NCBI RefSeq assembly: GCF_013426895.1
Contig: NZ_AP023175.1
Span: forward strand, 1,054,001-1,118,000
Reading direction: 5' to 3'
Source: Paraburkholderia largidicola
GTDB taxonomy: Bacteria; Pseudomonadota; Gammaproteobacteria; Burkholderiales; Burkholderiaceae
Length of the DNA: 64,000 bases
The notes beneath the pieces are model-generated. The model ran no database searches, was not told where the DNA came from, and saw only the letters and a list, made by a program, of their open reading frames with translations. Positions 1-64,000 of the stretch are shown here, piece by piece (within the stretch, counting starts at the first letter, position 1; each line of letters begins with the position of its first letter). The position numbers and the translations under genes were made by a program.

Positions 1-22
1 ACCAACCCGCCGCGCAATGAAA

Positions 23-54
23 AATGGCCAGTGTCTGCAAAGACACTGGCCATT
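23..54. terminator. Bidirectional rho-independent terminator
   Basis: A perfect 14-bp stem (left arm 23-36, right arm 41-54) closes a GCAA loop. It is flanked by a T-run on the plus strand (58-63) and an A-run (20-24) that reads as T on the minus strand, so it can stop transcription both ways. It lies just past the stop of the leftward MFS gene. Confidence 0.85.
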
Positions 55-89
55 CCGTTTTTTAACCCGTAAAACAAGCGCGTTGCCGA

Positions 90-1538
90 TCAGCGGGAGA
101 TCTCTTCGAGCGCAACACCGCGCGTGCGCGGCCCCATCACGCCGATCACCAGCATCACGATCGCCATCGCGCCCGCAATGAACACGAACACGCCCGTCGA
201 GCCGAAGTACTTGAGTACCGACGCAATAAAGAACGCGGTGAAAATCGCCGAGAAGCGGCTCCATGAATAGACGAAGCCCACTGCACGCGCACGGATGCTG
301 GTCGGAAACAGCTCTGCCTGATAGGCGTGATAGCTATACGACATGATATTGCTGCCCAGCGTCAGCCCGACGCCGAGACAGATCAGCATCGCGGCCGCCG
401 TCGTCTGGCTGAACCACAGTCCGCACACGATGATGAGCGCCGCCATCGCGACGATCACGCTCTTGCGCTCGTACTTGTCCGCGATGAAGAGCCCGATGAT
501 AGGACCCACGGGCGCCGCGAGCGCGATGACGCTCGAATAGGCAAGGCTCGTCGTCACCGTAATGCCCTGCTTGATCAGCAGCGTCGGCACCCAGTTCGCG
601 AAGCCATAGAAGCCGACTGTCTGGAAGATGTTGAAGATGCTCAGCATCAGCGTGCGGCTGCGATAGGGCGGCACCCACATGTCGCTGAAGCGTCCGCTCG
701 GAGGCACGGGAACGGGCGGCGCAGCGGGCGGCAGCGGCCTGCCGTACTCGGCCTCGACCTTCGCTTCGAGTGCCCGCATCACGCGGTCCGCTTCGTCGAC
801 GCGCCCTTGTTGCGCGAGCCAGCGCGGGCTTTCGGGCAGATTGCGCCGGATCCACCAGACGAACAGCGCGCCGTGCGCGCCGATCAGCACGACCCAGCGC
901 CAGCCATCGAGCCCGAGCGGCGCGCGCGGCACCAGCATCCAGGCAAGAAACGCGACGACGGGCACGGCCATGAAGCCCACCGCCTGTTCGCATGCGAATG
1001 CACGGCCGCGAATATGCTTCGGGACCAGCTCCGAGATGTATGTGCCGATCGTCACCAGCTCGACGCCTATGCCAAGGCCCGCCATGAAGCGCCAGAAGTT
1101 TAGCCCCGTGGCTGTTTCCTGAAACGCCATGATGACATTGGCGACCGTGTACCACAGCAGCGAATACGTGAAGATCGCGCGGCGGCCGAAACGGTCCGCG
1201 AGAAAGCCACATGCGATCGTGCCGATGAACAGCCCGAGAAACAGCGTCGCGATGAAGCTCGCGATGCCCGTCGTGCCGAACAGCCCCTGCGTGGTCGACG
1301 TGAGAATGCCGCTCTTGACGATGCCGGGCGCAACGTAACCCGTATAGAGCAGATCGTAAAGCTCGAAGAAAAAGCCGAGGCTCAGCATCACGACGAGCTT
1401 CCATACCGAGCGCGTCGCGGGCAAGCGGTCGAGCCGCGCGCTGATGGTGCCGGCGTCGATGGCGGCGTGTGACGCTGCGGGCGCATTTGCCTGCGTGGTC
1501 CCAGGCTGCGGGATGCCCGCCTGGTCTTGCGTTGTCAT
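90..1538 (-). CDS. MFS transporter, sugar-porter/aromatic-acid type
   Basis: A 482-residue inner-membrane secondary transporter of the major facilitator superfamily. After a soluble N-terminus of about 45 residues come two six-helix halves joined by a proline-rich cytoplasmic loop near residues 270-290. MFS signatures are visible: the loop 2-3 motif with ADRFGRR, and PESPRWL before the central loop, which is typical of the sugar-porter and related families. The start has a good AGGAG ribosome site just upstream. It reads leftward into the terminator at 23-54 and stands alone; the SulP gene upstream has the same direction but its own spacing. The substrate cannot be read from the sequence; a sugar, an aromatic acid or another organic acid are all possible. 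Confidence 0.85.
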   Translation of the reverse strand: MTTQDQAGIPQPGTTQANAPAASHAAIDAGTISARLDRLPATRSVWKLVVMLSLGFFFELYDLLYTGYVAPGIVKSGILTSTTQGLFGTTGIASFIATLFLGLFIGTIACGFLADRFGRRAIFTYSLLWYTVANVIMAFQETATGLNFWRFMAGLGIGVELVTIGTYISELVPKHIRGRAFACEQAVGFMAVPVVAFLAWMLVPRAPLGLDGWRWVVLIGAHGALFVWWIRRNLPESPRWLAQQGRVDEADRVMRALEAKVEAEYGRPLPPAAPPVPVPPSGRFSDMWVPPYRSRTLMLSIFNIFQTVGFYGFANWVPTLLIKQGITVTTSLAYSSVIALAAPVGPIIGLFIADKYERKSVIVAMAALIIVCGLWFSQTTAAAMLICLGVGLTLGSNIMSYSYHAYQAELFPTSIRARAVGFVYSWSRFSAIFTAFFIASVLKYFGSTGVFVFIAGAMAIVMLVIGVMGPRTRGVALEEISR

Positions 1539-1622
1539 TGTTCTGTCTCCTGTGTCGATGGCCCGCCGCGATTCCGGATGCAGGCCAGGCTCGCATTGTA
1601 GCCGCGCATCGGCTGGCAGGCC

Positions 1623-3122
1623 TTAGTTGCCTTCCTGCAGCATCACCACGCCTGCACCGGCCCGCTGCAACAGACGCCGGCTGCGTACCGAGAGATTGGT
1701 CAGGCGCAGGCGCTTGCCAAGCTTCGCGTAGCGCGCGTGCAGGGCTTCCAGTGCCGCAATCGCGGAATGATCCGCACAATGCAGATGGCGGCAATCGAGC
1801 GTCACGTTGGCAGGATCGTTATGCGGCTCGAACAGTGCATGAAAATGCGCGGTCGATGCGAAGAACAGCGTGCCGCGTGGCGCGTGGGTCGTTTCGCCCG
1901 ATGCGTCGTCGAGCGTTTCGCTGCGAATCTCGCTCGCGTGCTGCCACGCGAAGTTCAGCGCCGAAATGACGATGCCGCACAACACGGCCGTCGCGAGATC
2001 GGTGAACACCGTGATGACCGTCACGGCGACGATCACGAGCGCGTCGCTGCGCGGCACCTTCTTCAGCGCGCGCAACGAGCTCCACGAGAACGTCTGCTGC
2101 GCGACGACGAACATCACGCCGACCAGCGCCGCGAGCGGAATGCGTTCGATCAGCGGCGAGAGAAACAGGATGAAGAGCAGGATCATCACGCCGCTCGTCA
2201 CGCCCGACACCCGCGAGCGCCCGCCTGAGCCGAGGTTGATGACGGTCTGGCCGATCATCGCGCAGCCGCCCATCGCACCGAACAGGCCCGACACGATATT
2301 TGCGGCGCCGAGCGCAATGCATTCGCGATTCGGCTGGCCGCGAGATTCCGTGAGTTCGTCGGTGAGATTGAGCGTGAGCAGCGTTTCGAGCAAGCCGACC
2401 ATCGACATCAGCGCGGCGTACGGAAAGATGATGCGCAGCGTGTCGAGATCGAGCGGCACGCCTGGCATGCTGAATTCGGGCAAGCCGCCTGCAATGTGCG
2501 CCATGTCACCGAGCGTGCGCGTCGGCAGATGCAGCAACTGGCTCAGTACACCCACACCGACAATCGCCGCAAGCGCAGGCGGCACCGCTCTCGTCAGGCG
2601 CGGCAAGCCGTACACGATTGCCATCGTCAATGCGACGAGTCCGGCCATCAACCACAGCGCTTGACCGTGCAGCCATACGTTGCCTTGCGGCGAGGCCTGC
2701 CTGAAGTGCTCGAACTGCGCCATTGCAATGATGATCGCGAGGCCATTGACGAAGCCGAGCATCACGGGATGCGGCACCATCCGGATCAGCTTGCCCAGAC
2801 GCAGCGCGCCGAACAGCATCATCAGCAGTCCGCCCAGCACGACGGTCGCAAACAGATACTGTGGACCATGCTGCACGACGAGCGCGACGATCACCACGGC
2901 CATCGACCCCGCCGCGCCCGAGATCATGCCCGGGCGGCCGCCGAACAGCGCGGTGATCGTGCAGATGAAGAACGCGCCATACAGGCCCATCAGCGGATTG
3001 AGGTGCGCGACGAGCGCGAACGCGATGCATTCGGGCACGAGCGCAAACGATGAAGTCAGGCCGGCGAGCACGTCGCCGCGAAGCGAGGAAAGACGGGAAA
3101 CGTTGAAACTGCGATCTTGCAT
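1623..3122 (-). CDS. SulP-family anion transporter with STAS domain
   Basis: A 499-residue SulP/SLC26-type permease for sulfate, bicarbonate or a related anion. It opens with the hallmark LRGDVLAGLT and VPECIAFA segments of the first transmembrane helices, continues with 10-12 hydrophobic segments to about residue 410, and ends in a cytoplasmic STAS domain (about 415-499). The ATG at 3122 is preferred to one 78 bases further out, because the conserved family N-terminus begins directly after it and the upstream 26 codons look non-coding. The ribosome site is weak. Its neighbour downstream is an unrelated MFS gene. Sulfate and bicarbonate cannot be told apart from sequence alone. Confidence 0.88.
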   Translation of the reverse strand: MQDRSFNVSRLSSLRGDVLAGLTSSFALVPECIAFALVAHLNPLMGLYGAFFICTITALFGGRPGMISGAAGSMAVVIVALVVQHGPQYLFATVVLGGLLMMLFGALRLGKLIRMVPHPVMLGFVNGLAIIIAMAQFEHFRQASPQGNVWLHGQALWLMAGLVALTMAIVYGLPRLTRAVPPALAAIVGVGVLSQLLHLPTRTLGDMAHIAGGLPEFSMPGVPLDLDTLRIIFPYAALMSMVGLLETLLTLNLTDELTESRGQPNRECIALGAANIVSGLFGAMGGCAMIGQTVINLGSGGRSRVSGVTSGVMILLFILFLSPLIERIPLAALVGVMFVVAQQTFSWSSLRALKKVPRSDALVIVAVTVITVFTDLATAVLCGIVISALNFAWQHASEIRSETLDDASGETTHAPRGTLFFASTAHFHALFEPHNDPANVTLDCRHLHCADHSAIAALEALHARYAKLGKRLRLTNLSVRSRRLLQRAGAGVVMLQEGN

Positions 3123-3428
3123 CTTGTTGTATGAATGAATCGGGTGCGCGCTCGCGCAACGATTAATTGCGGGAGCACAGGTGAACGGATTGCGATGCAC
3201 CCTGCTTGTGCATGACGGACATGGCGTACACGGACGCCGCGTCGTCGACCGGTCCGCAAGCCAGATGGCGTGCGGATGGGCACAAAGTTGGACGGGATGG
3301 AAAGGCGACAGGCTCGTGGCGGCAAGGCCGCGCCGGACACCTGATGTGCGCGGCTCTCGCGCAGCGCACGCGATTTTACATGGTCAGCGGCTCACACGCA
3401 GTGGCACGCGGCGAAGGTGGCCGGCCGT
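3123..3428. other. Intergenic region, no feature seen
   Basis: About 305 bases upstream of the SulP gene and downstream of the DUF1488 gene. It should hold the SulP promoter. I see no convincing hairpin, RNA or small gene; open frames here lack ribosome sites and overlap each other. Confidence 0.5.
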
Positions 3429-3698
3429 TTAGCGGTATTCGAAATCGTCTGCGGTAATCAGCACGTGCGTCGCGCCCTTCGCGAGCGCCTTGCGCTCGGC
3501 GACGGCGGCGATACGGCGCAGGCCGTTGCCGAACGCTTTCGTCAGATGCGATTCGTCTGCCCCGCGTTCCAGCCAGAAATGCTGCTCGAGCGCATCGCGC
3601 GTAATCGCGCACCCTATCGCACGCTTTTGCACGACGATATCGAAAGTCACGGCCTGGCCGTTAGTCGAAAGCGCAAAGTTGCTTAAGGACTGTTCCAT
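3429..3698 (-). CDS. DUF1488 family protein
   Basis: An 89-residue soluble protein of the DUF1488 family, function unknown. The family pattern is visible: a beta-rich start (VTFDIVVQKRAIGCAITRDAL), a middle with an aromatic HFWL, and the ending GATHVLITADDFEYR, which matches the ending of the second DUF1488 protein in this window (12521-12781). The ATG at 3698 is chosen over one at 3773 because a GAGAGG ribosome site precedes it and the homologous part begins there. It is a single-gene unit divergent from the EamA transporter. DUF1488 proteins are frequent as small multi-copy families in Burkholderiaceae; nothing in the context gives a role. Confidence 0.8.
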   Translation of the reverse strand: MEQSLSNFALSTNGQAVTFDIVVQKRAIGCAITRDALEQHFWLERGADESHLTKAFGNGLRRIAAVAERKALAKGATHVLITADDFEYR

Positions 3699-4172
3699 GT
3701 TCAGCCTCTCGTGAACTGCGATATACCTGTGTTTCGTGTTGCTTTCATGAACCAGGCGACAATATTCCCGCACTCAAACTATCTCATTCCGTTCGGCATC
3801 GATCAGTTCGGGCGAACCCTCGAAGCATCCCAAGGCAAACGTTTGTGCGGCCGGCGCGCGTGGCGTTCGCAACACGCAACCATTAAAAAACGTGCGACAT
3901 GTTCGCATTTTGAAGGCCATCGTGCAGTTGACCCCTGCTGTCAGACAGCCGCTTTCGCAAGCAGTTTCGTGCGAACTTCACGACGCGTATCGCAGCGTTT
4001 CCGTCTGACGAAAACTTTGCGCGCGAACGAATCGGCGCAACGCGTGCCCGCTTCGTCAAGCATACATCGCAATCGTTTGCGCCATATGTCACGTTGCATC
4101 TAATAGAGCAATCCATGCGATCGCAGAAACTCGTATGATCGAGGCTCTCAAAAGAACTCATACGAATAGTCG
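3699..4172. other. Divergent intergenic region
   Basis: About 470 bases between the DUF1488 gene (leftward) and the EamA gene (rightward), less GC-rich than its surroundings. It must carry both promoters. Open frames in it (for example 3711-4103 on the plus strand) show no conserved content or ribosome site. No strong terminator or RNA structure was seen. Confidence 0.5.
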
Positions 4173-5066
4173 ATGAAGCATCCGCGCTGGACGGGACTTG
4201 TCTATCTGCTGGTCACGGCAACGGGATGGGCGCTCAACTGGCCCGCCATGAAAGTTCTGCTGCGCGAGTGGCCGCCGCTGTTTTCGCGCGGTGTCGCTGG
4301 CGTGACGGCGTCGGTTCTGCTCGCCGTAGTCGCCGTGTGTGTGGGAGAGCGGCCACGCGTGCCGCGCGAGTACGTGCCGCGCCTGCTGCTCGCGGCGGGC
4401 ACGAATGTGTTCGCGTGGATGGGCTTTTCCACACTGTCGATGAAATGGCTGAGCGTCAGCGAAGGCGCGCTGCTCGTCTACACGATGCCCATCTGGGCCA
4501 TGCTGCTCGCGTGGCCGGTCCTGTCGCGCAGGCCGTCGAGCGTGGAATTTCTCGCGCTGCTGCTCGGGCTCGCGGGCGTCGTCGTGTTGCTCGGCGGGCG
4601 CGGCGTTGCGTTCGACGCGGGCAAGATTGCGGGCATCGCGTTCGCGCTGCTGGCGGCCGTGCTATTCGCGCTCGGCACCGTGATTGCCCGCACGCCGATT
4701 CCCGTCCCGCCCATCAGCCTCGTCGCGTGGCAGGTCGGACTCGGCTGCGTGCCGATGATCGTCGCGGGGCTGCTGATCGAGCGCCCGCAACTCGCGTCGC
4801 TGCACGCGGACGGCTGGGCCGTGCTGATCTATATGACGCTCGTGCCGATGGGCGTGTGCTATCTCGCGTGGTTCGCGACCTTGCGACATCTGCCGCCGCA
4901 GATCGCGTCGATCGGCATGCTGCTGGTGCCGATCATGGGCATCGTCGCGGCGGCGCTCGCGCTCGGCGAGCCGCTTGGCTGGAAAGAAGCCCTGGCGATG
5001 GCGCTCACGTTGAGCGGCGTCGCGCTGGCGCTGCGGCGCAAGGCGCCGCTGACAGAACCCGAATGA
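4173..5066 (+). CDS. EamA/DMT-family transporter
   Basis: A 297-residue inner-membrane protein of the drug/metabolite transporter superfamily with ten predicted helices in two EamA repeats (about 10-140 and 155-287). The first helix has the usual WALNWPAMK segment and the repeat junction is basic. Such proteins export amino acids, metabolites or toxic compounds; the substrate is not predictable here. It is monocistronic, with its stop ten bases from the stop of the convergent SRPBCC gene at 5076. No clear ribosome site precedes the ATG at 4173, but the next possible starts would remove the first helix. Confidence 0.85.
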   Translation: MKHPRWTGLVYLLVTATGWALNWPAMKVLLREWPPLFSRGVAGVTASVLLAVVAVCVGERPRVPREYVPRLLLAAGTNVFAWMGFSTLSMKWLSVSEGALLVYTMPIWAMLLAWPVLSRRPSSVEFLALLLGLAGVVVLLGGRGVAFDAGKIAGIAFALLAAVLFALGTVIARTPIPVPPISLVAWQVGLGCVPMIVAGLLIERPQLASLHADGWAVLIYMTLVPMGVCYLAWFATLRHLPPQIASIGMLLVPIMGIVAAALALGEPLGWKEALAMALTLSGVALALRRKAPLTEPE

Positions 5067-5075
5067 CGACTGACG

Positions 5076-5621
5076 CTATGGCTTTTCGAGAACGTCCTTG
5101 AGCCGCTCGACAGCTTCGTCCGACTCGGCCTGGATCTTCGCGCGCAGCAGCGCCGCGTTCAGCAAGGCGAACCAGAGCGTTGGCGAACGGTACGTGAAGG
5201 TGCGCTCGAACTGCGTGCCGTCCTTGCCGTTCGTATTGGAAGTCAGCGCGTAGCTGACCGTGCCGGCTGGGCGGCCTGCTATCGTGCCGTCGATCGTCCA
5301 TTTCTCGGGGCGTTTGCGTTCGACGACCGTCCACACGACCTCGCCACGCCGCCCGGCGACGCGAAATTCTTCCGTGGTCTGCTCGCCGATACCCAGCGAA
5401 TGATCGGTCGCGCCCGACACGGACAGCGACGACGGATGCCATGCGGGCCAATGCGCCGGCGTGGTCACGTAGTCGAAAACAGCCGTGTTGTCCCGCTCGA
5501 TAGGCATCACGGTGACGATGCGCGTCGACAGATCGAATGCGCGCGGCAGCGGAATGAACAGCACGCCGATCGCGGCCGCCAAGCAGGCCACCATGACGAT
5601 TGCTCGCAGTAGCGCTTTCAT
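5076..5621 (-). CDS. Membrane-anchored SRPBCC (polyketide cyclase-like) protein
   Basis: A 181-residue protein with one N-terminal transmembrane helix or uncleaved signal (residues 5-25), followed by a SRPBCC/START-like domain (about 35-170). The first strand of the fold can be read (IVTVMPIERDNTAVFDYVTTPAHWPAWHP), ending in the W..W pattern common in polyketide cyclase-like ligand-binding proteins. The pocket probably faces the periplasm. It is divergent from the PPC-domain gene at 5798 and convergent with the EamA gene. The family binds hydrophobic ligands; no ligand or enzyme activity can be assigned. Confidence 0.75.
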   Translation of the reverse strand: MKALLRAIVMVACLAAAIGVLFIPLPRAFDLSTRIVTVMPIERDNTAVFDYVTTPAHWPAWHPSSLSVSGATDHSLGIGEQTTEEFRVAGRRGEVVWTVVERKRPEKWTIDGTIAGRPAGTVSYALTSNTNGKDGTQFERTFTYRSPTLWFALLNAALLRAKIQAESDEAVERLKDVLEKP

Positions 5622-5797
5622 TGCAGTTCGCGCCTTGCGGGCGCTCGTCCGAATGATGAGGTGGTTTCCTTCGCAGCCGCGTACGGGATTGCGGCTTCGC
5701 TGCCGTTCTTACTGGTACTGTATGTTAGCGGCGTGGCCGCGCCAATGAGGATCGACGCGCGCCCTCGACCTGTCGCAACGTCAAATGGATACGACCG

Positions 5798-6205
5798 ATG
5801 CAAGCCCATCCTCTCCGCCTTGTGCCCGGCCAGGACCTGCGCGACACGCTGGAAAACACGGTGCGTCAGCTCGGCGCGACGGCTGCGTTCGTCGTTCAGG
5901 GCATCGGCAGCCTGAGCGTCGCGCAGTTGCGCTTCGCCGGCATCGACCAGCCGAACGAACTGCGCGCCGACCTGGAAATCCTGACGCTGGCCGGTTCCGT
6001 CGCCCCCGACGGCGCGCATCTGCACATGTCGGTCTCCGACGCCGAGGGCCGCGTGTTCGGCGGACATGTGGCGCGTGGCTGCATCGTACGAACGACCGTT
6101 GAAATTTTGCTCGCGCTGCTTCCCGATCATGCGTTCTCGCGCGAAACCGACCCGCAGACGGGTTTCATGGAGTTGTTCATCCGTGACCGGCCGCGCGGCG
6201 GGTAG
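5798..6205 (+). CDS. PPC/DUF296 domain protein
   Basis: A 135-residue single-domain protein of the PPC (plants and prokaryotes conserved, DUF296) family, whose members form trimers. Visible hallmarks are the start LRLVPGQDL, the GIGSLSVAQLR turn, ILTLAGSV, HLHMSVSDAEGRVFGGH with its conserved histidines, and the closing LLPDHAFSRETDPQTGFMEL. In plants this domain sits in AT-hook DNA-binding proteins, while the bacterial stand-alone form has no established role. There is no AT-hook here. It is divergent from the SRPBCC gene and followed by a separate aldolase unit, so no operon partner suggests a function. Confidence 0.85.
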   Translation: MQAHPLRLVPGQDLRDTLENTVRQLGATAAFVVQGIGSLSVAQLRFAGIDQPNELRADLEILTLAGSVAPDGAHLHMSVSDAEGRVFGGHVARGCIVRTTVEILLALLPDHAFSRETDPQTGFMELFIRDRPRGG

Positions 6206-6352
6206 CGGCGAGAGCCACACGGGCCCGCCAGCACGCCTGGAACGTTCTTCGCTTGTCTGTTCGATGGGTCACCGTCCCCACAGTGTAGGAGCGTGCGCCG
6301 CAATGCCTTACACTTGTCGGGTCGGAAACACATGGTCACTAATCAGTTGTTC

Positions 6353-6360
6353 AAGGAGGG
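6353..6360 (+). promoter_or_regulatory. Ribosome binding site deciding the GTG start of the aldolase
   Basis: AAGGAGGG lies 8 bases before the GTG at 6369 and is an almost perfect anti-16S match. It fixes the unusual GTG start over the many upstream in-frame codons. Confidence 0.85.
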
Positions 6361-6368
6361 AAACGTCC

Positions 6369-7265
6369 GTGGCAAATGAAAAAATGTTGGCGCAGATTTC
6401 TGATAAGGCGGGCTTCATCGCCGCGCTCGACCAGAGCGGCGGCTCAACGCCTGGCGCATTGCGGCAGTACGGCATCGAAGAGAACGCCTATAACGGCGAT
6501 GCCGAAATGTTCAAACTGATCCACGACATGCGCGTGCGCATCATCACCGCCCCCGCATTCACGGGCGACAAGGTCATCGCGGCGATTCTCTTCGAAGCCA
6601 CGATGGACGGGCAGGCGCAAGGCAAGCCAGTACCTTCGTTTCTCTGGGAGGACCGCGGCGTCGTGCCGTTCCTCAAGGTCGACAAGGGGCTCGAAGCGGA
6701 GAAAGACGGCGTGCGTCTGATGAAGCCGATCCCCGGACTCGACGCATTGATCGCGTGCGCGGGCAAGCTGGGCATCTTCGGCACCAAGATGCGCTCGGTC
6801 ATCGAGCAGAATTCGCCTGCGGGCATTGCGGCCGTCGTCAAGCAGCAGTTCGAGTACGGCGCGCAAATCGATGCGGGCGGCCTCATGCCGATCCTCGAAC
6901 CCGAAGTGTCGATCAAGACACCCGACAAGGCCGGCGCCGAGAAGACGCTGCGCGACGAGATCATCAAAGGCCTCGACGCGCTGCCCGCCGACAAGCAGGT
7001 CATGCTCAAGCTGACCATTCCCGACGTCGCCGATTTCTACCAGCCGCTGATCGATCATCCGCGGGTGTTGCGTGTCGTGGCGCTATCGGGCGGTTATACG
7101 CGGACTGAAGCATGCAAACTGCTTGAAAAGAATCACGGCATGATCGCGAGCTTTTCGCGGGCACTCATCAATGACCTGAAAAAGCAGATGAGCGACAGTG
7201 AGTTCGACGCGAAGTTGGCCGAAGCCATCGACGAGATTTACGAAGCTTCCGCCGTCAAGGTCTGA
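6369..7265 (+). CDS. fda: Fructose-bisphosphate aldolase, class I
   Basis: A 298-residue class I (Schiff-base) fructose-1,6-bisphosphate aldolase, which splits fructose 1,6-bisphosphate into dihydroxyacetone phosphate and glyceraldehyde 3-phosphate in glycolysis and runs in reverse in gluconeogenesis. Family motifs are clear: ALDQSGGSTPGALR near the start, PFLKVDKGL, LMPILEPEVSI and VVALSGGYTR. The Schiff-base lysine is in MLKLTIPD near residue 214. The length fits bacterial enzymes (about 295). The GTG start is set by the ribosome site at 6353-6360; longer readings into 6066 have no such support. It is a single-gene unit. It may act in sugar-dependent growth beside a class II enzyme elsewhere, which is inference. 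Confidence 0.93.
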   Translation: MANEKMLAQISDKAGFIAALDQSGGSTPGALRQYGIEENAYNGDAEMFKLIHDMRVRIITAPAFTGDKVIAAILFEATMDGQAQGKPVPSFLWEDRGVVPFLKVDKGLEAEKDGVRLMKPIPGLDALIACAGKLGIFGTKMRSVIEQNSPAGIAAVVKQQFEYGAQIDAGGLMPILEPEVSIKTPDKAGAEKTLRDEIIKGLDALPADKQVMLKLTIPDVADFYQPLIDHPRVLRVVALSGGYTRTEACKLLEKNHGMIASFSRALINDLKKQMSDSEFDAKLAEAIDEIYEASAVKV

Positions 7266-7355
7266 GCGATATTTGCGGTGTTTCTGATGAAGCCGCGCAT
7301 CCGGGCATGCGCGGCTTTGCTTTACCTTGCCTTATCGTGATTAGCGCGCGTCACG

Positions 7356-7823
7356 TCAATGCGCGGTCGGTGGGACGTCGGGGTCGACATAGTCGCTGCG
7401 CGAAACCCAGTAGGGATCGCGGTTGTAATACGTATGCAGCGATTCGCCCCATTTGGAATCGGCCATGCTCGGCCAGTGGTCCTTGTCGAAGCCCGGTTCG
7501 TCTTTCAGAAGCTGCGCGGTGATATCGACGTGGAAGCACTTCTGGTCGGTATCGAGCGTGAGTGCGCTCCACGGAATGGCGTGCAACGTGGCGCCCATAC
7601 CGAGAAAACCGCCCTCGGACAGGACGGCATACGCGATGCGTCCGCTGCGCACGTCGAGCATGATGTCGGAAATCTTGCCGACATGTTCTGCATCGGACGA
7701 ATACACCTTCGTTCCATCGAGCGTCGCCGCCGCCATCACCTCCGGCCCCGGACCTTCACCGACGCCGCCGCCGACAATCCCGGCACCACCCGTTCTGCGC
7801 GATTGCGGATTGATTGAGCCCAT
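7356..7823 (-). CDS. PRC-barrel domain protein
   Basis: A 155-residue soluble protein with one PRC-barrel domain (about 28-110). The domain reads ATLDGTKVYSSDAEHVGKI, then DIMLDVRSGRIAYAVLS, GGFLGMGATLHAIPWSAL, and a C-terminal tail rich in aromatic and acidic residues. Such stand-alone PRC-barrel proteins are common in soil beta-proteobacteria and are often linked to stress, but their role is not established. An AGGAGG ribosome site precedes the ATG at 7823. It is divergent from the DUF2970 gene and convergent with the aldolase gene. Confidence 0.85.
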   Translation of the reverse strand: MGSINPQSRRTGGAGIVGGGVGEGPGPEVMAAATLDGTKVYSSDAEHVGKISDIMLDVRSGRIAYAVLSEGGFLGMGATLHAIPWSALTLDTDQKCFHVDITAQLLKDEPGFDKDHWPSMADSKWGESLHTYYNRDPYWVSRSDYVDPDVPPTAH

Positions 7824-8071
7824 GTTTGCCTCCTATGAAAGTGAGCGCATGAAGGCGCGCAATGGCCGTTCCTGCTGCAATTCGACTGAAAGCTTTACCT
7901 CTTTCAGCAAGCGATGCGTCATATTTCCCGAAAGCAGTCTCCCGGTGCGACAGCCTGCCGCACCACTGCTGCGCTGAAAATGCAGTCAACTGCTTCTTAC
8001 GCCGCCCCGCTCGGCCGCCTACGATTGACGCATCAAAACGCGTGACTTACGCAACCGGCGGGAGAACTGAA

Positions 8072-8260
8072 ATGGCTTTGCTCAATATGATGCGGATGGT
8101 GTTGTGGAGTTTCTTCGGCGTGCGGCGTGGCGCTGCGCACGAAGCCGATCTCGCGAGCGTCAATCTGCCGTTGCTGCCTGTCATGGCTGTCGTGCTCGCG
8201 CTGTGCTTCGGCGGCCTTCTCTTTGCATTCGCCAGAATCGCCGTTACGGTTGCGCATTGA
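8072..8260 (+). CDS. DUF2970 small membrane protein
   Basis: A 62-residue protein with the DUF2970 layout: a short amphipathic start (MMRMVLWSFFGVRRGAAHEAD) and a single transmembrane helix (about residues 33-56). DUF2970 proteins are small, of unknown function and widespread in beta-proteobacteria. The ATG at 8072 has a GGGAGAA ribosome site. A longer in-frame reading from 7862 exists, but its first 70 codons have no family match and overlap the promoter region shared with the PRC-barrel gene. Confidence 0.75.
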   Translation: MALLNMMRMVLWSFFGVRRGAAHEADLASVNLPLLPVMAVVLALCFGGLLFAFARIAVTVAH

Positions 8261-8275
8261 CGCCTGGCTGTACGC

Positions 8276-9691
8276 TCAGGTCGCCTGCGTGATCAGTTGA
8301 CCGAGCACCTGCACGGCGCGTTCGATATCGGCATTCCACGGATGCCCGAAGTTCAGCCGCACGCAATGGCGAAAGTTGCGCGACGCGGAAAAGATAGGTC
8401 CAGGCGCCAGGCTCACGCCCTGTTCGATCGCCTGTCTATGCAACGTCAATGCATCGACGTGCTCGGGCAATTCGAGCCAGACGAAATAGCCGCCTGAAGG
8501 ACACGTCCACCTCACGCCTTTCGGCATCGCACGGCGCAGCGCGAGATTCATGGCATCGAGTTGCGCGCGCAACGCGGCACGCAGTTTTCGCAGATGCCTG
8601 TCGTATCCGCCATGTTGAAGATAATCAGCAATGCCCGCCTGCACGGGAATGCTCGCCGATAGCGTCGTCATCAGTTTGGCGCGCTGTACTTTCTCCGCAA
8701 ACTTTCCCGCAGCGGTCCAGCCAATCCGGTATCCCGGCGCAAGCGTCTTCGAGAAAGAACTGCAATGCATGACGAGTCCTTTCCGGTCAAAGGCGATAGC
8801 CGGCAATGGGTAATCCGCCTGAAAATGCAGTTCGCCATAGACGTCGTCTTCGATTAGCGGCACTTCATAACGCGCGAGCAGTTCGACGAGCGCTTTTTTC
8901 TTTTCGAGCGGCATCGTCGCGCCCGTCGGGTTCTGGTAATTCGTCATGAACCAGCACGCGCGAATAGGCTCTTTCTCCAGCGCTTGCGCAAGCGCTTCGA
9001 GGTCGAGGCCCGTTTGCGGATCGACGGGTATTTCGACTGCGCGTAGATCGAGTCTTTCAATAGCCTGCAGCGCCGCATAAAAGCCAGGCGATTCGACGGC
9101 CACGACGTCGCCGGGACGCGTCACGGCCATCAGGCAAAGATTCAGTGCTTCGAGCGCGCCGTTCGTGACGACGATTTCATCGAGCGGTTGCGACAGGCCC
9201 ATGCCGAGATAGCGCAGCGCAATCTGCTGACGCAAAGCCTCGTTGCCCGGCGGCAAATCGACGACGGTACTCCACGGGTTCATGGTCCGCGATGTTTGTG
9301 CGAGCGATCTGGAAAGACGTTGCAGCGGAAATAGCATCGGTGAAGGAAAGGCCGAGCCTAACGGCACGACACTCGTATGCTTTGCCGCCTCGAGCACGCT
9401 GAAGACGAGTTCGCTGATATCGACCTTTGCGGACTCCGTGAGCGCACGCTTCGCGGTCGCTTCCCGCGTGTCGCGGACGGCTGCGCCCGGCGCGACGTAA
9501 TAGCCGGAGCGCTCCTGCGCCCGAATGAGGCCCCACTCTTCCAGCAGATAGTACGCACGAAACGCAGTCGATTGACTCACGCCATGTTGCGCAATGACCT
9601 GCCGCAGCGAAGGCATGCGCGCGCCGACGGCAAGACTGCCCGAGCGTATTTCGGCCGCCATCGTATTGGCGAGTGCTTCATATCGGTTCAT
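8276..9691 (-). CDS. MocR-type PLP-dependent transcriptional regulator
   Basis: A 471-residue regulator of the MocR branch of the GntR family. It has an N-terminal winged helix (residues 1-70, with MPSLRQVIAQHGVSQSTAFR as its recognition region), a linker of about 25 residues and a fold-type I aminotransferase domain (95-470). The PLP site is intact: YQNPTGATMP, IEDDVYGEL, and the lysine in SFSKTLAPGYRIGW near residue 314. Members use PLP as an effector to control vitamin B6, GABA, taurine or amino-acid genes. The next gene downstream (an MFS efflux pump) has the same direction but separate spacing, so its target is unknown. The ribosome site is weak. Confidence 0.87.
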   Translation of the reverse strand: MNRYEALANTMAAEIRSGSLAVGARMPSLRQVIAQHGVSQSTAFRAYYLLEEWGLIRAQERSGYYVAPGAAVRDTREATAKRALTESAKVDISELVFSVLEAAKHTSVVPLGSAFPSPMLFPLQRLSRSLAQTSRTMNPWSTVVDLPPGNEALRQQIALRYLGMGLSQPLDEIVVTNGALEALNLCLMAVTRPGDVVAVESPGFYAALQAIERLDLRAVEIPVDPQTGLDLEALAQALEKEPIRACWFMTNYQNPTGATMPLEKKKALVELLARYEVPLIEDDVYGELHFQADYPLPAIAFDRKGLVMHCSSFSKTLAPGYRIGWTAAGKFAEKVQRAKLMTTLSASIPVQAGIADYLQHGGYDRHLRKLRAALRAQLDAMNLALRRAMPKGVRWTCPSGGYFVWLELPEHVDALTLHRQAIEQGVSLAPGPIFSASRNFRHCVRLNFGHPWNADIERAVQVLGQLITQAT

Positions 9692-9767
9692 TGATTGCGC
9701 GTGGCGGGACGCTCATGACACAGAGCTTTTTATACTAATCGGTACACGCCTGCGCAATCAACTGACA

Positions 9768-11288
9768 TCAACGCTTCTTGTGCCGCATCGACAGAAATAC
9801 GATCGACGCGGACACGGCCGCCACAATCGACGCGCCCGCGAATGCACGCGCAAAGCCTTCGCCGTAACTCGACCGCGCGATATGAACGAGTGCATCCAGC
9901 GATGCCGGCGGGTACAGCGCGAACGCACGCATAAAATCTCCCGCCATCACACGCTCGGCAAAGCCTTGCACGACGGGGAGATGTGTCTGCGTCATCTGTG
10001 CCGTCAGCGCGGAGCGCACGCCTTCAGCCAGCACGGCGCCCAGCCCGGAGAAACCGAGCAGAATGCCCGTGAATCGCGAGGTCGTGCTGATGCCCGATGC
10101 CATGCCCGCGCGTTCGCGCGGCACCGTGCTCATGATCGCCTTCTGCGTCTCGCCGTTCAGCAGGCCGCCGCCGCTGCCGAGCAGCGCCATGGCGACGATC
10201 AGCCACGCCTGACTCGTGCTGCGCGCGGCGACCATCATCGCGAGATTGCCGCATGCGACCACCGCGAGACCGAGCGTGAGAATCTGCCGCGAGTCCATAT
10301 ACGCTGCGAGCTTGCGTCCTAGCTGCGGCAAGATCAGCATGGCCAGCGCGAAAGGCAACATGCCCGCGCCCGCGACAAGCGCGCTTTCGCCACGCGCGTT
10401 TTGTAAAAACAACGGCAACAACGAGGCCATCACCTGCGCCGACGACGCATAAGCAAACATCGCCACGATCGCGCCGACGAAAGGTAGCGAGCGGAACAGC
10501 GCAAGATCGAGCATCGGATGCGCGCGCCGGCTTTCCACCCACACGAACAGGGCGAAAAGGATCACGCCGGCGCATGCGCGGGACAGCGCCTGCGTGCTCA
10601 GCCATCCTCGGTCGGGTCCAAGAATCAGCGCCCACGTCAGCGAGAACATCGCAGAGGCGAAAAGTGCAATACCGGGCAGATCGAGCGAGCGCGGCGTCGG
10701 ATCGCGCGATTCGTCGACGATTCGCACGACGCCCGTTGCCAGCAGCGCGCAGATCGGCACGTTGATCGCAAACGCCCAGCGCCAGCCGAGCCACGCATTG
10801 ATGACGCCGCCTATCAGCGGCGAGAGGACCATCGTCAGCCCCATAATGCCGCCCCACACCGCCCAGGCTCGCGCGCGTTCGCGCTCATCATGAAACGCGT
10901 GGCCGATGATGGCCAATGCCGGCGCAAGCAGGAAGGCCGCGCCGACGCCTTGCGCAGCGCGCGCGACGTAAAGCAGCTCGGCCGTCGGCGCAACGCCGCA
11001 TAAAAAGGAAGCGGCCGCGAACAACGCAATGCCCGTCAGAAACACGCGCTTGCGCCCATAGCGGTCGGCAAGCGAGCCAGCGGGCAACAGCAGCGCGGCG
11101 AAGCACAACACATAGGCGCTGATCACCCATTCGATATCGGCGAAAGACGCGTTGAGATCGCGCGCGATGGTGGGCAGGACGATGCCGACCACGTTGGTGT
11201 CGAGCACCGTCATCGCGCAACCCATCGAGGCGATGAGTAGCAGCGGCGTGCCGCGAGAAACGGAGCGGGAAGCGGTAATCGAACTCAT
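9768..11288 (-). CDS. DHA2-type MFS drug efflux transporter
   Basis: A 506-residue multidrug-efflux permease of the DHA2 (14-helix, EmrB/QacA-like) family. It shows the helix 1 motif LDTNVVGIVLPTIARDL, motif A (GSLADRYGRKRVFLTG), motif C around GPLIGG-like glycines, and further helices to about residue 500. The start at 11288 is preferred because the conserved protein begins about 15 residues after it and the alternative at 11357 would push the start against the LysR operator. It is divergently paired with a LysR regulator (11413), which suggests that regulator controls it in response to a toxic compound. Confidence 0.85.
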   Translation of the reverse strand: MSSITASRSVSRGTPLLLIASMGCAMTVLDTNVVGIVLPTIARDLNASFADIEWVISAYVLCFAALLLPAGSLADRYGRKRVFLTGIALFAAASFLCGVAPTAELLYVARAAQGVGAAFLLAPALAIIGHAFHDERERARAWAVWGGIMGLTMVLSPLIGGVINAWLGWRWAFAINVPICALLATGVVRIVDESRDPTPRSLDLPGIALFASAMFSLTWALILGPDRGWLSTQALSRACAGVILFALFVWVESRRAHPMLDLALFRSLPFVGAIVAMFAYASSAQVMASLLPLFLQNARGESALVAGAGMLPFALAMLILPQLGRKLAAYMDSRQILTLGLAVVACGNLAMMVAARSTSQAWLIVAMALLGSGGGLLNGETQKAIMSTVPRERAGMASGISTTSRFTGILLGFSGLGAVLAEGVRSALTAQMTQTHLPVVQGFAERVMAGDFMRAFALYPPASLDALVHIARSSYGEGFARAFAGASIVAAVSASIVFLSMRHKKR

Positions 11289-11377
11289 CGGACGGACCCG
11301 GCGGGAAACCTGCGGAAAGGAAGCCTGTATTTCACCAGTTTTCTCTATTCCGTTCATTGCCGGTTATGTTCAATATA

Positions 11378-11394
11378 ATTAGTTTCTACCTAAT
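11378..11394. promoter_or_regulatory. LysR-type operator (T-N11-A) between efflux pump and regulator
   Basis: ATTAG and CTAAT form a perfect inverted repeat separated by 7 bases, which contains the T-N11-A core of LysR boxes. It lies 19 bases before the regulator start and about 90 bases before the chosen start of the divergent efflux gene, as expected for autoregulation plus control of the partner. Confidence 0.65.
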
Positions 11395-11412
11395 AGCCGG
11401 AATGGTCGCGTC

Positions 11413-12291
11413 ATGGAGCTGAGGCATCTGCGTTACTTCATCGCCGTCGCCGAGCGGCTGCATTTCGCGCAGGCTGCGGAAGCGCTCGGCATTGCGCCGC
11501 CTACGCTCACGGTGCAGATCCAGGAGATGGAGCGCGCGCTGCAGACACAGCTGTTTCGCCGCACGCGGCGTTCGGTTGCGCTGACGCCCGCCGGCGAAGC
11601 GTTTCTCGCCGAAGCGCGCGAGACCATCGCGCAGTTCGAGCGGACGTTGCACGTCGGCCAGCGCGCCGGGCGCGGCGAGCTGGGGCGTATTCATATCGGG
11701 TATGTCGGCTCGGCGGCGTTTTCCGGCATCTTGCAGAAACAGTTGCGCGCGTTCCGTAAGGCGCGGCCGCACGTGCTCGTGCAGGTCACCGAGCACCCGA
11801 TGGGCGAGCTGCCCGCGCTATTGGAGGAAGGCCGCATCGACGTCGCGTTCGTGCGTATGCCCGTAGACTTGCCGCCGTCGCTGCGCGCACACGTGCTGGC
11901 GCGCGACGCATTCTGCGCGGCGCTGCCTGCCGAGCATCCGCTGGCGGCGGCCACCGGGCCGATCAAGGCGCGCGCGCTGGCGGGCGAAAGCTTCGTCGTG
12001 CCCGAACAGGAACTGGGCACCCGGGAGATTGCGCGGCGCGGCCGGTTCAACCCGCGCATCGTCAGCGCGCCCGGCACGCTGCTGGCCGTGTTGACTCAGG
12101 TTTCCGTCGGCGTGGGCGTCGCCATCGTGCCCAATGTGCTGACGCGGGTCGTCAATCTGCCCAATGTCGTCTTCAAGACGCTGGCAGGCGAGCCGATCGC
12201 ATCGGAAGTCGCGGCTGTCTTCCGCAAGTTCGAGCATTCGCCCGCGACGAAAAAGCTCATCGCCCAGATGACAGGCGCGCCGGATCAGTAG
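11413..12291 (+). CDS. LysR-family transcriptional regulator
   Basis: A 292-residue LysR regulator. The N-terminal winged helix is clear (residues 1-60: MELRHLRYFIAVAERLHFAQ, then AAEALGIAPPTLTVQIQEME and LFRRTRRSVALTPAGEAFL). The effector-binding domain follows from about residue 90 (GELGRIHIGYVGS) to 285. The start with MELRHLRYF is typical of the family. It is transcribed away from the DHA2 efflux gene, with the inverted repeat at 11378-11394 between them. The most economical reading is a local activator or repressor of that pump. Confidence 0.9.
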   Translation: MELRHLRYFIAVAERLHFAQAAEALGIAPPTLTVQIQEMERALQTQLFRRTRRSVALTPAGEAFLAEARETIAQFERTLHVGQRAGRGELGRIHIGYVGSAAFSGILQKQLRAFRKARPHVLVQVTEHPMGELPALLEEGRIDVAFVRMPVDLPPSLRAHVLARDAFCAALPAEHPLAAATGPIKARALAGESFVVPEQELGTREIARRGRFNPRIVSAPGTLLAVLTQVSVGVGVAIVPNVLTRVVNLPNVVFKTLAGEPIASEVAAVFRKFEHSPATKKLIAQMTGAPDQ

Positions 12292-12520
12292 TTTCCCGGC
12301 TTTTGCGCCGTTCGCGACCTATCATGGGAGAACGATCCCGATACCCGGCGTCCCTCGCCTCCACGGTTTCGCACAAGTTGGACTGGATCGTTCCTTGCTG
12401 CGCAGCAACGAAGCGAGCGCCCTACACCGCGCCGCCTGGCCCTGGACCGCGAAGACATCGCCCGGAAGCCGGCGCCAGCGAGCGTTCGTGAATTTCATCT
12501 GGCACTCACGGAGAAATCAA

Positions 12521-12781
12521 ATGACCATCGAATTCACCAGCCGCCGGCACGTCGTGGCCGCATCGCGAGTCGCATTTGAAGCGACCGTCGAAGGAAAAGA
12601 GGTATGGTGCAGCGTATCAATCGACGCCCTGAATAACCATTTCGGCAATACAGGGACGTCGTCGCATGATCTGATCACGACGTTCGAGGGTAATCGCAAG
12701 ACGATCGAGGATGCAGCGCGCCGCGTGCTGCAGCGAAATGGGGGACAGTCGGTTGAGCTGGAAACGCTCGACTTTCACTAG
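12521..12781 (+). CDS. DUF1488 family protein
   Basis: An 86-residue protein of the DUF1488 family and the second in the window (see 3429-3698). The pattern is the same: a strand-rich start (RVAFEATVEGKEVWCSVSIDAL), a middle with NNHFG, a helix, and the ending GQSVELETLDFH. The ATG at 12521 has a GGAG ribosome site 8 bases upstream. The two copies share only family-level similarity, so this is not a recent duplication. Function is unknown. Confidence 0.82.
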   Translation: MTIEFTSRRHVVAASRVAFEATVEGKEVWCSVSIDALNNHFGNTGTSSHDLITTFEGNRKTIEDAARRVLQRNGGQSVELETLDFH

Positions 12782-13031
12782 GCCAATTTGAAGGAGAGCA
12801 CGCGCCGGAAAGCAAGGACGGCGCGTGCAGTGCCGCCGAAATTGGGCGGCACGCATCGCAAAGAGCCATAAAGGCGAAATGACTCACGCATAAAAACACG
12901 GTCACCGCGGCCTGACGCATTGCCCAAGATGTTCGGCAAAAGCGTGCTGGCTTCGCCACCAGGCAAAGATGCTTTTGGCCGGAAAGAGGCGAGAACGCAG
13001 TCTCACCCCTTCCCGATTCTTTTCGCCATTC

Positions 13032-13607
13032 TTACGCGCGCGGCTTTCTTCCTGCCTTTTTTGCTCCAATCTTCTTTCTCGCAACGCCATTCATGCCCGC
13101 GGCTTTTGCTCCGGCGACCAGGAACTTGCTACGGTCTTTTTCGCCTGCCAGCCATGCGGGTGCAGGACCACGGCCACTCCACGTCGCACCCGTTTCGGGG
13201 TGGCGATACTTCGCCGGTTGCGGTCCCTTCGGTTGGCCATTGCCCGTGCCGTGCTTCACGGCGACACGCGTGGCAGCCGGAGCGGACGCGCCCGCCACCA
13301 GGTACTTCGAACGGTCTTTGACCGCGGCGATCCATGCAGGCGCACGGCCATGCCCCGTCCATGTTGCACCCGTTTTAGGATCGGAGTATTTGGCTACGCC
13401 CTTGGTTTGCACGCCTGCCGACTTCAGCGAAGGACGGCCACGCTTTTTGCGGCCGAGATGCGCATCGATATCAGCCGTAGTCAGATTGTGCTTTGCCATC
13501 AGTGCGCGAATGCCTTCGAGCGCAGCCGTCGACTTTTTCGACGCAATGGCTTCCGCCTGGGCCTGAAGCTTTTTTATCTTTGCCTGAAGTGCCTCGAGTG
13601 TAGCCAT
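13032..13607 (-). CDS. H-NS-like nucleoid protein with two C-terminal modules
   Basis: A 191-residue H-NS histone-family protein. It starts with a coiled coil (residues 1-40, MATLEALQAKIKKLQAQAEA), then a basic KKRGRPS AT-hook-like stretch. Two copies of the H-NS C-terminal DNA-binding module follow: TGATWTGHGRAPAWI (about residues 77-93) and TGATWSGRGPAPAWL (about 139-155), each followed by KDRSK(Y/F)LVAGA. Usual H-NS proteins of this group have one module and about 100 residues. The ATG at 13607 has a CAGGAG ribosome site. It probably binds AT-rich DNA; the long, less GC-rich region upstream (13608-14030) may be its own target. Confidence 0.85.
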   Translation of the reverse strand: MATLEALQAKIKKLQAQAEAIASKKSTAALEGIRALMAKHNLTTADIDAHLGRKKRGRPSLKSAGVQTKGVAKYSDPKTGATWTGHGRAPAWIAAVKDRSKYLVAGASAPAATRVAVKHGTGNGQPKGPQPAKYRHPETGATWSGRGPAPAWLAGEKDRSKFLVAGAKAAGMNGVARKKIGAKKAGRKPRA

Positions 13608-14037
13608 ATTGAAACTCCTGATTGAAGATATCGGCACTATGCCATGGACCGGTCATATATGGCTAGAGTTCATCTATTACATGAAAAGACACGCGCGCGC
13701 CGTTGTACTGCGTGAGTGACTCCCATTGCTCAAACGAAGCCCCAATTGCCAGGATTTATCTGGTGTACGACAAATGTCAATTGGCTTGCTCGATGTTGAC
13801 TGTCCAATTACTCATGCTATCCATAAGACTTTTAAAATTCCACGTCCGAAAGCGCTGACACACCAATCGGAATAAGCGCGTTGTCCTTCTACTGACAAAA
13901 TCGGCCCTCGAGAGCGTGACTCTCTGTGCAAACTGCCGTCACCGCGATAACTACATCCAATTGCGTACGCAATAAATTCACGTTTACTACTTCTTTTTCC
14001 TAATTTGCCTCAATGCTATGCACGATGCGCGAATGCA
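13608..14037. other. AT-richer intergenic region upstream of the H-NS-like gene
   Basis: About 430 bases clearly lower in GC than their neighbours, with A/T tracts. No gene or RNA is supported. It holds the promoter of the H-NS-like gene and is a plausible autoregulation or silencing site, which is inference from base composition only. Confidence 0.45.
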
Positions 14038-14075
14038 AAAAGGCCGGAGCCTGTCATCACAGGCTCCGGCCTTTT
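14038..14075. terminator. Rho-independent terminator, bidirectional
   Basis: A 17-bp perfect stem (14038-14054 with 14059-14075) closes a CATC loop. The ends of the stem are an A-run and a T-run, so it works in both directions. It terminates the leftward DUF4148 gene. Confidence 0.85.
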
Positions 14076-14135
14076 GGTTCAACTCAGAACTGACTGCAGT
14101 CAGCGAATCGGCATGCGCCGCCCCGAATACAACGA

Positions 14136-14444
14136 TTAATGATGCGAGAACGTGATGCCATTCGCATCGGCACGCACGCCAGCTTGCGACACGCCATTCG
14201 CTGCGCCGCCGACTCCGCTTTGCTGCGTCGACGCCGCCTGTTGCGCGGCCAGACGCGCTTCGGCAGCCTGAATATGCGTGGGATAACTATTGCGATCGTC
14301 GAGCGGGCTGTAACCGGTGTTATGCAATTGCACGAGTTCTTCGCGCACCTGAGCTCGCGTCACAGGTTGATTGCTCTGCGCGAATGCAGAGAGAGGCGCG
14401 CTGACGAGAGCGGCGACGATAACGAATTGACCGAGCGATTTCAT
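14136..14444 (-). CDS. DUF4148 small exported protein
   Basis: A 102-residue exported protein of the DUF4148 family, typical of Burkholderia and relatives. A Sec signal peptide (residues 1-22, cleavage after SAFAQ or nearby) precedes the family motif TRAQVREELVQLHNTGYSP and a second short helix (PTHIQAAEARLAAQQ), then a glycine- and alanine-rich tail. The ATG at 14444 has a GGAGGT ribosome site at good distance. Function is unknown; DUF4148 proteins are usually present in many copies per genome and are periplasmic. Confidence 0.85.
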   Translation of the reverse strand: MKSLGQFVIVAALVSAPLSAFAQSNQPVTRAQVREELVQLHNTGYSPLDDRNSYPTHIQAAEARLAAQQAASTQQSGVGGAANGVSQAGVRADANGITFSHH

Positions 14445-14643
14445 GGCAACTACCTCCGGATCTGTCTGTCGGGTTGCGCGAGAACGGATGTTCTGCAACC
14501 GTTGAACCGAGTGTAGAGGCGTGGCCGCCGCCGATAAATACGTGAGGCTCGAATAGATCTTTCAGGGAATTGCTACAATCCGCACATCATGATTGGGCCG
14601 CCGCGCCCCCCGACGCGACGGCCCGTCATGCCGCGCAAAGCCG

Positions 14644-15009
14644 TCAGCCGGCCAGCTTACGGAACGTTTCGAGCACCGCGTCGCCCTTGAACGGCTTCAC
14701 GATCCAGCCCTTCACGCCTGCCGCCTTGCCGCGCTCCTTCATTGCGGGACTGCTTTCCGTCGTCAGCATGATGATGTTGACGCTCGCATTGGCGAGTTCG
14801 CCGCGAATCTTTTCGGCCATCGTCAGACCGTCCATATTCGGCATGTTCACGTCGCTGACCACCAGACGGATGCCCGGCGATGCCTTCAGCTTCGCGAGAC
14901 CATCCTTGCCGTCCACTGCCGTATCGACATCGAGACCGTTCTTCCTCAGAAAACCCGCGACTTCATCGCGCACCGTGCTCGAATCGTCCACTACCAGAAC
15001 CTTCGCCAT
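14644..15009 (-). CDS. CheY-like single-domain response regulator
   Basis: A 121-residue stand-alone receiver domain. All catalytic positions are present: the DD pair in LVVDDSS, the phosphoacceptor aspartate in VVSDVNMPNMDG, the threonine in MLTTE and the lysine in VKPF. It is the last of four co-directional genes (kinase 16376, MCP-like 15618, CheC/CheX-like 15082), 72 bases after the CheC/CheX-like gene. It is presumably phosphorylated by the CheA-like kinase and dephosphorylated by the CheC/CheX-like protein. Whether it acts on the flagellar motor or on another output is unknown. Confidence 0.9.
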   Translation of the reverse strand: MAKVLVVDDSSTVRDEVAGFLRKNGLDVDTAVDGKDGLAKLKASPGIRLVVSDVNMPNMDGLTMAEKIRGELANASVNIIMLTTESSPAMKERGKAAGVKGWIVKPFKGDAVLETFRKLAG

Positions 15010-15081
15010 TGCTCACCCCGTCGCGCCTTTCATACGGCGCATTGATTGAAAATGTGCTCTCTGCGTGACGCGCAGAAGCAT

Positions 15082-15621
15082 TTAGAAGAGTTCGAGCTCG
15101 CCCGTGCTCTCCTCGGCCTCGTTCACATGCGCGACGAAATCAACGGGCGAACTCGCGCACATGCACAGCGTCGCGCCCAGTTGTACGTTTGCGCCGATGC
15201 TCACGCGAAAAGCCGCGAGATAGCCGGGCTTCAACTCCGTCAGATAAGGCACGCACGCGCCGTTCAGCTGATATGGCGTCGACATCCCGAGATCCGGGAA
15301 GAACTCGACCAATTGCTGATTGATCGCGCCACAACACAGATTGCCGACTTCCATCAATGCTTCCGCCAACGAGCGCTCTTCCGAGTCGCGCAGAAAGTAG
15401 TCGCGGGTTGCCTTGTCATCGTTGAAATGCAGCACGAGCAGAAAACGGAATGCGATCGATGAAATGGTCAGAACCACGATATGGCTCGCAAGCGCGGTAT
15501 TGGCCTGCTGCGAGTCGAGCGCCGTGATTTCACATGCGTCGCTGGAATCGACAGGCAAACGCGTGCGCGCGGAATGCAAAAAGATCCGCTCGATACTGTC
15601 TTTCGCTTGCTGACTGATCAC
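15082..15621 (-). CDS. CheC/CheX-like chemotaxis phosphatase
   Basis: A 179-residue protein resembling CheC/CheX CheY-phosphatases. The key segment is EALMEVGNLCCGAINQQL, with the ExxN pair of the CheC/CheX/FliY active site, and a proline 22 residues after the asparagine (motif spacing in the family is about this). The start overlaps the stop of the MCP-like gene by four bases (ATGA), which shows translational coupling. Its likely substrate is the CheY-like protein encoded downstream. Only one active-site motif is visible, as in CheX-like forms. Assignment rests on motif and context, so activity is an inference. Confidence 0.65.
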   Translation of the reverse strand: MISQQAKDSIERIFLHSARTRLPVDSSDACEITALDSQQANTALASHIVVLTISSIAFRFLLVLHFNDDKATRDYFLRDSEERSLAEALMEVGNLCCGAINQQLVEFFPDLGMSTPYQLNGACVPYLTELKPGYLAAFRVSIGANVQLGATLCMCASSPVDFVAHVNEAEESTGELELF

Positions 15622-16358
15622 GTCGTCGCCTGCTCTAACCGGGATTGAATCTGACCGGCAAGCGCCTCGACGCTCGCCAGCGACGCAGCAATCATCTTGC
15701 CGCCCGCCTGAATGTCCTGAAACGTGGCCGTCGTGATCAGGTCATTGCGGTTCAGGCTGTCGTGATAGCTCTTCGACAGTTCCTGCGAGCGTGCCGCCAG
15801 CGCGCGCACTTCGCTTGCGACGATCGAGAAGCCGCGGCCCGCCGCGCCCGCGCGCGCCGCTTCAATTGATGCATTCAACGACACGATCAGCACGTGACGC
15901 ACGATCGACGAAAGTTCATTGTTCTTCGCGTGCATGTCGTGGTTCTGCGCCATCAGCGAGATCATCTGCTCATGCCAGCGCTCGAACGTGGCGGACAGAT
16001 GCCGCAGACGCCCTGCTTCCGTTGAAAGGCGCGTCGCCTGCTGCAGCCACTCGTCCTTTTGCAGATGCAGCGCATTCAACGCCTCGCGTGCGTCGTCCGC
16101 CGACACCGACTGCTGCGCGAGATCGTCACGTAGCGTATCGACGAGCGCGTGCAGTTCGTGCGCCTGCTGCTCATGCTGCCGGACCTCGGCAGTGTGGCGC
16201 GCCTCGGCCTGCGCGAGTGCAGTGTTCTGCGACGCGAGCGCCGACTGCGTTTGCGTAGCGGCCCGCTTCCTGTACCACCACCGATGCGCGAACAAACCTG
16301 CCAGCGCGCCCCACGCGACGCCCGCCAAGGCCGCCGCAATCACATACTGATCAACCAC
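15618..16358 (-). CDS. Minimal MCP-like signalling protein
   Basis: A 246-residue protein with one N-terminal transmembrane helix (about residues 6-28), a long coiled coil and an MCP signalling hairpin near the C-terminus (LNASIEAARAGAAGRGFSIV, ASEVRALAARSQELSKSY). It has no periplasmic sensor, no HAMP domain, and only a short second half of the hairpin, so it is far smaller than a standard chemoreceptor (about 500 residues). It follows the kinase gene by 17 bases and overlaps the CheC/CheX-like gene by four. It could serve as an intracellular sensor or as scaffold for the kinase. Confidence 0.85.
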   Translation of the reverse strand: MVDQYVIAAALAGVAWGALAGLFAHRWWYRKRAATQTQSALASQNTALAQAEARHTAEVRQHEQQAHELHALVDTLRDDLAQQSVSADDAREALNALHLQKDEWLQQATRLSTEAGRLRHLSATFERWHEQMISLMAQNHDMHAKNNELSSIVRHVLIVSLNASIEAARAGAAGRGFSIVASEVRALAARSQELSKSYHDSLNRNDLITTATFQDIQAGGKMIAASLASVEALAGQIQSRLEQATT

Positions 16359-16375
16359 AGCCTGTCCCCGTCGTG

Positions 16376-18766
16376 CTATTCGAAATGTGCATTCGCCTGA
16401 ATCGAACTCACTGTTTGCGCGGCATCATGCATCGACGTGCCGACGCTATCGACAGCGCAGTTCTCCGGCAGATAGACGATCGTCTGAAACTGGCGGAAGT
16501 CGGCGCCCACCTGATCGTCCGTGAAGCGCAATTCGATGCGTCCGCCTTCGCGACGAATGAAGTCGCGCACCGCATCCATGCCGACGCCGCGGCCCGACAC
16601 TTCCGTCACGTTCTGCGCAGTCGAGAATCCCGCACGGAAAATGAACTCCGCCACGGCTTCGTCGCTCAATTGCGAATCAGGCTGAAGCCAGCCGCGATCG
16701 GCGGCGATGCCGCGAATACGCGACAACGCAAGACCGCGTCCATCGTCGCTCAACGTGATCTGCAATGCGCCTTCGGCGACACCCACTTCGATATCGATGA
16801 CGCCCGCTTCCGGCTTGCCGAGCGCAACTCGCTGTGCGGCAGGCTCGATGCCGTGATCGACGGAATTGCGCAGCAGATGCATGAACACGTTCTTGAGCAT
16901 GCTGCCCGCCTGCGTGCGAACGCGATAACCGTTGTCGTCGATCCGCACGGCGGGCACGGCCTTGCCAAGCTCGGCGGCCAGCGAAGGCAACGAGTGCAGC
17001 ACGCCGGCCAGCGCTTCTTCCACTTTCTCCGTACCGAGCAGGCGCAATGTTCTGCGTACCGAATCGCGCGCTGCCAGCAGATCGAGCATGTCAGCCGGAT
17101 TTGCCGCATCGAGCAGACGCAGGCTTTCCTGAATATGCTCGCGATCCACCATCAGATAACGTTCAGCGCTGCCGACACGGCCCGCCTTGCGTCGGCCGAG
17201 GCTCACTTCGTTGATCGTCGCGTAGTGCTGCAACGCTTCCTTGACGCGCGCCAGTTCGGCAATGAGTTGTTCCTGATCCCATTCGTGCGCCGCCTCCGGT
17301 TGGCGCAGCGCGTCGTAACGCTGCTCGGTTTCGTGCACGATGCTGGTCAGATGCTGGAGGCTATAGGTCCGCGCATTGCCCTTGATCGTATGCATATTGC
17401 GGAACAGTTCGGCGACAGCCGGCTCGCTGACCTGTGCATGCTGACGGATGATGCGCTCGTTCTCGTTGATGAAGCCCGTGGCACTCTCGACGAAATGGTG
17501 GAACTTCTCCTCGCTCACCGAGAGAATTTCGCCGATCATTTCGAGGCGGCGCTTCTGCTCGCCCGCTTCGGCGGCAAGCTGGCGCAATTCGGTCACGTCA
17601 CGCACGCACAGCATCAGGCGCATGACCGTGTCGCTTTCGTCAGTGATTGCGGACCAGCTCAGATCGAGCGTCTTCACGCGACCGTCGGGCATCTTGCGCG
17701 TCAGTTCGTTGACGAGCAGATGCTGGTTGAACTCGAAGTTGATGCTGTCTTCGCCGATACACGCCAGCACGGCTGCTTCGACTTGCGACACGGTATCCGA
17801 ACCCAGGTCGCTGTCGGCGAAGACGAGGTCCATCAGCGCACGCCCGGCGATATCCTTCGTTTCGAAGATTGCTTCCAGATAGGCCGAGTACTCCGAGTGA
17901 ATCATCGCGCCTTCGACAACCGTCAGAATGCCCTGCTGCATGTTCTGCAACATCGCCTGAATATCGGCGGTCTTCTGTTTCAGTTGCGCGGAGCTTTGCT
18001 GGATCTTCTCGATCATGCCGTTGAACGCGACGATCGAATGACCGATTTCATCCATCCGGCCAACGGGCACGCGGCGCGTGAAGTCCTGGCTCGATGCGAT
18101 CTCGCTCATCATCTCCTGCATGCGCGAAAGCGGTCGCGTAATCTGCCGGTATAGCAGCAGGCCAATCGCGATCAGCACCAGAATCGCCGCGCCCGATGCG
18201 CTGCCAATTGCCGTCGTGGTCGTCGCGAGTCCTGTATTCAGTGCGTCGATGGCGTCGTCTTTCTGGCGGTTCTTTTCGATGCGCAGCGTTTCGACGATGC
18301 CTTCGAGTTCGTCGCGGTACTGCGCGACGTTCGCAAACAGATAGGCCTGGGCGAGGTCGTTCTTGCCTTCGGCCTTCATTTTCGCGGTGTCGTTGATCGC
18401 CGCGAAGTAATTGGCGAGACTGTCGCGCGCCTGCGTGACGAGCCCTTCCTGCGCGTGGCTCGCCGCGGCTTTCGCCTGCACGTCGAGTGCTTCGCGCAGC
18501 GATTTCTCTTTCGCCGCGAGTTCTTTTTGCGCCTGCTCGACCATATTCGCGTCGGGCGAATAGACGAGTGTCATCGTCGCGAGTTGCACGTCCTTGACTT
18601 GAGAGACAAGATCGGCGGAAGCCAGCGCGCTCGGCACGACGCCCTGCGTCACCTGCCGGACGTCGGCGGCACTGCCGCGAGTCTGATAGACAGCGTATCC
18701 GCCGATCGCCGATAAGGCGACCAGCATCAACACCACCAGTAAAGTGATGCGGTGACGGATGGTCAT
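16376..18766 (-). CDS. Membrane CheA-like histidine kinase with HAMP, PAS and HPt
   Basis: A 796-residue inner-membrane kinase. Order of parts: helix 1 (residues 5-27), a periplasmic four-helix-bundle sensor of MCP type (about 30-180), helix 2 (about 185-203), HAMP (to about 260), a PAS-like domain (about 265-380), an HPt domain with the phosphohistidine in MHTIKGNAR near residue 459, and a CheA-type ATPase domain. The N-box is LLRNSVDHGIEP near 632, the G-boxes SDDGRGLAL and SGRGVGMDAV near 725. There is no classical DHp domain and no CheW-like (P5) domain. It heads a four-gene operon. The ATG at 18766 is preferred; eight extra codons upstream are possible. Confidence 0.87.
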   Translation of the reverse strand: MTIRHRITLLVVLMLVALSAIGGYAVYQTRGSAADVRQVTQGVVPSALASADLVSQVKDVQLATMTLVYSPDANMVEQAQKELAAKEKSLREALDVQAKAAASHAQEGLVTQARDSLANYFAAINDTAKMKAEGKNDLAQAYLFANVAQYRDELEGIVETLRIEKNRQKDDAIDALNTGLATTTTAIGSASGAAILVLIAIGLLLYRQITRPLSRMQEMMSEIASSQDFTRRVPVGRMDEIGHSIVAFNGMIEKIQQSSAQLKQKTADIQAMLQNMQQGILTVVEGAMIHSEYSAYLEAIFETKDIAGRALMDLVFADSDLGSDTVSQVEAAVLACIGEDSINFEFNQHLLVNELTRKMPDGRVKTLDLSWSAITDESDTVMRLMLCVRDVTELRQLAAEAGEQKRRLEMIGEILSVSEEKFHHFVESATGFINENERIIRQHAQVSEPAVAELFRNMHTIKGNARTYSLQHLTSIVHETEQRYDALRQPEAAHEWDQEQLIAELARVKEALQHYATINEVSLGRRKAGRVGSAERYLMVDREHIQESLRLLDAANPADMLDLLAARDSVRRTLRLLGTEKVEEALAGVLHSLPSLAAELGKAVPAVRIDDNGYRVRTQAGSMLKNVFMHLLRNSVDHGIEPAAQRVALGKPEAGVIDIEVGVAEGALQITLSDDGRGLALSRIRGIAADRGWLQPDSQLSDEAVAEFIFRAGFSTAQNVTEVSGRGVGMDAVRDFIRREGGRIELRFTDDQVGADFRQFQTIVYLPENCAVDSVGTSMHDAAQTVSSIQANAHFE

Positions 18767-19011
18767 GTGGTATTCCCCGTGGTCTGTCACTGCTAGGTGG
18801 CAGTGCTGCCCGCTCTGAATTTGTCAATTTGACGGGCGACGGGATTATCGTCGGCGGGTCGTGACGAAGCTGTGACCGCCGCGCATTCTTCTGGGGATTA
18901 AAAGACGCAATAGAACATGGAGTCAAATGATTCTAAAGTTCTCGCATTGGCTGCCGTTAACCGCGTCACTCCGATTTCGATGCAGCCGCAACCTGCTTCC
19001 CGACTTCATCT

Positions 19012-19920
19012 TTAGCTCGTGACGAATGGCTGCGCGACAGGCTCTATCGGACCGGCATTGAGTCGCTCGTATTCGGCGATCAGTTGCGCGCCGAACAGCA
19101 TCAGCGTCGCCAGCGCTTCGAGGCTGAACAGCACGATGATGGCCGTCGTCAGCGATCCATAGACGACGCTCACCTGCGATAGCGTCGCGAAGTACCACAC
19201 CAGCACGCGCCGCGTGACTTCCCACAGCACCGCGGCCGCGACCGCGCCGAATAGCGCGTGCCAAAGCGTCGTGCGTCCCGCGGGTATCACCAGATAGATT
19301 GCCGTCAGCACGAAAATCTCGCCGGCAAGACCGGCCAGATACAGCACGATGCGCGTGGCGCCCGTCAGCGATATGGCGTGACCGAACAGCATGACGCTAT
19401 CGCTCGCAACCGCCTGAAGACTGCTCGACACCAAGGTCACGAGCAGCACGCCGATACCCAGCGAAAGACTGAACAGATAAGGCAAGATCGCCGACAGCAG
19501 AAAATGCCTGCGCCGGATCGCCACGCGATGGACGAAGATAATCGACAACGCATTTTCGAGCACGGTGAAAGCAAGCGAACTGAAGAAGATCATCGTGACG
19601 ACCAGAAACCAGCCGATCACCGTGCGGTGCGCGAGAAAGTTGGCAAGCTCCCGGACGATCGCGCGCGACTGTCCCGGCACCAGCCATTCCAGCAAGCGCG
19701 CGAGCGTATCGAGCAGCAGCTTTTCGCCGACAAAATGACTGAACGCGATGGCGACCAGAATCAGCAGAGGCACGATGGACAGCAGCGCGTAATAGGCGAT
19801 GGCACCCGCGAGCAGCAGCCCCTGGTTCTTGCGGAACGCCTTGACCACCTGCAACGCGAAGCGCGCGGGATGCGTCGCGACGAAATGCAGTGCGCGATTG
19901 TGCGTCCTGTTCACTTCCAC
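19012..19920 (-). CDS. YihY/BrkB-family inner membrane protein
   Basis: A 302-residue polytopic membrane protein of the YihY/virulence factor BrkB family (once mis-annotated as RNase BN). Six hydrophobic segments are visible between residues 35 and 275, with family segments AIAYYALLSIVPLLIL near the N-terminus, GAVAAAVLWEVTRR, and YGSLTTAIIVLFSLE toward the end. The biochemical role of the family is unsettled (transport or envelope function). The gene stands alone between the kinase operon and the frc operon. No regulatory signal was recognised. Confidence 0.87.
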   Translation of the reverse strand: MEVNRTHNRALHFVATHPARFALQVVKAFRKNQGLLLAGAIAYYALLSIVPLLILVAIAFSHFVGEKLLLDTLARLLEWLVPGQSRAIVRELANFLAHRTVIGWFLVVTMIFFSSLAFTVLENALSIIFVHRVAIRRRHFLLSAILPYLFSLSLGIGVLLVTLVSSSLQAVASDSVMLFGHAISLTGATRIVLYLAGLAGEIFVLTAIYLVIPAGRTTLWHALFGAVAAAVLWEVTRRVLVWYFATLSQVSVVYGSLTTAIIVLFSLEALATLMLFGAQLIAEYERLNAGPIEPVAQPFVTS

Positions 19921-20354
19921 CTCCGCTCGCGTTGTTGCGGCCGGTCCATGGCATCAACGGAGCAAGTGGCGGTCCTGGAACGCAACTAAATCCACATCTT
20001 TCGAGCATATGCCCATCGAGTGAACAAAAGAACTTAATCGACGGGTATGCTCACTCCTGATTTACCCCAATCCCGCTCCCCCGCCGCACGCCCCCTCAAT
20101 TCGCCGTAAGCCTTTCCACATAAGGCTTTCCGGGTACTGAGCCAGCTTCCCCAAGCCGCGCCGCAGCAAAACCCTTCCTTGATTTTCCGGACGGTCACTG
20201 CTGTACTAACTAAAACAACTTGATTTAGTAAGGCCGCGTCACCGGCAAATCCAAAGTCCGGCGAACGCACAAGAAGGCGCGATCAGCGCACAGCCAACCG
20301 CTGAATCGACCGCTGATCACAACGTCGTTGTCAATCATCCGGAGGAGCGTCCCC
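19921..20354. other. Intergenic region upstream of frcB
   Basis: About 430 bases between the divergent BrkB-family gene and frcB. It should hold the frc promoter; the only structure that stands out is the inverted repeat at 20204-20230. The GGAGGAG ribosome site of frcB is at 20341-20347. No small gene is supported. Confidence 0.5.
20204..20230. promoter_or_regulatory. Candidate ROK operator upstream of frcB
   Basis: TACTAA (20204-20209) and TTAGTA (20225-20230) form an inverted repeat; a nested second pairing is ACTAAA (20209-20214) with TTTAGT (20224-20229). It is an AT-rich island in GC-rich sequence, about 125 bases before the frcB start. The last gene of this operon encodes a ROK regulator, making this the obvious candidate site. 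Confidence 0.5.
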
Positions 20355-21383
20355 ATGAACCCGATTTCCCGCAGGCAACTGCGCCGCGCGTCCCGTACGC
20401 AACCCGTCGTCAAGGGCATCGCCGCTGCGTGCGTCGCCGCGTCTGCGCTGTGGTGCGCGAGCGCCAGTCTCGCCGCCGATCAGCCCGTCGTCGGCCTGAT
20501 CACGAAGACCGACACCAACCCGTTCTTCGTCAAGATGAAACAAGGCGCGGAATCCGCCGCGCAGAAAGACGGCGCGAAGCTGCTGACGGCTGCCGGCAAG
20601 TTCGACGGCGACAACGCAGCGCAGGTCACGGCCATCGAGAACATGATCACGGCGGGCGCAAAGGCGATCCTCATCACGCCGAGCGACACGAAGGCCATCG
20701 TGCCGAGCATCAAGAAGGCGCGTGCGGCTGGCGCGCTCGTGATCGCGCTCGATACGCCGACCGACCCGCAGGACGCGACCGACGCCCTCTTCGCCACCGA
20801 CAACTTCAAGGCAGGCGTGCTGATCGGCCAGTACGCGAAGGCCGCGCTCGGTGGCAAGCCCGCGAAGATCGCGACGCTCGATCTCGCCCCCGGCGTGTCC
20901 GTCGGCGTGTTGCGACACAACGGCTTTTTGCAGGGCTTCGGCGTGAAGGAAGGCGACCCGTCGATCGTCTGCAGCCAGGACACGCGCGGCGACCAGTCGA
21001 AGGGCCAGACGGCAATGGAAAACTGCCTGCAGAAGTCACCCGATATCAACGTCGTCTACACGATCAACGAACCGGCCGCAGCGGGTGCGTATCGCGCGCT
21101 GAAGGCTGCCGGCAAGGACAAAAGCGTGATGATCGTGTCGATCGACGGCGGCTGTGAAGGCGTGCGCAACGTGAAGGCGGGCGCGATCGCTGCCACGTCG
21201 CAACAGTACCCGCTGAAGATGGCCGAGCTCGGCGTGCAGGCAGGCGTCGAGTACGCGAAGACGGGCAAGAAGGTCTCCGGCTATCACGACACGGGTGTCA
21301 CGCTGATTACCGACAAGCCGCAAGGTGGTGTCGATAGCAAGGACACGAAGTTCGGCCTCGACAACTGTTGGGGCAATAAGTAA
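20355..21383 (+). CDS. frcB: Sugar ABC transporter substrate-binding protein, FrcB-like
   Basis: A 342-residue periplasmic binding protein of the ribose/fructose class (peripla_BP_4 fold). A long signal peptide (residues 1-40, ending ASASLAAD) precedes the mature protein, which starts [20 protein letters not shown]. FrcB-like segments are [37 protein letters not shown] and [15 protein letters not shown], close to the fructose-binding protein of Sinorhizobium as I recall it. The ATG at 20355 has a GGAGGAG site. It is first of frcB-frcC-frcA-ROK. Fructose is the best guess; ribose, mannose or other sugars are not excluded. Confidence 0.87.
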
Positions 21384-21516
21384 TCACGCAGTAACCGAGC
21401 ACTAACTGAGCAGTCACGGGGACGCGCACGACGCGCGTCTTCCGCAAGTTCTCCAGCGTGAGCGTGGCGTACGTGTACCGCGCGCAGGCCACGCATTGCT
21501 TCGAAGGAAACACATC

Positions 21517-22506
21517 ATGTCGACTCCTACCGCCCCCGCTCACAACCATCGCCGGTTTGCGGATCATCTGCCAACGCTTGCCGAAGCGGGCCCGCTCGTC
21601 GCGCTCCTGCTCGCGTGCATCTTTTTCATCTCGCAGAGCGACCGCTTTCTGTCGTTCCAGAACCTGTCGCTGATCATGCAGCAGACGATGGTGGTCGCCG
21701 TCATCGCCATCGGTCAAACCCTGATCGTGCTAACGGGTGGCATCGATCTGTCGTGCGGGATGTTGATGGCGTTCGGCTCGATCGTGATGACGAAATTCGC
21801 CGTCGTGATGGGCGTGCCGCCCGTCATCGCGATCGCTTGCGGCGTCGCCGCGAGCATGCTGTTCGGCCTGCTCAACGGCGTGCTGATCACACGCATCAAG
21901 CTGCCCGCGTTCATCGTCACGCTCGGCACCTTGAATATCGCCTTCGCGGCCACGCAGCTCTATTCGAACGCGGAGAGCGTGTCGAATCTGCCCGACGCGA
22001 TGATGTTCTTCGGCAACACGTTCAATCTCGGGCCGGCCGCCGTCACCTACGGCACCGTGCTCACACTGCTGATGTATCTCGGCACGTGGTTCGTATTGCG
22101 CGACACGGTGCCCGGCCGTCACCTCTACGCGCTCGGCAACAACCCGGAAGCCGCGCGCCTGATGGGCCTTTCCGCGCAACGCATCCTGATCACCGTGTAC
22201 ACCCTGGCGGGCGCGCTCTACGGCATCGCTGCGCTGCTCTCCGTGTCGCGCACGGGCGTCGGCGATCCGCAAGCGGGACAAACCGAGAACCTCGACAGCA
22301 TCACGGCCGTCGTGCTGGGTGGCACGAGTCTGTTCGGCGGACGCGGCTCGATTGCGGGCACGCTGCTGGGCGCATTGATTGTCGGCGTGTTCCGCAATGG
22401 CTTGACCTTGATGGGTGTGTCGTCGGTGTACCAGGTGTTGATCACCGGCATTCTCGTGATTCTCGCAGTGGCCGCCGACAAGCTGTCGCGCCGCGGCGCA
22501 CGTTGA
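21517..22506 (+). CDS. frcC: Sugar ABC transporter permease, FrcC-like
   Basis: A 329-residue inner-membrane permease of the RbsC/FrcC family (BPD_transp_2). It has 8-10 helices from about residue 25, with the family loops GQTLIVLTGGIDLSCGMLMA near the start and ALGNNPEAARLMGLSAQRIL (the ATPase-contact loop), and TAVVLGGTSLFGGRGSIAGT near the end. The ATG at 21517 has a GAAGGA ribosome site. It lies 133 bases after frcB and 22 bases before frcA. It should form the homodimeric channel for the sugar delivered by FrcB. Confidence 0.9.
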   Translation: MSTPTAPAHNHRRFADHLPTLAEAGPLVALLLACIFFISQSDRFLSFQNLSLIMQQTMVVAVIAIGQTLIVLTGGIDLSCGMLMAFGSIVMTKFAVVMGVPPVIAIACGVAASMLFGLLNGVLITRIKLPAFIVTLGTLNIAFAATQLYSNAESVSNLPDAMMFFGNTFNLGPAAVTYGTVLTLLMYLGTWFVLRDTVPGRHLYALGNNPEAARLMGLSAQRILITVYTLAGALYGIAALLSVSRTGVGDPQAGQTENLDSITAVVLGGTSLFGGRGSIAGTLLGALIVGVFRNGLTLMGVSSVYQVLITGILVILAVAADKLSRRGAR

Positions 22507-22528
22507 TCGTTATTCGAAGGAGCCTGTG

Positions 22529-23329
22529 ATGTCGACAACCCCCTCTTCCACCAACGGCACGACGCCCGTTCTGCAAGCGCGCGGTCTCATCAAGCGCTAC
22601 GGCCAGGTCACCGCGCTCGACGGCTGCGACTTCGAAGTGATGCCCGGCGAAATCATGGCCGTGATCGGCGATAACGGCGCCGGCAAGTCATCGCTCATCA
22701 AGGCGCTCTCGGGCGCGCTCGTGCCCGACGAAGGCGACCTGCTGCTCGACGGCAAGTCCGTCAAGTTCCGCAGTCCGCTCGACGCGCGCCAGCAAGGCAT
22801 CGAAACGGTCTATCAGGATCTCGCCGTGGCGCCCGCCATGAGCATCGCGGAGAACCTGTTTCTCGCGCGTGAGCTGGTGAAGCCGGGCTGGCGCGGCAAG
22901 ATCTTCAAGATCATCGACAAACGCCGCATGCTCGAGGAAGCGACCAACGCGATGAAAGACCTGCAGATCGGCATCCGCTCGATGCGCCAGGCCGTCGAGA
23001 CGCTCTCGGGCGGCCAGCGCCAGGGCGTCGCGGTGGCCCGCAGCGCGGCCTTCGCGCGGCACGTGGTGATTCTCGACGAACCGACGGCGGCGCTCGGCGT
23101 GAAGGAAGGCAACATGGTGCTGGAACTGATCCGGCGCGTGCGCGATCGGGGCCTTCCCGTGATCCTGATCAGTCACAACATGCCGCATGTGTTCGAGATC
23201 GCTGACCGCATCCACATTCAGCGGCTCGGACGGCGTGCGGCGCTCGTCAACAAGAACGACATCCACATGTCGGATGCTGTCGCGATCATGACGGGCGCGA
23301 AACAGGCCGATGTGCGGGCCATCGCGTGA
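22529..23329 (+). CDS. frcA: Sugar ABC transporter ATP-binding protein, FrcA-like
   Basis: A 266-residue ATPase with a single nucleotide-binding domain, unlike the double-domain RbsA type. Walker A is GDNGAGKSSLIKAL, the signature is LSGGQRQGVAVARS, Walker B is HVVILDEPTAALGVKE, and the H-loop is LISHNMPHVFEIADRIH. The whole sequence resembles FrcA of Sinorhizobium from memory, including the closing SDAVAIMTGAK. The ATG at 22529 is used because GAAGGA is 7 bases before it; a GTG three bases earlier is possible. It energises fructose-type sugar import with FrcB and FrcC. Confidence 0.9.
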   Translation: MSTTPSSTNGTTPVLQARGLIKRYGQVTALDGCDFEVMPGEIMAVIGDNGAGKSSLIKALSGALVPDEGDLLLDGKSVKFRSPLDARQQGIETVYQDLAVAPAMSIAENLFLARELVKPGWRGKIFKIIDKRRMLEEATNAMKDLQIGIRSMRQAVETLSGGQRQGVAVARSAAFARHVVILDEPTAALGVKEGNMVLELIRRVRDRGLPVILISHNMPHVFEIADRIHIQRLGRRAALVNKNDIHMSDAVAIMTGAKQADVRAIA

Positions 23330-23359
23330 CGAACCGACTCAAGTAACCGGACACCGCCG

Positions 23360-24583
23360 ATGGATACGGGCACCCGCTCACCGCTCAAACGCACCGTTGG
23401 CTCGAACCAGGTCGGCATGCGGCAGTTCAACGAACGCATCGTGCTGCAGGCGATCCGTTTGCATGGGGCGCTGCCGAAAGCCGACGTGGGACGGCTCACG
23501 CGTCTGTCGATGCAGACCGTGTCGATGATCGTCGAGCGATTGATCGACGATGGTCTGCTCGAAAAACAGGCGCGCGTGCGCGGGCGCATCGGACAGCCTT
23601 CCGTACCCATCGCGTTGCGCGCGGAAGGCGCCTATACGATCGGCGTGAAGGTCGGGCGGCGCAGCCTCGATGTGCTCGCCATGGATTTTCTCGGGCGCGT
23701 ATGCTGCCGCGAAGTGCAGGAGTATGCGTACCCCGATCCGCGCACGCTGTTCCCCGCGCTCGAGAGCAAGCTCGCGCGCATCAACGAGGCGCTCGGCGCG
23801 CGGCGTGAGAAAGTGGTTGGGGTCGGTGTGGCGGCGCCGCTGTGGCTCGGCGGCTGGCGCGATTTTCTCGGCGCGCCGCGTGAAGCGCTCGATGCCTGGA
23901 ACGACATCGACATCCGCGCGCGCATCGCGTCGATGACGGGCCTGCCCGTCGAGTTCGCCAAAGACACGACGGCCGCGTGTGCTGCCGAACTGGTGATGGG
24001 CCAGGGGCGCGGCATCCATAATTTCTTGTATCTGTTCGTCGGCACGTTCATTGGCGGCGGGCTGGTGATCGACGGCCGTCTGCATGGCGGGCCGCACGAC
24101 AACGCAGGCGCGGTCGGCTCGATACCCATCATGAGCGGTAACGCGCGTCAGCCTGCGCAACAGCTGCTGCACGCGGCATCGGGCTTCGTGCTCGAAAAGC
24201 TGTTCGTCGACGCGGGCGCGCCTGCCACTGCGGCGCACGACCATCGCGCGTTGTCACCGGACCTGTGGCGGCTCACGGAGCAATGGCTCGACACCGCGTG
24301 CCCCGCGATTGCGGGCGCATTGACGAACGCGGCGGCGCTGCTCGATCTCGAAGCGGTGGTGATAGACGGCGAAGTGGACCGGCAACTGGTGCGCGAGATC
24401 ATTCGCCGCACGGAGCGCGTGCTCGATAAATTCGAGTGGGAAGGCATCGTGCGCCCGCAATTGCTGGAAGGCACGATCGGCTCCGACGCGCGCGCGATGG
24501 GCGGCGCGATTCTGCCCCTCTACGCGCACTTCGCGCCGATGCATGAACTCTTCCTGAAGCCTGCAACCGAAGTCGGCTACTGA
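23360..24583 (+). CDS. ROK-family transcriptional regulator
   Basis: A 407-residue ROK protein with an N-terminal winged helix (about 20-80: RIVLQAIRLHGALPKADVGR and LSMQTVSMIVERLIDDGLLE) and a sugar-kinase-like domain (about 90-395). The ATP-type and sugar-binding segments are weak, and the zinc-binding GH...CxCGxxGC signature of the ROK family is absent: the region after GAVGSIPIM has no cysteine cluster. So it is most likely a sugar-sensing repressor rather than a kinase. It follows frcA by 30 bases and should control the frc operon, perhaps at 20204-20230. Its stop overlaps that of the convergent PBP gene. Confidence 0.85.
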   Translation: MDTGTRSPLKRTVGSNQVGMRQFNERIVLQAIRLHGALPKADVGRLTRLSMQTVSMIVERLIDDGLLEKQARVRGRIGQPSVPIALRAEGAYTIGVKVGRRSLDVLAMDFLGRVCCREVQEYAYPDPRTLFPALESKLARINEALGARREKVVGVGVAAPLWLGGWRDFLGAPREALDAWNDIDIRARIASMTGLPVEFAKDTTAACAAELVMGQGRGIHNFLYLFVGTFIGGGLVIDGRLHGGPHDNAGAVGSIPIMSGNARQPAQQLLHAASGFVLEKLFVDAGAPATAAHDHRALSPDLWRLTEQWLDTACPAIAGALTNAAALLDLEAVVIDGEVDRQLVREIIRRTERVLDKFEWEGIVRPQLLEGTIGSDARAMGGAILPLYAHFAPMHELFLKPATEVGY

Positions 24584-27500
24584 ACCTTCGGCTCCGTGCT
24601 GGCAGCCACTTTCGGCGTGTCTTTCGAGGCAGGTTCGTCGAGCAGCGCCTGCAACTCGGGCGCCATCGATTTCAGCAACTGCACGGCCAGCGCGCTCGTA
24701 AAGTCGTAGCGCTTCGCGTACGGTTCATGCACGACAGCCGTCAGCGTGCCGAAGAAGCGGTCGCCGATCGCGAATACGAAGGTCGCCGTGCGATTCACCT
24801 TGCGCGACTCGATCAGCCTGCGCCCTTTCGCGTAGATATTCAGCCGCTGATCGCCCGTCCCCGTCTTGCCGTAGACCTCCAGCGTCTTGCCGTTCGGGAA
24901 CGTGATGCCGCCCGCGAGACGCCTCGCCGTGCCGCCCGCAACGACGTCTCGCAACAGGGTCTGCGCGACCCGAGCGATCTCCGGCGAGATGGCTTCCGTG
25001 GGCTGCGGCGTCGCGCGGACGAAGCGCGTTTCATACGGCGTGCCCTTGGCGAACTCGAGTTCGGAGAGGCTTTGGGTCGGTGCCTGATTGCCCTTGTTCG
25101 CGATCACGCCGATCAGCTGCGCGAGCGCCGCCGGCCGGTCGCCCGACGCGCCGATCGCGGCCGCATACGACGGCGTCAGATGCGAGAACGGATAGCCGAG
25201 CGCCTGCCACGACTTGCCGATCGCATCGTAGGCATGCTGCTCGACCATGCGGCGAATGCGGCGGTCCTGCGTTGCGTGGTAGCGCGTCTTGAAGAGCCAC
25301 TTGTACGAATCCGCGCGCACGTCGCGGCTCGCGTCCATGACCTGATTCGCGGTCGCATCAGGATGTTCGCGCAGATAGTCGACGAGCCACAGTTCCAGCG
25401 GATGCACGCTCGAAATGTACGCGCGGTCGTTCAGATTGAACTTGTCGATGCCGTACTTCTCGTAGAGGTTCGCGAGCGCGTCGTCGGGTGGATTGGCTTT
25501 CGGCGTGTTCTTCAGCGCGGCGCGCATCTGGTCGTTGAACCAGGCTTGCGATGCATCGGGCCGCACGCTGCGCAACACGGTCGCGACTTTCGGCGGCGAC
25601 TTGCGCACGGTGCGCAGCAGGATCGCGAGCATCTCGTCCTGCGTCTTGCCGTGATACTTCGTGTAGAAGCGGTTCATGTACACGCGGCTTTCCTGATCGG
25701 CGAAGCGCGTCAGATACATGTTGCGCGTGGCGGGATCGTCGAGCCATTGCGATGACGGGCCGGACGTCCTGATCGTTTCATAGTGAACGATGTCGCGCAT
25801 CATCCGCACGAACACGAGATTCACCGAGTGCTGGAAAGCCTGATGCACGGTGAGAATGCGCGAGTTCTCGTCGGCCTCGAAGTTCGTGAAGGTTTGCGCG
25901 CCGCCGCCCGTGTAGAAAGTTTCACCCGCATTGGCCGAATACTTGCGCTCCACCGACGCATCGAGCATCGCGCTGAGCGAAGGGTCCTTCGTGTGCATGA
26001 AGTAATCGACAGCCCAGCGTGTCAATGCGTCTTCGCGCTCGGGCTTCACGGCGCGCAGTTCTTCCACGCTCATTTGCCCATAGCGCGCATGCAGGTCCTG
26101 CATGATCTGCAGATACGTGATGATCGTGCGCAGCTTCGCGGTCGAGCCGAGATTCAGGCGCGCGCCGGAGTTGATATCGAACGGACGGTTCACGCTGTCC
26201 GTCTGCACGCGCAGCAGATTCGCGCCGTCGCGCTTTTCGAACAGCGTGAAGCTGAAGGCGATTTTCGACGGATCGTCCTTCGGTTGCAGCATGTTGAAGC
26301 CGTAGAGGCCGGCCGCCTGCGCGCCATCTTTCGTGGTTGCGGCGGCGAGCCGGTCGCTGATGTCCTGCTGGACCTTGTTGTTCATCGTCGACGTGACGCG
26401 CAAGTCGAGCCGGTCGAGGTCGTACAGCGTCGACACGCCCAGCGACGACAGCAGATGCGTGCGCAGCGACGTCACCGCCTTGCGTTCGATGAACGAGCCT
26501 TCTGGCGGCGTGAGCTTCGCGCGCGTCAGCACGAGTTGCTGCGAGAGCGCGGCGTCGCGCAGTTGCGGCGTGATCACGCCATTCGCGGCAAACAGGCGCA
26601 GATAGCTTTCCGTCAGAGCATTGAGATCGTCGTTCTTGCGCAGCAGGAAATGCGACGGCCCGCGCTGCGCGATCATCAGCGACAGCACCTGGCGGAACGC
26701 GAGCCCCTGTTCGGCGAGATCGTCGGGCGTAGCCGGCGCTTTCAGCACGCGGTTGACTTCGGCGAAATCGCGGCCGTACCACGCCGCGAGCCCGTCGCCG
26801 ATACCGTTGATCTCGCCGATGCCGGGTTGCGCGGCAAGCGGCACCGAGTTCAGATAGCGCACGACGATCTGCTCGCGCGCGGGCATCGTGCGCGGGCCGT
26901 CGAGATACGCGCGCACCGACGCCGACGCGATCTGCCGCAGCTTTTCCTTCGGCGTCGCCGTGCGGCCGCCGGGCGAATGGCGGAATTTCTCGATCTGCGT
27001 GGCGAGCGTGCTGCCGCCGGGCTGCGCCTGGTTGTGGTTGAAGACCCGCAAGCCCTGATCCATCAGCGCGCGGCTGAAGCGCCCCCAGTCGATGGCGGGA
27101 TTGCGGTTCGGCTGGTCGGGGTCGAGCAGATGGCGGTCTTCGATGAACAGCAGCGCCGACACCACTAGCGGCGGCACTGACTCGAAATCGTCATATACGC
27201 GCGCGGGATACTGCGAGCCGAACAGGCGCGTGCCCGTCGAGTCATACAGCATCAGTCCCGCCTGGTCCTTTTCTTCGTAGGGAATGAACAGGCCGTCGTC
27301 GGAAAGCGACGCCATGCGTTCCGAATCGCGCGCCTGCGACGCGACCGAGAAACCGCGCTCTTTCAAACGGCGTTCGAATGCGGGGAGCAGCGCGTAGCCG
27401 AGGCGGATGTCGTACGGGCCGTCGGTTGGAAAGCGGATGCTGTCGCTCGGGCCTTCGGATACGGTAAACCCGACGTCACGCGTGAGTTCGGACAGGTAGC

Positions 27501-27654
27501 GCGCCTGGAACCGCGACGTGTCCATTTCGATCTGGACAAAGCGCACGCCGAGCGCGACGGCTACGAGAAACGAGGCGAAAAGGAGCCACTTGAACCACTT
27601 CCAGGCGGATGTGGTGCCGATTGCGCGTAGCGGAAACCGTAGTGGCCGATTCAT
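24577..27654 (-). CDS. Bifunctional class A penicillin-binding protein (GT51 + transpeptidase)
   Basis: A 1025-residue peptidoglycan synthase, larger than usual class A PBPs (650-900). It has a cytoplasmic start, one transmembrane anchor (about residues 18-38), a GT51 glycosyltransferase domain with the catalytic glutamate in FIEDRHLL near 172 and QPGGSTLATQ further on, and a transpeptidase domain. Its active-site serine is in GSTAKLRT (SxxK, near 504), with HSVNL as the SxN motif and KTGTG near 929. A 200-residue insertion lies between SxN and KTG. The ATG at 27654 has an AAGGAGA site and puts the anchor at the right place. It likely adds and cross-links glycan strands in the periplasm. Confidence 0.9.
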   Translation of the reverse strand: MNRPLRFPLRAIGTTSAWKWFKWLLFASFLVAVALGVRFVQIEMDTSRFQARYLSELTRDVGFTVSEGPSDSIRFPTDGPYDIRLGYALLPAFERRLKERGFSVASQARDSERMASLSDDGLFIPYEEKDQAGLMLYDSTGTRLFGSQYPARVYDDFESVPPLVVSALLFIEDRHLLDPDQPNRNPAIDWGRFSRALMDQGLRVFNHNQAQPGGSTLATQIEKFRHSPGGRTATPKEKLRQIASASVRAYLDGPRTMPAREQIVVRYLNSVPLAAQPGIGEINGIGDGLAAWYGRDFAEVNRVLKAPATPDDLAEQGLAFRQVLSLMIAQRGPSHFLLRKNDDLNALTESYLRLFAANGVITPQLRDAALSQQLVLTRAKLTPPEGSFIERKAVTSLRTHLLSSLGVSTLYDLDRLDLRVTSTMNNKVQQDISDRLAAATTKDGAQAAGLYGFNMLQPKDDPSKIAFSFTLFEKRDGANLLRVQTDSVNRPFDINSGARLNLGSTAKLRTIITYLQIMQDLHARYGQMSVEELRAVKPEREDALTRWAVDYFMHTKDPSLSAMLDASVERKYSANAGETFYTGGGAQTFTNFEADENSRILTVHQAFQHSVNLVFVRMMRDIVHYETIRTSGPSSQWLDDPATRNMYLTRFADQESRVYMNRFYTKYHGKTQDEMLAILLRTVRKSPPKVATVLRSVRPDASQAWFNDQMRAALKNTPKANPPDDALANLYEKYGIDKFNLNDRAYISSVHPLELWLVDYLREHPDATANQVMDASRDVRADSYKWLFKTRYHATQDRRIRRMVEQHAYDAIGKSWQALGYPFSHLTPSYAAAIGASGDRPAALAQLIGVIANKGNQAPTQSLSELEFAKGTPYETRFVRATPQPTEAISPEIARVAQTLLRDVVAGGTARRLAGGITFPNGKTLEVYGKTGTGDQRLNIYAKGRRLIESRKVNRTATFVFAIGDRFFGTLTAVVHEPYAKRYDFTSALAVQLLKSMAPELQALLDEPASKDTPKVAASTEPKVQ

Positions 27655-28021
27655 GGCGGCGTCTCCTTGCAGATGCCTGACCACATTAACCTCGACTGAT
27701 GTCAGTCTAACGCGTAACCGCCCGTTGTGAGGGCCAGGTGACGCAACGACTTGATCGGGTGAGTACGGCACGCAACACAACCGTCAGGCGCGCACGGCAA
27801 GACGGCATCTTTTGCCGCATGGCGCAGCGTTTTCCGGCCAGATGAAATGAACGACAGCCGCTTTTTCGATGCCGATGCAACCTACGCGCGGCGCTTGCGC
27901 GAGCGCGGCCTCCCTGGAATACCGAATACGACGACCGGGCGAAGTTGAGTAACATAGCCGCGCACTTTTCGAGCATTCCGCGCCCGCTGGATTCCGGGCG
28001 ACGACCCAGCCTCCTGAACCT
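27655..28021. other. Divergent intergenic region
   Basis: About 370 bases between the PBP gene (leftward) and the FAD oxidase gene (rightward). It must carry both promoters. No convincing hairpin, palindrome or small gene was seen. Confidence 0.45.
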
Positions 28022-29299
28022 ATGCAAAGCTACTACGAAGCGACTGTCGAACGGCCCGTGCGCCCCGCACCGGCTGGCAACCTGAGCGCGAACGTCTGCA
28101 TCGTCGGCGGCGGGCTGGCGGGCCTGTCGACGGCGCTCGGACTGGCCGAGCGCGGGGTGCGCGACGTCGTCGTGGTCGAAGCGAACCAGGTCGGCTATGG
28201 CGCGTCGGGTCGCAACGGCGGATTCGTGTTCGGCGGCTACAGTCTCGACTGCGCGGACCTGCTGAAGATTCTCGGCCCGGCGCGGGCGCGCGAACTGTAC
28301 GCGCTGACGATCGACGCCGTCGACCTGATGCGCGCGCGCATCCAGCGCTACGCGATCGCCTGCGACGCGACGGACGCGGGCGCGATCCTCGCAAACTGGT
28401 TCGACGACCCATCACGCCTCGACGGCCAGCGCCGTCTGATGAAGGACACGTTCGGCGTCGAATGGGAGCCGCTCGACGCCGCCGAACTCGGTGCGCGGCT
28501 GAAGACCACGCGTTATCACGGCGGCCTGTTCGAGCGCAATGCGTTTCACTTTCATCCGCTGAAGTACGTGCTCGGAGTCGCGCGCGCGGCGGAGGCGGCC
28601 GGCGTGCGGATCGTCGAGCAGTCGCCTGTCGCGTCGCTGCGCAGGCAAGGCGCCGGGTATGTGGTCGGGACGGCTCAAGGATCGATCGACGCCCGGCATG
28701 TCGTGATGGCGGGCGGCGGCTATGCGCGCAACGTGTACCGGCGCGTCGAGCGCGCCGTCCTGCCGATCGCGACCTACGTCATGGCGACCGAGCCGCTCGG
28801 CGCGCGGCTCGCCGACGCGATCGACTGCCGTTGCGCCGTCTACGACACGCGCTTCGCGTTCGACTACTACCGGCCGTTGCCCGACTCGCGCATTTTATGG
28901 GGCGGACGCATCTCGATCCTGGAGCGGGAGCCCGAGGCGATTGCGCGGTTGCTGCGCCGCGATCTGCTGAAGGTGTATCCGCAGTTGCGCGACGTGCGCA
29001 TCGATCATGCGTGGGGCGGCCTGATGAGCTACGCGCGGCACAAGATGCCGCAGATCGGCCAGAGCCCGGACGGCGTCTGGTACGCGGTAGGTTTCGGCGG
29101 ACATGGGATGGCGCCGACGACGGTATCGGGCGAATTGCTTGCGGCGGCGATCGCGGGCGAGCGACCCGTGCCCGAAGCGTTCGCGGCCTTCGGTCTCACG
29201 CACACCTTCGGCGCGCTGGGCCTCGCTGCGGCGCAACTGACCTACACGGCGATGCAGACGCGCGATGCGCTCGCGGACCGTCCGCGGCGCGCAGGCTGA
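28022..29299 (+). CDS. FAD-dependent amine/amino-acid oxidase (PuuB-like)
   Basis: A 425-residue flavoprotein of the DAO/GlpO superfamily, most like gamma-glutamylputrescine oxidases. The N-terminal Rossmann motif is CIVGGGLAGLSTALGLAE with the adenine-binding acidic residue in VVVEANQVGYGASGRNGGFV. Near the C-terminus the second FAD contact is GVWYAVGFGGHGMAPTTVSG. It could oxidise a glutamylated polyamine or a secondary amine, with hydrogen peroxide and an aldehyde as products. It is followed 117 bases later by a TetR regulator, but no puu-type partner genes are nearby. So the substrate is unassigned. Confidence 0.82.
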   Translation: MQSYYEATVERPVRPAPAGNLSANVCIVGGGLAGLSTALGLAERGVRDVVVVEANQVGYGASGRNGGFVFGGYSLDCADLLKILGPARARELYALTIDAVDLMRARIQRYAIACDATDAGAILANWFDDPSRLDGQRRLMKDTFGVEWEPLDAAELGARLKTTRYHGGLFERNAFHFHPLKYVLGVARAAEAAGVRIVEQSPVASLRRQGAGYVVGTAQGSIDARHVVMAGGGYARNVYRRVERAVLPIATYVMATEPLGARLADAIDCRCAVYDTRFAFDYYRPLPDSRILWGGRISILEREPEAIARLLRRDLLKVYPQLRDVRIDHAWGGLMSYARHKMPQIGQSPDGVWYAVGFGGHGMAPTTVSGELLAAAIAGERPVPEAFAAFGLTHTFGALGLAAAQLTYTAMQTRDALADRPRRAG

Positions 29300-29416
29300 G
29301 TGCTTCCGGCAGCGCGTGCGCAAGGGGCGCGCAGGGATGCTGGACATGCCGCCAGGCCACGCCGGCTGGTGATTTCGGCATGCTAGAATGAAACGTCATC
29401 GCCGCCGGAATACACA

Positions 29417-30100
29417 ATGAAAAAGGGAAGCCGAGCTATCGCGCCCGAGCATAACGAGACCCCGAAAGAATCCTCCGAACCACGGCGCAAATACGATCCC
29501 GAAGAGACGAAGCGCAACATCCTCGAGGTGGCCACGCAGGAGTTTTCGTCGATGGGACTCACGGGTGCGCGGGTCGACGCGATTGCGGAGCGCACCAACA
29601 CCACGAAGCGCATGCTGTACTACTACTTCGGCAGCAAGGAAGGGTTGTACGAGGCCGTGCTCGAGAAAGTGTATGGCGATATTCGCGCGCTCGAGCAGGA
29701 TCTGAAGGTCAGCGATATGAGCCCTGTTGACGGGCTGCGTAGTCTCGTTGAGTTTACGTTTGACTATCATGATAAACATCGCGATTTCGTGCGACTCGTG
29801 ACGATCGAGAATATTCACGGCGCTAAATATATCGAGCAGGTCAAGACCTTTAAGAATCGTAATGCGACTGTCATTCACACGATTGAAGATCTGCTTGCGA
29901 GAGGCGTTGCTTCAGGGGATTTTCGTGACGATATCGATCCGATTGATCTGCATCTGTTGATCAGTTCGTTGTGCTTTCATCGGATTGCCAATCGGCATAC
30001 GTTTGGGAATGCGTTTGGGCGGGACCCTTCTCATTCAAGGCTCAGGGCGCGGCATCGCGCGATGATTGTTGATGCTACGTTGAGGTTTGTTAAGCGGTAG
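29417..30100 (+). CDS. TetR/AcrR-family regulator
   Basis: A 227-residue TetR regulator. The helix-turn-helix is at about residues 25-75 (KRNILEVATQEFSSMGLTGA, then RVDAIAERTNTTKRMLYYYF and GSKEGLYEAVLEKVY), and the C-terminal ligand-binding domain shows HRDFVRLVTIENIHGAKYIE. It may control the FAD oxidase gene upstream. Odd feature: codon use drifts along the gene. The first half prefers C-ending codons like its neighbours, while the last third is full of GTT, GAT, CAT, TTT and TTG codons, up to the repeat element that begins 23 bases after the stop. Confidence 0.88.
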   Translation: MKKGSRAIAPEHNETPKESSEPRRKYDPEETKRNILEVATQEFSSMGLTGARVDAIAERTNTTKRMLYYYFGSKEGLYEAVLEKVYGDIRALEQDLKVSDMSPVDGLRSLVEFTFDYHDKHRDFVRLVTIENIHGAKYIEQVKTFKNRNATVIHTIEDLLARGVASGDFRDDIDPIDLHLLISSLCFHRIANRHTFGNAFGRDPSHSRLRARHRAMIVDATLRFVKR

Positions 30101-30123
30101 CGTTCTTGCCTGCGGCCCGGTTT

Positions 30124-30817
30124 GGGTTTGCTTGTGCTTTGCGGTGGCATCCGCGTGATGTTATTGGTTCGCAAGCGTTGCCCCTGTGCGGGGCAGCACC
30201 TACTTTTCTTTGCCGCCGCAAAGAAAAGTAGGCAAAAGAAAGCGGCTCACACCGCCAATCCTTGTTCCTGCCTGAGGGCCCCCAAAGGTTCTTACGCTTC
30301 ACACGGCAACGCGCCAGTTCGCGTCCGTTGCCAACGTTCTCTCTGTACGCCTCACCCGCTTCCTGTTCCCGCGTTACAGCACGCCGTGCCAGATAGTCCT
30401 CCGCCGCCCAGTGGCAAACTGTGTGTAGGCTTTCGCGCCATACGCGCATCACTCCGGACTGGGTAGCAAGATTGGTGTTTCTGGTAAGAGCACTAACCTA
30501 TGCGGTGCGACAACCTGCACACAGTTTGCCACCTGGGCGGCATATACCATTCGCTGACGCTGGCCTGAGCACGGGTATTCGAAGTGGGTGAAGCGTTTAT
30601 TCGAAGCGTTGGCAACGAGCACCAACCAGGGCACTGCCGAGTGAAGCGTGGGGACGTTGGGGGCCCGTGGATAGAAACAAGTGCTGGCGGTGTTAGCCGC
30701 TTTCTTTTGCCTACTTTTCTTTGCGGCGGCAAAGAAAAGTAGGTGCCGCCCCGCACAGGGGCAACGCTCGAAGCAAGCTAACAAATCGCGGATGCCACCG
30801 CAAACCAAAGCAAACCC
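30124..30817. repeat. 694-bp imperfect palindromic element, copy A
   Basis: The left end (from 30124) and the right end (to 30817) are reverse complements over about 130 bases. This includes two copies of a 30-base hairpin-forming palindrome (TACTTTTCTTTGC, CGCC, then GCAAAGAAAAGTA) at 30201-30230 and 30711-30740. Further inside, the arm with GAGGGCCCCCAA pairs with TTGGGGGCCCGTGG, CCGTTGCCAACG pairs with CGTTGGCAACGAG, and CCGCCCAGTGGCAAACTGTG pairs with CACAGTTTGCCACCTGGGCGG. So nearly the whole unit can fold back. The 44293-44986 copy has the same length and order. Reading frames inside it are by-products of the palindrome. Confidence 0.85.
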
Positions 30818-30838
30818 ACCAGCGTCGCAGACAACCCA

Positions 30839-30905
30839 CAAGTAGGTGCCGCCCCGCACAGGGGCAACACTTGCGAACCAGAAGCAAACCGCGGATGCAG
30901 CGCAA
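30839..30905. repeat. Partial third copy of the element's right arm
   Basis: This stretch repeats AGTAGGTGCCGCCCCGCACA and the following GGGGCAAC, then GAACCAG and a GCGGATG..GC..CAAA pattern seen at the right end of copy A (30740-30805). It lacks the rest of the element. It looks like a truncated or duplicated arm. Confidence 0.75.
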
Positions 30906-31091
30906 AAGCCAAAAAACCAAACCGCTTGCCCAACACCCACCTCACCACAATCCTGGTCTTTGGCGTTTAACTACATTCATACCATCCAGTTAGTACTATT
31001 CGGATATTAAAAAAATACCCACCCAAACCGCCGGCGGCAAAAGAACCCCCATCGACTGCCTGCAAAAAATCAGGCACACCGCTTGCACCGA

Positions 31092-31097
31092 TATAAT
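31092..31097 (+). promoter_or_regulatory. Candidate -10 box for the lipoprotein gene
   Basis: A perfect TATAAT, rare in this GC-rich sequence, lies 88 bases before the ATG at 31186. No good -35 hexamer is at the usual 17-base spacing, so the promoter is only a candidate. Confidence 0.4.
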
Positions 31098-31185
31098 TTC
31101 CCGAACGTTTTGCGGTTCCGCATCGACGAGCACGTCCATCATCCGACGCCTCGCGCGGCGCCCACCGCCAACCAGAAGGAGACTC

Positions 31186-31524
31186 ATGAAGAAGCTAGCC
31201 GTCACCCTGTCCATCCCGTTCCTGCTTGCCGCCTGCGCGCAATATCAGGCCTCTCACAACCCGGATGCCGGCGATCCGATGAAAGACAACATGACGAATC
31301 GCCCCGTCAACGACGTCATCCAGTGCATGACCCAGGCCGCGGCAAAGCACGACACGCCCGTCAAGACCACCCCCATCCCGCAAGGCCAGATGCTCGATTT
31401 CGGCGAGTCCAACATCGTCAAGATCCGCGCCGACAACGGCGCCACGACGTTCCGCTACTACGCGGGAAAGCGCAATACGTCGAACCTGTGGATCGAAAGC
31501 GCGAGCAAAGAATGCGCGCCTTGA
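31186..31524 (+). CDS. Small lipoprotein of unknown function
   Basis: A 112-residue predicted lipoprotein. The signal peptide is short (MKKLAVTLSIPFLLAAC), with the lipobox LLAAC and the lipidated cysteine at residue 17. The residue after it is alanine, so outer-membrane sorting is expected. The mature part is small and without known motif; it contains one further cysteine pair (VIQCMTQ and the near C-terminal KECAP) that may form a disulfide. The ribosome site AGAAGGAGAC is strong. It is a monocistronic gene between element copy A and the 105-residue protein gene. Confidence 0.8.
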   Translation: MKKLAVTLSIPFLLAACAQYQASHNPDAGDPMKDNMTNRPVNDVIQCMTQAAAKHDTPVKTTPIPQGQMLDFGESNIVKIRADNGATTFRYYAGKRNTSNLWIESASKECAP

Positions 31525-31589
31525 GGCCGCTCGCGAGCGCGGCGGCGTAACTGGATGTAACAACTTATCCGCCCCTCGAAGGCGGATGG

Positions 31590-31606
31590 TTTAAGAATCG
31601 TTTAAG
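31590..31606 (+). promoter_or_regulatory. PmrA/QseB-type box (TTTAAG-N5-TTTAAG)
   Basis: Two direct TTTAAG copies separated by AATCG give an 11-base repeat period, as in tandem half-sites of OmpR-family regulators. It matches the (C/T)TTAAG-N5-(C/T)TTAAG pattern known for PmrA, BasR and QseB. It lies 57 bases before the ATG at 31663. Confidence 0.5.
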
Positions 31607-31662
31607 TCTGCGCTGCCAGTATTCGTCCTTCACACTGACCCGCGTTCCACCCAGGTGCCAGG

Positions 31663-31980
31663 ATGGATTACTACAAAGACCGCAACGACCCGACGAAGCG
31701 CATCGCGACCGATACTCCGGCCGCACCCGCGCAAGCCGCCGCCGCGAAAGCAGCGCCGCCTAAAAAGACGACCATTCTCCGCCGGCTCCTGAGCCCGCAT
31801 GAACTCGCGACGCTGCTGCTGTTGCTGCACGCGCCCATGGCTGCGTTCGCCAAGCCGGAGATTCCGACACTGCAGGAAGCCGGGCTCGTCGAAACCATCG
31901 GCTCGGATGCAGGCGAATCCCACATTCGCCTGACGCCCGAAGGCAACGCGATTCTGCGCGGACTCGGCGTCAGCAAATAA
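31663..31980 (+). CDS. Uncharacterised small protein, possible winged-helix fold
   Basis: A 105-residue protein that I do not recognise. The first 40 residues are charged, then alanine-rich and basic (AAAKAAPPKKTT). From LSPHELATLLLLL onward, the order helix, helix, LQEAGLVET, then RLTPEGNAILRGLGV resembles a MarR/ArsR-type winged helix in which LTPEG and 'GLV' lines bound the wing. This is a resemblance only. The ATG lies in a short upstream region that carries the TTTAAG-N5-TTTAAG box at 31590-31606, which suggests control by a two-component regulator. Confidence 0.65.
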   Translation: MDYYKDRNDPTKRIATDTPAAPAQAAAAKAAPPKKTTILRRLLSPHELATLLLLLHAPMAAFAKPEIPTLQEAGLVETIGSDAGESHIRLTPEGNAILRGLGVSK

Positions 31981-32021
31981 GCCGAACACTTCGCGCGCTT
32001 TGTCGCACCTCGCGCTCGACA

Positions 32022-32357
32022 TTACGCCTGCCACACGCCATACCCCGCTTCCCGCAAGCCGATCGCCAGTTCGACTTCCATGTCGCGTGCGCCGTCATAC
32101 GGCAGCGGATTGAAGACTTCGTATAGTTCCGGCATCAGCCGCAAACCATAGTCGCGCACATAGCGATTCGACTGTATGCCCGCTTTGTGCCGGTCGAAAC
32201 GCAAGTCCGGATCCAGCCCGGTCATACCCACATACACGCACGGCCGTTCGAACCGGTAGTCGGGATTCGCGCGTCGAAAGCGTGCCTCGTTCCAGACCGT
32301 ATCGTCGAGCGCGACCACGTACACGTAATAGCGAAGCTTTGCGCGGCGGGCGGGCAT
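32022..32357 (-). CDS. Uncharacterised protein, GIY-YIG-like
   Basis: A 111-residue protein with a GIY-YIG-like pattern. It begins with YYVYVVALDD and, after about 30 residues, CVYVGMTGLDPDLRFDRHKA, which fits the two strands and the following R..H helix of that nuclease fold. The next helices contain NRYVRDYGLRL and a conserved-looking glutamate in ARDMEVELAIGLRE. The spacing between the two strands is longer than usual. So it could be a small structure-specific nuclease or a relative without activity. It has no operon partner; the neighbours on both sides are unrelated. Confidence 0.55.
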   Translation of the reverse strand: MPARRAKLRYYVYVVALDDTVWNEARFRRANPDYRFERPCVYVGMTGLDPDLRFDRHKAGIQSNRYVRDYGLRLMPELYEVFNPLPYDGARDMEVELAIGLREAGYGVWQA

Positions 32358-32463
32358 CGTTCTCTGGCTGCTGATGTTTGATTGTTTTCGACTAGCTTCT
32401 GACCGCAGGCGCGGCTAATCGCAGGTTTTGCTTTTACTCAATGTCGCGGGGCGGGATTGACAG

Positions 32464-33249
32464 TTAGTTGCGCGAGGTACCGTGCAACAGCATCCGGTAT
32501 TCGGTCGGCGTCACGCCAACGGTGGCCTTGAACTGCCGCGTGAACGCGCTGTGATCCGTATAGCCGCACAGCGCGGCGACATCGGTGACCTTGTCGTGCG
32601 ATACGAGTAGTGCCGTGGCCGCATCGAGCCGGGTCTTCAGCAACACCTGGCGCGGCGTCAGATGAAACACCTTGTGAAAATACCGTTCGAGCTGCGCAAC
32701 CGACATGTCGGCCATCGCGGCAAGCTGCTTGAGGTTGAGCGGCTGCACATAGTTCTCTTGCAGATACTGCACGACCGTCGCGAGCCGACTATAAGCCGGG
32801 TGGCTGCTTTCATCGGCGCGCAGATCGCGAGAAATGCCCGCCAGCCCGACCACGCGCCCCGCTGCGTCGCGCAACGGCTGCTTGCAGGTCAGGCACCAGC
32901 CGGGCTGCCGGCCCGGATACAGATGCAGTTCGAGCTGATCGACCATCTGATTGCCGACGTGAATCACCGCCTTGTCCTGCGCGGTGTAGATGCGGCCGAA
33001 GCGGCTCGGAAACACGTCTTCCGCCGTCTTGCCAAGCAGCTTTTCCTTCTCCTTGAATCCGCAGCGCGACACCAGCGTCCGATTGACGAGCGCGTAGCGC
33101 GCCTGCGCGTCCTTCACGAAGAACACGATATCGGGCATCGCATCGAAGACGGGCTCGAGCAGCGCGAAATGCGAAAGCATCCCGGCCAGCGACGCCTCAC
33201 CCGAATCGAGCGCGTCGAGGGCATCGAGCGTAGAAGCGAACGTATTCAT
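32464..33249 (-). CDS. AraC-family regulator with PAS domain (hydroxyproline operon)
   Basis: A 261-residue regulator. Residues about 35-150 form a PAS domain (MPDIVFFVKDAQARYALVNR and the closing GLAGISRDL). The C-terminal part is an AraC helix-turn-helix pair, with LKQLAAMADMSVAQLERYFH and VTDVAALCGYTDHSAFTRQF. The ATG at 33249 is preferred; one at 33267 has no better ribosome site. It is co-directional with and 158 bases after the three dehydrogenase genes and the epimerase. The best reading is an activator of the hydroxyproline genes that senses the substrate or an intermediate through the PAS domain. Confidence 0.85.
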   Translation of the reverse strand: MNTFASTLDALDALDSGEASLAGMLSHFALLEPVFDAMPDIVFFVKDAQARYALVNRTLVSRCGFKEKEKLLGKTAEDVFPSRFGRIYTAQDKAVIHVGNQMVDQLELHLYPGRQPGWCLTCKQPLRDAAGRVVGLAGISRDLRADESSHPAYSRLATVVQYLQENYVQPLNLKQLAAMADMSVAQLERYFHKVFHLTPRQVLLKTRLDAATALLVSHDKVTDVAALCGYTDHSAFTRQFKATVGVTPTEYRMLLHGTSRN

Positions 33250-33407
33250 CGTGAGGATTCCGTGCATGGGCTGCGAGGACGTGAAGATTGCCGCGGCGCG
33301 CGTTTCGCGGGGCTGATCGATTATAGGGCGGCGCGTGGCGGGTGAAATAAAACTGCGTGAGTGCGTCAGATGCGCGGGTCCTGTTATCTTTCTCGCGGAC
33401 CGGCGGG

Positions 33408-34700
33408 TCAACGCGCGGCCGTATCCTCATCGGCTGCAAGCATCAGCGTGGCGATTTGAGCCGGGTGGACAGGCGGCCGCATCTGCGTCACATCCCAGCC
33501 AAACAACGCCTCCACCGCACCGCCGCAGATGCGCCCCTGGCACGCGCCCATTCCACAACGCGTATGCAGCTTCGCGTCGCGCCAGCTTGCATGCGCGCGG
33601 ACCTCGCCGACCGATACGTCTTCGCAACGGCAGAGCAAGGTATCGTCGGCGGGCAGTTGGCGCGCGTGGTCGCGCAACGCGAATGCCGACTCGACGCGCG
33701 CCGCGAAACGCTGCCAGCGCGCGCGTTCCCGTTGCAGTTGCACGACGCAGTCGCCCTGCTCGACGCCCACGGCGGCAAGGCCCGCAATCCGCCCCTCTAC
33801 CCGCGCAAGCTCCATCCCGCCGACGCCCACACACTCGCCCGCTGCGAAGACGTTAGCGACGGACGTGCGCTGCGCTTCGTCGATAGCGATTGCACCGTCG
33901 GCGCGCGTTGCGCAGCCCAACGCGCGCGCGAGTGTCGTATTCGGTACGAGGCCGTAGCCACAAGCGATGCGGTCGCAATCGATCGTCTCCCTGCGTCCAC
34001 CCGCGCGTTCGACGATCGCGCGCTCGACGCGTCCACTACCCTGTGCCGCGCGCACTACGCTCGATGTCAGATAACGGAGTCCTGCAAAGCCGTGCGTCAA
34101 TTGAAACGCCTGCGCGAGCTTCGCGGGCGTTGCCGCAAGCGACACGCCGAAGCGCGCCACCGACGCCAACGACGCCTGCTCGACCACGGCCACGACCCGC
34201 GCGCCCGCGGCGCGCGCGGTCGCGAGCGACGCGAGCAGCAACGGACCGCTGCCCGCGATCACGATGCGCTCGCCGCGCACAGGCACGCCGCCCTTGATCA
34301 ACGCCTGCAAGCCGCCCGCGCCCGTTACACCGGGCAACGTCCAGCCGTCGAACGGCAACAGCAGCTCACGCGCGCCCGTGGCGAGAATCAGGCGGTCGTA
34401 GCCAATGCACGCGCCGCCCGGTTCCGCTGACTCGACCAGCAGACGCCCTTTGTCGAGCGGCGCAATAACGCGTGTCGCAGACGTGAGCGTCACGTTGCCC
34501 TTCGTCTGGATCTCATGCAGAAGCGCAGCCAAGTCATCCGATGGCGGATGCGCGGGGCCATTGCGCCATACCTGACCGCCCGCACGAGGATTGTCGTCGA
34601 GCATGGCGACGCGAGCGTCCCCTTTCGCCGCCTCGCAAGCGGCCGCGAGGCCCGCCGGTCCCGCCCCGACGACGACGACATCGAAGTGTTGGCCGTTCAT
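33408..34700 (-). CDS. D-hydroxyproline dehydrogenase, FAD/NAD-type subunit
   Basis: A 430-residue pyridine-nucleotide-disulfide-type flavoprotein of the HcnB/OoxA class. The N-terminal FAD motif is VVVVGAGPAGLAAACEAA, a second dinucleotide motif is RIVIAGSGPLLLASLATARA, and FAD is bound by FAAGECVGVGG. The C-terminal 80 residues hold a cysteine-rich BFD-like iron-sulfur segment: LLCRCEDV, then CGMGACQGRICGGAV. The start overlaps the stop of the small [2Fe-2S] gene by four bases. With that protein and the DAO-type subunit at 34962 it should form the multi-subunit dehydrogenase that oxidises cis-4-hydroxy-D-proline. It is the last structural gene of the leftward operon. Confidence 0.82.
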   Translation of the reverse strand: MNGQHFDVVVVGAGPAGLAAACEAAKGDARVAMLDDNPRAGGQVWRNGPAHPPSDDLAALLHEIQTKGNVTLTSATRVIAPLDKGRLLVESAEPGGACIGYDRLILATGARELLLPFDGWTLPGVTGAGGLQALIKGGVPVRGERIVIAGSGPLLLASLATARAAGARVVAVVEQASLASVARFGVSLAATPAKLAQAFQLTHGFAGLRYLTSSVVRAAQGSGRVERAIVERAGGRRETIDCDRIACGYGLVPNTTLARALGCATRADGAIAIDEAQRTSVANVFAAGECVGVGGMELARVEGRIAGLAAVGVEQGDCVVQLQRERARWQRFAARVESAFALRDHARQLPADDTLLCRCEDVSVGEVRAHASWRDAKLHTRCGMGACQGRICGGAVEALFGWDVTQMRPPVHPAQIATLMLAADEDTAAR

Positions 34701-34969
34701 CGCGGCCTCGTTGTTTGCACGATCTGGCCGTCGCGGCACACGGTCTGACAGGCGAGCACATGCATGCGTCCATCGACCGTGACGCGGCATTCCTGGCACA
34801 CGCCCATGCCGCACATCGGCGCACGCGGCTCGCCAGTGACGGACGCACGCGTGCCGTATGCGCTCCCACCGCACACTGCCAGCGCAGCGGCGATGGTGAC
34901 GCCCTGCTCGATCTCGACAGGCTGGCCGTCGATCGTCAGGCGAACGCGTGGAAGAACCGCTTCAGACAT
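34697..34969 (-). CDS. Small [2Fe-2S] subunit of D-hydroxyproline dehydrogenase
   Basis: A 90-residue ferredoxin-like protein of the HcnA/SoxA-type class. It carries a plant-type [2Fe-2S] cluster motif: C in CGMGVCQEC (C-x4-C-x2-C) and a fourth cysteine in LACQ. The ATG at 34969 is used because the conserved part begins there; it overlaps the end of the DAO-type subunit by eight bases, and its own end overlaps the next start by four bases. This tight order (DAO-type, ferredoxin, FAD/NAD-type) is characteristic of heteromeric amino-acid dehydrogenases. It shuttles electrons between the flavin subunits. Confidence 0.85.
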   Translation of the reverse strand: MSEAVLPRVRLTIDGQPVEIEQGVTIAAALAVCGGSAYGTRASVTGEPRAPMCGMGVCQECRVTVDGRMHVLACQTVCRDGQIVQTTRPR

Positions 34970-36089
34970 GACATGCCCCCAACTCGAAACGCGCTGGCAG
35001 AAACGGATCGACGGCAATGACAGACGCTGTCCGGGTGATCTGCGCGGCGAGCAACTGCGCGGTCCCCAGCGACGTCGTCACGCCCAGTCCTTCATGGCCG
35101 ACAGCGAGCCACACGCCAGGCGCCGCGCTGCCTGCTGGGCCAATCAACGGCATGCCATCCGGCGATGCCGCGCGAAAACCCGTCCATGCGCGAATGCCGT
35201 TGAGCGTCGGCAACTCGGGCAGATAACGCGCCGCGCGTTGCAGCATCTGCGCGAGCACGGGCATTTCGACGGCTGCATCGGTGGTGTCGAACTGGCGCGA
35301 GGAGCCGATCAGCAGTTGTCCTGTCGGGCGCGGTTGCGCGTTGAACGCGACGGATGTTCCTGTCGCGTGATGAGCGCTCTTGATATAGCCGAGTTCGAGC
35401 AGTTGATGGCGGATGAAACCAGGGTAGCGGTCGGTGATCAGCAAGTGGCCTTTTTTAGGCTGCAACGGCAAGCCGCGCACGAGTTCGCGCGCCTGCAGTC
35501 CATTCGCGACGACGATGTGCGCGCCGCCGACACGCTCGCCATTCGACAGTGTGACGTGCTGCGCATCGACGGCCACGGCTTGCGCATGCAGCCTCAAGTC
35601 GATGCGCGCAGCGCCCGGCGATTGCGTGAGCAGCCATTGCGCAGCGGATGGCGCATAGACGATGCTGTCATGCCCGATCAGCAAGCCGCCCGCCATGCCC
35701 GGCGCGAGCGACGGCTCGCAATCGTACAAGGCGCGTTCGTCTAAAAGTTGCGCCGCGACGTCCTGCGCGGTGAAGGCAGCGTGCATCTCGCGCGCGGCGT
35801 CGAGTTCTTCGGCGTCGGCTGCGACCCACAGGGTGCAGCAGCGCGCGAACGCATCGCGGGTTCGCAACTGCGGGGCAAGCGCCAGCCACAAGTCGCGCGA
35901 ATAACGGCTCAACGCGAACTCCGCCGGCGAGTCGTTCATCACGACGATATGCCCCATGCCCGCCGCCGTCGCGCCGCCGCCAATACCCTGCGCGTCGAGC
36001 ACCGTCACGCGCAACCCACGCGCGGAGAGTTCCGCCGCGCACGCCGCGCCGACGATACCCGCGCCGACGATCACGACATCCGCCGTCAT
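34962..36089 (-). CDS. D-hydroxyproline dehydrogenase, DAO-type FAD subunit
   Basis: A 375-residue FAD oxidoreductase of the D-amino-acid oxidase superfamily. The FAD motif is [19 protein letters not shown], with the acidic residue in VTVLDAQG and [10 protein letters not shown]. The C-terminal FAD contact is [20 protein letters not shown]. This subunit should carry the active site that oxidises cis-4-hydroxy-D-proline to 1-pyrroline-4-hydroxy-2-carboxylate. Its start overlaps the stop of the epimerase gene by four bases (ATGA at 36086-36089), so translation is coupled. The context defines the substrate, as family members also oxidise other D-amino acids. Confidence 0.85.
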
Positions 36090-37042
36090 ACCGTGCGGAT
36101 GCCCCACGCGAACGGATCGCGTTCGTCGAAGCAAAGGCGGCTCTCGGCCATGATGTGCGCGTGCCCGGTGATGGTCGGAATGACGGTCGCCACGCCGTCC
36201 TGCGTGCCGCCTTCCGCATAGCTCGCGTCGAACACGCTGCCGATGATGCTCTCCTGCCGCCACACCGTTCCCGCCGCGAGCTTGCCGTCGTCAGCGAGAC
36301 ACGCGACCTTCGCGCTCGTGCCCGTGCCGCACGGCGAGCGGTCGTACGCGTTGCCGGGACACAGCACGAAGCTGCGGCTGTCGATGCCTTCTCGCGAGCC
36401 CGGTCCGAACAGTTCGATGTGGTCGATCAGCGCGCCGTTCGCGCCCGTGATGTCCGCTGCGATCAGCGCGTCGCGGATCGTCGAACTGAACTGCGTGAGT
36501 TCGGGAATGTTCGACGCGTCCAGCGTGCGGCCATGGTCCGCGACGAGAAAGAACCAGTTGCCGCCCCACGCGATATCGCCCGTCAGCTGACCGAAGCCGG
36601 GCACATCGACGCTCACGTCCTTGCGATACCGGTACGCGGGCACGTTGCGCACCGACACGCTGAGATCGGCGTTGAGCGTCGCCTCGACGATGCCAACGGG
36701 CGTGTCGATCAGATGCCGGCCCGGCCCGATGCGTCCCATATGCGCCAGCGACACCACGAGGCCGATCGTGCCGTGTCCGCACATGCCCAGGTAGCCGACG
36801 TTGTTGAAGAAGATCACGCCTGCCGCGCATTCCTTGCGATCCGGTTCGCACAACAGCGCGCCGACCACCACATCCGAGCCGCGCGGCTCGGTGACGATGC
36901 CCGCGCGCCAGTCGTCGAAGCGCGCACGAAACACGTCGAGCCGTTGCGCGAGCGTGCCGCCGCCGAGGTCGGGGCCGCCGGACACCACGAGGCGGGTCGG
37001 TTCACCGCCCGTGTGCGAATCGATGACGTTCAAGGTTTTCAT
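36086..37042 (-). CDS. 4-hydroxyproline 2-epimerase
   Basis: A 318-residue cofactor-independent enzyme of the proline-racemase family, which inverts the alpha-carbon of trans-4-hydroxy-L-proline to give cis-4-hydroxy-D-proline. Both catalytic cysteines are present: in MCGHGTIG near residue 88 and in [10 protein letters not shown] near residue 236, which fits the epimerase rather than the dehydratase (threonine at the second site). The start at 37042 is chosen, but an ATG three codons upstream (37051) is possible. It is first in the leftward operon and divergent from the deaminase gene. This is the first step of hydroxyproline breakdown. Confidence 0.92.
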
Positions 37043-37399
37043 GGCACTCATGGTAGAAACGCGGCGGCCCGCAGTCTTGAAGCGGCTGCGCGTGGATTGT
37101 GACGATTTCAGCATAGTCTGAAGAACGCGGATGCCGCCTGCATCCGGGTTGCGGCCGGTTGGGTCATCGAGCAGGCAGCGCGTGGCCGCGTCGAGCGCGG
37201 GTAGGCTAACGGTTCCGCCGCGTTCGGCGGTTGAATGAAGGGCAACGCGAGCACGAAACGCTGAAAGCATCGTAAATCAGGGATTCCCCTCGCACAGCCG
37301 CTATGCCGAAATCGTCACGCGGAACGCGCGATTCGCGCAAGACATCCGAATATTCCCTGCTTACACTGCACTCGACTCATCACTTTCAGGAGAGCAGTC
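37043..37399. promoter_or_regulatory. Divergent regulatory region of the hydroxyproline genes
   Basis: About 357 bases between the epimerase gene and the deaminase gene. It must hold both promoters and the site of the AraC-type regulator. No inverted or direct repeat stands out to me. A ribosome site CAGGAGAG is at 37387-37394. Confidence 0.55.
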
Positions 37400-38305
37400 G
37401 TGGCGCATATCTGGGAAGGCGTATTGCCCGCAGTCACCACCAAGTTCAACGCGGATTTCAGCATAGACCGCGCATGGACCGGCAAGAATATCGAGGCGCA
37501 GATCGACGCGGGTGTCGACGGGATCATCGTGTGCGGCTCGCTCGGCGAGGCGTCCACGCTTTCCCTCGATGAAAAGCTGCAGGTGCTCGACGTGGCCGTC
37601 GAAGCCTCGCGCGGCCGCGTGCCCGTGCTGCTGACGATCGCCGAAAACAGCACGCTCGACGGCTGCCGCCAGGCCGAAGCGGGCGCGAAGCGCGGCGCCG
37701 CGGGCTATATGGTGCTGCCAGGCCTGCGCTATCTGTCGGACCGCCGCGAGACGCTGAACCACTTCCGCATGGTCGCCGACGCCAGCCCGCTGCCGCTGAT
37801 GATCTACAACAATCCGCTCGCGTACGGCGTCGACATGACGCCGGAGATGTTCGCCGAGATCGCCGACGAGAAGAAGATCGTCGCGATCAAGGAATCGTGC
37901 GGCGACGTGCGGCGCGTGACCGATCTCATCAACGAAGTCGGCGACCGCTATGCAATTCTGTGCGGCGTCGACAATCTGGCGATGGAAGCGATCCTGATGG
38001 GCGCGCATGGCTGGGTCGCGGGGCTGGTGTGCGCGTTCCCGCACGAGACGGTCGCGATCTACAAGTTGCTGAAGGCGGGACGGCTGGAAGAGGCGCGCGC
38101 GATCTATCGCTGGTTCGCGCCGTTGCTGGCGCTCGATGTATCGGCGAAGCTCGTGCAGAACATCAAGCTGGCGGAAGCGATTGTCGGCCTTGGCACGGAG
38201 CCCGTGCGTCCGCCGCGGCTGCCGCTCGCCGGCGACGAGCGCAAGGCCGTCGAAACGCTGATCCGCCGCGCGATCGAAGCGCGTCCGGCTCTGCCGAAGC
38301 TGTAA
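37400..38305 (+). CDS. Dihydrodipicolinate-synthase-family 1-pyrroline-4-hydroxy-2-carboxylate deaminase
   Basis: A 301-residue class I aldolase-fold enzyme of the DapA family. It starts at a GTG (37400) preceded by CAGGAGAG. The family segments are GVLPAVTTKFNAD, GIIVCGSLGEASTLS, MIYNNPLAYGVDM and the Schiff-base lysine in VAIKESCGD near residue 164. Its place, divergent from a hydroxyproline epimerase, points to the deaminase that turns 1-pyrroline-4-hydroxy-2-carboxylate into alpha-ketoglutarate semialdehyde. A true dihydrodipicolinate synthase is unlikely in this context. The next step, alpha-ketoglutarate semialdehyde dehydrogenase, is not next to it. Confidence 0.85.
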   Translation: MAHIWEGVLPAVTTKFNADFSIDRAWTGKNIEAQIDAGVDGIIVCGSLGEASTLSLDEKLQVLDVAVEASRGRVPVLLTIAENSTLDGCRQAEAGAKRGAAGYMVLPGLRYLSDRRETLNHFRMVADASPLPLMIYNNPLAYGVDMTPEMFAEIADEKKIVAIKESCGDVRRVTDLINEVGDRYAILCGVDNLAMEAILMGAHGWVAGLVCAFPHETVAIYKLLKAGRLEEARAIYRWFAPLLALDVSAKLVQNIKLAEAIVGLGTEPVRPPRLPLAGDERKAVETLIRRAIEARPALPKL

Positions 38306-38329
38306 GCACGAACGCGGGAAACAAAAGAA

Positions 38330-38360
38330 AGCGGCGGCTTCCTTGCACAGGAAGCCGCCG
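38330..38360. terminator. Stem-loop between convergent genes
   Basis: A 12-bp GC-rich stem (38330-38341 with 38349-38360) and a 7-base loop lie between the convergent deaminase and response-regulator genes. There is no good T-run, so it may act as a weak or rho-assisted terminator for either gene. Confidence 0.5.
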
Positions 38361-38390
38361 CCAGAACCGCTCAACTCCGCTCTACTCCGC

Positions 38391-39116
38391 TCAGGCCGCC
38401 TCTGCATGCGGCACAGCGGCGGTGTCGTTCACGCGCAGATGCAGCAGCCGATAGCCGCTCTTGTACACGGGCTGCAGACGGAAATCGTTGTGCGGCTCGA
38501 TCTCCAGCAGCATGCGCAGGCGCGACACGTGGCTGTCGATCGTGCGCGTCACCTCGCGGAACTCGCGGCCCCAGACCATCGCAAAGATGTGATCGCGCGA
38601 CAGCACGCGGCCGATGTTCGAAAAGAACAGCGACGCCAGCCGGTACTGCGTGCCTGACAACTGCACCGGCGAGCCGCGCAGCGTGACCAGTTGGCGGCGG
38701 GTGTCGAAGTGATACGGGCCGACGTCGAAACTGTCCTTGCCGTAGCGTTCCGGATACGCGCGCCGCAGCAGTGCGGACAGCCTCTCGCGAAACTCGGCAT
38801 GCCGCACGGGCAGCGTGGCGTAGTCGTCGGCGCCCAGCACGAACGCGCGCACGACGCTTTCTTCCGAGCCATCCACCGACGCGAACATCACGGGCATGCG
38901 CTCGCCGCCTACCGAGCGGACCGCCTTGAGCACATCCGTGCCCGACAGACGCAGCGCGTGCCAGTCGAGAATCAGCAGATCGACCGTCGAGCGGGCGAGC
39001 ACCTTGGAGAGCGTCAGGCCGTCGTCGTACACGACGCAACTGTGGCCAGCCTGAACGATGATTTTTTCCAGCAACTTACCCTGCACGAGGTCACGCTGAA
39101 GAATGGCGATACGCAT
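38391..39116 (-). CDS. OmpR-type response regulator with atypical receiver
   Basis: A 241-residue regulator. The receiver (1-120) keeps an aspartate at the usual place (LLILDWHALRLSG), but the conserved lysine near its end seems replaced (LPVRHAEFRE), and the acidic pair at the start is thin. The winged-helix output (about 130-235) is normal for OmpR/PhoB: VTLRGSPVQLSGTQYRLASL, then RDHIFAMVWGREFREVTRTI and DSHVSRLRMLLE. No histidine kinase is adjacent, so it is an orphan. It is divergent from an MFS gene at 39381. It might work without phosphorylation or be driven by a distant kinase. Confidence 0.78.
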   Translation of the reverse strand: MRIAILQRDLVQGKLLEKIIVQAGHSCVVYDDGLTLSKVLARSTVDLLILDWHALRLSGTDVLKAVRSVGGERMPVMFASVDGSEESVVRAFVLGADDYATLPVRHAEFRERLSALLRRAYPERYGKDSFDVGPYHFDTRRQLVTLRGSPVQLSGTQYRLASLFFSNIGRVLSRDHIFAMVWGREFREVTRTIDSHVSRLRMLLEIEPHNDFRLQPVYKSGYRLLHLRVNDTAAVPHAEAA

Positions 39117-39380
39117 TGATGAGTCCCCGACAATTGGTCCAGGATCGCGATTCTGTTCACGCCTTCTCGTTAAGCCCATCAGACTTGTCTGAATTTGCAA
39201 AGGTTCTGCGACAAATTACATCCTGTAAAATCGCGGGCTGGCCAAAATCGTCATCGCGCCGCCCTATCCGGGCTGGCGCGCCGTGTCCCGTGCCCTACCC
39301 CGCACTGCCGCACTTCCCGCCTGACGACCGCCGTACTCCGCGCGCAACGCGCGGCTCTTCTATTCATACAACGACAGGCA

Positions 39381-40688
39381 ATGCAAGCAACAGAACTGGG
39401 TAGACCACACGCCAGGGACAGCGCGCACGCGCGCCCCCTCACGGGCAACGACTACAAGACACTCAGCCTCGCCGCGCTCGGCGGCGCGCTCGAGTTCTAC
39501 GACTTCATCATCTTCGTGTTCTTCGCCCCGGCGATCGGACAGCTGTTCTTCCCGCAGTCGATTCCCGACTGGCTGCGCCAGCTGCAGACCTTCGGCATCT
39601 TCGCCGCCGGTTATCTGGCGCGGCCGCTGGGCGGCATCATCATGGCGCACTTCGGCGATCTGCTCGGCCGCAAGCGCATGTTCACGCTGAGCGTGCTGCT
39701 GATGTCGCTGCCGACACTGATGATGGGCATGCTGCCCACCTACGCGAGCATCGGCATCATGGCGCCCGTGCTGCTGCTCCTGTTCCGCGTGATGCAGGGC
39801 GCGGCTGTCGGCGGCGAAGTGCCGGGCGCGTGGGTATTCGTCTCCGAGCACGTGCCGCAGCGCCACGTCGGCTATGCGTGCGGCACGCTGACAGCGGGCC
39901 TGACGGCGGGCATCCTGCTCGGCTCGCTGGTCGCGTCGGCCGTGAACCGCCACTTCGCGCCCGCCGACATCACCGATTTCGCGTGGCGCATCCCGTTCCT
40001 GCTCGGCGGCGTGTTCGGCCTGGTCTCGGTCTATCTGCGGCGCTGGCTGCACGAGACGCCCGTGTTCGCCGAAATGAAGCAGCGCAAATCGCTGGCCGCG
40101 GAAATTCCGTTGAAGGCCGTGCTGCGCGATCATGGCCGCGCCGTGATCGTGTCGATGCTGCTCACGTGGATGCTGTCGGCCGCGATCGTCGTCGTGATCC
40201 TGATGACGCCGACGCTGCTGCAAAAGCAGTTTCACATCGCGCCGGCGACGGCACTGTTCGCCAACAGCATCGCGACGCTGTTCCTGACGATCGGCTGCGT
40301 GCTGGCGGGCTCGCTCGCGGGGCGCTTCGGCGCGGGCCGGACGATTTTCGTCGGCTGCGTCGGGCTCGGCATTGCGTATTACGTGCTGTTCCAGCAACTC
40401 GCCGTCGATAGCGCGATGCTCGTGCCGCTGTACGCGATCGCGGGCCTGTTCGTCGGCGTGATCGGCGCGGTGCCGTTCGTGATGGTCAATGCGTTCCCGC
40501 CCGTGGTGCGCTTCTCGGGCATCTCCTTCTCGTACAACGTCGCGTACGCGGTGTTCGGCGGCCTGACGCCGATCGTCGTTTCGCTGATGCTGAAGTCGAA
40601 TCCGATGGCGCCCGCGCTCTACGTCGGCGCGCTGTGCGTGATCGGCGCCCTGACCGCGTGCTTCGTGAAGAAGGACGCCGCGCAGTAA
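39381..40688 (+). CDS. MFS transporter, MHS (metabolite:H+ symporter) family
   Basis: A 435-residue transporter of the MHS branch of the MFS (proline/betaine, dicarboxylate and alpha-ketoglutarate symporters). Typical parts are LEFYDFIIFVFFAPAIGQLF in helix 1, ARPLGGIIMAHFGDLLGRKR (motif A) and MQGAAVGGEVPGAWVFVSEH. Twelve helices follow. The ATG at 39381 puts the family start at the right place; upstream frame extension to 39195 is not supported. It is divergent from the orphan response regulator. Because the hydroxyproline cluster is next door, it could import hydroxyproline or a product, but this is only proximity. Confidence 0.82.
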   Translation: MQATELGRPHARDSAHARPLTGNDYKTLSLAALGGALEFYDFIIFVFFAPAIGQLFFPQSIPDWLRQLQTFGIFAAGYLARPLGGIIMAHFGDLLGRKRMFTLSVLLMSLPTLMMGMLPTYASIGIMAPVLLLLFRVMQGAAVGGEVPGAWVFVSEHVPQRHVGYACGTLTAGLTAGILLGSLVASAVNRHFAPADITDFAWRIPFLLGGVFGLVSVYLRRWLHETPVFAEMKQRKSLAAEIPLKAVLRDHGRAVIVSMLLTWMLSAAIVVVILMTPTLLQKQFHIAPATALFANSIATLFLTIGCVLAGSLAGRFGAGRTIFVGCVGLGIAYYVLFQQLAVDSAMLVPLYAIAGLFVGVIGAVPFVMVNAFPPVVRFSGISFSYNVAYAVFGGLTPIVVSLMLKSNPMAPALYVGALCVIGALTACFVKKDAAQ

Positions 40689-40804
40689 AGCCGTTTCAGG
40701 TGGCGTGCGCGGGCACGCCACTTGCCCCCCCTGGACGGGTCGTCGCATCGACACTTCAAGCCGGTCCAAAACGTCGCATGGCAGGGCCGCCCTATCATCG
40801 ACGC

Positions 40805-42283
40805 ATGAATACTTCTCCTGTACCCCGCTTCACGCCGGCGCTCGCGCGCATCGTCGCGACGGTCAGCGTCGGCTTCGTCGTCACGCAACTCGACGTGACC
40901 ATCGTCAATATCGCGCTCGCGAAGATCGGCGCGGATCTGCATGCGGATGTCACCGGCCTGCAATGGATCGTCGATGCGTACACGCTCGCATTCGCGGTGT
41001 TGATGCTGTCGGCGGGTGTGCTGGGCGACCGCTTCGGCGCGCGGCGGATGTTCGCGTGCGGCATCGCGCTGTTCGCGGCGGCGTCGTTGGCCTGCGGGCT
41101 CGCTTCGGGCGCCGCGCTGCTCGTCGCCGCGCGCGCCGTGCAAGGCATGGGCGCGGCGGCGATGCTGCCCAATTCGCTCGCGTTGCTCAACGAGGCATGC
41201 AGCCACGATCCGAAGCTGCGCGCCCGCGCTGTGGGGTTGTGGACGGCGGCAGGCGCGATCGCGATTGCGGCGGGCCCGGTGATCGGCGGATTGCTGATCG
41301 CTGCATTCGGCTGGCGCGCGATCTTTCTGGTGAATCTGCCCATTTGCGCGTTGGGGCTGGCAGCAACCTTCGCGTGGGTGCCGCGTCCGCGGGCGGCCGC
41401 TGATAGAGCGCCGTCGACTGCACGTCCACGCGGCATCGATCCCGTCGGCCAACTGCTCGCGGTCGTCGCGCTGACGGCCTTTACGGGTGCCGTGATCGAA
41501 TGGCGGCCGCTCGGGCTCACGCACCCGCTCGTTTGCGGCAGCTTCGTGCTCGCGCTGATCGCGACGGTGGCGTTCGCCATCACCGAGCGTCGCGTCGATA
41601 CGCCGATGCTGCCGCTCACGTTCTTCGGCAACCGCACCTTCAGCGCGGCCGTGCTGTTCGGTATCTGCGTGAATCTGACTTACTACGGCGTCGTGTTCGT
41701 GCTGAGCCTTTATCTGCAGCACGCACGCGGCGAGACGCCGCTGCAGGCGGGTCTCGCGTTCCTGCCGCTGACGGGCGGGTTCCTGGTTTCGAACGTCGCG
41801 AGCGGCTGGGTGGTCGGGCGCTTCGGTGCACGCGTGCCGATGATCGCGGGCGCGATCACGGCCGCGCTCGGCTATGGTCTGCTGCATTTCGCGCAAGCCG
41901 CTTCACCGCTCTGGACGCTGCTAGTACCGTTTCTGCTGATCCCGTCCGGCATGGGCCTCGCCGTCCCGGCAATGACGACGGCCGTGCTCGCTTCCGTCGA
42001 CGCGCAACGCGCCGGCACGGCCTCGGCGGTTCTGAACACGGCGCGACAGGCGGGCGGCGCAGTCGGCGTGGCGGCGTTCGGCGCGCTCGCGAGCGCGTCC
42101 GACGCGGCGGGTGCGGCTGGCGCAGCGCATGTCGTGGCCGGCCTCGGATCGTCGACGCTGATCTCGTCGTGCATCCTGCTGTGCGCGCTCGGGCTCGCGT
42201 GTCTCGTGCATCCCGAGCCACACACGCACGATCGGGCGCGCGGCGGCCGTCATGGCGCGCGGCCTGCCAACGCCAGCAAATGA
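40805..42283 (+). CDS. DHA2-type MFS efflux transporter
   Basis: A 492-residue, 14-helix MFS protein of the EmrB/QacA family. Helix 1 reads VTQLDVTIVNIALAKIGADL, motif A is AGVLGDRFGARRMFACG, and the central helices and the final LSSS-like stretch complete the fold. It lies 116 bases after the MHS transporter in the same direction, but spacing and lack of a link suggest its own promoter. No regulator is next to it. It would export drugs or metabolites driven by the proton gradient; the substrate is unknown. Confidence 0.85.
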   Translation: MNTSPVPRFTPALARIVATVSVGFVVTQLDVTIVNIALAKIGADLHADVTGLQWIVDAYTLAFAVLMLSAGVLGDRFGARRMFACGIALFAAASLACGLASGAALLVAARAVQGMGAAAMLPNSLALLNEACSHDPKLRARAVGLWTAAGAIAIAAGPVIGGLLIAAFGWRAIFLVNLPICALGLAATFAWVPRPRAAADRAPSTARPRGIDPVGQLLAVVALTAFTGAVIEWRPLGLTHPLVCGSFVLALIATVAFAITERRVDTPMLPLTFFGNRTFSAAVLFGICVNLTYYGVVFVLSLYLQHARGETPLQAGLAFLPLTGGFLVSNVASGWVVGRFGARVPMIAGAITAALGYGLLHFAQAASPLWTLLVPFLLIPSGMGLAVPAMTTAVLASVDAQRAGTASAVLNTARQAGGAVGVAAFGALASASDAAGAAGAAHVVAGLGSSTLISSCILLCALGLACLVHPEPHTHDRARGGRHGARPANASK

Positions 42284-42309
42284 CGCGCGCATGAGCCGCT
42301 AAAAACACA

Positions 42310-42342
42310 AACACCCACGATGCACGCGGCATCGTGGGTGTT
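42310..42342. terminator. Rho-independent terminator
   Basis: A 14-bp perfect stem (42310-42323 with 42329-42342) closes an ACGCG loop. An A-run (42301-42305) reads as U on the minus strand. It serves the leftward 90-residue gene and probably the convergent efflux gene as well. Confidence 0.75.
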
Positions 42343-42369
42343 GTAAATGGCGGAAAACGGCAGCAGGCG

Positions 42370-42642
42370 TTACAGCGTCGTCTCCTGAATCGTGCCCGTA
42401 TCGAGCGCTCTTTCGATGAGCCCTTCGCTTTGCACCTTGCGGATCGCGTCGGCGACGAGCGTTTCCGGCTGTTCGATTTCCGCCTTGATCGAGCTGATCA
42501 ATCCGGCTGCATCGAGGATCACCAGCGTTTCGGCCGTATCGGCCCGGCTGATGATCACACGATGCGGCGTCGGCCCTTCGCCGAGGCTCGCGCAAAACTG
42601 CATGACCGTGCCGTTGATCGTTTGGTCAAAAGCTTGAATCAT
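42370..42642 (-). CDS. Uncharacterised 90-residue protein
   Basis: A small soluble protein that I do not recognise. It has a short strand-rich N-terminus (MIQAFDQTINGTVMQFCASL), then HRVIISRADTAETLVILDAA, and a helical C-terminal half (LVADAIRKVQSEGLIERAL). The ATG at 42642 has the strong ribosome site AAGGAGC and the terminator at 42310-42342 follows the gene, so it is a real, independently transcribed gene. No signal peptide, transmembrane helix or cysteine pair is seen. It is co-directional with the DoxX gene 138 bases upstream, and could share a transcript with it. Confidence 0.7.
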   Translation of the reverse strand: MIQAFDQTINGTVMQFCASLGEGPTPHRVIISRADTAETLVILDAAGLISSIKAEIEQPETLVADAIRKVQSEGLIERALDTGTIQETTL

Positions 42643-42780
42643 CGCGTGCTCCTTGTAGTCGAATTGGCTTGCCAAACGTCGATGGTGCACGAATGATGCC
42701 CGCTCTTGCGGCGGCGTCGCAACAGAGGGCCCGCTTATTGCCGCTTTCGTGCTGATCTCGTGCCGCTGCGCGGGCAACGA

Positions 42781-43218
42781 TCACAGGCTGCTGCCCAGGC
42801 CGCCGCGCGGCGCGCGCGCGCCGTCGACGCTGATGCGCCCCGCGCCCGTGACGAACAGCAGGAGAAATCCGCCCGCGATGCCGACGTTTTTCCAGAAATG
42901 GATGATCATGTCGCGCTGCAAGGTCGCGTCGGTGATGTTCCAGAAGTCGTGTCCGAGGACGGCCGTCGCGATGGTGTAAGCAGCCATGAACAGGCCGAGC
43001 GCGCGGATCCTGAAGCCGACCACGAGGAAAAGTCCGCCGAGCACCTCGACGGCCGTCGCAACCGGCGCGGCGACCTGCACGAACGGCACGCCCTTCGAAT
43101 GCAGATACCCGACGAAGCCCGCATAGCCGAGCAGCTTCATCACGCCGCCCCAGAGGAACAGCACGGCAAGCGCGAGGCGGGCAAGAAGAATTACGCCGGA
43201 ATCGACGGGACGCGTCAT
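42781..43218 (-). CDS. DoxX-family membrane protein
   Basis: A 145-residue four-helix membrane protein of the DoxX family. The first helix holds LLARLALAVLFLWGGVMKLLGYAGFVGYL, and the second is VEVLGGLFLVVG; both match the family. The two further helices lie at about 75-95 and 105-125 (KNVGIAGGFLLLFVTGAG). DoxX proteins are often stress-related or act with oxidoreductases, but a uniform function is not known. An AGGAG ribosome site precedes the ATG at 43218. It is divergent from the DeoR-type regulator gene at 43530. Confidence 0.87.
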   Translation of the reverse strand: MTRPVDSGVILLARLALAVLFLWGGVMKLLGYAGFVGYLHSKGVPFVQVAAPVATAVEVLGGLFLVVGFRIRALGLFMAAYTIATAVLGHDFWNITDATLQRDMIIHFWKNVGIAGGFLLLFVTGAGRISVDGARAPRGGLGSSL

Positions 43219-43529
43219 GGATGTGGCTCCTGATTTGAATTAAGCAGAAGACCGGGCCGCACGTCATCAGTTCCCGGGCGCTCAAGTCAGAATAAGTGGA
43301 ATGGCCCGCTTTTCCAAGCAATCGACATAGGCCAAATCTGCCGCATTCCGAGTTTGCGTCACCTCGATGCGGACACCGACGTCGACACGGACGCGATGTC
43401 GGGGAATGCCCGTAAATTGAGCAAATTCACCAGCCTGTGCATGCGCAGCTTTGTTATAATCTTCTCAGGAAATCGAACAAAATCTAACGCGCCAACTCGG
43501 CTCAACATCGCGTTGAAGAGACCATCCCC
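43219..43529. promoter_or_regulatory. Divergent region with extended -10 promoter of the DeoR gene
   Basis: About 310 bases between the DoxX and DeoR genes. An extended -10 element, TGTTATAAT (43452-43460), is 70 bases before the DeoR start; no good -35 is needed or visible. Right after it, AATCGAACAAAATC (43470-43483) resembles A-rich DeoR/GlpR half-sites and may be an autoregulatory site. Confidence 0.5.
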
Positions 43530-44261
43530 ATGCTGAAAACTGAACGTCTGCGCATGCTCGCCGATGCGCTGGCCAAACAGAGCGTGATGCGCCTGCGCGA
43601 CGCGGCGACGTTACTGGGCGTATCGGAGATGACGGTACGCCGGGACATTGCTGCGAGCCCGGGGCATTTTACGTATCTGGGCGGTTATATCGTCAGCGCG
43701 ACGGACGTGCCGAACACGGCTGGCTATTCGCTGGAGCAGGAAAAGGACCATTTCGCGCAGGCCAAGGCGGAGGCATCGGCTGTGGCGGCGAAGCTGATCG
43801 TGAACAACGAGACGCTATTCATCGACTGCGGGACGACGCTCACTACGCTCGCGCGGCTGATTCCCAACGATCTGCATGTGACGATTGTCTGCTATTCGCT
43901 GAATGTAGCGGAGATTTTGCGGCGCAAGCCTAATGTGCGGATGATTCTTCTGGGCGGTGTATATGTGCCGTCGTCGGATTCGTTTTCGGGCGAGGAAAGC
44001 ATCGAGGTGCTTCGGCGCATGGGGATCAACAAGGCGTTTATTTCCGCCGGCGGCGTTGATGATGCGCACGGTGTGACGTGCTGGAATTTTCATGAAGTCG
44101 CGCTTAAACAGGCCGCGATGGCGGCGGCTGTCGAGAGTCATCTCGTGGTTGATAGCAGCAAGTTTGGTGTTGTTAAGGCGGTTCGGTTCTCGAAGGTCGA
44201 GGAGTTTGCTTCGATCATTACCGAGAAGGGGCAGGTGGTTGCCGCGAAGCGGAAGGGTTAG
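43530..44261 (+). CDS. DeoR/GlpR-family transcriptional regulator
   Basis: A 243-residue DeoR-family repressor. The helix-turn-helix is near the start (LRMLADALAKQSVMRLRDAA and VSEMTVRRDIAASPG). The sugar-phosphate-sensing domain follows, with LFIDCGTTLTTLARLIPNDL, RRKPNVRMILLGGVYVP and the VVDSSKFGVVKAVRFS segment near the end. It faces the sugar operon across palindromic element B and is the natural candidate to repress it, with deoxyribose phosphate or a similar sugar phosphate as inducer. The last third of the gene has unusual GTT, TTT and TTG codons, which begin well before the element. The promoter is the extended -10 at 43452. Confidence 0.88.
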   Translation: MLKTERLRMLADALAKQSVMRLRDAATLLGVSEMTVRRDIAASPGHFTYLGGYIVSATDVPNTAGYSLEQEKDHFAQAKAEASAVAAKLIVNNETLFIDCGTTLTTLARLIPNDLHVTIVCYSLNVAEILRRKPNVRMILLGGVYVPSSDSFSGEESIEVLRRMGINKAFISAGGVDDAHGVTCWNFHEVALKQAAMAAAVESHLVVDSSKFGVVKAVRFSKVEEFASIITEKGQVVAAKRKG

Positions 44262-44292
44262 GTTTTTTGTCTGTCTTGCGATGCTCGGGTAT

Positions 44293-44986
44293 TTTGCTTT
44301 TGCTTTGGCTTTGCGCTGGCGTCCGCGTGATGTTATTGGTTTGCTAGCGTTGCCCCTGTGCGGGGCGGCACCTACTTTTCTTTGCCGCCGCAAAGAAAAG
44401 TAGGCAAAAGAAAGCGGCTCACACCGCCAGTTCTTGTATTTGCCTGAGGGCCCCCAACGGTTCTTACGCTTCACACGGCAACGCACCTGTTCGCGTTCGT
44501 TGCCAACGTTCTCTCTGTACGCCTCACCCGCTTCGCGCGCCCGCATTACCGAATGCCGCGCCAGATAGTCCACCGCCGCCCAGGTGGCAAACAGTGTGTA
44601 GGCCAAAGTACTCCACACGCCTCACTTCGGACCGATAGCGCATGCGCTCCACCTGTAAGAGCGCTAACTTCTACGTCGCGACAACCTGCACACAGTTTGC
44701 CACCTGGGCGGCACATACCATTCGCTGCCGTCTGCCGTTGTATGGGTGCCTGAAGCGGGTGATGCGATCATTCGAAGCGTTGGCAACGAGCACTAACCAG
44801 GGCACTGCCGTGTGAAGGATGGGGACGTTGGGGGCCCGTGGATAGGAACAAGCACTGGCGGTGTGAGCCGCTTTCTTTTGCCTACTTTTCTTTGCGGCGG
44901 CAAAGAAAAGTAGGTGCCGCCCCGCACAGGGGCGACGCTTGCAGACCAATAACATCACGCGGACGCCGGCGCAAAACAAAAGCAAA
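44293..44986. repeat. 694-bp imperfect palindromic element, copy B
   Basis: Same architecture as copy A (30124-30817): ends that are reverse complements over about 130 bases, two hairpin palindromes (TACTTTTCTTTGC, CGCC, GCAAAGAAAAGTA) at about 44372-44401 and 44882-44911, and paired inner arms. The B arms contain CCGCCCAGGTGGCAAACAG with GTTTGCCACCTGGGCGG, and CCAACGGTTC with the matching right arm. Similarity between A and B is high in the arms and lower in the centre. It fills the gap between the DeoR gene and the end of a convergent permease gene. Flanking homology extends to about 45010 (CAGCGTCGCA and ACAAC). Confidence 0.85.
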
Positions 44987-45013
44987 CCACCCCAGCGTCG
45001 CAAACAACAACCA

Positions 45014-46060
45014 CTAACCCTTCCGCTGAAGAGCAAACAACGTCCCAGCAATCAAAATAAACGCCCCGATAATAACCTTCTGCCAGGTACTCGGCACCCC
45101 AACAAGAATAAGCACGCTATTAATGAGCGTAACGAGCACGACCCCAAGCAAAGTACCAACAACAGTCCCCGTCCCACCAGTAATCCGGGCCCCGCCCAGA
45201 ATCACCGCAGCGATCACATCGAGTTCAGTGCCGACAAGATCAAAAGGATTGGCCAACCGGTTATTCGACACATGCAGGATGCCTGCAATTCCCGCCAGCA
45301 TCCCCGTATAACCAAACACAAAAAGATGAATAGCCCGCAGGTTATAACCAAGCCGCTCGGCAATAGCAAGCGAACCACCCATGGCATAAACCCCACGCCC
45401 CATCATCGTGCGATTCAGCAGCCACCACGTGACAACAGATGCAATCACAAGCGCCAACACAGAAGCCGGCAACACCGCCCTTAACCCATCGGCAGTGTGA
45501 TAAAAGAACAGCGGAATACGCCCAAAATGATCCATGCTGTGCGGAATGTTCATAAAGAACGTCGTGCCGATAAACGTCAGCAAAATCCCGCGATACAAGT
45601 ACTGCGTACCAATCGTCACGATCAGCGAAGGCGCCTTCAGCCGGTGCACCAGCACACCATTGATCACCCCAAGCACAATGCCGCCCAGCGCGCCAACGAC
45701 AAGAATCAACGCAAACGGCGCGTCCGGCCACCACGCAAACACAGCCTTGGTAATCGCATACATGGTGAGCGCGCCGATCGCCGTGAACGACACATCGATA
45801 CCACCCGACGCGAGCACCACGAGCGTCCCAAGCGCGAACAGCGACATCGTCGTCGCCGAATGCAGCAGATCGAACAGCGTCGCAAGCTGAAAGAAGCGCG
45901 GATTGATCGCACCGACGATCACACACGTCACGACGATCAGCGCCGTCGTGAACCACTCCGGGTTGCGCGAGAACTTCGCGCGCCACGTGGGCGGCTTCAC
46001 CTCGGGCGCGATTTCGACGACGTTGGGGGTAGTCACAGTCCGGTCCATGATAGACGACAT
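45014..46060 (-). CDS. Sugar ABC transporter permease, second of the pair
   Basis: A 348-residue permease of the RbsC/LsrD-like family. After a cytoplasmic start (about 30 residues) come 9-10 helices, with VVLASGGIDVSFTAIGALTM and the ATPase loop AMGGSLAIAERLGYNLRAIH, then VILGGARITGGTGTVVGTLL. It is the last of eight co-directional genes and follows the ATPase gene by one base. Its last third uses many GTT, ATT, CTT codons, quite unlike its first third. The operon has a second permease (48787), so the transporter probably has a heterodimeric channel. Confidence 0.87.
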   Translation of the reverse strand: MSSIMDRTVTTPNVVEIAPEVKPPTWRAKFSRNPEWFTTALIVVTCVIVGAINPRFFQLATLFDLLHSATTMSLFALGTLVVLASGGIDVSFTAIGALTMYAITKAVFAWWPDAPFALILVVGALGGIVLGVINGVLVHRLKAPSLIVTIGTQYLYRGILLTFIGTTFFMNIPHSMDHFGRIPLFFYHTADGLRAVLPASVLALVIASVVTWWLLNRTMMGRGVYAMGGSLAIAERLGYNLRAIHLFVFGYTGMLAGIAGILHVSNNRLANPFDLVGTELDVIAAVILGGARITGGTGTVVGTLLGVVLVTLINSVLILVGVPSTWQKVIIGAFILIAGTLFALQRKG

Positions 46061-46061
46061 C

Positions 46062-47594
46062 TTATGCAGCCTCTGACAGCAGAGCGTGATACAGCTCCGC
46101 TTCGTTCAACTGATCCGCGCGATACTGGCTCGCCACGCGGCCTTTCTTCATCATCAGAATGCGATCGCAATTCTGCAGCAGCTCGGGCAAGTCATCGCTG
46201 ATCAGAATGATGCCGATGCCGCGCTGCGACAGCTTCTGCATGATCCGGTAAATGATGTCCTTCGAGCCGACATCCACGCCAACCGTCGGCCCATGCAGGA
46301 TCAGCACCCGTGGATCAATCGCGAGCCAGCGCCCAATCAGCACACGCTGCTGGTTGCCGCCCGACAGCGACTGCACCGGCTTGTCGACGCCCGGCGTCGC
46401 GATCTGCAAGTCCTTCACGGTCTGCTCGGCAAGCTGCTGCGAGCGCGCGCGATCGACCTGTCCAAAGCGATCGCGCAAGCTCGAAATCATCGCGGTGATC
46501 ACGTTGTCGCGAATCGACTTGTCCAGAAATAGCCCTTCGTTCAGGCGGTCTTCGGGCACATAGCCGATCCGATGATCCTTCGCGTCCGACGGCGTGCGCA
46601 ATACAACGTGCCTGCCTTCGAGCGTCACCGTGCCGCTCTCCGCCGGCGCAACGCCCGCCAGCGCGCGCGCCAGTTCGTTACGGCCCGAATCGAGCAGCCC
46701 CGTCACGCCGAGAATCTCTCCGCGATGCAGCGCGAACGACACATCGCGGAACTGCGCGCCGCGCGTGTAGCCCTTCACATCGAGCACGACTTCCGTACCG
46801 ACTTCGCCTTCACGATACCGCTCGCTCGACAGATGACGGCCTGTCATCAGCTCGCTGATCTGCGTTTTCGTGTAATCGGCAATCGGGCCTTGCGCCATCT
46901 TCTGGCCGTCGCGCAACACGATCACTTCGCCGCCGATCGCATAGCACTCGTCGAGCTTATGGCTCACGAACAGCACAGTCACGCCCTGCGCGCGCAGATT
47001 GCCGAGCACGGCGATCAGGTTGTCCACTTCCTTTTGCGTGAGCGAGGTGGTCGGCTCGTCCATGATGACGAACTTCGCTTCGCTCGCAATCGCGCGCGCA
47101 ATCGCCACGAGCTGCCGCGTCGCGAGCGGCAACTGTTCGATCAGCGTCGACTGGAATTCGGGATCGCCGGGCAAACCCACGGCTTCGAGCGCTTTCGCCG
47201 CGGTGCGCGCGAGCGCCTTGCGGTCGAACGTGCGCGTGAGGCGCCCGTTGTGCTCCGCAAGTTCCGACGTCAGCGCAACGTTTTCGGCGACGCTCATGTT
47301 CGGCAGCAGCGACAGGTCCTGATAGACCGTCTCGATGCCCGCCGCCAGCGATTCGAGCGCCGAAAGCCGCGCGTGCGAAACGCCTTCGATGATCAACTCG
47401 CCTTCATCGGGCGGCTGCGCGCCGGAGATGATCTTGATGAGCGTGCTCTTGCCGCAGCCGTTTTCACCGAGCAGGTGATAGATCTGCCCGCGATCGAAAG
47501 ACAGGCTCACGCCGCGCAACGCATGCACGCCCGTGAACCGCTTGTGTACGCCGACCACCTGCAGGAACGGCGTGGAGGAAACGTTTTGATTCAT
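46062..47594 (-). CDS. Sugar ABC transporter ATPase with two nucleotide-binding domains
   Basis: A 510-residue double ATPase of the RbsA/LsrA class. The first domain (1-240) has the Walker A motif LLGENGCGKSTLIKI, the signature region ATRQLVAIARAIASEAKFVI and Walker B MDEPTTSLTQ. The second domain (about 265-505) has a degenerate Walker A (GVTGLLDSGRNELARAL) and a good signature SLSGGNQQRVLIGRWL with LHGPTVGVDVG, so it keeps the usual asymmetric layout. The gene is 79 bases after the binding protein and one base before the last permease. It drives uptake of the operon's sugar. Confidence 0.9.
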   Translation of the reverse strand: MNQNVSSTPFLQVVGVHKRFTGVHALRGVSLSFDRGQIYHLLGENGCGKSTLIKIISGAQPPDEGELIIEGVSHARLSALESLAAGIETVYQDLSLLPNMSVAENVALTSELAEHNGRLTRTFDRKALARTAAKALEAVGLPGDPEFQSTLIEQLPLATRQLVAIARAIASEAKFVIMDEPTTSLTQKEVDNLIAVLGNLRAQGVTVLFVSHKLDECYAIGGEVIVLRDGQKMAQGPIADYTKTQISELMTGRHLSSERYREGEVGTEVVLDVKGYTRGAQFRDVSFALHRGEILGVTGLLDSGRNELARALAGVAPAESGTVTLEGRHVVLRTPSDAKDHRIGYVPEDRLNEGLFLDKSIRDNVITAMISSLRDRFGQVDRARSQQLAEQTVKDLQIATPGVDKPVQSLSGGNQQRVLIGRWLAIDPRVLILHGPTVGVDVGSKDIIYRIMQKLSQRGIGIILISDDLPELLQNCDRILMMKKGRVASQYRADQLNEAELYHALLSEAA

Positions 47595-47673
47595 GCTGAA
47601 AAGCCGTGCTCCAGATGAATATCGAAGCGTGCGGGCGCTCGCTAGCGAAAGCCCGCACGCGGTGATGCCACGA

Positions 47674-48678
47674 TCAGAAGTTGTATTGCTTGTAGTTCGT
47701 CTTGTCGACGTTCACCCAGCCCTGGCCGCGCACGATGATGCCCTTGCCCGGACCCTTCTCGACCGTCACCTTCGTGTAGCCCGGAATGCCGAGATCCGCG
47801 CCGTTCTGCACGGTCTTGCCTTCGACCAGCATCTGCGCAACCTTGTTCATCGCGAGACCGGCCTGTTTCGGATCCCAGAACGCGATGCCGTTCACCGCGC
47901 CGCTTTCGAGGAACTTGCCCGCTTCCGTCGGCAGACCCGTGCCGTAGACGCAGATCTTGCCTTGCATGCCCGCTTCTTCCACTGCGCGGCCAATGCCGAT
48001 CACGTCCAGCGACGACGAACCCTGGAAGCCCTTCAGGTCGGGGTGCTTGCGCAGCACTTCCTTCGCCACTTCATACGCCTTCTCGCCGTCGTTGTTCGTT
48101 TCGAGCTTCGGCTCGACGAGATTCAGCTTCGGGTACTTGGCCTTCGCGTTGTTGATGCCGCCGTCGGCCCATTGCACCTGCGAGCGGCTGCCGAGCGAGC
48201 CGACCAGCACGGCCCACTTGCCGTCCTGATGCATGCACGACGCGAGGCGCTCGTTCAGGCCCGCGCCGTACGCGGAGTTGTCGAAGGCTTCGATGTCGAC
48301 CATCGTGTTCTTCGCGTTGTCCGCTTCATGCGTGACGACCTTGATGCCGCGATCCATCGCCTTCTTCAGCGCGGGTTCGAGCGTCGGCGGATCGTACGGA
48401 ACGACGGCGATGGCCGTCACTTTCTTCGCGATCAGGTCTTCGATGATCTTGAGCTGCTGCGCGGCGTCGGCGCGGCCCGGGCCCGTCTGATACGCCTGCA
48501 CGCCGGGGTTGTCCTTCGCGAACTCCTTGACGCCTTCGTCCATCCGGTTGAACCAGTTGATGCCCGTGACCTTGACGACCGTGACGATCGTTTCGTTGGT
48601 CGCGGCTTGCGCGGCGGCGATCACGCCCAGCGCGAGTGCGCCCGTTGCAAGGGCGGCGCTCAGTCGGGTCAGTTTCAT
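47674..48678 (-). CDS. Sugar ABC transporter substrate-binding protein
   Basis: A 334-residue periplasmic binding protein of the peripla_BP_4 class (RhaS/LsrB-like). The signal peptide is MKLTRLSAALATGALALGVI and cleavage is near AQA. The mature part opens VTVVKVTGINWFNRMDEGVK and has the binding-site segments AIAVVPYDPPTLEPALKKAM and VVTHEADNAK, typical of LsrB-like ligand contacts, with CVYGTGLPTEAGKFL further on. The ligand cannot be read directly; the neighbouring deoC and kinase point to deoxyribose or a deoxyribose-like sugar. It lies 108 bases after the upstream permease gene and may be separately enhanced. Confidence 0.87.
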   Translation of the reverse strand: MKLTRLSAALATGALALGVIAAAQAATNETIVTVVKVTGINWFNRMDEGVKEFAKDNPGVQAYQTGPGRADAAQQLKIIEDLIAKKVTAIAVVPYDPPTLEPALKKAMDRGIKVVTHEADNAKNTMVDIEAFDNSAYGAGLNERLASCMHQDGKWAVLVGSLGSRSQVQWADGGINNAKAKYPKLNLVEPKLETNNDGEKAYEVAKEVLRKHPDLKGFQGSSSLDVIGIGRAVEEAGMQGKICVYGTGLPTEAGKFLESGAVNGIAFWDPKQAGLAMNKVAQMLVEGKTVQNGADLGIPGYTKVTVEKGPGKGIIVRGQGWVNVDKTNYKQYNF

Positions 48679-48786
48679 GCGTTTGTCTCCGTTGCCTTTA
48701 GTGATGTAGTCATGAGTTGGTGTCGCCCCTTCATATGCACGCGGAAATCCAGGGCCCCGATGTCCGCTGAAACCATCGCTGCAGCG

Positions 48787-49806
48787 CTAACGCCTCTGAT
48801 TCGGCTGCGCGAAACCGAAGATCGCACGCACCCGCTCGCCGCCCGCAAACGCGAGCGATGCCAGCAGCAGGAAACCCCACGCGCAATCACCGAAGAACTG
48901 CGACACGCCGAGCAGATTGAAGAAGCTCGACAGGAACTGAAGCACCGTCGCCGCGAAAAACACGCAGACGATGCGACCATAACCGCCCGCGGGATTCACG
49001 CCGCCCATCACGGCAATCAGGATCGCGATCAGCAGATACGAATTGCCGTAGTCCCACTTCGCGCTCGACGTGTGCGTGACGCTGATGAGCCCCGCAAGCG
49101 ACGCGAGGATGCCGCACATCATGTACGTGAGAATCAGCATCCGCGCGCGCGGAATACCCGTGTAGAACGCGGCTTTCGGATTCGTGCCCATCAGGTACAG
49201 GCGCAAGCCGAACGGGCTGCGCCGCAGCAGCCAGCCGAGCACGACGACAGCCGCAATGAAAATGACGAATGAAACGGGCACCTGGAACCACGTGCCATTG
49301 CCGATATCCGACAGCGGCTCGACATAATCGACGTGCACCGACGCGCCGTTGCTCAACACGACGGCACAACCCGTGAACAGCAGCTGCGTGCCGAGCGTGC
49401 AGAGAATCGGCGTGAGGCGCAAACGGGCGATCACGACGCCGTTCACCAGCCCGCCAATCGCACCCATGACCACGACGATCGCGCAGAACACGCCCGTGTA
49501 GAGCATCGGCGAATCGTCGCCGCTGATGAACTTCGGCACGACCAGCGCCGCGACCATGCCCGACAGGTTCGCCAGCCCGACGCCTGACAGATCGATGCCG
49601 CCGTTGCCCGATACCATCGACAGCATGATGCCGAGCGCGAGCAAGCCGAGTTCAGGCAACTGGCCGCCCATCGACTGAAGGTTGTCGAGCGAAACGAACT
49701 GGCCGTGCGAGATCCATGTCGCGGCGAGCACGACGAGCACGTTCACGGCCAGCAGAAAGTTCAGTTGCCGGTCGCGAAACAGGCCGGCGGAAAGCGAGGA
49801 CTTCAT
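48787..49806 (-). CDS. Sugar ABC transporter permease, first of the pair
   Basis: A 339-residue RbsC-type permease with about 9-10 helices. Typical segments are LALGIMLSMVSGNGGIDLSG near residue 55, the ATPase-contact loop LMGTNPKAAFYTGIPRARML, and VMGGVNPAGGYGRIVCVFFA near the end. It is 50 bases after the kinase gene and precedes the binding-protein gene. With the 45014 permease it would form the heterodimeric channel; the pair of permeases and the double ATPase resemble the LsrABCD and RhaPQT layout rather than the RbsABC one. Confidence 0.88.
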   Translation of the reverse strand: MKSSLSAGLFRDRQLNFLLAVNVLVVLAATWISHGQFVSLDNLQSMGGQLPELGLLALGIMLSMVSGNGGIDLSGVGLANLSGMVAALVVPKFISGDDSPMLYTGVFCAIVVVMGAIGGLVNGVVIARLRLTPILCTLGTQLLFTGCAVVLSNGASVHVDYVEPLSDIGNGTWFQVPVSFVIFIAAVVVLGWLLRRSPFGLRLYLMGTNPKAAFYTGIPRARMLILTYMMCGILASLAGLISVTHTSSAKWDYGNSYLLIAILIAVMGGVNPAGGYGRIVCVFFAATVLQFLSSFFNLLGVSQFFGDCAWGFLLLASLAFAGGERVRAIFGFAQPNQRR

Positions 49807-49856
49807 GTCGAAACGAACTCCTTCATGCCGCGCGCCGCATCAGGCGGCGCACGCGC

Positions 49857-50825
49857 TCAATGCGTTGAAAGCGGATGACCGGCCTGCGCCAGCACTTCGT
49901 TGACTTCGGCGAGCGTCGGCATCGACGGCGCGGTGCCGGGGCGCGTCACCGAAATGCCCGCCAGCGCGCAACCAAAGCGCGTCGCTTCGACGGCATCCGC
50001 GCCGCGTGCGAGTGCCGCCGCAAAACCGCCTGTGAAACCATCGCCTGCGCCTGCCGTTTCAACGACGCGTCCACACTGGAACGCAGGCACGAACACCGAC
50101 TGCTCCGCGGAATGCAGCAACGCGCCCGCTTCGCCGAGCGTCACGATCACGTTGCGCACGCCTTTTTTCAGCAGTACGTCGGCGGCACGGCGCGCATCGT
50201 CGACATTGCTGACTTCGATGCCCGTCAGCGCGGTCGTTTCCGTTTCGTTCGGCGTGATGTAGTCGCACAACGGGAAGATGCTGTCGTCGAGCGGCAACGC
50301 GGGCGCGGGATTGAACACGGTCGTCACGCCATGCTTGCGCGCGACTTCGAGGCCGTGCTTCGCTGCCGCGACCGGTTGTTCGAGCTGCGTGACGAACACG
50401 CGCGCCGAGGCGATATCCGCTTCGATCGCGTCGACGTCGCCCGCATTCATCGTCGCTGCCGCGCCGGAAGCGACGATGATCGCGTTCTTGCCGGTGGTGT
50501 CGTCGACGAAAATATGCGCTGCGCCCGTCGAAGCACCGTCGACGACCGACGCACGCGCCGTGATGCCCTCGGCGTCCCACGTGGCTCGCGCAATCTGACC
50601 GAACGCATCGTTGCCGAGGCGCGTGCAGAACACCACGTCCGCACCCGCTCGCGCCGCCGCGACGGCCTGGTTCGAGCCCTTGCCGCCGGGGCCCATCTTG
50701 AACGCATTGCCCGCGATCGTTTCGCCGATCAGCGGCATGCGGTCCGCGCGAAACGTGAGGTCCGTCACATAGATGCCGAGAATGACGACGCGGCCTTCTT
50801 TCTGTTGCGTGGCCATCGTCGTCAT
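49857..50825 (-). CDS. PfkB-family sugar kinase (ribokinase/deoxyribokinase-like)
   Basis: A 322-residue PfkB-type sugar kinase. It begins VVILGIYVTDLTFRADRMPL with the dinucleotide-like GPGGKGSNQAVAAARAGAD (substrate-binding GG). The C-terminal ATP motif is VVETAGAGDGFTGGFAAAL, with the catalytic aspartate in AGDGF. The start overlaps the stop of the RbsD/FucU gene by four bases (ATGA at 50822-50825). It is most likely a deoxyribokinase or ribokinase that gives the 5-phosphate used by DeoC. GIYVTD instead of the usual G.NNVD at the start is unusual and may mark another sugar specificity. Confidence 0.87.
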   Translation of the reverse strand: MTTMATQQKEGRVVILGIYVTDLTFRADRMPLIGETIAGNAFKMGPGGKGSNQAVAAARAGADVVFCTRLGNDAFGQIARATWDAEGITARASVVDGASTGAAHIFVDDTTGKNAIIVASGAAATMNAGDVDAIEADIASARVFVTQLEQPVAAAKHGLEVARKHGVTTVFNPAPALPLDDSIFPLCDYITPNETETTALTGIEVSNVDDARRAADVLLKKGVRNVIVTLGEAGALLHSAEQSVFVPAFQCGRVVETAGAGDGFTGGFAAALARGADAVEATRFGCALAGISVTRPGTAPSMPTLAEVNEVLAQAGHPLSTH

Positions 50826-51286
50826 TCCTTCGGTGCGTCGGGCGCGAGCAGCACGCCCTTCTTGAAGATGAAACAGCCGTAGCCGCGCGTTTCGCCCGTG
50901 GCGATCACGCAGTAGGCCTTCTTCGCGCGCGCATAGAACGCAAAGCGCTCGATGCCGACGAACGGCACGTCGCGCCCTTCGGCCTCGTTCACTTCGGCCT
51001 GCGCTTCGCGCTGCACGGCGGGAATGGTGTTCGGCTCGCCGACCACTTCCATGCGCGAGGCAGGATCGTCGACGAACGTATCGAGCGGCAGCACCGACAG
51101 CAGCGCGCGAATCGCGCGCGGCGCATCGACGCCATCGAGCCGCAGCAGTTTGCCCGTCACGGACTCCCGCGCGACCGAGTCGCCCGGAAAGTTCGCGTCG
51201 CAAATCACCACTTCGTCACCGTGGCCCATCGCGCGCAGCGCGTGCAGCACATCGGCGTTCAACAGCGGGTCCAGATTCTTCAGCAC
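50822..51286 (-). CDS. RbsD/FucU-family sugar mutarotase
   Basis: A 154-residue enzyme of the RbsD/FucU fold, which converts sugar anomers and tautomers so that the kinase sees the right form. The pattern is LLNADVLHALRAMGHGDEVV, then ICDANFPG with the catalytic histidine-containing first segment, and the closing RGYGCFIFKKGVLL. It lies 69 bases after the double aldehyde dehydrogenase gene and overlaps the kinase start by four bases. Its length is closer to FucU (about 140) than to RbsD. It fits a reducing pentose or deoxy sugar. Confidence 0.88.
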   Translation of the reverse strand: MLKNLDPLLNADVLHALRAMGHGDEVVICDANFPGDSVARESVTGKLLRLDGVDAPRAIRALLSVLPLDTFVDDPASRMEVVGEPNTIPAVQREAQAEVNEAEGRDVPFVGIERFAFYARAKKAYCVIATGETRGYGCFIFKKGVLLAPDAPKE

Positions 51287-51355
51287 GTTGTCTCCTCCGT
51301 TATTCGGTTGGCGCGCTATCGTTCTGTCATGCCCTGTCAGGCGATCAGAACACGA

Positions 51356-53755
51356 TCAGTCGCCATACGGTATCCAGATGTTCTTGACTTGTGTTGCATG
51401 GCGCAGAAACGCCGGGCCTTCGCTCGATGGGTCGTACCAGTCGAACGCGCGGCCATGATCGACGAACGTGCGCTTCAGGTTGCCAATCGACTCGCGTTCG
51501 GCAAGCGCCGAATCTTTCGCGGAGCCGAAGCACCACAGCGCATCGACGTCGTCGTGCTTCGCGAGCGCCGGCAACAGCGCAGCGCGTTCGCCCGTCACGA
51601 TGTTGAGCACGCCCGCAGGCACATCCGACGTCTCGACGATCTGATAGAAGTCGGTCACTGTAAGCGGACTCGACGAACTCGGCAAGGCAACGACGCGATT
51701 GCCCATCGCAAGCGCGGGCGCGATCAGCGAAATGAAAGACAGCAGCGGCGCTTCGTCCGGGCACGCAATACCGATCACGCCGAGCGGCTCGTTCATCGCG
51801 AGCGCGACGCCGCGCAGCGGCGGCGCATGCACCGCGCCGTCGAACTTGTCGGCCCACGCGGCATACGCGAACAGGCGCGTCACCGACGCGTCCACTTCGC
51901 GGCGCGCTTCGGCAATGCTTGCGCCCGTGCGCTTCACCAGTTGATGCACGAACTCATGCGCGCGCACCGCGAGATTTTCCGCGAGGTAATAGATCACCTG
52001 CGCGCGGTTGTGCGCGGTAGCTTGCGACCATTTCTGCGCGCCGCGCGCCGCCGCGACGGCATTGCGGATGTCCTTGCGATTGCCCTCGCCCACTTCGCCG
52101 ACGAGCGCGCCATCGGCGCCATACACGGGCAGCGTGTAGCCGCTATCGGGGCGCGCCTGCTTGCCGCCGATGAAGAGCTTCGCGGTGCGGTCGATCGCCA
52201 GCACATCGGCGGTCTGTTCAAACTCATGCGCTTGCGTCGACACCTCCGTCACGCGATGCACCGGGCGACGCTCGCCGAGCGCGAGCCATGCCTTCGGCTT
52301 CACGTATTCGTAGATGCCTTCGCGGCCGCCTTCGCGTCCATAGCCCGACTCGCGATAGCCGCCGAAGCCGACCGCCGCGTCGAACAGATTCGTCGCGTTG
52401 ACCCACACGACGCCGCACGCAAGGCGCGGCGCAATGTCGAGCGCGCGGCCGATCGTTTCGCTCCAGATGCTCGCGGCGAGACCATAGCGCGTGTTGTTCG
52501 CGAGCGCGACCGCTTCGTCCGGCGTGCGGAACGTCATCGTCACCAGCACGGGGCCGAAGATTTCTTCCTGCGCCAGCGTCGAGGCAGGCGCGACGCCCGT
52601 GACGAGCGTCGGCGGATAGAAGCAGCCGCCCGCGGGCACCGTCGTTTGCGTCGACTGATAGATTTCGCAGCCTTCCAGGCGGCCTGCTTCGACGAGCGAG
52701 TCGATCCGCTCCAGTTGCACCTTGTCGACGATCGCGCCGATATCGATGCTCTTGTCGAGCGACGGGCCGACGCGCAGCGTCGCCATGCGGCGCTTGAGCT
52801 TGTCGATGAAGCGCGCAGCAACGCCTTCCTGCACGAGCAGACGCGAGCCTGCGCAGCACACCTGGCCCTGGTTGAACCAGATCGCGTCGACTACGCCTTC
52901 GACTGCGCCGTCGAGATCCGCATCGTCGAACACGATGAACGGCGACTTGCCGCCCAACTCCAGCGTCAACGACTTGCCCGTGCCCGCAGTCGCCGCGCGG
53001 ATCACGCGGCCCACTTCCGTCGAGCCCGTAAATGCAATCTTGTCGACGCCGGCATGTTCGACGAGTGCCGCACCCGTGCGTCCATCGCCCGTCACCACGT
53101 TCAGCACGCCCTTCGGCAAGCCCGCGCGCTGCGCGAGTTCGGCGAACAGCAACGCGGTGAGCGGCGTGTATTCAGCTGGCTTCAGCACGACGCAGTTGCC
53201 CGTCGCGATGGCAGGTGCGATCTTCCACGCGAGCATCAGCAGCGGGAAATTCCACGGCACGATCTGGCCGATCACGCCGAGCGGCGCGAAGTCCTTGAAC
53301 TCGCTGTCCTGCAGTTGCGCCCAGCCCGCGTGATGCAGAAAGTGCCGTGCTACAAGAGGGATATCGATGTCGCGCGTTTCGCGGATCGGCTTGCCGTTGT
53401 CGAGCGCTTCGAGCACGGCAAACAGACGGCTATGCCGCTGCACCATCCGCGACAGCGCATACAGATGCCGCGCGCGTCCCGCGCCGCCCAGCGCGAGCCA
53501 GCCCGGCTGCGCGGCGCGCGCGGCGGCGACGGCGGCATCCACGTCGGCTGCGTCGCCTTGTGCGATATGCGCGAGCAGATCGCCCGTCGCGGGTTCGTGC
53601 GATGCGAAACGTTCGCCCGCTGCGGGCGCGCGCCATCCACCGTCGACGAAATGGCCGAACGTCGCGTCATGCTGCGCGAGCCACGCACGCGCTGGTTGAT
53701 CGTCCTCGGGTGCGGGACCGTACTCCATCGATGAAAAATACTCGGCTACGCTCAT
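51356..53755 (-). CDS. Double aldehyde dehydrogenase-domain protein
   Basis: A 799-residue protein with two aldehyde dehydrogenase domains. The N-terminal one (about 30-480) is complete: PLGVIGQIVPWNFPLLMLAW, TGSTEVGRVI, the general base glutamate in LELGGKSPF (about 265) and the nucleophile in QGQVCCAG (about 299). The C-terminal one (about 510-799) keeps the nucleotide-binding part but stops before a catalytic cysteine (ends ...IWIPYGD). So only one active site is likely. Its place after deoC suggests that it oxidises acetaldehyde released from deoxyribose 5-phosphate to acetate. The ATG at 53755 follows the deoC stop by 13 bases; a TTG at 53776 is a weaker choice. Confidence 0.87.
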   Translation of the reverse strand: MSVAEYFSSMEYGPAPEDDQPARAWLAQHDATFGHFVDGGWRAPAAGERFASHEPATGDLLAHIAQGDAADVDAAVAAARAAQPGWLALGGAGRARHLYALSRMVQRHSRLFAVLEALDNGKPIRETRDIDIPLVARHFLHHAGWAQLQDSEFKDFAPLGVIGQIVPWNFPLLMLAWKIAPAIATGNCVVLKPAEYTPLTALLFAELAQRAGLPKGVLNVVTGDGRTGAALVEHAGVDKIAFTGSTEVGRVIRAATAGTGKSLTLELGGKSPFIVFDDADLDGAVEGVVDAIWFNQGQVCCAGSRLLVQEGVAARFIDKLKRRMATLRVGPSLDKSIDIGAIVDKVQLERIDSLVEAGRLEGCEIYQSTQTTVPAGGCFYPPTLVTGVAPASTLAQEEIFGPVLVTMTFRTPDEAVALANNTRYGLAASIWSETIGRALDIAPRLACGVVWVNATNLFDAAVGFGGYRESGYGREGGREGIYEYVKPKAWLALGERRPVHRVTEVSTQAHEFEQTADVLAIDRTAKLFIGGKQARPDSGYTLPVYGADGALVGEVGEGNRKDIRNAVAAARGAQKWSQATAHNRAQVIYYLAENLAVRAHEFVHQLVKRTGASIAEARREVDASVTRLFAYAAWADKFDGAVHAPPLRGVALAMNEPLGVIGIACPDEAPLLSFISLIAPALAMGNRVVALPSSSSPLTVTDFYQIVETSDVPAGVLNIVTGERAALLPALAKHDDVDALWCFGSAKDSALAERESIGNLKRTFVDHGRAFDWYDPSSEGPAFLRHATQVKNIWIPYGD

Positions 53756-53768
53756 GGGATCGATCTGC

Positions 53769-54785
53769 TCAGGCAACAGGGTGACGGTTGAAGGCGGAAT
53801 AACGGCCAGTCGCGTAATGCTCGAGCTGGCGTTCGATATCGGCGAGAAGACTGGATGCGCCGAAGCGGAACAGTTCGGGCTCGAGCCACGCGCGGCCCAG
53901 TTCTTCTTTCATCAGGATCTGATACAGCAGCGCCGTCTTCGCGTTCGACACGCCGCCCGCCGGCTTGAAGCCGATCAGGATGCCCGTGCGCGCGTGGTAT
54001 TCGCGGATCATGCGCGCCATCACGAGCGACACGTCGAGCGTCGCGTTGACGCCCTCCTTGCCCGTCGACGTCTTGATGAAATCGGCGCCTGCCATCATGC
54101 AGATCATCGATGCACGCGCGACGTTCGACAACGTCTGGATATCGCCCGTTGCGAGAATCGCTTTCAGATGCGCTTCGCCGCACGCGGCGCGGAAATCGCG
54201 CACTTCGTCATAGAGCGCCTGCCAGTTGCCCGTCAGCACGTACTCGCGTGTGACGACGATATCGATTTCCTGCGCGCCGTCGGCCACCGATGCCTCGATT
54301 TCCTTCAGCTTCAGCGGATGCGGAATCAGACCGGCCGGAAAGCCCGTCGAAACGGCCGCAACGGGAATGCCGCTGCCGGCGAGCGCATCGACGGCGGCCG
54401 CGACATAGCGGTGATACACGCACACGGCGCCCGTCGTGATGGTATGCGGCGGCACGCCGAGCGCCGCGAGGATGTCCGCGCGCACCGGCTGTCTCGCCTT
54501 GGCGCACAGACGCCGCACGCGGCCTTCCGTGTCGTCGCCGTTGAGCGTCGTCAGGTCGATGCAGGTGACGGCTTTCAACAGCCATGCGGCCTGCGCATCC
54601 TTCTTGACGGTGCGGCGCGTGCCGAGCGTCGCCGTGCGCCGTTCTACGGCCGACTGGTTGACGCGCAGGCCATCGAGCCATGCGAGATCGAAGGGCACGC
54701 CCGGATTACGGGCGGGATGAACGTGGGCCGTGCGTCGCAGCGCGACGACCGACGAGGACTGGGTAGGAGCTTCAGGCATAGACAT
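53769..54785 (-). CDS. deoC: Deoxyribose-phosphate aldolase
   Basis: A 338-residue DERA of the longer (class II, eukaryote-like) type; E. coli DeoC is about 260. It cleaves 2-deoxyribose 5-phosphate into acetaldehyde and glyceraldehyde 3-phosphate. Catalytic features are present: the Schiff-base lysine in DFIKTSTGKEG (about 237), the acidic IDIVVTREY, and the second lysine in IGFKPAGGVS. An N-terminal extension of about 60 residues with AVERRTATLGTRRTVKK is a feature of this type. Start choice is open: ATG at 54785 (used), 54779 or 54836. It is the first gene of the operon and defines its chemistry. Confidence 0.92.
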   Translation of the reverse strand: MSMPEAPTQSSSVVALRRTAHVHPARNPGVPFDLAWLDGLRVNQSAVERRTATLGTRRTVKKDAQAAWLLKAVTCIDLTTLNGDDTEGRVRRLCAKARQPVRADILAALGVPPHTITTGAVCVYHRYVAAAVDALAGSGIPVAAVSTGFPAGLIPHPLKLKEIEASVADGAQEIDIVVTREYVLTGNWQALYDEVRDFRAACGEAHLKAILATGDIQTLSNVARASMICMMAGADFIKTSTGKEGVNATLDVSLVMARMIREYHARTGILIGFKPAGGVSNAKTALLYQILMKEELGRAWLEPELFRFGASSLLADIERQLEHYATGRYSAFNRHPVA

Positions 54786-54874
54786 CCGCAAGTTTGTGCA
54801 ATGCACCGCAACGGCTGATGGTTTATTTGCATGCATCGTACATCGCTTGAGAGGATTCTAACAAGCTTCGTTAC

Positions 54875-54891
54875 GATCGTTTCCAGCGATC
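54875..54891. promoter_or_regulatory. Palindrome GATCG-N7-CGATC upstream of deoC
   Basis: A perfect 5-bp inverted repeat with 7-base spacer, 90 bases before the deoC start at 54785. Its symmetry and place fit an operator for the deo operon, but it does not resemble the sequence next to the DeoR gene promoter. Confidence 0.35.
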
Positions 54892-55206
54892 ACGGACGTG
54901 GCTGACCCGGTTCGGGCGGTCGGAAGGCTTATCCGGCAAGGCTTTGGGCGCAGCCGACGACCGGCATTGGTGTTTTCACCAGGGTGTGAGCGGAAGAGCC
55001 TGGGGCCAGGCGATGTCACAAACTTTGAAACGACGTTCGGTGCAAGTTGCCGCTAAACGTCGGTGTGTCATGAGGGACGTGAGGATCGACGGATTCGTCG
55101 AGATCGGCGACGCATGCAGAACAAGCGTTGGATGCGCCGCACAAACGCATCCAGTTGAGGTCGCCGGAAGCCCATTTCAAGGGGGCCAATTTTTGCAGAA
55201 ATCGCA

Positions 55207-55236
55207 CTTGAAAGTTTGCACAGGCTTCCTATCTAT
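55207..55236 (+). promoter_or_regulatory. Candidate sigma-32 (RpoH) promoter for hsp20 genes
   Basis: CTTGAAA (55207-55213) is an exact sigma-32 -35 element. A partial match to the CCCCAT-type -10 (TCCTATCT, from 55227) follows at 13 bases. It lies 130-150 bases before the first small heat-shock gene. Confidence 0.45.
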
Positions 55237-55363
55237 CGAGTCATCAGGGCAGCCGCTGCATCGACACGACGGCGCTGCATGTATCCATTCGTTCGTCGCG
55301 GCATGACAGGCAAACCGGCACACTCAGGCCGGCGCGTCTCGCCGCTCAGAGGAGAGAGCGACC

Positions 55364-55804
55364 ATGAGTGACTTGTATTTCGGAACCGATGTGTTCAGCG
55401 AACTCGACCGCTTGCAGCGCCATATGTCGAGCGTGTTCAACGGCTTCCCTTCGAGCCTGCGTTCGAGCCGTGCCGGCACGTTCCCGAGCCTCAACATCGG
55501 CACGACCGACGAAGCAATCGAGATCGTCGCATTCGCCCCCGGCATCGATCCTTCGAAGCTCGAGCTATCGATCGACAAGGGCTTGCTGACCATCGCAGGC
55601 GAGCGCGCGGCGGCACGCCCCGCACAGGAAGAAGGCGCACGCGCCTATGCACAGGAGCGCTTCAACGGCGCGTTCCGCCGTGTCGTCGAACTGCCGCAAC
55701 AAGCCGATCCCGACAATGTGCAGGCGCGTTATGTCGACGGCTGTCTGGTGATCACGGTCGGCAAGCGCGAAGCGTCGAAGCCGCGCGCCATCACGGTTCA
55801 ATAA
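55364..55804 (+). CDS. Hsp20 small heat-shock protein (first of pair)
   Basis: A 146-residue alpha-crystallin/Hsp20 chaperone that holds unfolding proteins in an ATP-independent way. The N-terminal arm (1-40) is followed by the alpha-crystallin domain (about 45-135). Its strands can be read: EAIEIVAFAPGIDPSKLELS, LLTIAGER, then FNGAFRRVVELPQQADPDNV and ARYVDGCLVITVGKRE. The C-terminal IxI-like tail is ITVQ. GAGGAGAG gives a good ribosome site. It is 16 bases ahead of a second Hsp20 gene and probably heat-induced from the candidate promoter at 55207. Confidence 0.92.
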   Translation: MSDLYFGTDVFSELDRLQRHMSSVFNGFPSSLRSSRAGTFPSLNIGTTDEAIEIVAFAPGIDPSKLELSIDKGLLTIAGERAAARPAQEEGARAYAQERFNGAFRRVVELPQQADPDNVQARYVDGCLVITVGKREASKPRAITVQ

Positions 55805-55820
55805 GGGCGAGGAATACATC

Positions 55821-56228
55821 ATGAGCGACAACACTCAAGTGACCCAGCGCGACGAGAGCGCAGTGAGCCGCAATGGCGCGCGCCAGCAGGAACGCCGCGT
55901 GACGCTGACGCCGCCCGTCGATATCGTCGAGGACAGCAAGGCGGTGACGCTATGGGCGGATCTGCCCGGCGTGTCGAAGGACAAACTCGACATTCGCGTG
56001 CACGACGGCAGCCTGACGATCGAAGGTGAATCCACGGTCCCGGCTTCATCGAACGTGCGGCTCTCGCATGCCGAAGTGCGCGCGCCCTTCTTCGCGCGAC
56101 GCTTCTCGATCAGCGACGACTTCGACACGTCGAAGATCGAAGCAAACCTCAAAGATGGCGTACTGAAGCTCGTCATTCCGCGCCGCGAGCAGGCACAGCC
56201 GCGGCGAATCGAAGTGAAACTCGGCTAA
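55821..56228 (+). CDS. Hsp20 small heat-shock protein (second of pair)
   Basis: A 135-residue Hsp20 chaperone. The N-terminal arm is short and polar; the alpha-crystallin domain (about 30-125) includes VTLWADLPGVSKDKLDIRVH, GSLTIEGES, then RAPFFARRFSISDDFDTSKI and the terminal EANLKDGVLKLVIPRRE. Similarity to the first protein is at family level, so the pair may form mixed oligomers, as with IbpA and IbpB. It is cotranscribed with the first gene (16-base gap) and followed by a strong terminator at 56245. Confidence 0.92.
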   Translation: MSDNTQVTQRDESAVSRNGARQQERRVTLTPPVDIVEDSKAVTLWADLPGVSKDKLDIRVHDGSLTIEGESTVPASSNVRLSHAEVRAPFFARRFSISDDFDTSKIEANLKDGVLKLVIPRREQAQPRRIEVKLG

Positions 56229-56244
56229 GCGTTGTATCGAAGTG

Positions 56245-56281
56245 AAAACGGAGCACCCGCGATTGCGGCGTGCTCCGTTTT
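56245..56281 (+). terminator. Rho-independent terminator of the hsp20 pair
   Basis: An outer stem of about 12 bp (56245-56256 with 56270-56281), an inner CCGC-GATT-GCGG hairpin and a run of seven T residues (56278-56284) follow the second Hsp20 gene by 17 bases. It is a textbook terminator for rightward transcription. Confidence 0.88.
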
Positions 56282-56312
56282 TTTACCTGCGCTAAACGAC
56301 TGCTGCGTTGCG

Positions 56313-57875
56313 CTATGCCTGCAAATCCAGCGCGGATCGCAAACGCTCGATCACGTCGCTCCAGTCATTGCGCTTCGATTGACGGAACAGACGCATCTGC
56401 GGATACCACGGACTGTCGTCGCGCTTCAGTTGCCAGCGCCAGTCGGGCGTGAACGGCAAGGCTATCCATACGGGCTTGCCGAGCGCGCCGGCAACATGTG
56501 CAACGGCTGTATCGACGGTGATCACGAGATCGAGTTGCGCGATCAGCGCGGCCGTCTCGGCGAAACTCGTCAGCCGGTCGGACACATCGCGCAACACGCC
56601 GCGCGCCACGCAATCATCGAGACACGCGCGATCGCTTTCGCGCACGTCCTTCACCAGCGAAACGAACCGCGCGTTCGCATCGAACAACGGGATGCATTGC
56701 GCGAGCGGAATCGAACGGTTGCGGTCGTTCAGATGCGTGCGGCTACCCGACCATACGATGCCCACGCGCGGCCTTGCATCGTCTTGCGCAAACAGGTCGG
56801 CCCATTGCGCGGCCAGTTGCGAATCCGCACGAATGTAGGGGCTTTCGGTGCTCAAATCGGTTTCGCGTATCTTCAACGCGAACGCGAGACTGAGCATCGG
56901 AATGTGATAGTCGAATGCAGGCAGCGGCGCCGTTTCACCGATCACTTCGGCCGCACCGGGATAGCCGAGCAACAGCGGCAGCAACGCATCCTGAACCCGC
57001 ACGACGACGCGGGCGCCCATCGCGCTCAGGCGACCGACGAAACGGATGAACTGCACCGTGTCGCCGAAACCCTGCTCGCCATGCACGAGCACCGTCGTGC
57101 CGTCCAGCGGCTGCTTGCCCGTCCACAGCGTCGCGTCGGGAAAGCCGTGATTCATCGTGCCATCGAGCCAGCGCCATTCATATTCGCGCCAGCCATGTTC
57201 GAACTCGCCTAGCAGCAGATTGGTCTGCGCGCGATTGGTGCGCGCGCCGGCATCGTTCGCATCGATCGACACGGCTTTTTTGAACTGCTGCAACGCTTCG
57301 TCGAAACGATGCAGATCGCGCAACGCGACACCCAGATTCACGTACGCGCGGACGAAATTGGGCTTCAATGCGATCGCCTGGCGATACGCGGCGAGTTCTT
57401 CGTCATAGCGCTCCATCTGCCCGAGCAGCGTGCCGCGGTTGTAGTGCACTTCGGCCGATTGCGGATAGCGCTGCGTCAGCCGCGCGAGACGTTGCAGCGC
57501 GCGTTCGTGCTCGCCCGTCGCCACGAGCGACATTGCCGCGCCATGCAGCGATTCCGCGTGATCGGGATACGCGGCAAGCACGCGCTCGTAGAGCGCAATG
57601 GCGTCGGCGTGACGCCCTGCAAGTTGACAGATGTGAGCGGCGAAATGCAGCTGCTGCGGGGTCGTCGAGGCGGGCTGCGCGGCGCGCGTCGCGTAGTCGG
57701 CTGCGCGCGCGTAATCGCCCTGCTTCGCCGCGACGTAGCCGAGCGCTTCGAGTGCTTCGTTGTGGTTCGGATCGATCGACAGAATGCCGTGCAGCAGCGC
57801 TGCCGCTTCGTCGTATTGGCCGGCGGTGAACTTCTGCTGCGCGTCAGCGAGGCTTTGAGCGATATCGTGATTCAT
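56313..57875 (-). CDS. TPR protein with glycosyltransferase-9-like C-terminus
   Basis: A 520-residue soluble protein. Six to seven TPR repeats fill the first 235 residues (for example GQYDEAAALLHGILSIDPNH and AAYRQAIALKPNFVRAYVNL). The C-terminal part (about 250-515) resembles the glycosyltransferase 9/ADP-heptose-type fold, with LVHGEQGFGDTVQFIRFVG, RVGIVWSGSRTHLNDRNRSI and LVITVDTAVAHVAGALGKPV. Such TPR-plus-GT9 proteins are common in Burkholderiaceae; acceptor and donor are unknown. It converges on the hsp20 terminator and is a lone gene. Confidence 0.82.
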   Translation of the reverse strand: MNHDIAQSLADAQQKFTAGQYDEAAALLHGILSIDPNHNEALEALGYVAAKQGDYARAADYATRAAQPASTTPQQLHFAAHICQLAGRHADAIALYERVLAAYPDHAESLHGAAMSLVATGEHERALQRLARLTQRYPQSAEVHYNRGTLLGQMERYDEELAAYRQAIALKPNFVRAYVNLGVALRDLHRFDEALQQFKKAVSIDANDAGARTNRAQTNLLLGEFEHGWREYEWRWLDGTMNHGFPDATLWTGKQPLDGTTVLVHGEQGFGDTVQFIRFVGRLSAMGARVVVRVQDALLPLLLGYPGAAEVIGETAPLPAFDYHIPMLSLAFALKIRETDLSTESPYIRADSQLAAQWADLFAQDDARPRVGIVWSGSRTHLNDRNRSIPLAQCIPLFDANARFVSLVKDVRESDRACLDDCVARGVLRDVSDRLTSFAETAALIAQLDLVITVDTAVAHVAGALGKPVWIALPFTPDWRWQLKRDDSPWYPQMRLFRQSKRNDWSDVIERLRSALDLQA

Positions 57876-58013
57876 GATGCAGCGGTTCGGCGCAACGCCG
57901 CGTCGCGCCCGGAGACGGAGGGGTCGATTGTACGCGAGCCCCTTCGCGTTGCCTCCGCGTTGCCTTCGCTTGAGCGTCTTTCCGCTGCTGTCACGCCATG
58001 CCGCTTCGTGTCA

Positions 58014-58343
58014 TCAAACTGACACGCGGATCTTGTGGTCCTTCTGCATTTCCTCGAGCTGTTTCTGCGCTTCGAGTTCTTTCTTCATCATGTCGCGGAC
58101 TTTCTGCATGACCTTTTCACGCTCTTCGGGCGACATCTTCTTCAGGTCTTCTTCCGTGATGCCGAGCTTCGCGAGAATCATCTTTTCGATTCGCTCGCCC
58201 GTGGTGCCTTTAGTGTAATCGGTCAGTTGATCGAGCAGTTCCTTGAAACTCGGCTTGTTGCCCGATTGCGCGCCGGCACTGCTGCCGACTGCGCTATTCG
58301 TGCTGCCCGTGCCCATCGTTCCGATGTTGTTCGTCGTTTGCAT
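58014..58343 (-). CDS. Uncharacterised helical protein
   Basis: A 109-residue protein that I do not recognise. The first 30 residues are low-complexity and polar (glycine, serine, threonine, asparagine). The rest is strongly helical and charged: KPSFKELLDQLTDYTKGT, GERIEKMILAKLGITEEDL, and a coiled-coil-like RDMMKKELEAQKQLEEMQKD. No membrane segment or signal peptide is present. Such a shape is seen in small secreted or adaptor proteins of type III-like systems, but no secretion genes are in this window. The start is at 58343 and it is a single gene. Confidence 0.7.
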   Translation of the reverse strand: MQTTNNIGTMGTGSTNSAVGSSAGAQSGNKPSFKELLDQLTDYTKGTTGERIEKMILAKLGITEEDLKKMSPEEREKVMQKVRDMMKKELEAQKQLEEMQKDHKIRVSV

Positions 58344-58431
58344 GTCTTGCGTTCCCCGAGGTCTTGTTGAAATTCGAATCTGACATCCGCATTACGCTTG
58401 CGCAGCACTTTAGTCAGGACGAACCACGGCG

Positions 58432-58671
58432 TCAACGGTTCTCCGATGACATATTCGGACACAAACACCATCTCATCCAGCCGACCAGCGCGAGCAGCAT
58501 GAGCCCCGCGCCGCCGAGCACCGGCTCACGCCACGCGACGAGCGCAATGAACGTGAATGCGCGGGCGCCTGCGAGCAGCGCAAATCCGGCGATGGCACCC
58601 GATGCCGCATCGATTGCGTCCTGCACGCGTGCATACGCGTCGACGCTCAAGGTGACGGCGGGCTCATGCAT
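58432..58671 (-). CDS. Small two-helix membrane protein
   Basis: A 79-residue protein with two predicted transmembrane helices (about residues 20-45 and 50-68: GLMLLALVGWMRWCLC). The ATG at 58671 has the ribosome site AGGAGA at good distance, while the 55 codons upstream in frame look like leader DNA. Function is unknown. It ends 88 bases before the start of the 109-residue helical protein in the same direction and may be cotranscribed with it. Confidence 0.65.
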   Translation of the reverse strand: MHEPAVTLSVDAYARVQDAIDAASGAIAGFALLAGARAFTFIALVAWREPVLGGAGLMLLALVGWMRWCLCPNMSSENR

Positions 58672-58712
58672 GATCGTTCTCCTGTCTTGGTATGTGGGAT
58701 GGCTGCTATGCG

Positions 58713-59084
58713 TCAGGCGGCGCCGGGCGCTTCGTCGAGAAAGCCGGTGACCGACTGCAGCCGGCCATCCGACTCGACGACGCCGAAGTCGGAACCCTTC
58801 ACGATCGAAGCACCCGAGGGCGTCAACAGTTCCCACGAGAAGCGCAGGCGATCCGCGAAGCCGTCGACCTCGGTCGTGCGGCGAAACGTGTGATGTGGAA
58901 AGCGTTCATGGACGGCGTGGATCATCGCGTCGATGCCGTCGTGTCCATTGCCGGATAAGAGCGGATCGACGTAGGCGGCATCGTTCGCCCAGGTCGCCGA
59001 AATCAGCTCGCGGCGGCGGCCGGCATCGGTTTCGTTCCAGGCGTCGAAGTAACGGTCGATCAGTGCGGTATGCGCGTTCATCAT
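58713..59084 (-). CDS. NTF2-like/SnoaL-type protein
   Basis: A 123-residue single-domain protein of the NTF2-like (SnoaL/ketosteroid-isomerase) superfamily. It starts ALIDRYFDAWNETDAGRRRE and shows WANDAAYVDPLLSGNGHDGI and the closing strand DFGVVESDGRLQSVTGFL. These are cone-shaped ligand-binding or isomerase domains; the substrate is unknown. An AAGGAA ribosome site precedes the ATG at 59084. A palindrome (59183-59199) of the same form as the one beside the XRE/MmyB regulator lies 99 bases upstream, so this gene is a likely target of that regulator. Confidence 0.82.
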   Translation of the reverse strand: MMNAHTALIDRYFDAWNETDAGRRRELISATWANDAAYVDPLLSGNGHDGIDAMIHAVHERFPHHTFRRTTEVDGFADRLRFSWELLTPSGASIVKGSDFGVVESDGRLQSVTGFLDEAPGAA

Positions 59085-59182
59085 GGATTCCTTCAGTCGG
59101 TGGAGGGTCGAGAAGTCCGCCGCGTGTTTCGTATTTGCGGCGGCCTCGGACTGAAGATTCGTCGATGAACGTACGTGCGTCG

Positions 59183-59199
59183 ATTACGCGGGAGGTAAT
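59183..59199. promoter_or_regulatory. ATTAC-N7-GTAAT operator, first copy
   Basis: A 17-base inverted repeat with ATTAC and GTAAT arms, 99 bases upstream of the NTF2-like gene start at 59084. It has the same arms, spacing and a GGAGGTAAT half in common with the palindrome at 59611-59627. Confidence 0.65.
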
Positions 59200-59277
59200 G
59201 ATCCGGCAGCACCTGCCGCTTCAAAGCGCGCAGGTGCCGGAGAGAAAGTCTTTCGGAGTGGATGCGGCGAACGCGTG

Positions 59278-59532
59278 CTATGCGTTCGCGGTGCTGATCT
59301 GATCGGCGAGCCGCCGGCCTGCGTCATACCCGGCTTCGCGCGCTTCCTCTTCGCTGTGGAACGTCGCGACGAGTTCTTGGAAGCGGCGGCTTTGTCCTGC
59401 AAGATGCGCGTCGGCGCCGTGATGGCACACATAGCCGACGTAGTGCCACAAGGTCTCCGGCACGGGCGGCCCGTAGGCCGTGACGGGAAGCACCCAGACT
59501 TCCTGGCCGTTGTGCTCGATCTTGTCCCACAT
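59278..59532 (-). CDS. Uncharacterised 84-residue protein
   Basis: A small soluble protein. It opens with MWDKIEHNGQEVWVLPVTAY, contains LWHYVGYVCHHGADAHLAGQ, and ends with a helical stretch (EEEAREAGYDAGRRLADQIS). The ATG at 59532 has GGAGGT with good spacing. I do not recognise the family. It is divergent from the XRE/MmyB regulator, with the palindrome at 59611-59627 in the gap, so it is likely controlled by it together with the NTF2-like gene. A 422-residue frame on the same strand (59278-60546) is a shadow of the regulator and is not real. Confidence 0.72.
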   Translation of the reverse strand: MWDKIEHNGQEVWVLPVTAYGPPVPETLWHYVGYVCHHGADAHLAGQSRRFQELVATFHSEEEAREAGYDAGRRLADQISTANA

Positions 59533-59610
59533 GTTCACCTCCGGAACGGTCGCAAGGGACTTCAGTATGAGCGCGTTTGGCCGTGCCGGCGACCGGACGC
59601 GCGGCGACGC

Positions 59611-59627
59611 ATTACCTCGGAGGTAAT
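59611..59627. promoter_or_regulatory. ATTAC-N7-GTAAT operator, second copy (perfect palindrome)
   Basis: ATTACCTCGGAGGTAAT, a near-perfect 17-base palindrome (7-bp arms, CGG centre). It lies between the divergent 84-residue gene (start 59532) and the XRE/MmyB regulator (start 59662), 35 bases before the latter, where it would block both promoters. Confidence 0.7.
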
Positions 59628-59661
59628 GGAATTGCGCCAGGGTTTGGCTATCATCGACGCC

Positions 59662-60531
59662 ATGAACACGCTCACTGCCACCCTGTCCGCGTCCCCGGGC
59701 GCCCCTTCGATGAGCCGCACGGTCGGCGACATGCTGCGCGACTGGCGTCAGCGGCGCCGGATGAGCCAGTTGCTGCTCGCCTCCGAGGCCGACATTTCGA
59801 CGCGCCATCTGAGCTTCGTCGAATCGGGCCGCGCGCTGCCGAGCCGTGAAATGGTCATGCATCTGGCCGAACGGCTCGACGTGCCGCTGCGGGCGCGCAA
59901 TGCGCTGCTGGTCGCGGCGGGTTATGCGCCGCTCTATCGCGAGCGGCAACTGGGCGACCCTCAACTGGACGCGGCCCGTGAAGCGATCGATCTCGTGCTC
60001 AAGGGCCATGAGCCGTATCCCGCCGTCGCCATCGACCGGCACTGGACGATCGTCGCCGCGAACAACGCGCTCGCGCCGCTGCTGACGGCCGCGAAGCCCG
60101 CGCTGCTCGAAGCGCCCGTCAACGCGCTGCGGCTGTCGATGCATCCGGACGGCATCGCGTCGCAGATCGCCAACTGGCATGCGTGGCGCGCGCATCTGCT
60201 GTCGCGGCTGCAGCGCCAGATCGATGTCAGCGCCGACCCGACGCTCGCCGCGCTCTACGACGAACTGGCCGCCTACCCGACGCCGCCCGACGCCGAACCT
60301 GCCGACGACAGCCCCGCGTCGCCGCTCGAGCAGATTGCCGTGCCGCTGCGCCTGCGCACCGAACTCGGTGTGCTGTCGTTCTTCAGCACGACGACCGTGT
60401 TCGGCACGCCCGTCGACGTCACGCTCTCCGAACTCGCGATCGAAGCCTTCTTCCCCGCCGATCCGCAAACGGGCGAGGCGCTGCGCAAGTTCGCCGAAAC
60501 GCGCGCGTCGTCGAACGTTTCGAGCGACTGA
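59662..60531 (+). CDS. XRE-family regulator with MmyB-like ligand domain
   Basis: A 289-residue regulator. Residues about 18-75 form a helix-turn-helix (MLRDWRQRRRMSQLLLASEA, then ISTRHLSFVESGRALPSREM), and about 95-280 form an MmyB-like PAS-type domain (AVAIDRHWTIVAANNALAPL and VPLRLRTELGVLSFFSTTTV, GTPVDVTLSELAIEAFFPAD). The domain binds a fatty acid or other small ligand in studied members. The start is uncertain: ATG at 59662 (used) or 59626, which overlaps the palindrome. It is first in a row with a GNAT gene (9 bases) and a 2OG oxygenase gene. Confidence 0.87.
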   Translation: MNTLTATLSASPGAPSMSRTVGDMLRDWRQRRRMSQLLLASEADISTRHLSFVESGRALPSREMVMHLAERLDVPLRARNALLVAAGYAPLYRERQLGDPQLDAAREAIDLVLKGHEPYPAVAIDRHWTIVAANNALAPLLTAAKPALLEAPVNALRLSMHPDGIASQIANWHAWRAHLLSRLQRQIDVSADPTLAALYDELAAYPTPPDAEPADDSPASPLEQIAVPLRLRTELGVLSFFSTTTVFGTPVDVTLSELAIEAFFPADPQTGEALRKFAETRASSNVSSD

Positions 60532-60540
60532 GAGACGCGC

Positions 60541-61068
60541 ATGCACGAAGATATTTCGATCCGCCAGTTAGGGCCCGCCGACCGCGACGCGTTTTTCGCG
60601 CTGCGTTTGCGCGGTTTGAAAACGCACCCCGCCGCGTTCGGGCAAAGCTATGAAGAGGCCATCGAGCGCGGCCCGTCGCAACACGATTCCATGCTGGACG
60701 GCACGCATGCCGCATCCGGCAGCTTTTTGCTGGGCGCGTGGTCGTCGACGGATGGCGCGCTCGTCGGCACGGTCGGGCTGCTGCGCGAGACGCGACACAA
60801 GGAACGCCATAAGGGCTACGTGATCGGCATGTACGTCGCCGACGAAGCAGCGGGACGCGGCGTCGGGCGCGCGCTGCTGACGGAGCTGCTCACGCGCGCC
60901 GCGCAGATCGACGGATTGCGGCAGGTCGTGCTGCTCGTCACGAGCGCGAACGGTTCGGCTCGCGCGCTGTACGAATCGCTGGGGTTTCGCGTGTATGGGA
61001 CGGAGCCGGACGCGCTGTGCATCGACGGCGTGTTTCACGATGCCGATCTGATGGTGCGGTTCGTCTGA
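60541..61068 (+). CDS. GNAT-family N-acetyltransferase
   Basis: A 175-residue acetyl-CoA-dependent acetyltransferase. Motif A is clear: GYVIGMYVADEAAGRGVGRALLTELL, with the RGVGRA pyrophosphate loop. Motif B follows in LYESLGFRVYGTEPDALCID. The gene starts nine bases after the XRE/MmyB regulator stop and is almost surely cotranscribed. The acyl acceptor (an amine, amino acid or protein) cannot be told. The ATG at 60541 begins the conserved part directly. Confidence 0.88.
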   Translation: MHEDISIRQLGPADRDAFFALRLRGLKTHPAAFGQSYEEAIERGPSQHDSMLDGTHAASGSFLLGAWSSTDGALVGTVGLLRETRHKERHKGYVIGMYVADEAAGRGVGRALLTELLTRAAQIDGLRQVVLLVTSANGSARALYESLGFRVYGTEPDALCIDGVFHDADLMVRFV

Positions 61069-61168
61069 ACGCGCGGCGAATTAGACAGCAAGCCCCGGAG
61101 TGTGCGAGCGCCGCCGCTTGCGTAAAGTGAGCGGCATCGACAAGGCCGAAGCCGCCACGGAGCCGCTC

Positions 61169-61975
61169 ATGCAAGATCTCGCATTCGACAGTCAAGCCAC
61201 GCTGTTCGGCGGTGACGAACCGGCGAACAAAGATGGGCGTGGGCCAATGCCCGCACTCGCCACGCCGCAATCCATCGAACGACGCGTCGACGCGATCGAC
61301 TGGCCGCATGCTTCAGCCGACCTGGACGCGCACGGCTGCGCGATGCTCGAAGGCCTGCTGAGCGCCGACGAGTGCGACGCCTTGAGCGCGCTCTATCCAC
61401 GCGACGATCTCTATCGCAGCCGTGTCGTGATGGCGCGGCACGGCTTTGGGCGCGGCGAGTACAAATACTTCGACTATCCGCTGCCCGACGTGATCGGCGC
61501 GTTACGCACGGCCATCTATCCGCATCTCGCGCCGCTCGCGAATGCCTGGAACGAAACCATGCGCATCGACATCCGCTTTCCGCCGACGCACACCGACTTC
61601 CTGCGCCGCTGTCATCAGGCCGGGCAATTGCGTCCGACGCCGTTGATCCTCCAGTACGCGGCTGGCGACTATAACTGCCTGCATCAGGACCTGTATGGCG
61701 AGCACGTTTTTCCCTTGCAGCTCGCGATCCTGCTGTCCGAACCGGGCAAGGACTTTACGGGCGGCGAGTTCGTGCTCACGGAGCAGCGTCCGCGCATGCA
61801 GTCGCGCGTGGAAGTCGTGCCGCTGCGCAAGGGCGACGCGGTGATCTTCGCGGTGCATCATCGGCCCGTGCAGGGCACGCGCGGCGCGTATCGCGTGAAC
61901 ATGCGGCATGGCGTGAGCCGGTTGCGCTCGGGGCATCGGCATACGCTTGGCGTGATTTTCCACGACGCAAAATAG
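61169..61975 (+). CDS. 2OG-Fe(II) oxygenase (DUF2086-type)
   Basis: A 268-residue iron and 2-oxoglutarate-dependent oxygenase. The double-stranded beta-helix region (about 120-268) has the facial triad: H-x-D in LHQDLYGEHVFPL (near residues 171-173) and the distal histidine in FAVHHRPVQGTRGAYRVN, with the 2OG-binding arginine behind it. The N-terminal half has a helical part (DECDALSALY). The ATG at 61169 has a GGAGC site; an upstream reading to 61100 is not supported. The family's substrate is unknown, and nucleic-acid or protein hydroxylation are the usual proposals. It lies 100 bases after the GNAT gene. Confidence 0.82.
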   Translation: MQDLAFDSQATLFGGDEPANKDGRGPMPALATPQSIERRVDAIDWPHASADLDAHGCAMLEGLLSADECDALSALYPRDDLYRSRVVMARHGFGRGEYKYFDYPLPDVIGALRTAIYPHLAPLANAWNETMRIDIRFPPTHTDFLRRCHQAGQLRPTPLILQYAAGDYNCLHQDLYGEHVFPLQLAILLSEPGKDFTGGEFVLTEQRPRMQSRVEVVPLRKGDAVIFAVHHRPVQGTRGAYRVNMRHGVSRLRSGHRHTLGVIFHDAK

Positions 61976-62206
61976 GTCTTACGACTTTGCGGAGCGCCAC
62001 GCGTCACGTGGCCAACTCGCAGGCCGCGCGCGGCATCATCCGTCACAACGTGCTATGTTGTTTGACCGGCTTCCGGTTGCAAACCAGCGCCCGAAACCGC
62101 ATATCTTCATCATCCGATCGCGCCCACGCACGCACGGCATGCACCGTCGCCGTGCTCACGTGCTCCGCACTGTCTACCCGCTTCACACGCTCACACAACG
62201 TTCGTC

Positions 62207-63421
62207 ATGTCTGATCTCGCTACACCGCTTCCGCGCCGCTTCGACATCAATCCGAAGCCGCTCGCCCTCTCCCTCCTTCTAGTCGCGCTCGGCGCGGTCT
62301 ATCTCGCGCAAACCGTCAGCGGCCGGCAGGCGGCGCTCTACGTGGTGGGCGCGCTGCTCGGCATGTCGCTGTATCACGCGGCATTCGGCTTCACGTCCGC
62401 GTGGCGCGTGTTCATCGCCGATGGCCGCGGCGCCGGACTGCGCGCGCAAATGCTGATGCTCGGCATCGGCGTGTTGCTGTTTTTTCCGGCGCTGTCGGCA
62501 GGTTCGCTGTTCGGCCATCCCGTCGCGGGGCTGGTGTCGCCTGCGGGCACGTCGGTGATCGTCGGCGCGTTCATGTTCGGGATCGGCATGCAGCTCGGCG
62601 GCGGCTGCGCGTCCGGCACGCTGTACACGGTCGGCGGCGGCAGCACGCGCATGCTGGTGACGCTCGCGGCGTTCATCGTGGGCTCGGTAGTCGCCACCGC
62701 GCATATGCCGTTCTGGACCGCGCTGCCGTCGCTCAAGCCGACTTCGCTTGTTACGACGCTGGGCGCCGGCTGGGCAATCGTGGTCAATCTCGCCGTGTTT
62801 GCGGCGATTGCCGCGCTGACGGTCGTCATCGAAAAACGCCGGCACGGGCGCCTCGTCAACGACGCGCCGCGCGCCGTCAACACGTCGCCGTGGCTGCACG
62901 GCCCGTGGCCGCTGTTCGCCGGCGCGGTCGCGCTCGCACTGCTCAACTTTGCGACGCTCGCGTTGTCTGGCCGTCCGTGGGGCGTGACCTCGGCCTTCGC
63001 GCTGTGGGGCGCGAAGCTCTTCTCGCTGGCGGGCATCGACGTCGCCAACTGGCCTTACTGGAGTTCTCACACAAATGCCACTGCCCTCGCATCGTCCGTT
63101 ACACGCGATGTCACGAGCGTAATGGATGCGGGCATCGTGCTCGGCGCGATGGCTGCGGCCGCTTTGGCGGGCCGCTACGCGCCTGTGTGGCGTGTGCCCA
63201 TGCGATCCCTCATCGCGGCCGTCGTGGGCGGCCTGATGCTCGGCTACGGCGCCCGGCTGGCCTACGGTTGTAACATCGGCGCGTATTTCAGCGGCATCGT
63301 GTCAGGCAGCTTGCATGGCTGGCTGTGGCTCGTCGCCGCATTTGCTGGCAACGTCATCGGCACGCGGCTGCGACCCCTTTTCGGACTGGAAGTCGAACGT
63401 ATCCGCCAAACCGGCTGTTGA
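62207..63421 (+). CDS. YeeE/YedE (TsuA-like) sulfur-compound transporter
   Basis: A 404-residue membrane protein of the YeeE/YedE family with about nine to ten helices in two repeats. The hallmark cysteine motifs are present in both halves: GIGMQLGGGCASGTLYTVGG (first) and YGCNIGAYFSGIVSG (second), used by TsuA to bind and pass thiosulfate. It should import thiosulfate or a related sulfur compound. There is no rhodanese or TusA-like protein beside it (usual partner). The ATG at 62207 is well placed. The transcript ends at the terminator at 63531. Confidence 0.85.
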   Translation: MSDLATPLPRRFDINPKPLALSLLLVALGAVYLAQTVSGRQAALYVVGALLGMSLYHAAFGFTSAWRVFIADGRGAGLRAQMLMLGIGVLLFFPALSAGSLFGHPVAGLVSPAGTSVIVGAFMFGIGMQLGGGCASGTLYTVGGGSTRMLVTLAAFIVGSVVATAHMPFWTALPSLKPTSLVTTLGAGWAIVVNLAVFAAIAALTVVIEKRRHGRLVNDAPRAVNTSPWLHGPWPLFAGAVALALLNFATLALSGRPWGVTSAFALWGAKLFSLAGIDVANWPYWSSHTNATALASSVTRDVTSVMDAGIVLGAMAAAALAGRYAPVWRVPMRSLIAAVVGGLMLGYGARLAYGCNIGAYFSGIVSGSLHGWLWLVAAFAGNVIGTRLRPLFGLEVERIRQTGC

Positions 63422-63424
63422 GCC

Positions 63425-63507
63425 GTTACAAACTCCGGCCGGGTCTGTAACAACTCAGACCGCAGTCGTTACAAATTCCTACCCGCTTGTAACTCCTTTT
63501 CGTTACA
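63425..63507. repeat. Array of alternating GTTACA/TGTAAC motifs
   Basis: Five exact 6-base sites alternate in orientation: GTTACA at 63425, TGTAAC at 63446, GTTACA at 63468, TGTAAC at 63488 and GTTACA at 63502. Successive starts are 21, 22, 20 and 14 bases apart, so four of the five lie on about the same face of the helix. They sit between the YeeE stop and its terminator. They look like a multi-site binding array. Confidence 0.6.
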
Positions 63508-63530
63508 TCTCGGGTTATCCCTCATCCGCT

Positions 63531-63564
63531 AACCGGCAGCGTATTTTTTACCTGCCGGTTTTTT
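63531..63564 (+). terminator. Rho-independent terminator of the YeeE gene
   Basis: A 9-bp stem, AACCGGCAG (63531-63539) with CTGCCGGTT (63552-63560), and a following TTTT run. It ends rightward transcription of the YeeE-like transporter gene. Confidence 0.8.
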
Positions 63565-63967
63565 GTTTTCTTTCTCTCCGCTTTCTGAACTCATATGGTT
63601 TTCGCATAAGCCAGATTGCATGCGTAAATCGGAAACTCTTGCTTGAAGCCTTATCTGACAAGGGTTTAACCGAAGGCCGCTGCAAACGTTTTCCGCCTGC
63701 CTGGCGATTATGACGCGTCCATGAAAGAGTTACCGAAACGAGTGTTGTTTTGTCGTATCTTTTTTTTGAGAAAGGTGTTGATTTTCGGAAATCCTGTTCA
63801 TACAATTCCGCCCAAGCTGTTACGAAATGTAACGGCTTGTATCAAAGGTTGGCCGGTTGTATCTGTGCACCAACTTGACGCCGGAAATCTTCAGTGTCCG
63901 GCGGGGCATAAGACCATAACGGCAGAAAATGCCGATAAGAGTAATTCGGGGCTTCGGAAAAGAGAAA
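63565..63967. other. Intergenic region upstream of the right-edge gene
   Basis: About 400 bases that are AT-richer than the rest of the window. It holds the palindrome at 63819-63833 and further TGTA/GTTA fragments but no supported gene; the 85-codon frame at 63721-63978 has poor composition and no ribosome site of note. This is the regulatory region of the gene starting at 63968. Confidence 0.5.
63819..63833. promoter_or_regulatory. GTTAC-N5-GTAAC palindrome
   Basis: A perfect palindrome GTTAC-GAAAT-GTAAC with the same core as the array at 63425-63507. It lies 135 bases upstream of the ATG at 63968 at the right edge. It fits a dimer site of the factor bound by the array. Confidence 0.55.
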
Positions 63968-64000
63968 ATGGACCGTAGCAGCGAGACGCTGGATTCAATC
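63968..64000 (+). CDS. Start of a truncated gene, possibly flhD
   Basis: Only 11 codons are visible before the window ends (MDRSSETLDSI). An AAGAG ribosome site precedes the ATG. The short N-terminus fits the pattern of Burkholderia-type FlhD (a few polar residues, then an LxxI helix start), and the long, AT-rich and motif-filled upstream region would suit the flagellar master operon. The evidence is too short for a firm name. Confidence 0.3.
   Translation, partial: MDRSSETLDSI

Follow-up and report, generated by a model that had tools for sequence, protein, structure and literature searches.

H-type pseudoknots in which loop L1 lies in the major groove of stem S2 and forms U.A-U and C+.G-C triples are found in telomerase RNA and in the SAM-II and preQ1-II RNAs. 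To our knowledge, such triple-helix pseudoknots are rare, and most known cases are single-copy components of a riboswitch or of telomerase. A separate body of work concerns REP/REPIN, ERIC and similar repeats, which are dispersed, palindromic and intergenic, and often lie near gene 3' ends.

Here we describe a repeat that is present in two copies (A and B) in a 64,000-nucleotide stretch of the Paraburkholderia largidicola genome (hereafter, the window, that is, the whole stretch of DNA analysed). The element shares with REP/REPIN and ERIC its dispersed, palindromic and intergenic character and its frequent placement at gene 3' ends, but differs from them in its length of about 700 bp and in its conserved part, which is a pseudoknot motif in each arm. 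This motif would work like the pseudoknots of telomerase RNA, SAM-II and preQ1-II, with the triples counted from the junction; no homology is claimed and, unlike these RNAs, the element is a high-copy intergenic repeat that occurs in inverted pairs. In the literature searched, we found no description of the element, its pseudoknot or the pairing of its units.

Two copies of a long inverted repeat in the window

The inverted arms of copy A span 30174-30285 and 30657-30768 (112 nt, 90%), and those of copy B span 44299-44459 and 44826-44986 (161 nt, 91%). The two copies align in ungapped blocks of 291 nt at 90% and 300 nt at 87%, and are 85% identical as a whole (Table 1). Copy A folds as a single long hairpin of -469.6 kcal/mol, compared to a mean of -258 for 20 shuffled sequences (z -32.2), and the opposite strand folds with a z of -28.5; the two arms together yield -470 kcal/mol, and the halves alone -130 and -137 kcal/mol. 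The palindrome of 694 bp reported in the first-pass annotation is real as a fold but somewhat too short as a unit, its limits being placed at approximately 30105 and 30839 (judged by eye on a 46-copy consensus). Likewise, the perfect 30-base hairpins described there are present but are actually 34-nt palindromes with a 4-nt centre, located at 30199-30232 and 30710-30743 in copy A.

Table 1. Features of the two window copies and of the adjoining genes
Feature	Position	Strand	Basis or remark
Copy A, whole element including degenerate ends	30105..30839	.	ends by eye
Copy A left arm, outward motif	30199..30246	-	strict scan
Copy A left arm, parts	P1 30242-30246, L1 30234-30241, S2a 30220-30232, S1b 30215-30219, S2b 30199-30211	-	
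Copy A left arm, hairpin H1	30180..30194	-	directly outside pseudoknot
Copy A right arm, outward motif	30696..30743	+	strict scan
Copy A right arm, parts	P1 30696-30700, L1 30701-30708, S2a 30710-30722, S1b 30723-30727, S2b 30731-30743	+	
Copy A right arm, hairpin H1	30748..30762	+	
Additional outer-end repeat adjoining copy A	30840..30913	.	family D3, repeat comparison
Copy B, whole element	44263..45010	.	limits placed by eye; fills gap between two convergent genes
Copy B left arm, outward motif	44371..44418	-	strict scan
Copy B left arm, parts	P1 44414-44418, L1 44406-44413, S2a 44392-44404, S1b 44387-44391, S2b 44371-44383; H1 44352-44366	-	
Copy B right arm, outward motif	44867..44914	+	strict scan
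Copy B right arm, parts	P1 44867-44871, L1 44872-44879, S2a 44881-44893, S1b 44894-44898, S2b 44902-44914; H1 44919-44933	+	
Rfam RF02421 (Bp1_684) match, copy B right arm outer end	44904..45001	+	50.4 bits, cut-off 44
TetR-type regulator gene, 3' end adjoins copy A	29417..30100	+	Pfam
DeoR-type regulator gene, stop codon adjoins copy B	43530..44261	+	Pfam
Transport permease gene (BPD_transp_2), stop codon adjoins copy B	45014..46060	-	Pfam

None of the five scanned ORFs that overlie the elements has a Pfam match, and the spacing between the two hairpins varies from 506 to 514 across 45 copies, with all three phases represented; hence the element contains no gene, as originally annotated, and a coding origin of the repeat is ruled out. 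An insertion sequence or an intact protein gene had been named as the finding that would speak against the annotation; neither was detected for the element, in the sense of an intact frame with a known domain.

If up to 3 mismatches are allowed, the 34-nt hairpin has 342 matches in the host genome (9.47 Mb, 5 contigs), compared to 0 for the reversed control pattern. In the fetched copies these matches are mostly paired, 506-514 bp apart, from which we infer that the genome carries about 170 elements. The initial view of a defined, dispersed element is therefore borne out, with a copy number in the genome far above two. Among the 50 fetched copies, 46 were aligned (L007, with one hairpin, and L031-L033, with insertions, were left out), with a mean pairwise identity of 80%. 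Conservation is concentrated in two 72-nt arm blocks, where 93% and 97% of the columns are invariant, compared to 17-23% in the other five measured regions. Between species, the hairpin, loop and flank of an arm change together, and both arms of one copy can differ in type. In some copies, the outer end repeats are tandemly multiplied (near the outer ends of L082, L086 and L087, and next to copy A in the window).

Arm complementarity within one copy amounts to 73% over the whole consensus, and there is no covariation between the arms: across the 46 copies, 11132 cells are Watson-Crick pairs, compared to 11172 expected under column independence. Given this lack of compensatory change, we rejected the long palindrome, whether as double-stranded RNA or as a cruciform, as the selected structure; the self-pairing of the whole unit, noted in the first-pass annotation, is not supported as the conserved property.

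A predicted triple-helix pseudoknot in each arm

Read outward, every arm contains a 48-nt motif with the order P1 - L1 - S2a - S1b - L3 - S2b, in which S2 is the hairpin and S1 is formed by P1 and the first five loop bases, an arrangement that fits an H-type pseudoknot. The U/C-rich L1 (UUUCUUUU and variants) matches the purine strand of S2 in parallel, position for position, with U on A and C on G, and its register from the junction fits U.A-U and C+.G-C triples. All four window arms fit the motif fully, each with 5 S1 pairs, 13 S2 pairs and 8 triples. Of 186 arm sequences, 182 could be parsed (4 were left unparsed), and 16 of the 19 arm types fit the triples without exception, the types L154, L159 and L167, all from the genus, having one exception each. 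S1 is complete in 15 of the 19 types, in two of them with a U-G pair, and its sequences include GCCGC/GCGGC, GCGGC/GCCGC, GCTGC/GCAGC and TCGCC/GGCGA, as well as TGGCC/GGCCA, CGTGC/GCACG and TGTGC/GCACA; in our judgement, this variety makes an accidental fit very unlikely. A strict scan retrieved 47 motifs from 142 kb of loci and 0 from 710 kb of Markov-shuffled sequence, a comparison that measures chance only because the scan demands the motif by design. We consider it highly probable, on the strength of sequence comparison, that each arm fits an H-type pseudoknot with a major-groove triple helix as its predicted fold, a pattern that is absent from the first-pass annotation.

Compensatory changes in the stems and in the third strand were assessed in three alignments against shuffles that keep relatedness, related rows not being independent. 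In the genus alignment (A1; 80 of 89 arm references), 98.6% of the S1 and S2 cells are paired, compared to 92.0% after shuffling, with 67 double-changed cells compared to 21.3 and a covariation of 0.193 compared to 0.074 (in each case, 0 of 500 shuffles as high), and slid controls pair in 33-56%. A set of 36 sequences, of which 23 belong to other genera and 22 to other families within the order, gave 97.5% paired cells compared to 76.6%, 73 double changes compared to 23 and a covariation of 0.547 compared to 0.178 (again 0/500), with slid S1 and S2 controls at 44-70%. The triples in this set are complete (144 of 144 cells), with 29 double changes compared to 9.0 and a covariation of 0.564 compared to 0.279 (0/500), and slid controls reach at most 81%.

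The widest set (A4) consists of 59 hits of the model R2, the structure line of which holds five S2 pairs only and encodes neither S1 nor the triples; it overlaps the R2 training set in one place (G770:C1:486122-486211), and a few rows are near-identical. Here, S1 and S2 are paired in 92.7% of the cells, compared to 79.6%, with 70 double changes compared to 16.5 (0/500), and the triples fit in 97.8% compared to 89.2% (95.7% when U.G is excluded), with 26 double changes compared to 5.8 (0/500). The covariation scores of this set, for stems and triples alike, likewise exceeded those of every one of the 500 shuffles. At least six consecutive triples, starting from the junction, are present in 51 of the 59 rows and fewer in the remaining 8; one slid triple control pairs in 95.0% of the cells, without double changes. 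The counts of pair types did not exceed the shuffles in the wider alignments (408, 500, 334 and 473 of 500 as high), nor did the pair counts for the triples (167 and 256 of 500). In short-type rows, one gap was moved by a single fixed rule, for the comparison of the terminator hairpin and of the L1/S2 register. Thus, the two predicted interlocked stems covary in all three alignments, and the sequence of L1 follows the purine strand of S2 in parallel, in register from the junction, with the exceptions given above. A structured RNA, one of the options listed in the first-pass annotation, is accordingly probable, given the covariation of the S1 and S2 pairs and of the triples.

On the outward strand, the ratios of G-U to A-C cells are 11:3, 1:2 and 9:3 in the three alignments (21 compared to 8 in total), which favours an outward RNA, although these cells are inherited and the numbers small. 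The hairpins upstream of the motif in L211, L214 and L217 carry AGGGATGT-type loops, which resemble the CsrA binding consensus and could mean CsrA/RsmA binding.

Distribution of the motif and relationship to known RNA families

Of 398 genomes from the family, 28 match the 34-nt pattern, and every one of them belongs to the genus of the host. This restriction was dismissed as an artefact of the pattern, given that a looser pattern and the models R1 and R2 reach further. Within the genus, 94 of the 144 genomes carry the looser pattern (control, 0), so that the further copies anticipated in related genomes do exist; the copy number is very uneven, from 0 to 455 pattern matches on both strands across the 144 genomes, and the element types differ between species. 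At E <= 1e-3, R1 detects the motif in 84 of the 300 genomes from the order, which represent 47 of 134 genera; R2, at E <= 1e-4, detects it in 50 of the 398 genomes from the phylum, which represent 36 of 212 genera. All these E-values are rough. Of the R2-positive genomes, 18 belong to the order and 24 to other orders within its class, and the remaining 8 come from a single family in a different class. Among named records, 61 stretches contain the exact 34-nt core; they include stretches from Polaromonas, Silvimonas, Aggregatibacter, Actinobacillus, Mannheimia and Rodentibacter, as well as from a genome of the Alteromonadales and a metagenome bin that carries the label Bacteroidales. Among 20 plasmid and chromid records with a match, the best place lies outside any listed feature in 19 and one record is unannotated, the gene table being incomplete.

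The outward arrangement extends beyond the genus: among 109 loci from other genera, strict motifs that neighbour each other within 1.2 kb point outward in 18 cases and inward in 1, and such pairs occur in unrelated families. The outward pairs are separated by 300-543 bp, except for one gap that measures 1107. Locus L334 duplicates the place of L208. Several other configurations were observed as well. One species has same-strand arm doublets about 254 bp apart (G020:C6 521848-522726, C8 268935-270066 and C11 278541-278881). In other families, more widely spaced motif pairs enclose accessory-looking ORFs (L184 1108-4141, L186, L189, L191, L324, L325 and L329); the content of the genes between these wider pairs is mixed, and no rule emerged. 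In Pasteurellaceae, the centres of the elements L228, L230, L274 and L277, between both units, contain motifs that resemble uptake signal sequences.

Three Rfam families come close to the element. Bp1_684, a Burkholderia sRNA, matches the outer end of an arm on the same outward strand, passing the cut-off in one of the four window arms and scoring below it in other element copies. Its match starts inside S2b and therefore lacks P1, L1 and S2a, and the family models one transcript, whereas the element described here is a paired repeat. TwoAYGGAY (RF01731), which is entered in a 2010 table as a probable RNA that is not cis-regulatory (PMC2864571), matches immediately upstream of the motif, on the outward strand, in some other gammaproteobacterial genomes. 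At E <= 0.05 there are 16 matches in 14 distinct places, in 11 of 19 scanned loci; 4 of the 16 (3 places) reach the cut-off, and for 6 matches, in 4 places, relaxed limits allow the motif to be parsed 54-59 nt downstream. The full-length match shown stops at P1 and the start of L1. There is no TwoAYGGAY match in the window or in 11 loci that mostly come from Paraburkholderia relatives, and nothing over the cut-off in 15 Pasteurellaceae loci. In 3 of these 15, AaHKsRNA22 matches, at differing positions and with scores near the cut-off. The Bp1_684 and TwoAYGGAY alignments that we viewed do not include the pseudoknot.

We tentatively suggest, at somewhat less than even odds, that all these units belong to one homologous, so far unrecognised RNA class across Pseudomonadota, consisting of inverted outward pairs of triple-helix pseudoknots, of which TwoAYGGAY, Bp1_684 and perhaps AaHKsRNA22 would be fragments, and which would embody a new mechanism, either a two-way transcript boundary or RNA-folded mobile ends. 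Such a class would provide many unannotated beta- and gammaproteobacterial intergenic repeats with a definite structure, unite Rfam entries that now stand apart and make the function of such 3'-end repeats testable. In the element described here, the pattern of a triple-helix pseudoknot recurs hundreds of times within a genome, as back-to-back pairs, in soil bacteria, and natural compensatory variants are at hand for tests.

Placement at gene ends and a possible role as a transcript boundary

In the host genome, the 41 scored copies (2 skipped and 4 incomplete ones were left out) lie between convergent genes in 16 cases, tandem genes in 23 and divergent genes in 2, compared to 31 convergent, 131 tandem and 32 divergent among the background adjacent gene pairs of the same stretches. 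A hairpin is found within 131 nt of 24 of 55 gene 3' ends but of only 1 of 27 5' ends, distances that are rough because the gene caller missed the TetR gene; the placement at 3' ends that the first-pass annotation had proposed to examine is thus supported. In copy B and most of the related copies compared, a T-run and a GTCTGCGACG-like sequence follow a few bases past the stop codon, and the far end of copy B has the same arrangement beside the next stop codon. At the site of copy A, 10 of 13 readable relatives that lack the element have an A-run, a hairpin and a T-run after the TetR gene and 3 do not (the hairpin being defined as a perfect stem of at least 12 bp; 11 further rows gave no information). 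Most of these 10 hairpins precede a transporter gene; in G399 (L116), that gene comes after the element. Simple ORF calls in Pasteurellaceae place 8 of 9 pairs in tandem intervals and 1 in a divergent region, and solo units occur in several contexts, divergent regions included; the 3' placement is therefore not universal.

Our preferred reading, to which we assign a probability of roughly 55%, is that the element is an outward-facing pair of RNA units, the predicted pseudoknots of which form the 3' boundary of the adjacent genes; the role as such, an RNA 3' boundary at gene ends, comes slightly below an even chance. The outward strand would be transcribed, in transcripts that enter or start in the element, and each unit would act as RNA. 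A very stable knot at the far end of the transcript would mark the 3' boundary of the adjacent gene or genes, slowing 3'-5' exonucleases, RNA polymerase or both, and, with a boundary of this kind at each outward unit, the pair would serve both directions. Read-through RNA that includes both arms is predicted to zip into a long duplex, an RNase III substrate, and RNA that ends or starts within the element is predicted to keep the knot. The strongest objection to this role is that a transcript of both arms could form the far more stable duplex. Furthermore, hundreds of copies per genome exceed what a boundary role needs. No sigma-70-type promoter-like sites were detected inside the two window elements.

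A simpler explanation, that of a plain bidirectional intrinsic terminator or a REP-like 3' stem-loop with the triple-helix fit as a by-product, appears improbable to us. It accounts for the position of the element at gene ends and for the terminator-type hairpins in relatives at the site of copy A, and two scanned stretches contain 10 and 8 terminator-like sites, compared to 1.8 and 1.6 expected. However, the arm does not retain a GC hairpin directly before a U-tract, since a G faces another G in 17 of the 40 unique rows; the terminator-like hairpin is lost where its 3' half, P1, changes, the pairing of P1 with the loop being kept. The T-runs at the element ends fall outside the hairpins, and simple stem-loops need no L1 that follows S2. 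The bidirectional terminator of the first-pass annotation therefore survives with respect to position but not with respect to the arm hairpin.

Site history, probable recombination and possible mobility

Same-site copies in three species, with flanks that are 90-96% identical, are no more alike than copies within a genome (identity of 0.823, n=11, compared to 0.818, n=106). At 3 of 7 sites, the host genome and G384 have the centre in opposite orientation. The element is present in 55 of the 58 two-flank comparisons across three related species, in which some sites enter from either side; the remaining three concern a site that is disrupted by an insertion and a site that is empty in the host genome, viewed from two species. 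Eight further comparisons gave no resolution, seven with a single flank and one with the right flank elsewhere. Together, we take the similarity values and the occupancy to reflect old sites and recombination between copies, which apparently keeps the copies alike and also flips the centre, and not new insertions.

That sites are kept but their content is not would also be compatible with a structure at the DNA level, in which H-DNA or cruciforms would arise from mirror pyrimidine tracts and palindromes, be cleaved by nucleases of the SbcCD type and undergo repair from other copies, and the tracts Y2 and Y1 are indeed mirror repeats. We regard this explanation, too, as improbable: S1 and S2 covary within one strand, which requires a folded single strand, the arms do not covary with each other, and G-U exceeds A-C on the outward strand.

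More serious, albeit still unlikely, is the possibility that the element is a non-autonomous mobile element, with the paired outward pseudoknots as ends that a trans-acting enzyme would recognise once folded, whether as RNA or as single-stranded DNA; gene 3' ends would then be places where an insertion is tolerated. Like a MITE, the element has terminal inverted repeats and no gene, and its free centre between inverted ends, the uneven copy number, the species-specific differences in type, the pairs in unrelated families and the one site that is filled in two species and empty in the third all point in this direction. Against this stand the nearly complete occupancy of the compared sites, the absence of a clean target duplication at the one empty site, which is diverged, and the conservation of the arms in the aligned resident copies rather than just in active ones; furthermore, no enzyme gene that bears these ends was found. 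The miniature mobile element suggested in the first-pass annotation thus retains its terminal repeats as support and is the less probable reading.

Two related readings were rejected. The genome has two PF01797 (Y1_Tnp-type) matches, one of them over the cut-off, and neither gene has the element at its flanks, which eliminates a REPIN/RAYT system. Three long copies with a hairpin spacing of about 1613 are not an autonomous parent: the additional length is a 1099-bp IS30-type insertion, near-identical in the three cases (L031 2220-3318, L032 2726-3824 and L033 2705-3803, all in the host genome), that encodes a 338-aa transposase with HTH_38 and rve domains. All three insertions are at the same point of an arm, between the L1 linker and S2, with an apparent 3-bp duplication (by eye), and the G384 orthologue of the first interrupted copy (L031) lacks the insertion. 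Other insertions lie in, or replace, the centres of elements in L284 (approximately 13200-16500) and in L076 (11220-13147, G384), one of them containing a 425-aa ORF that by eye appears transposase-like.
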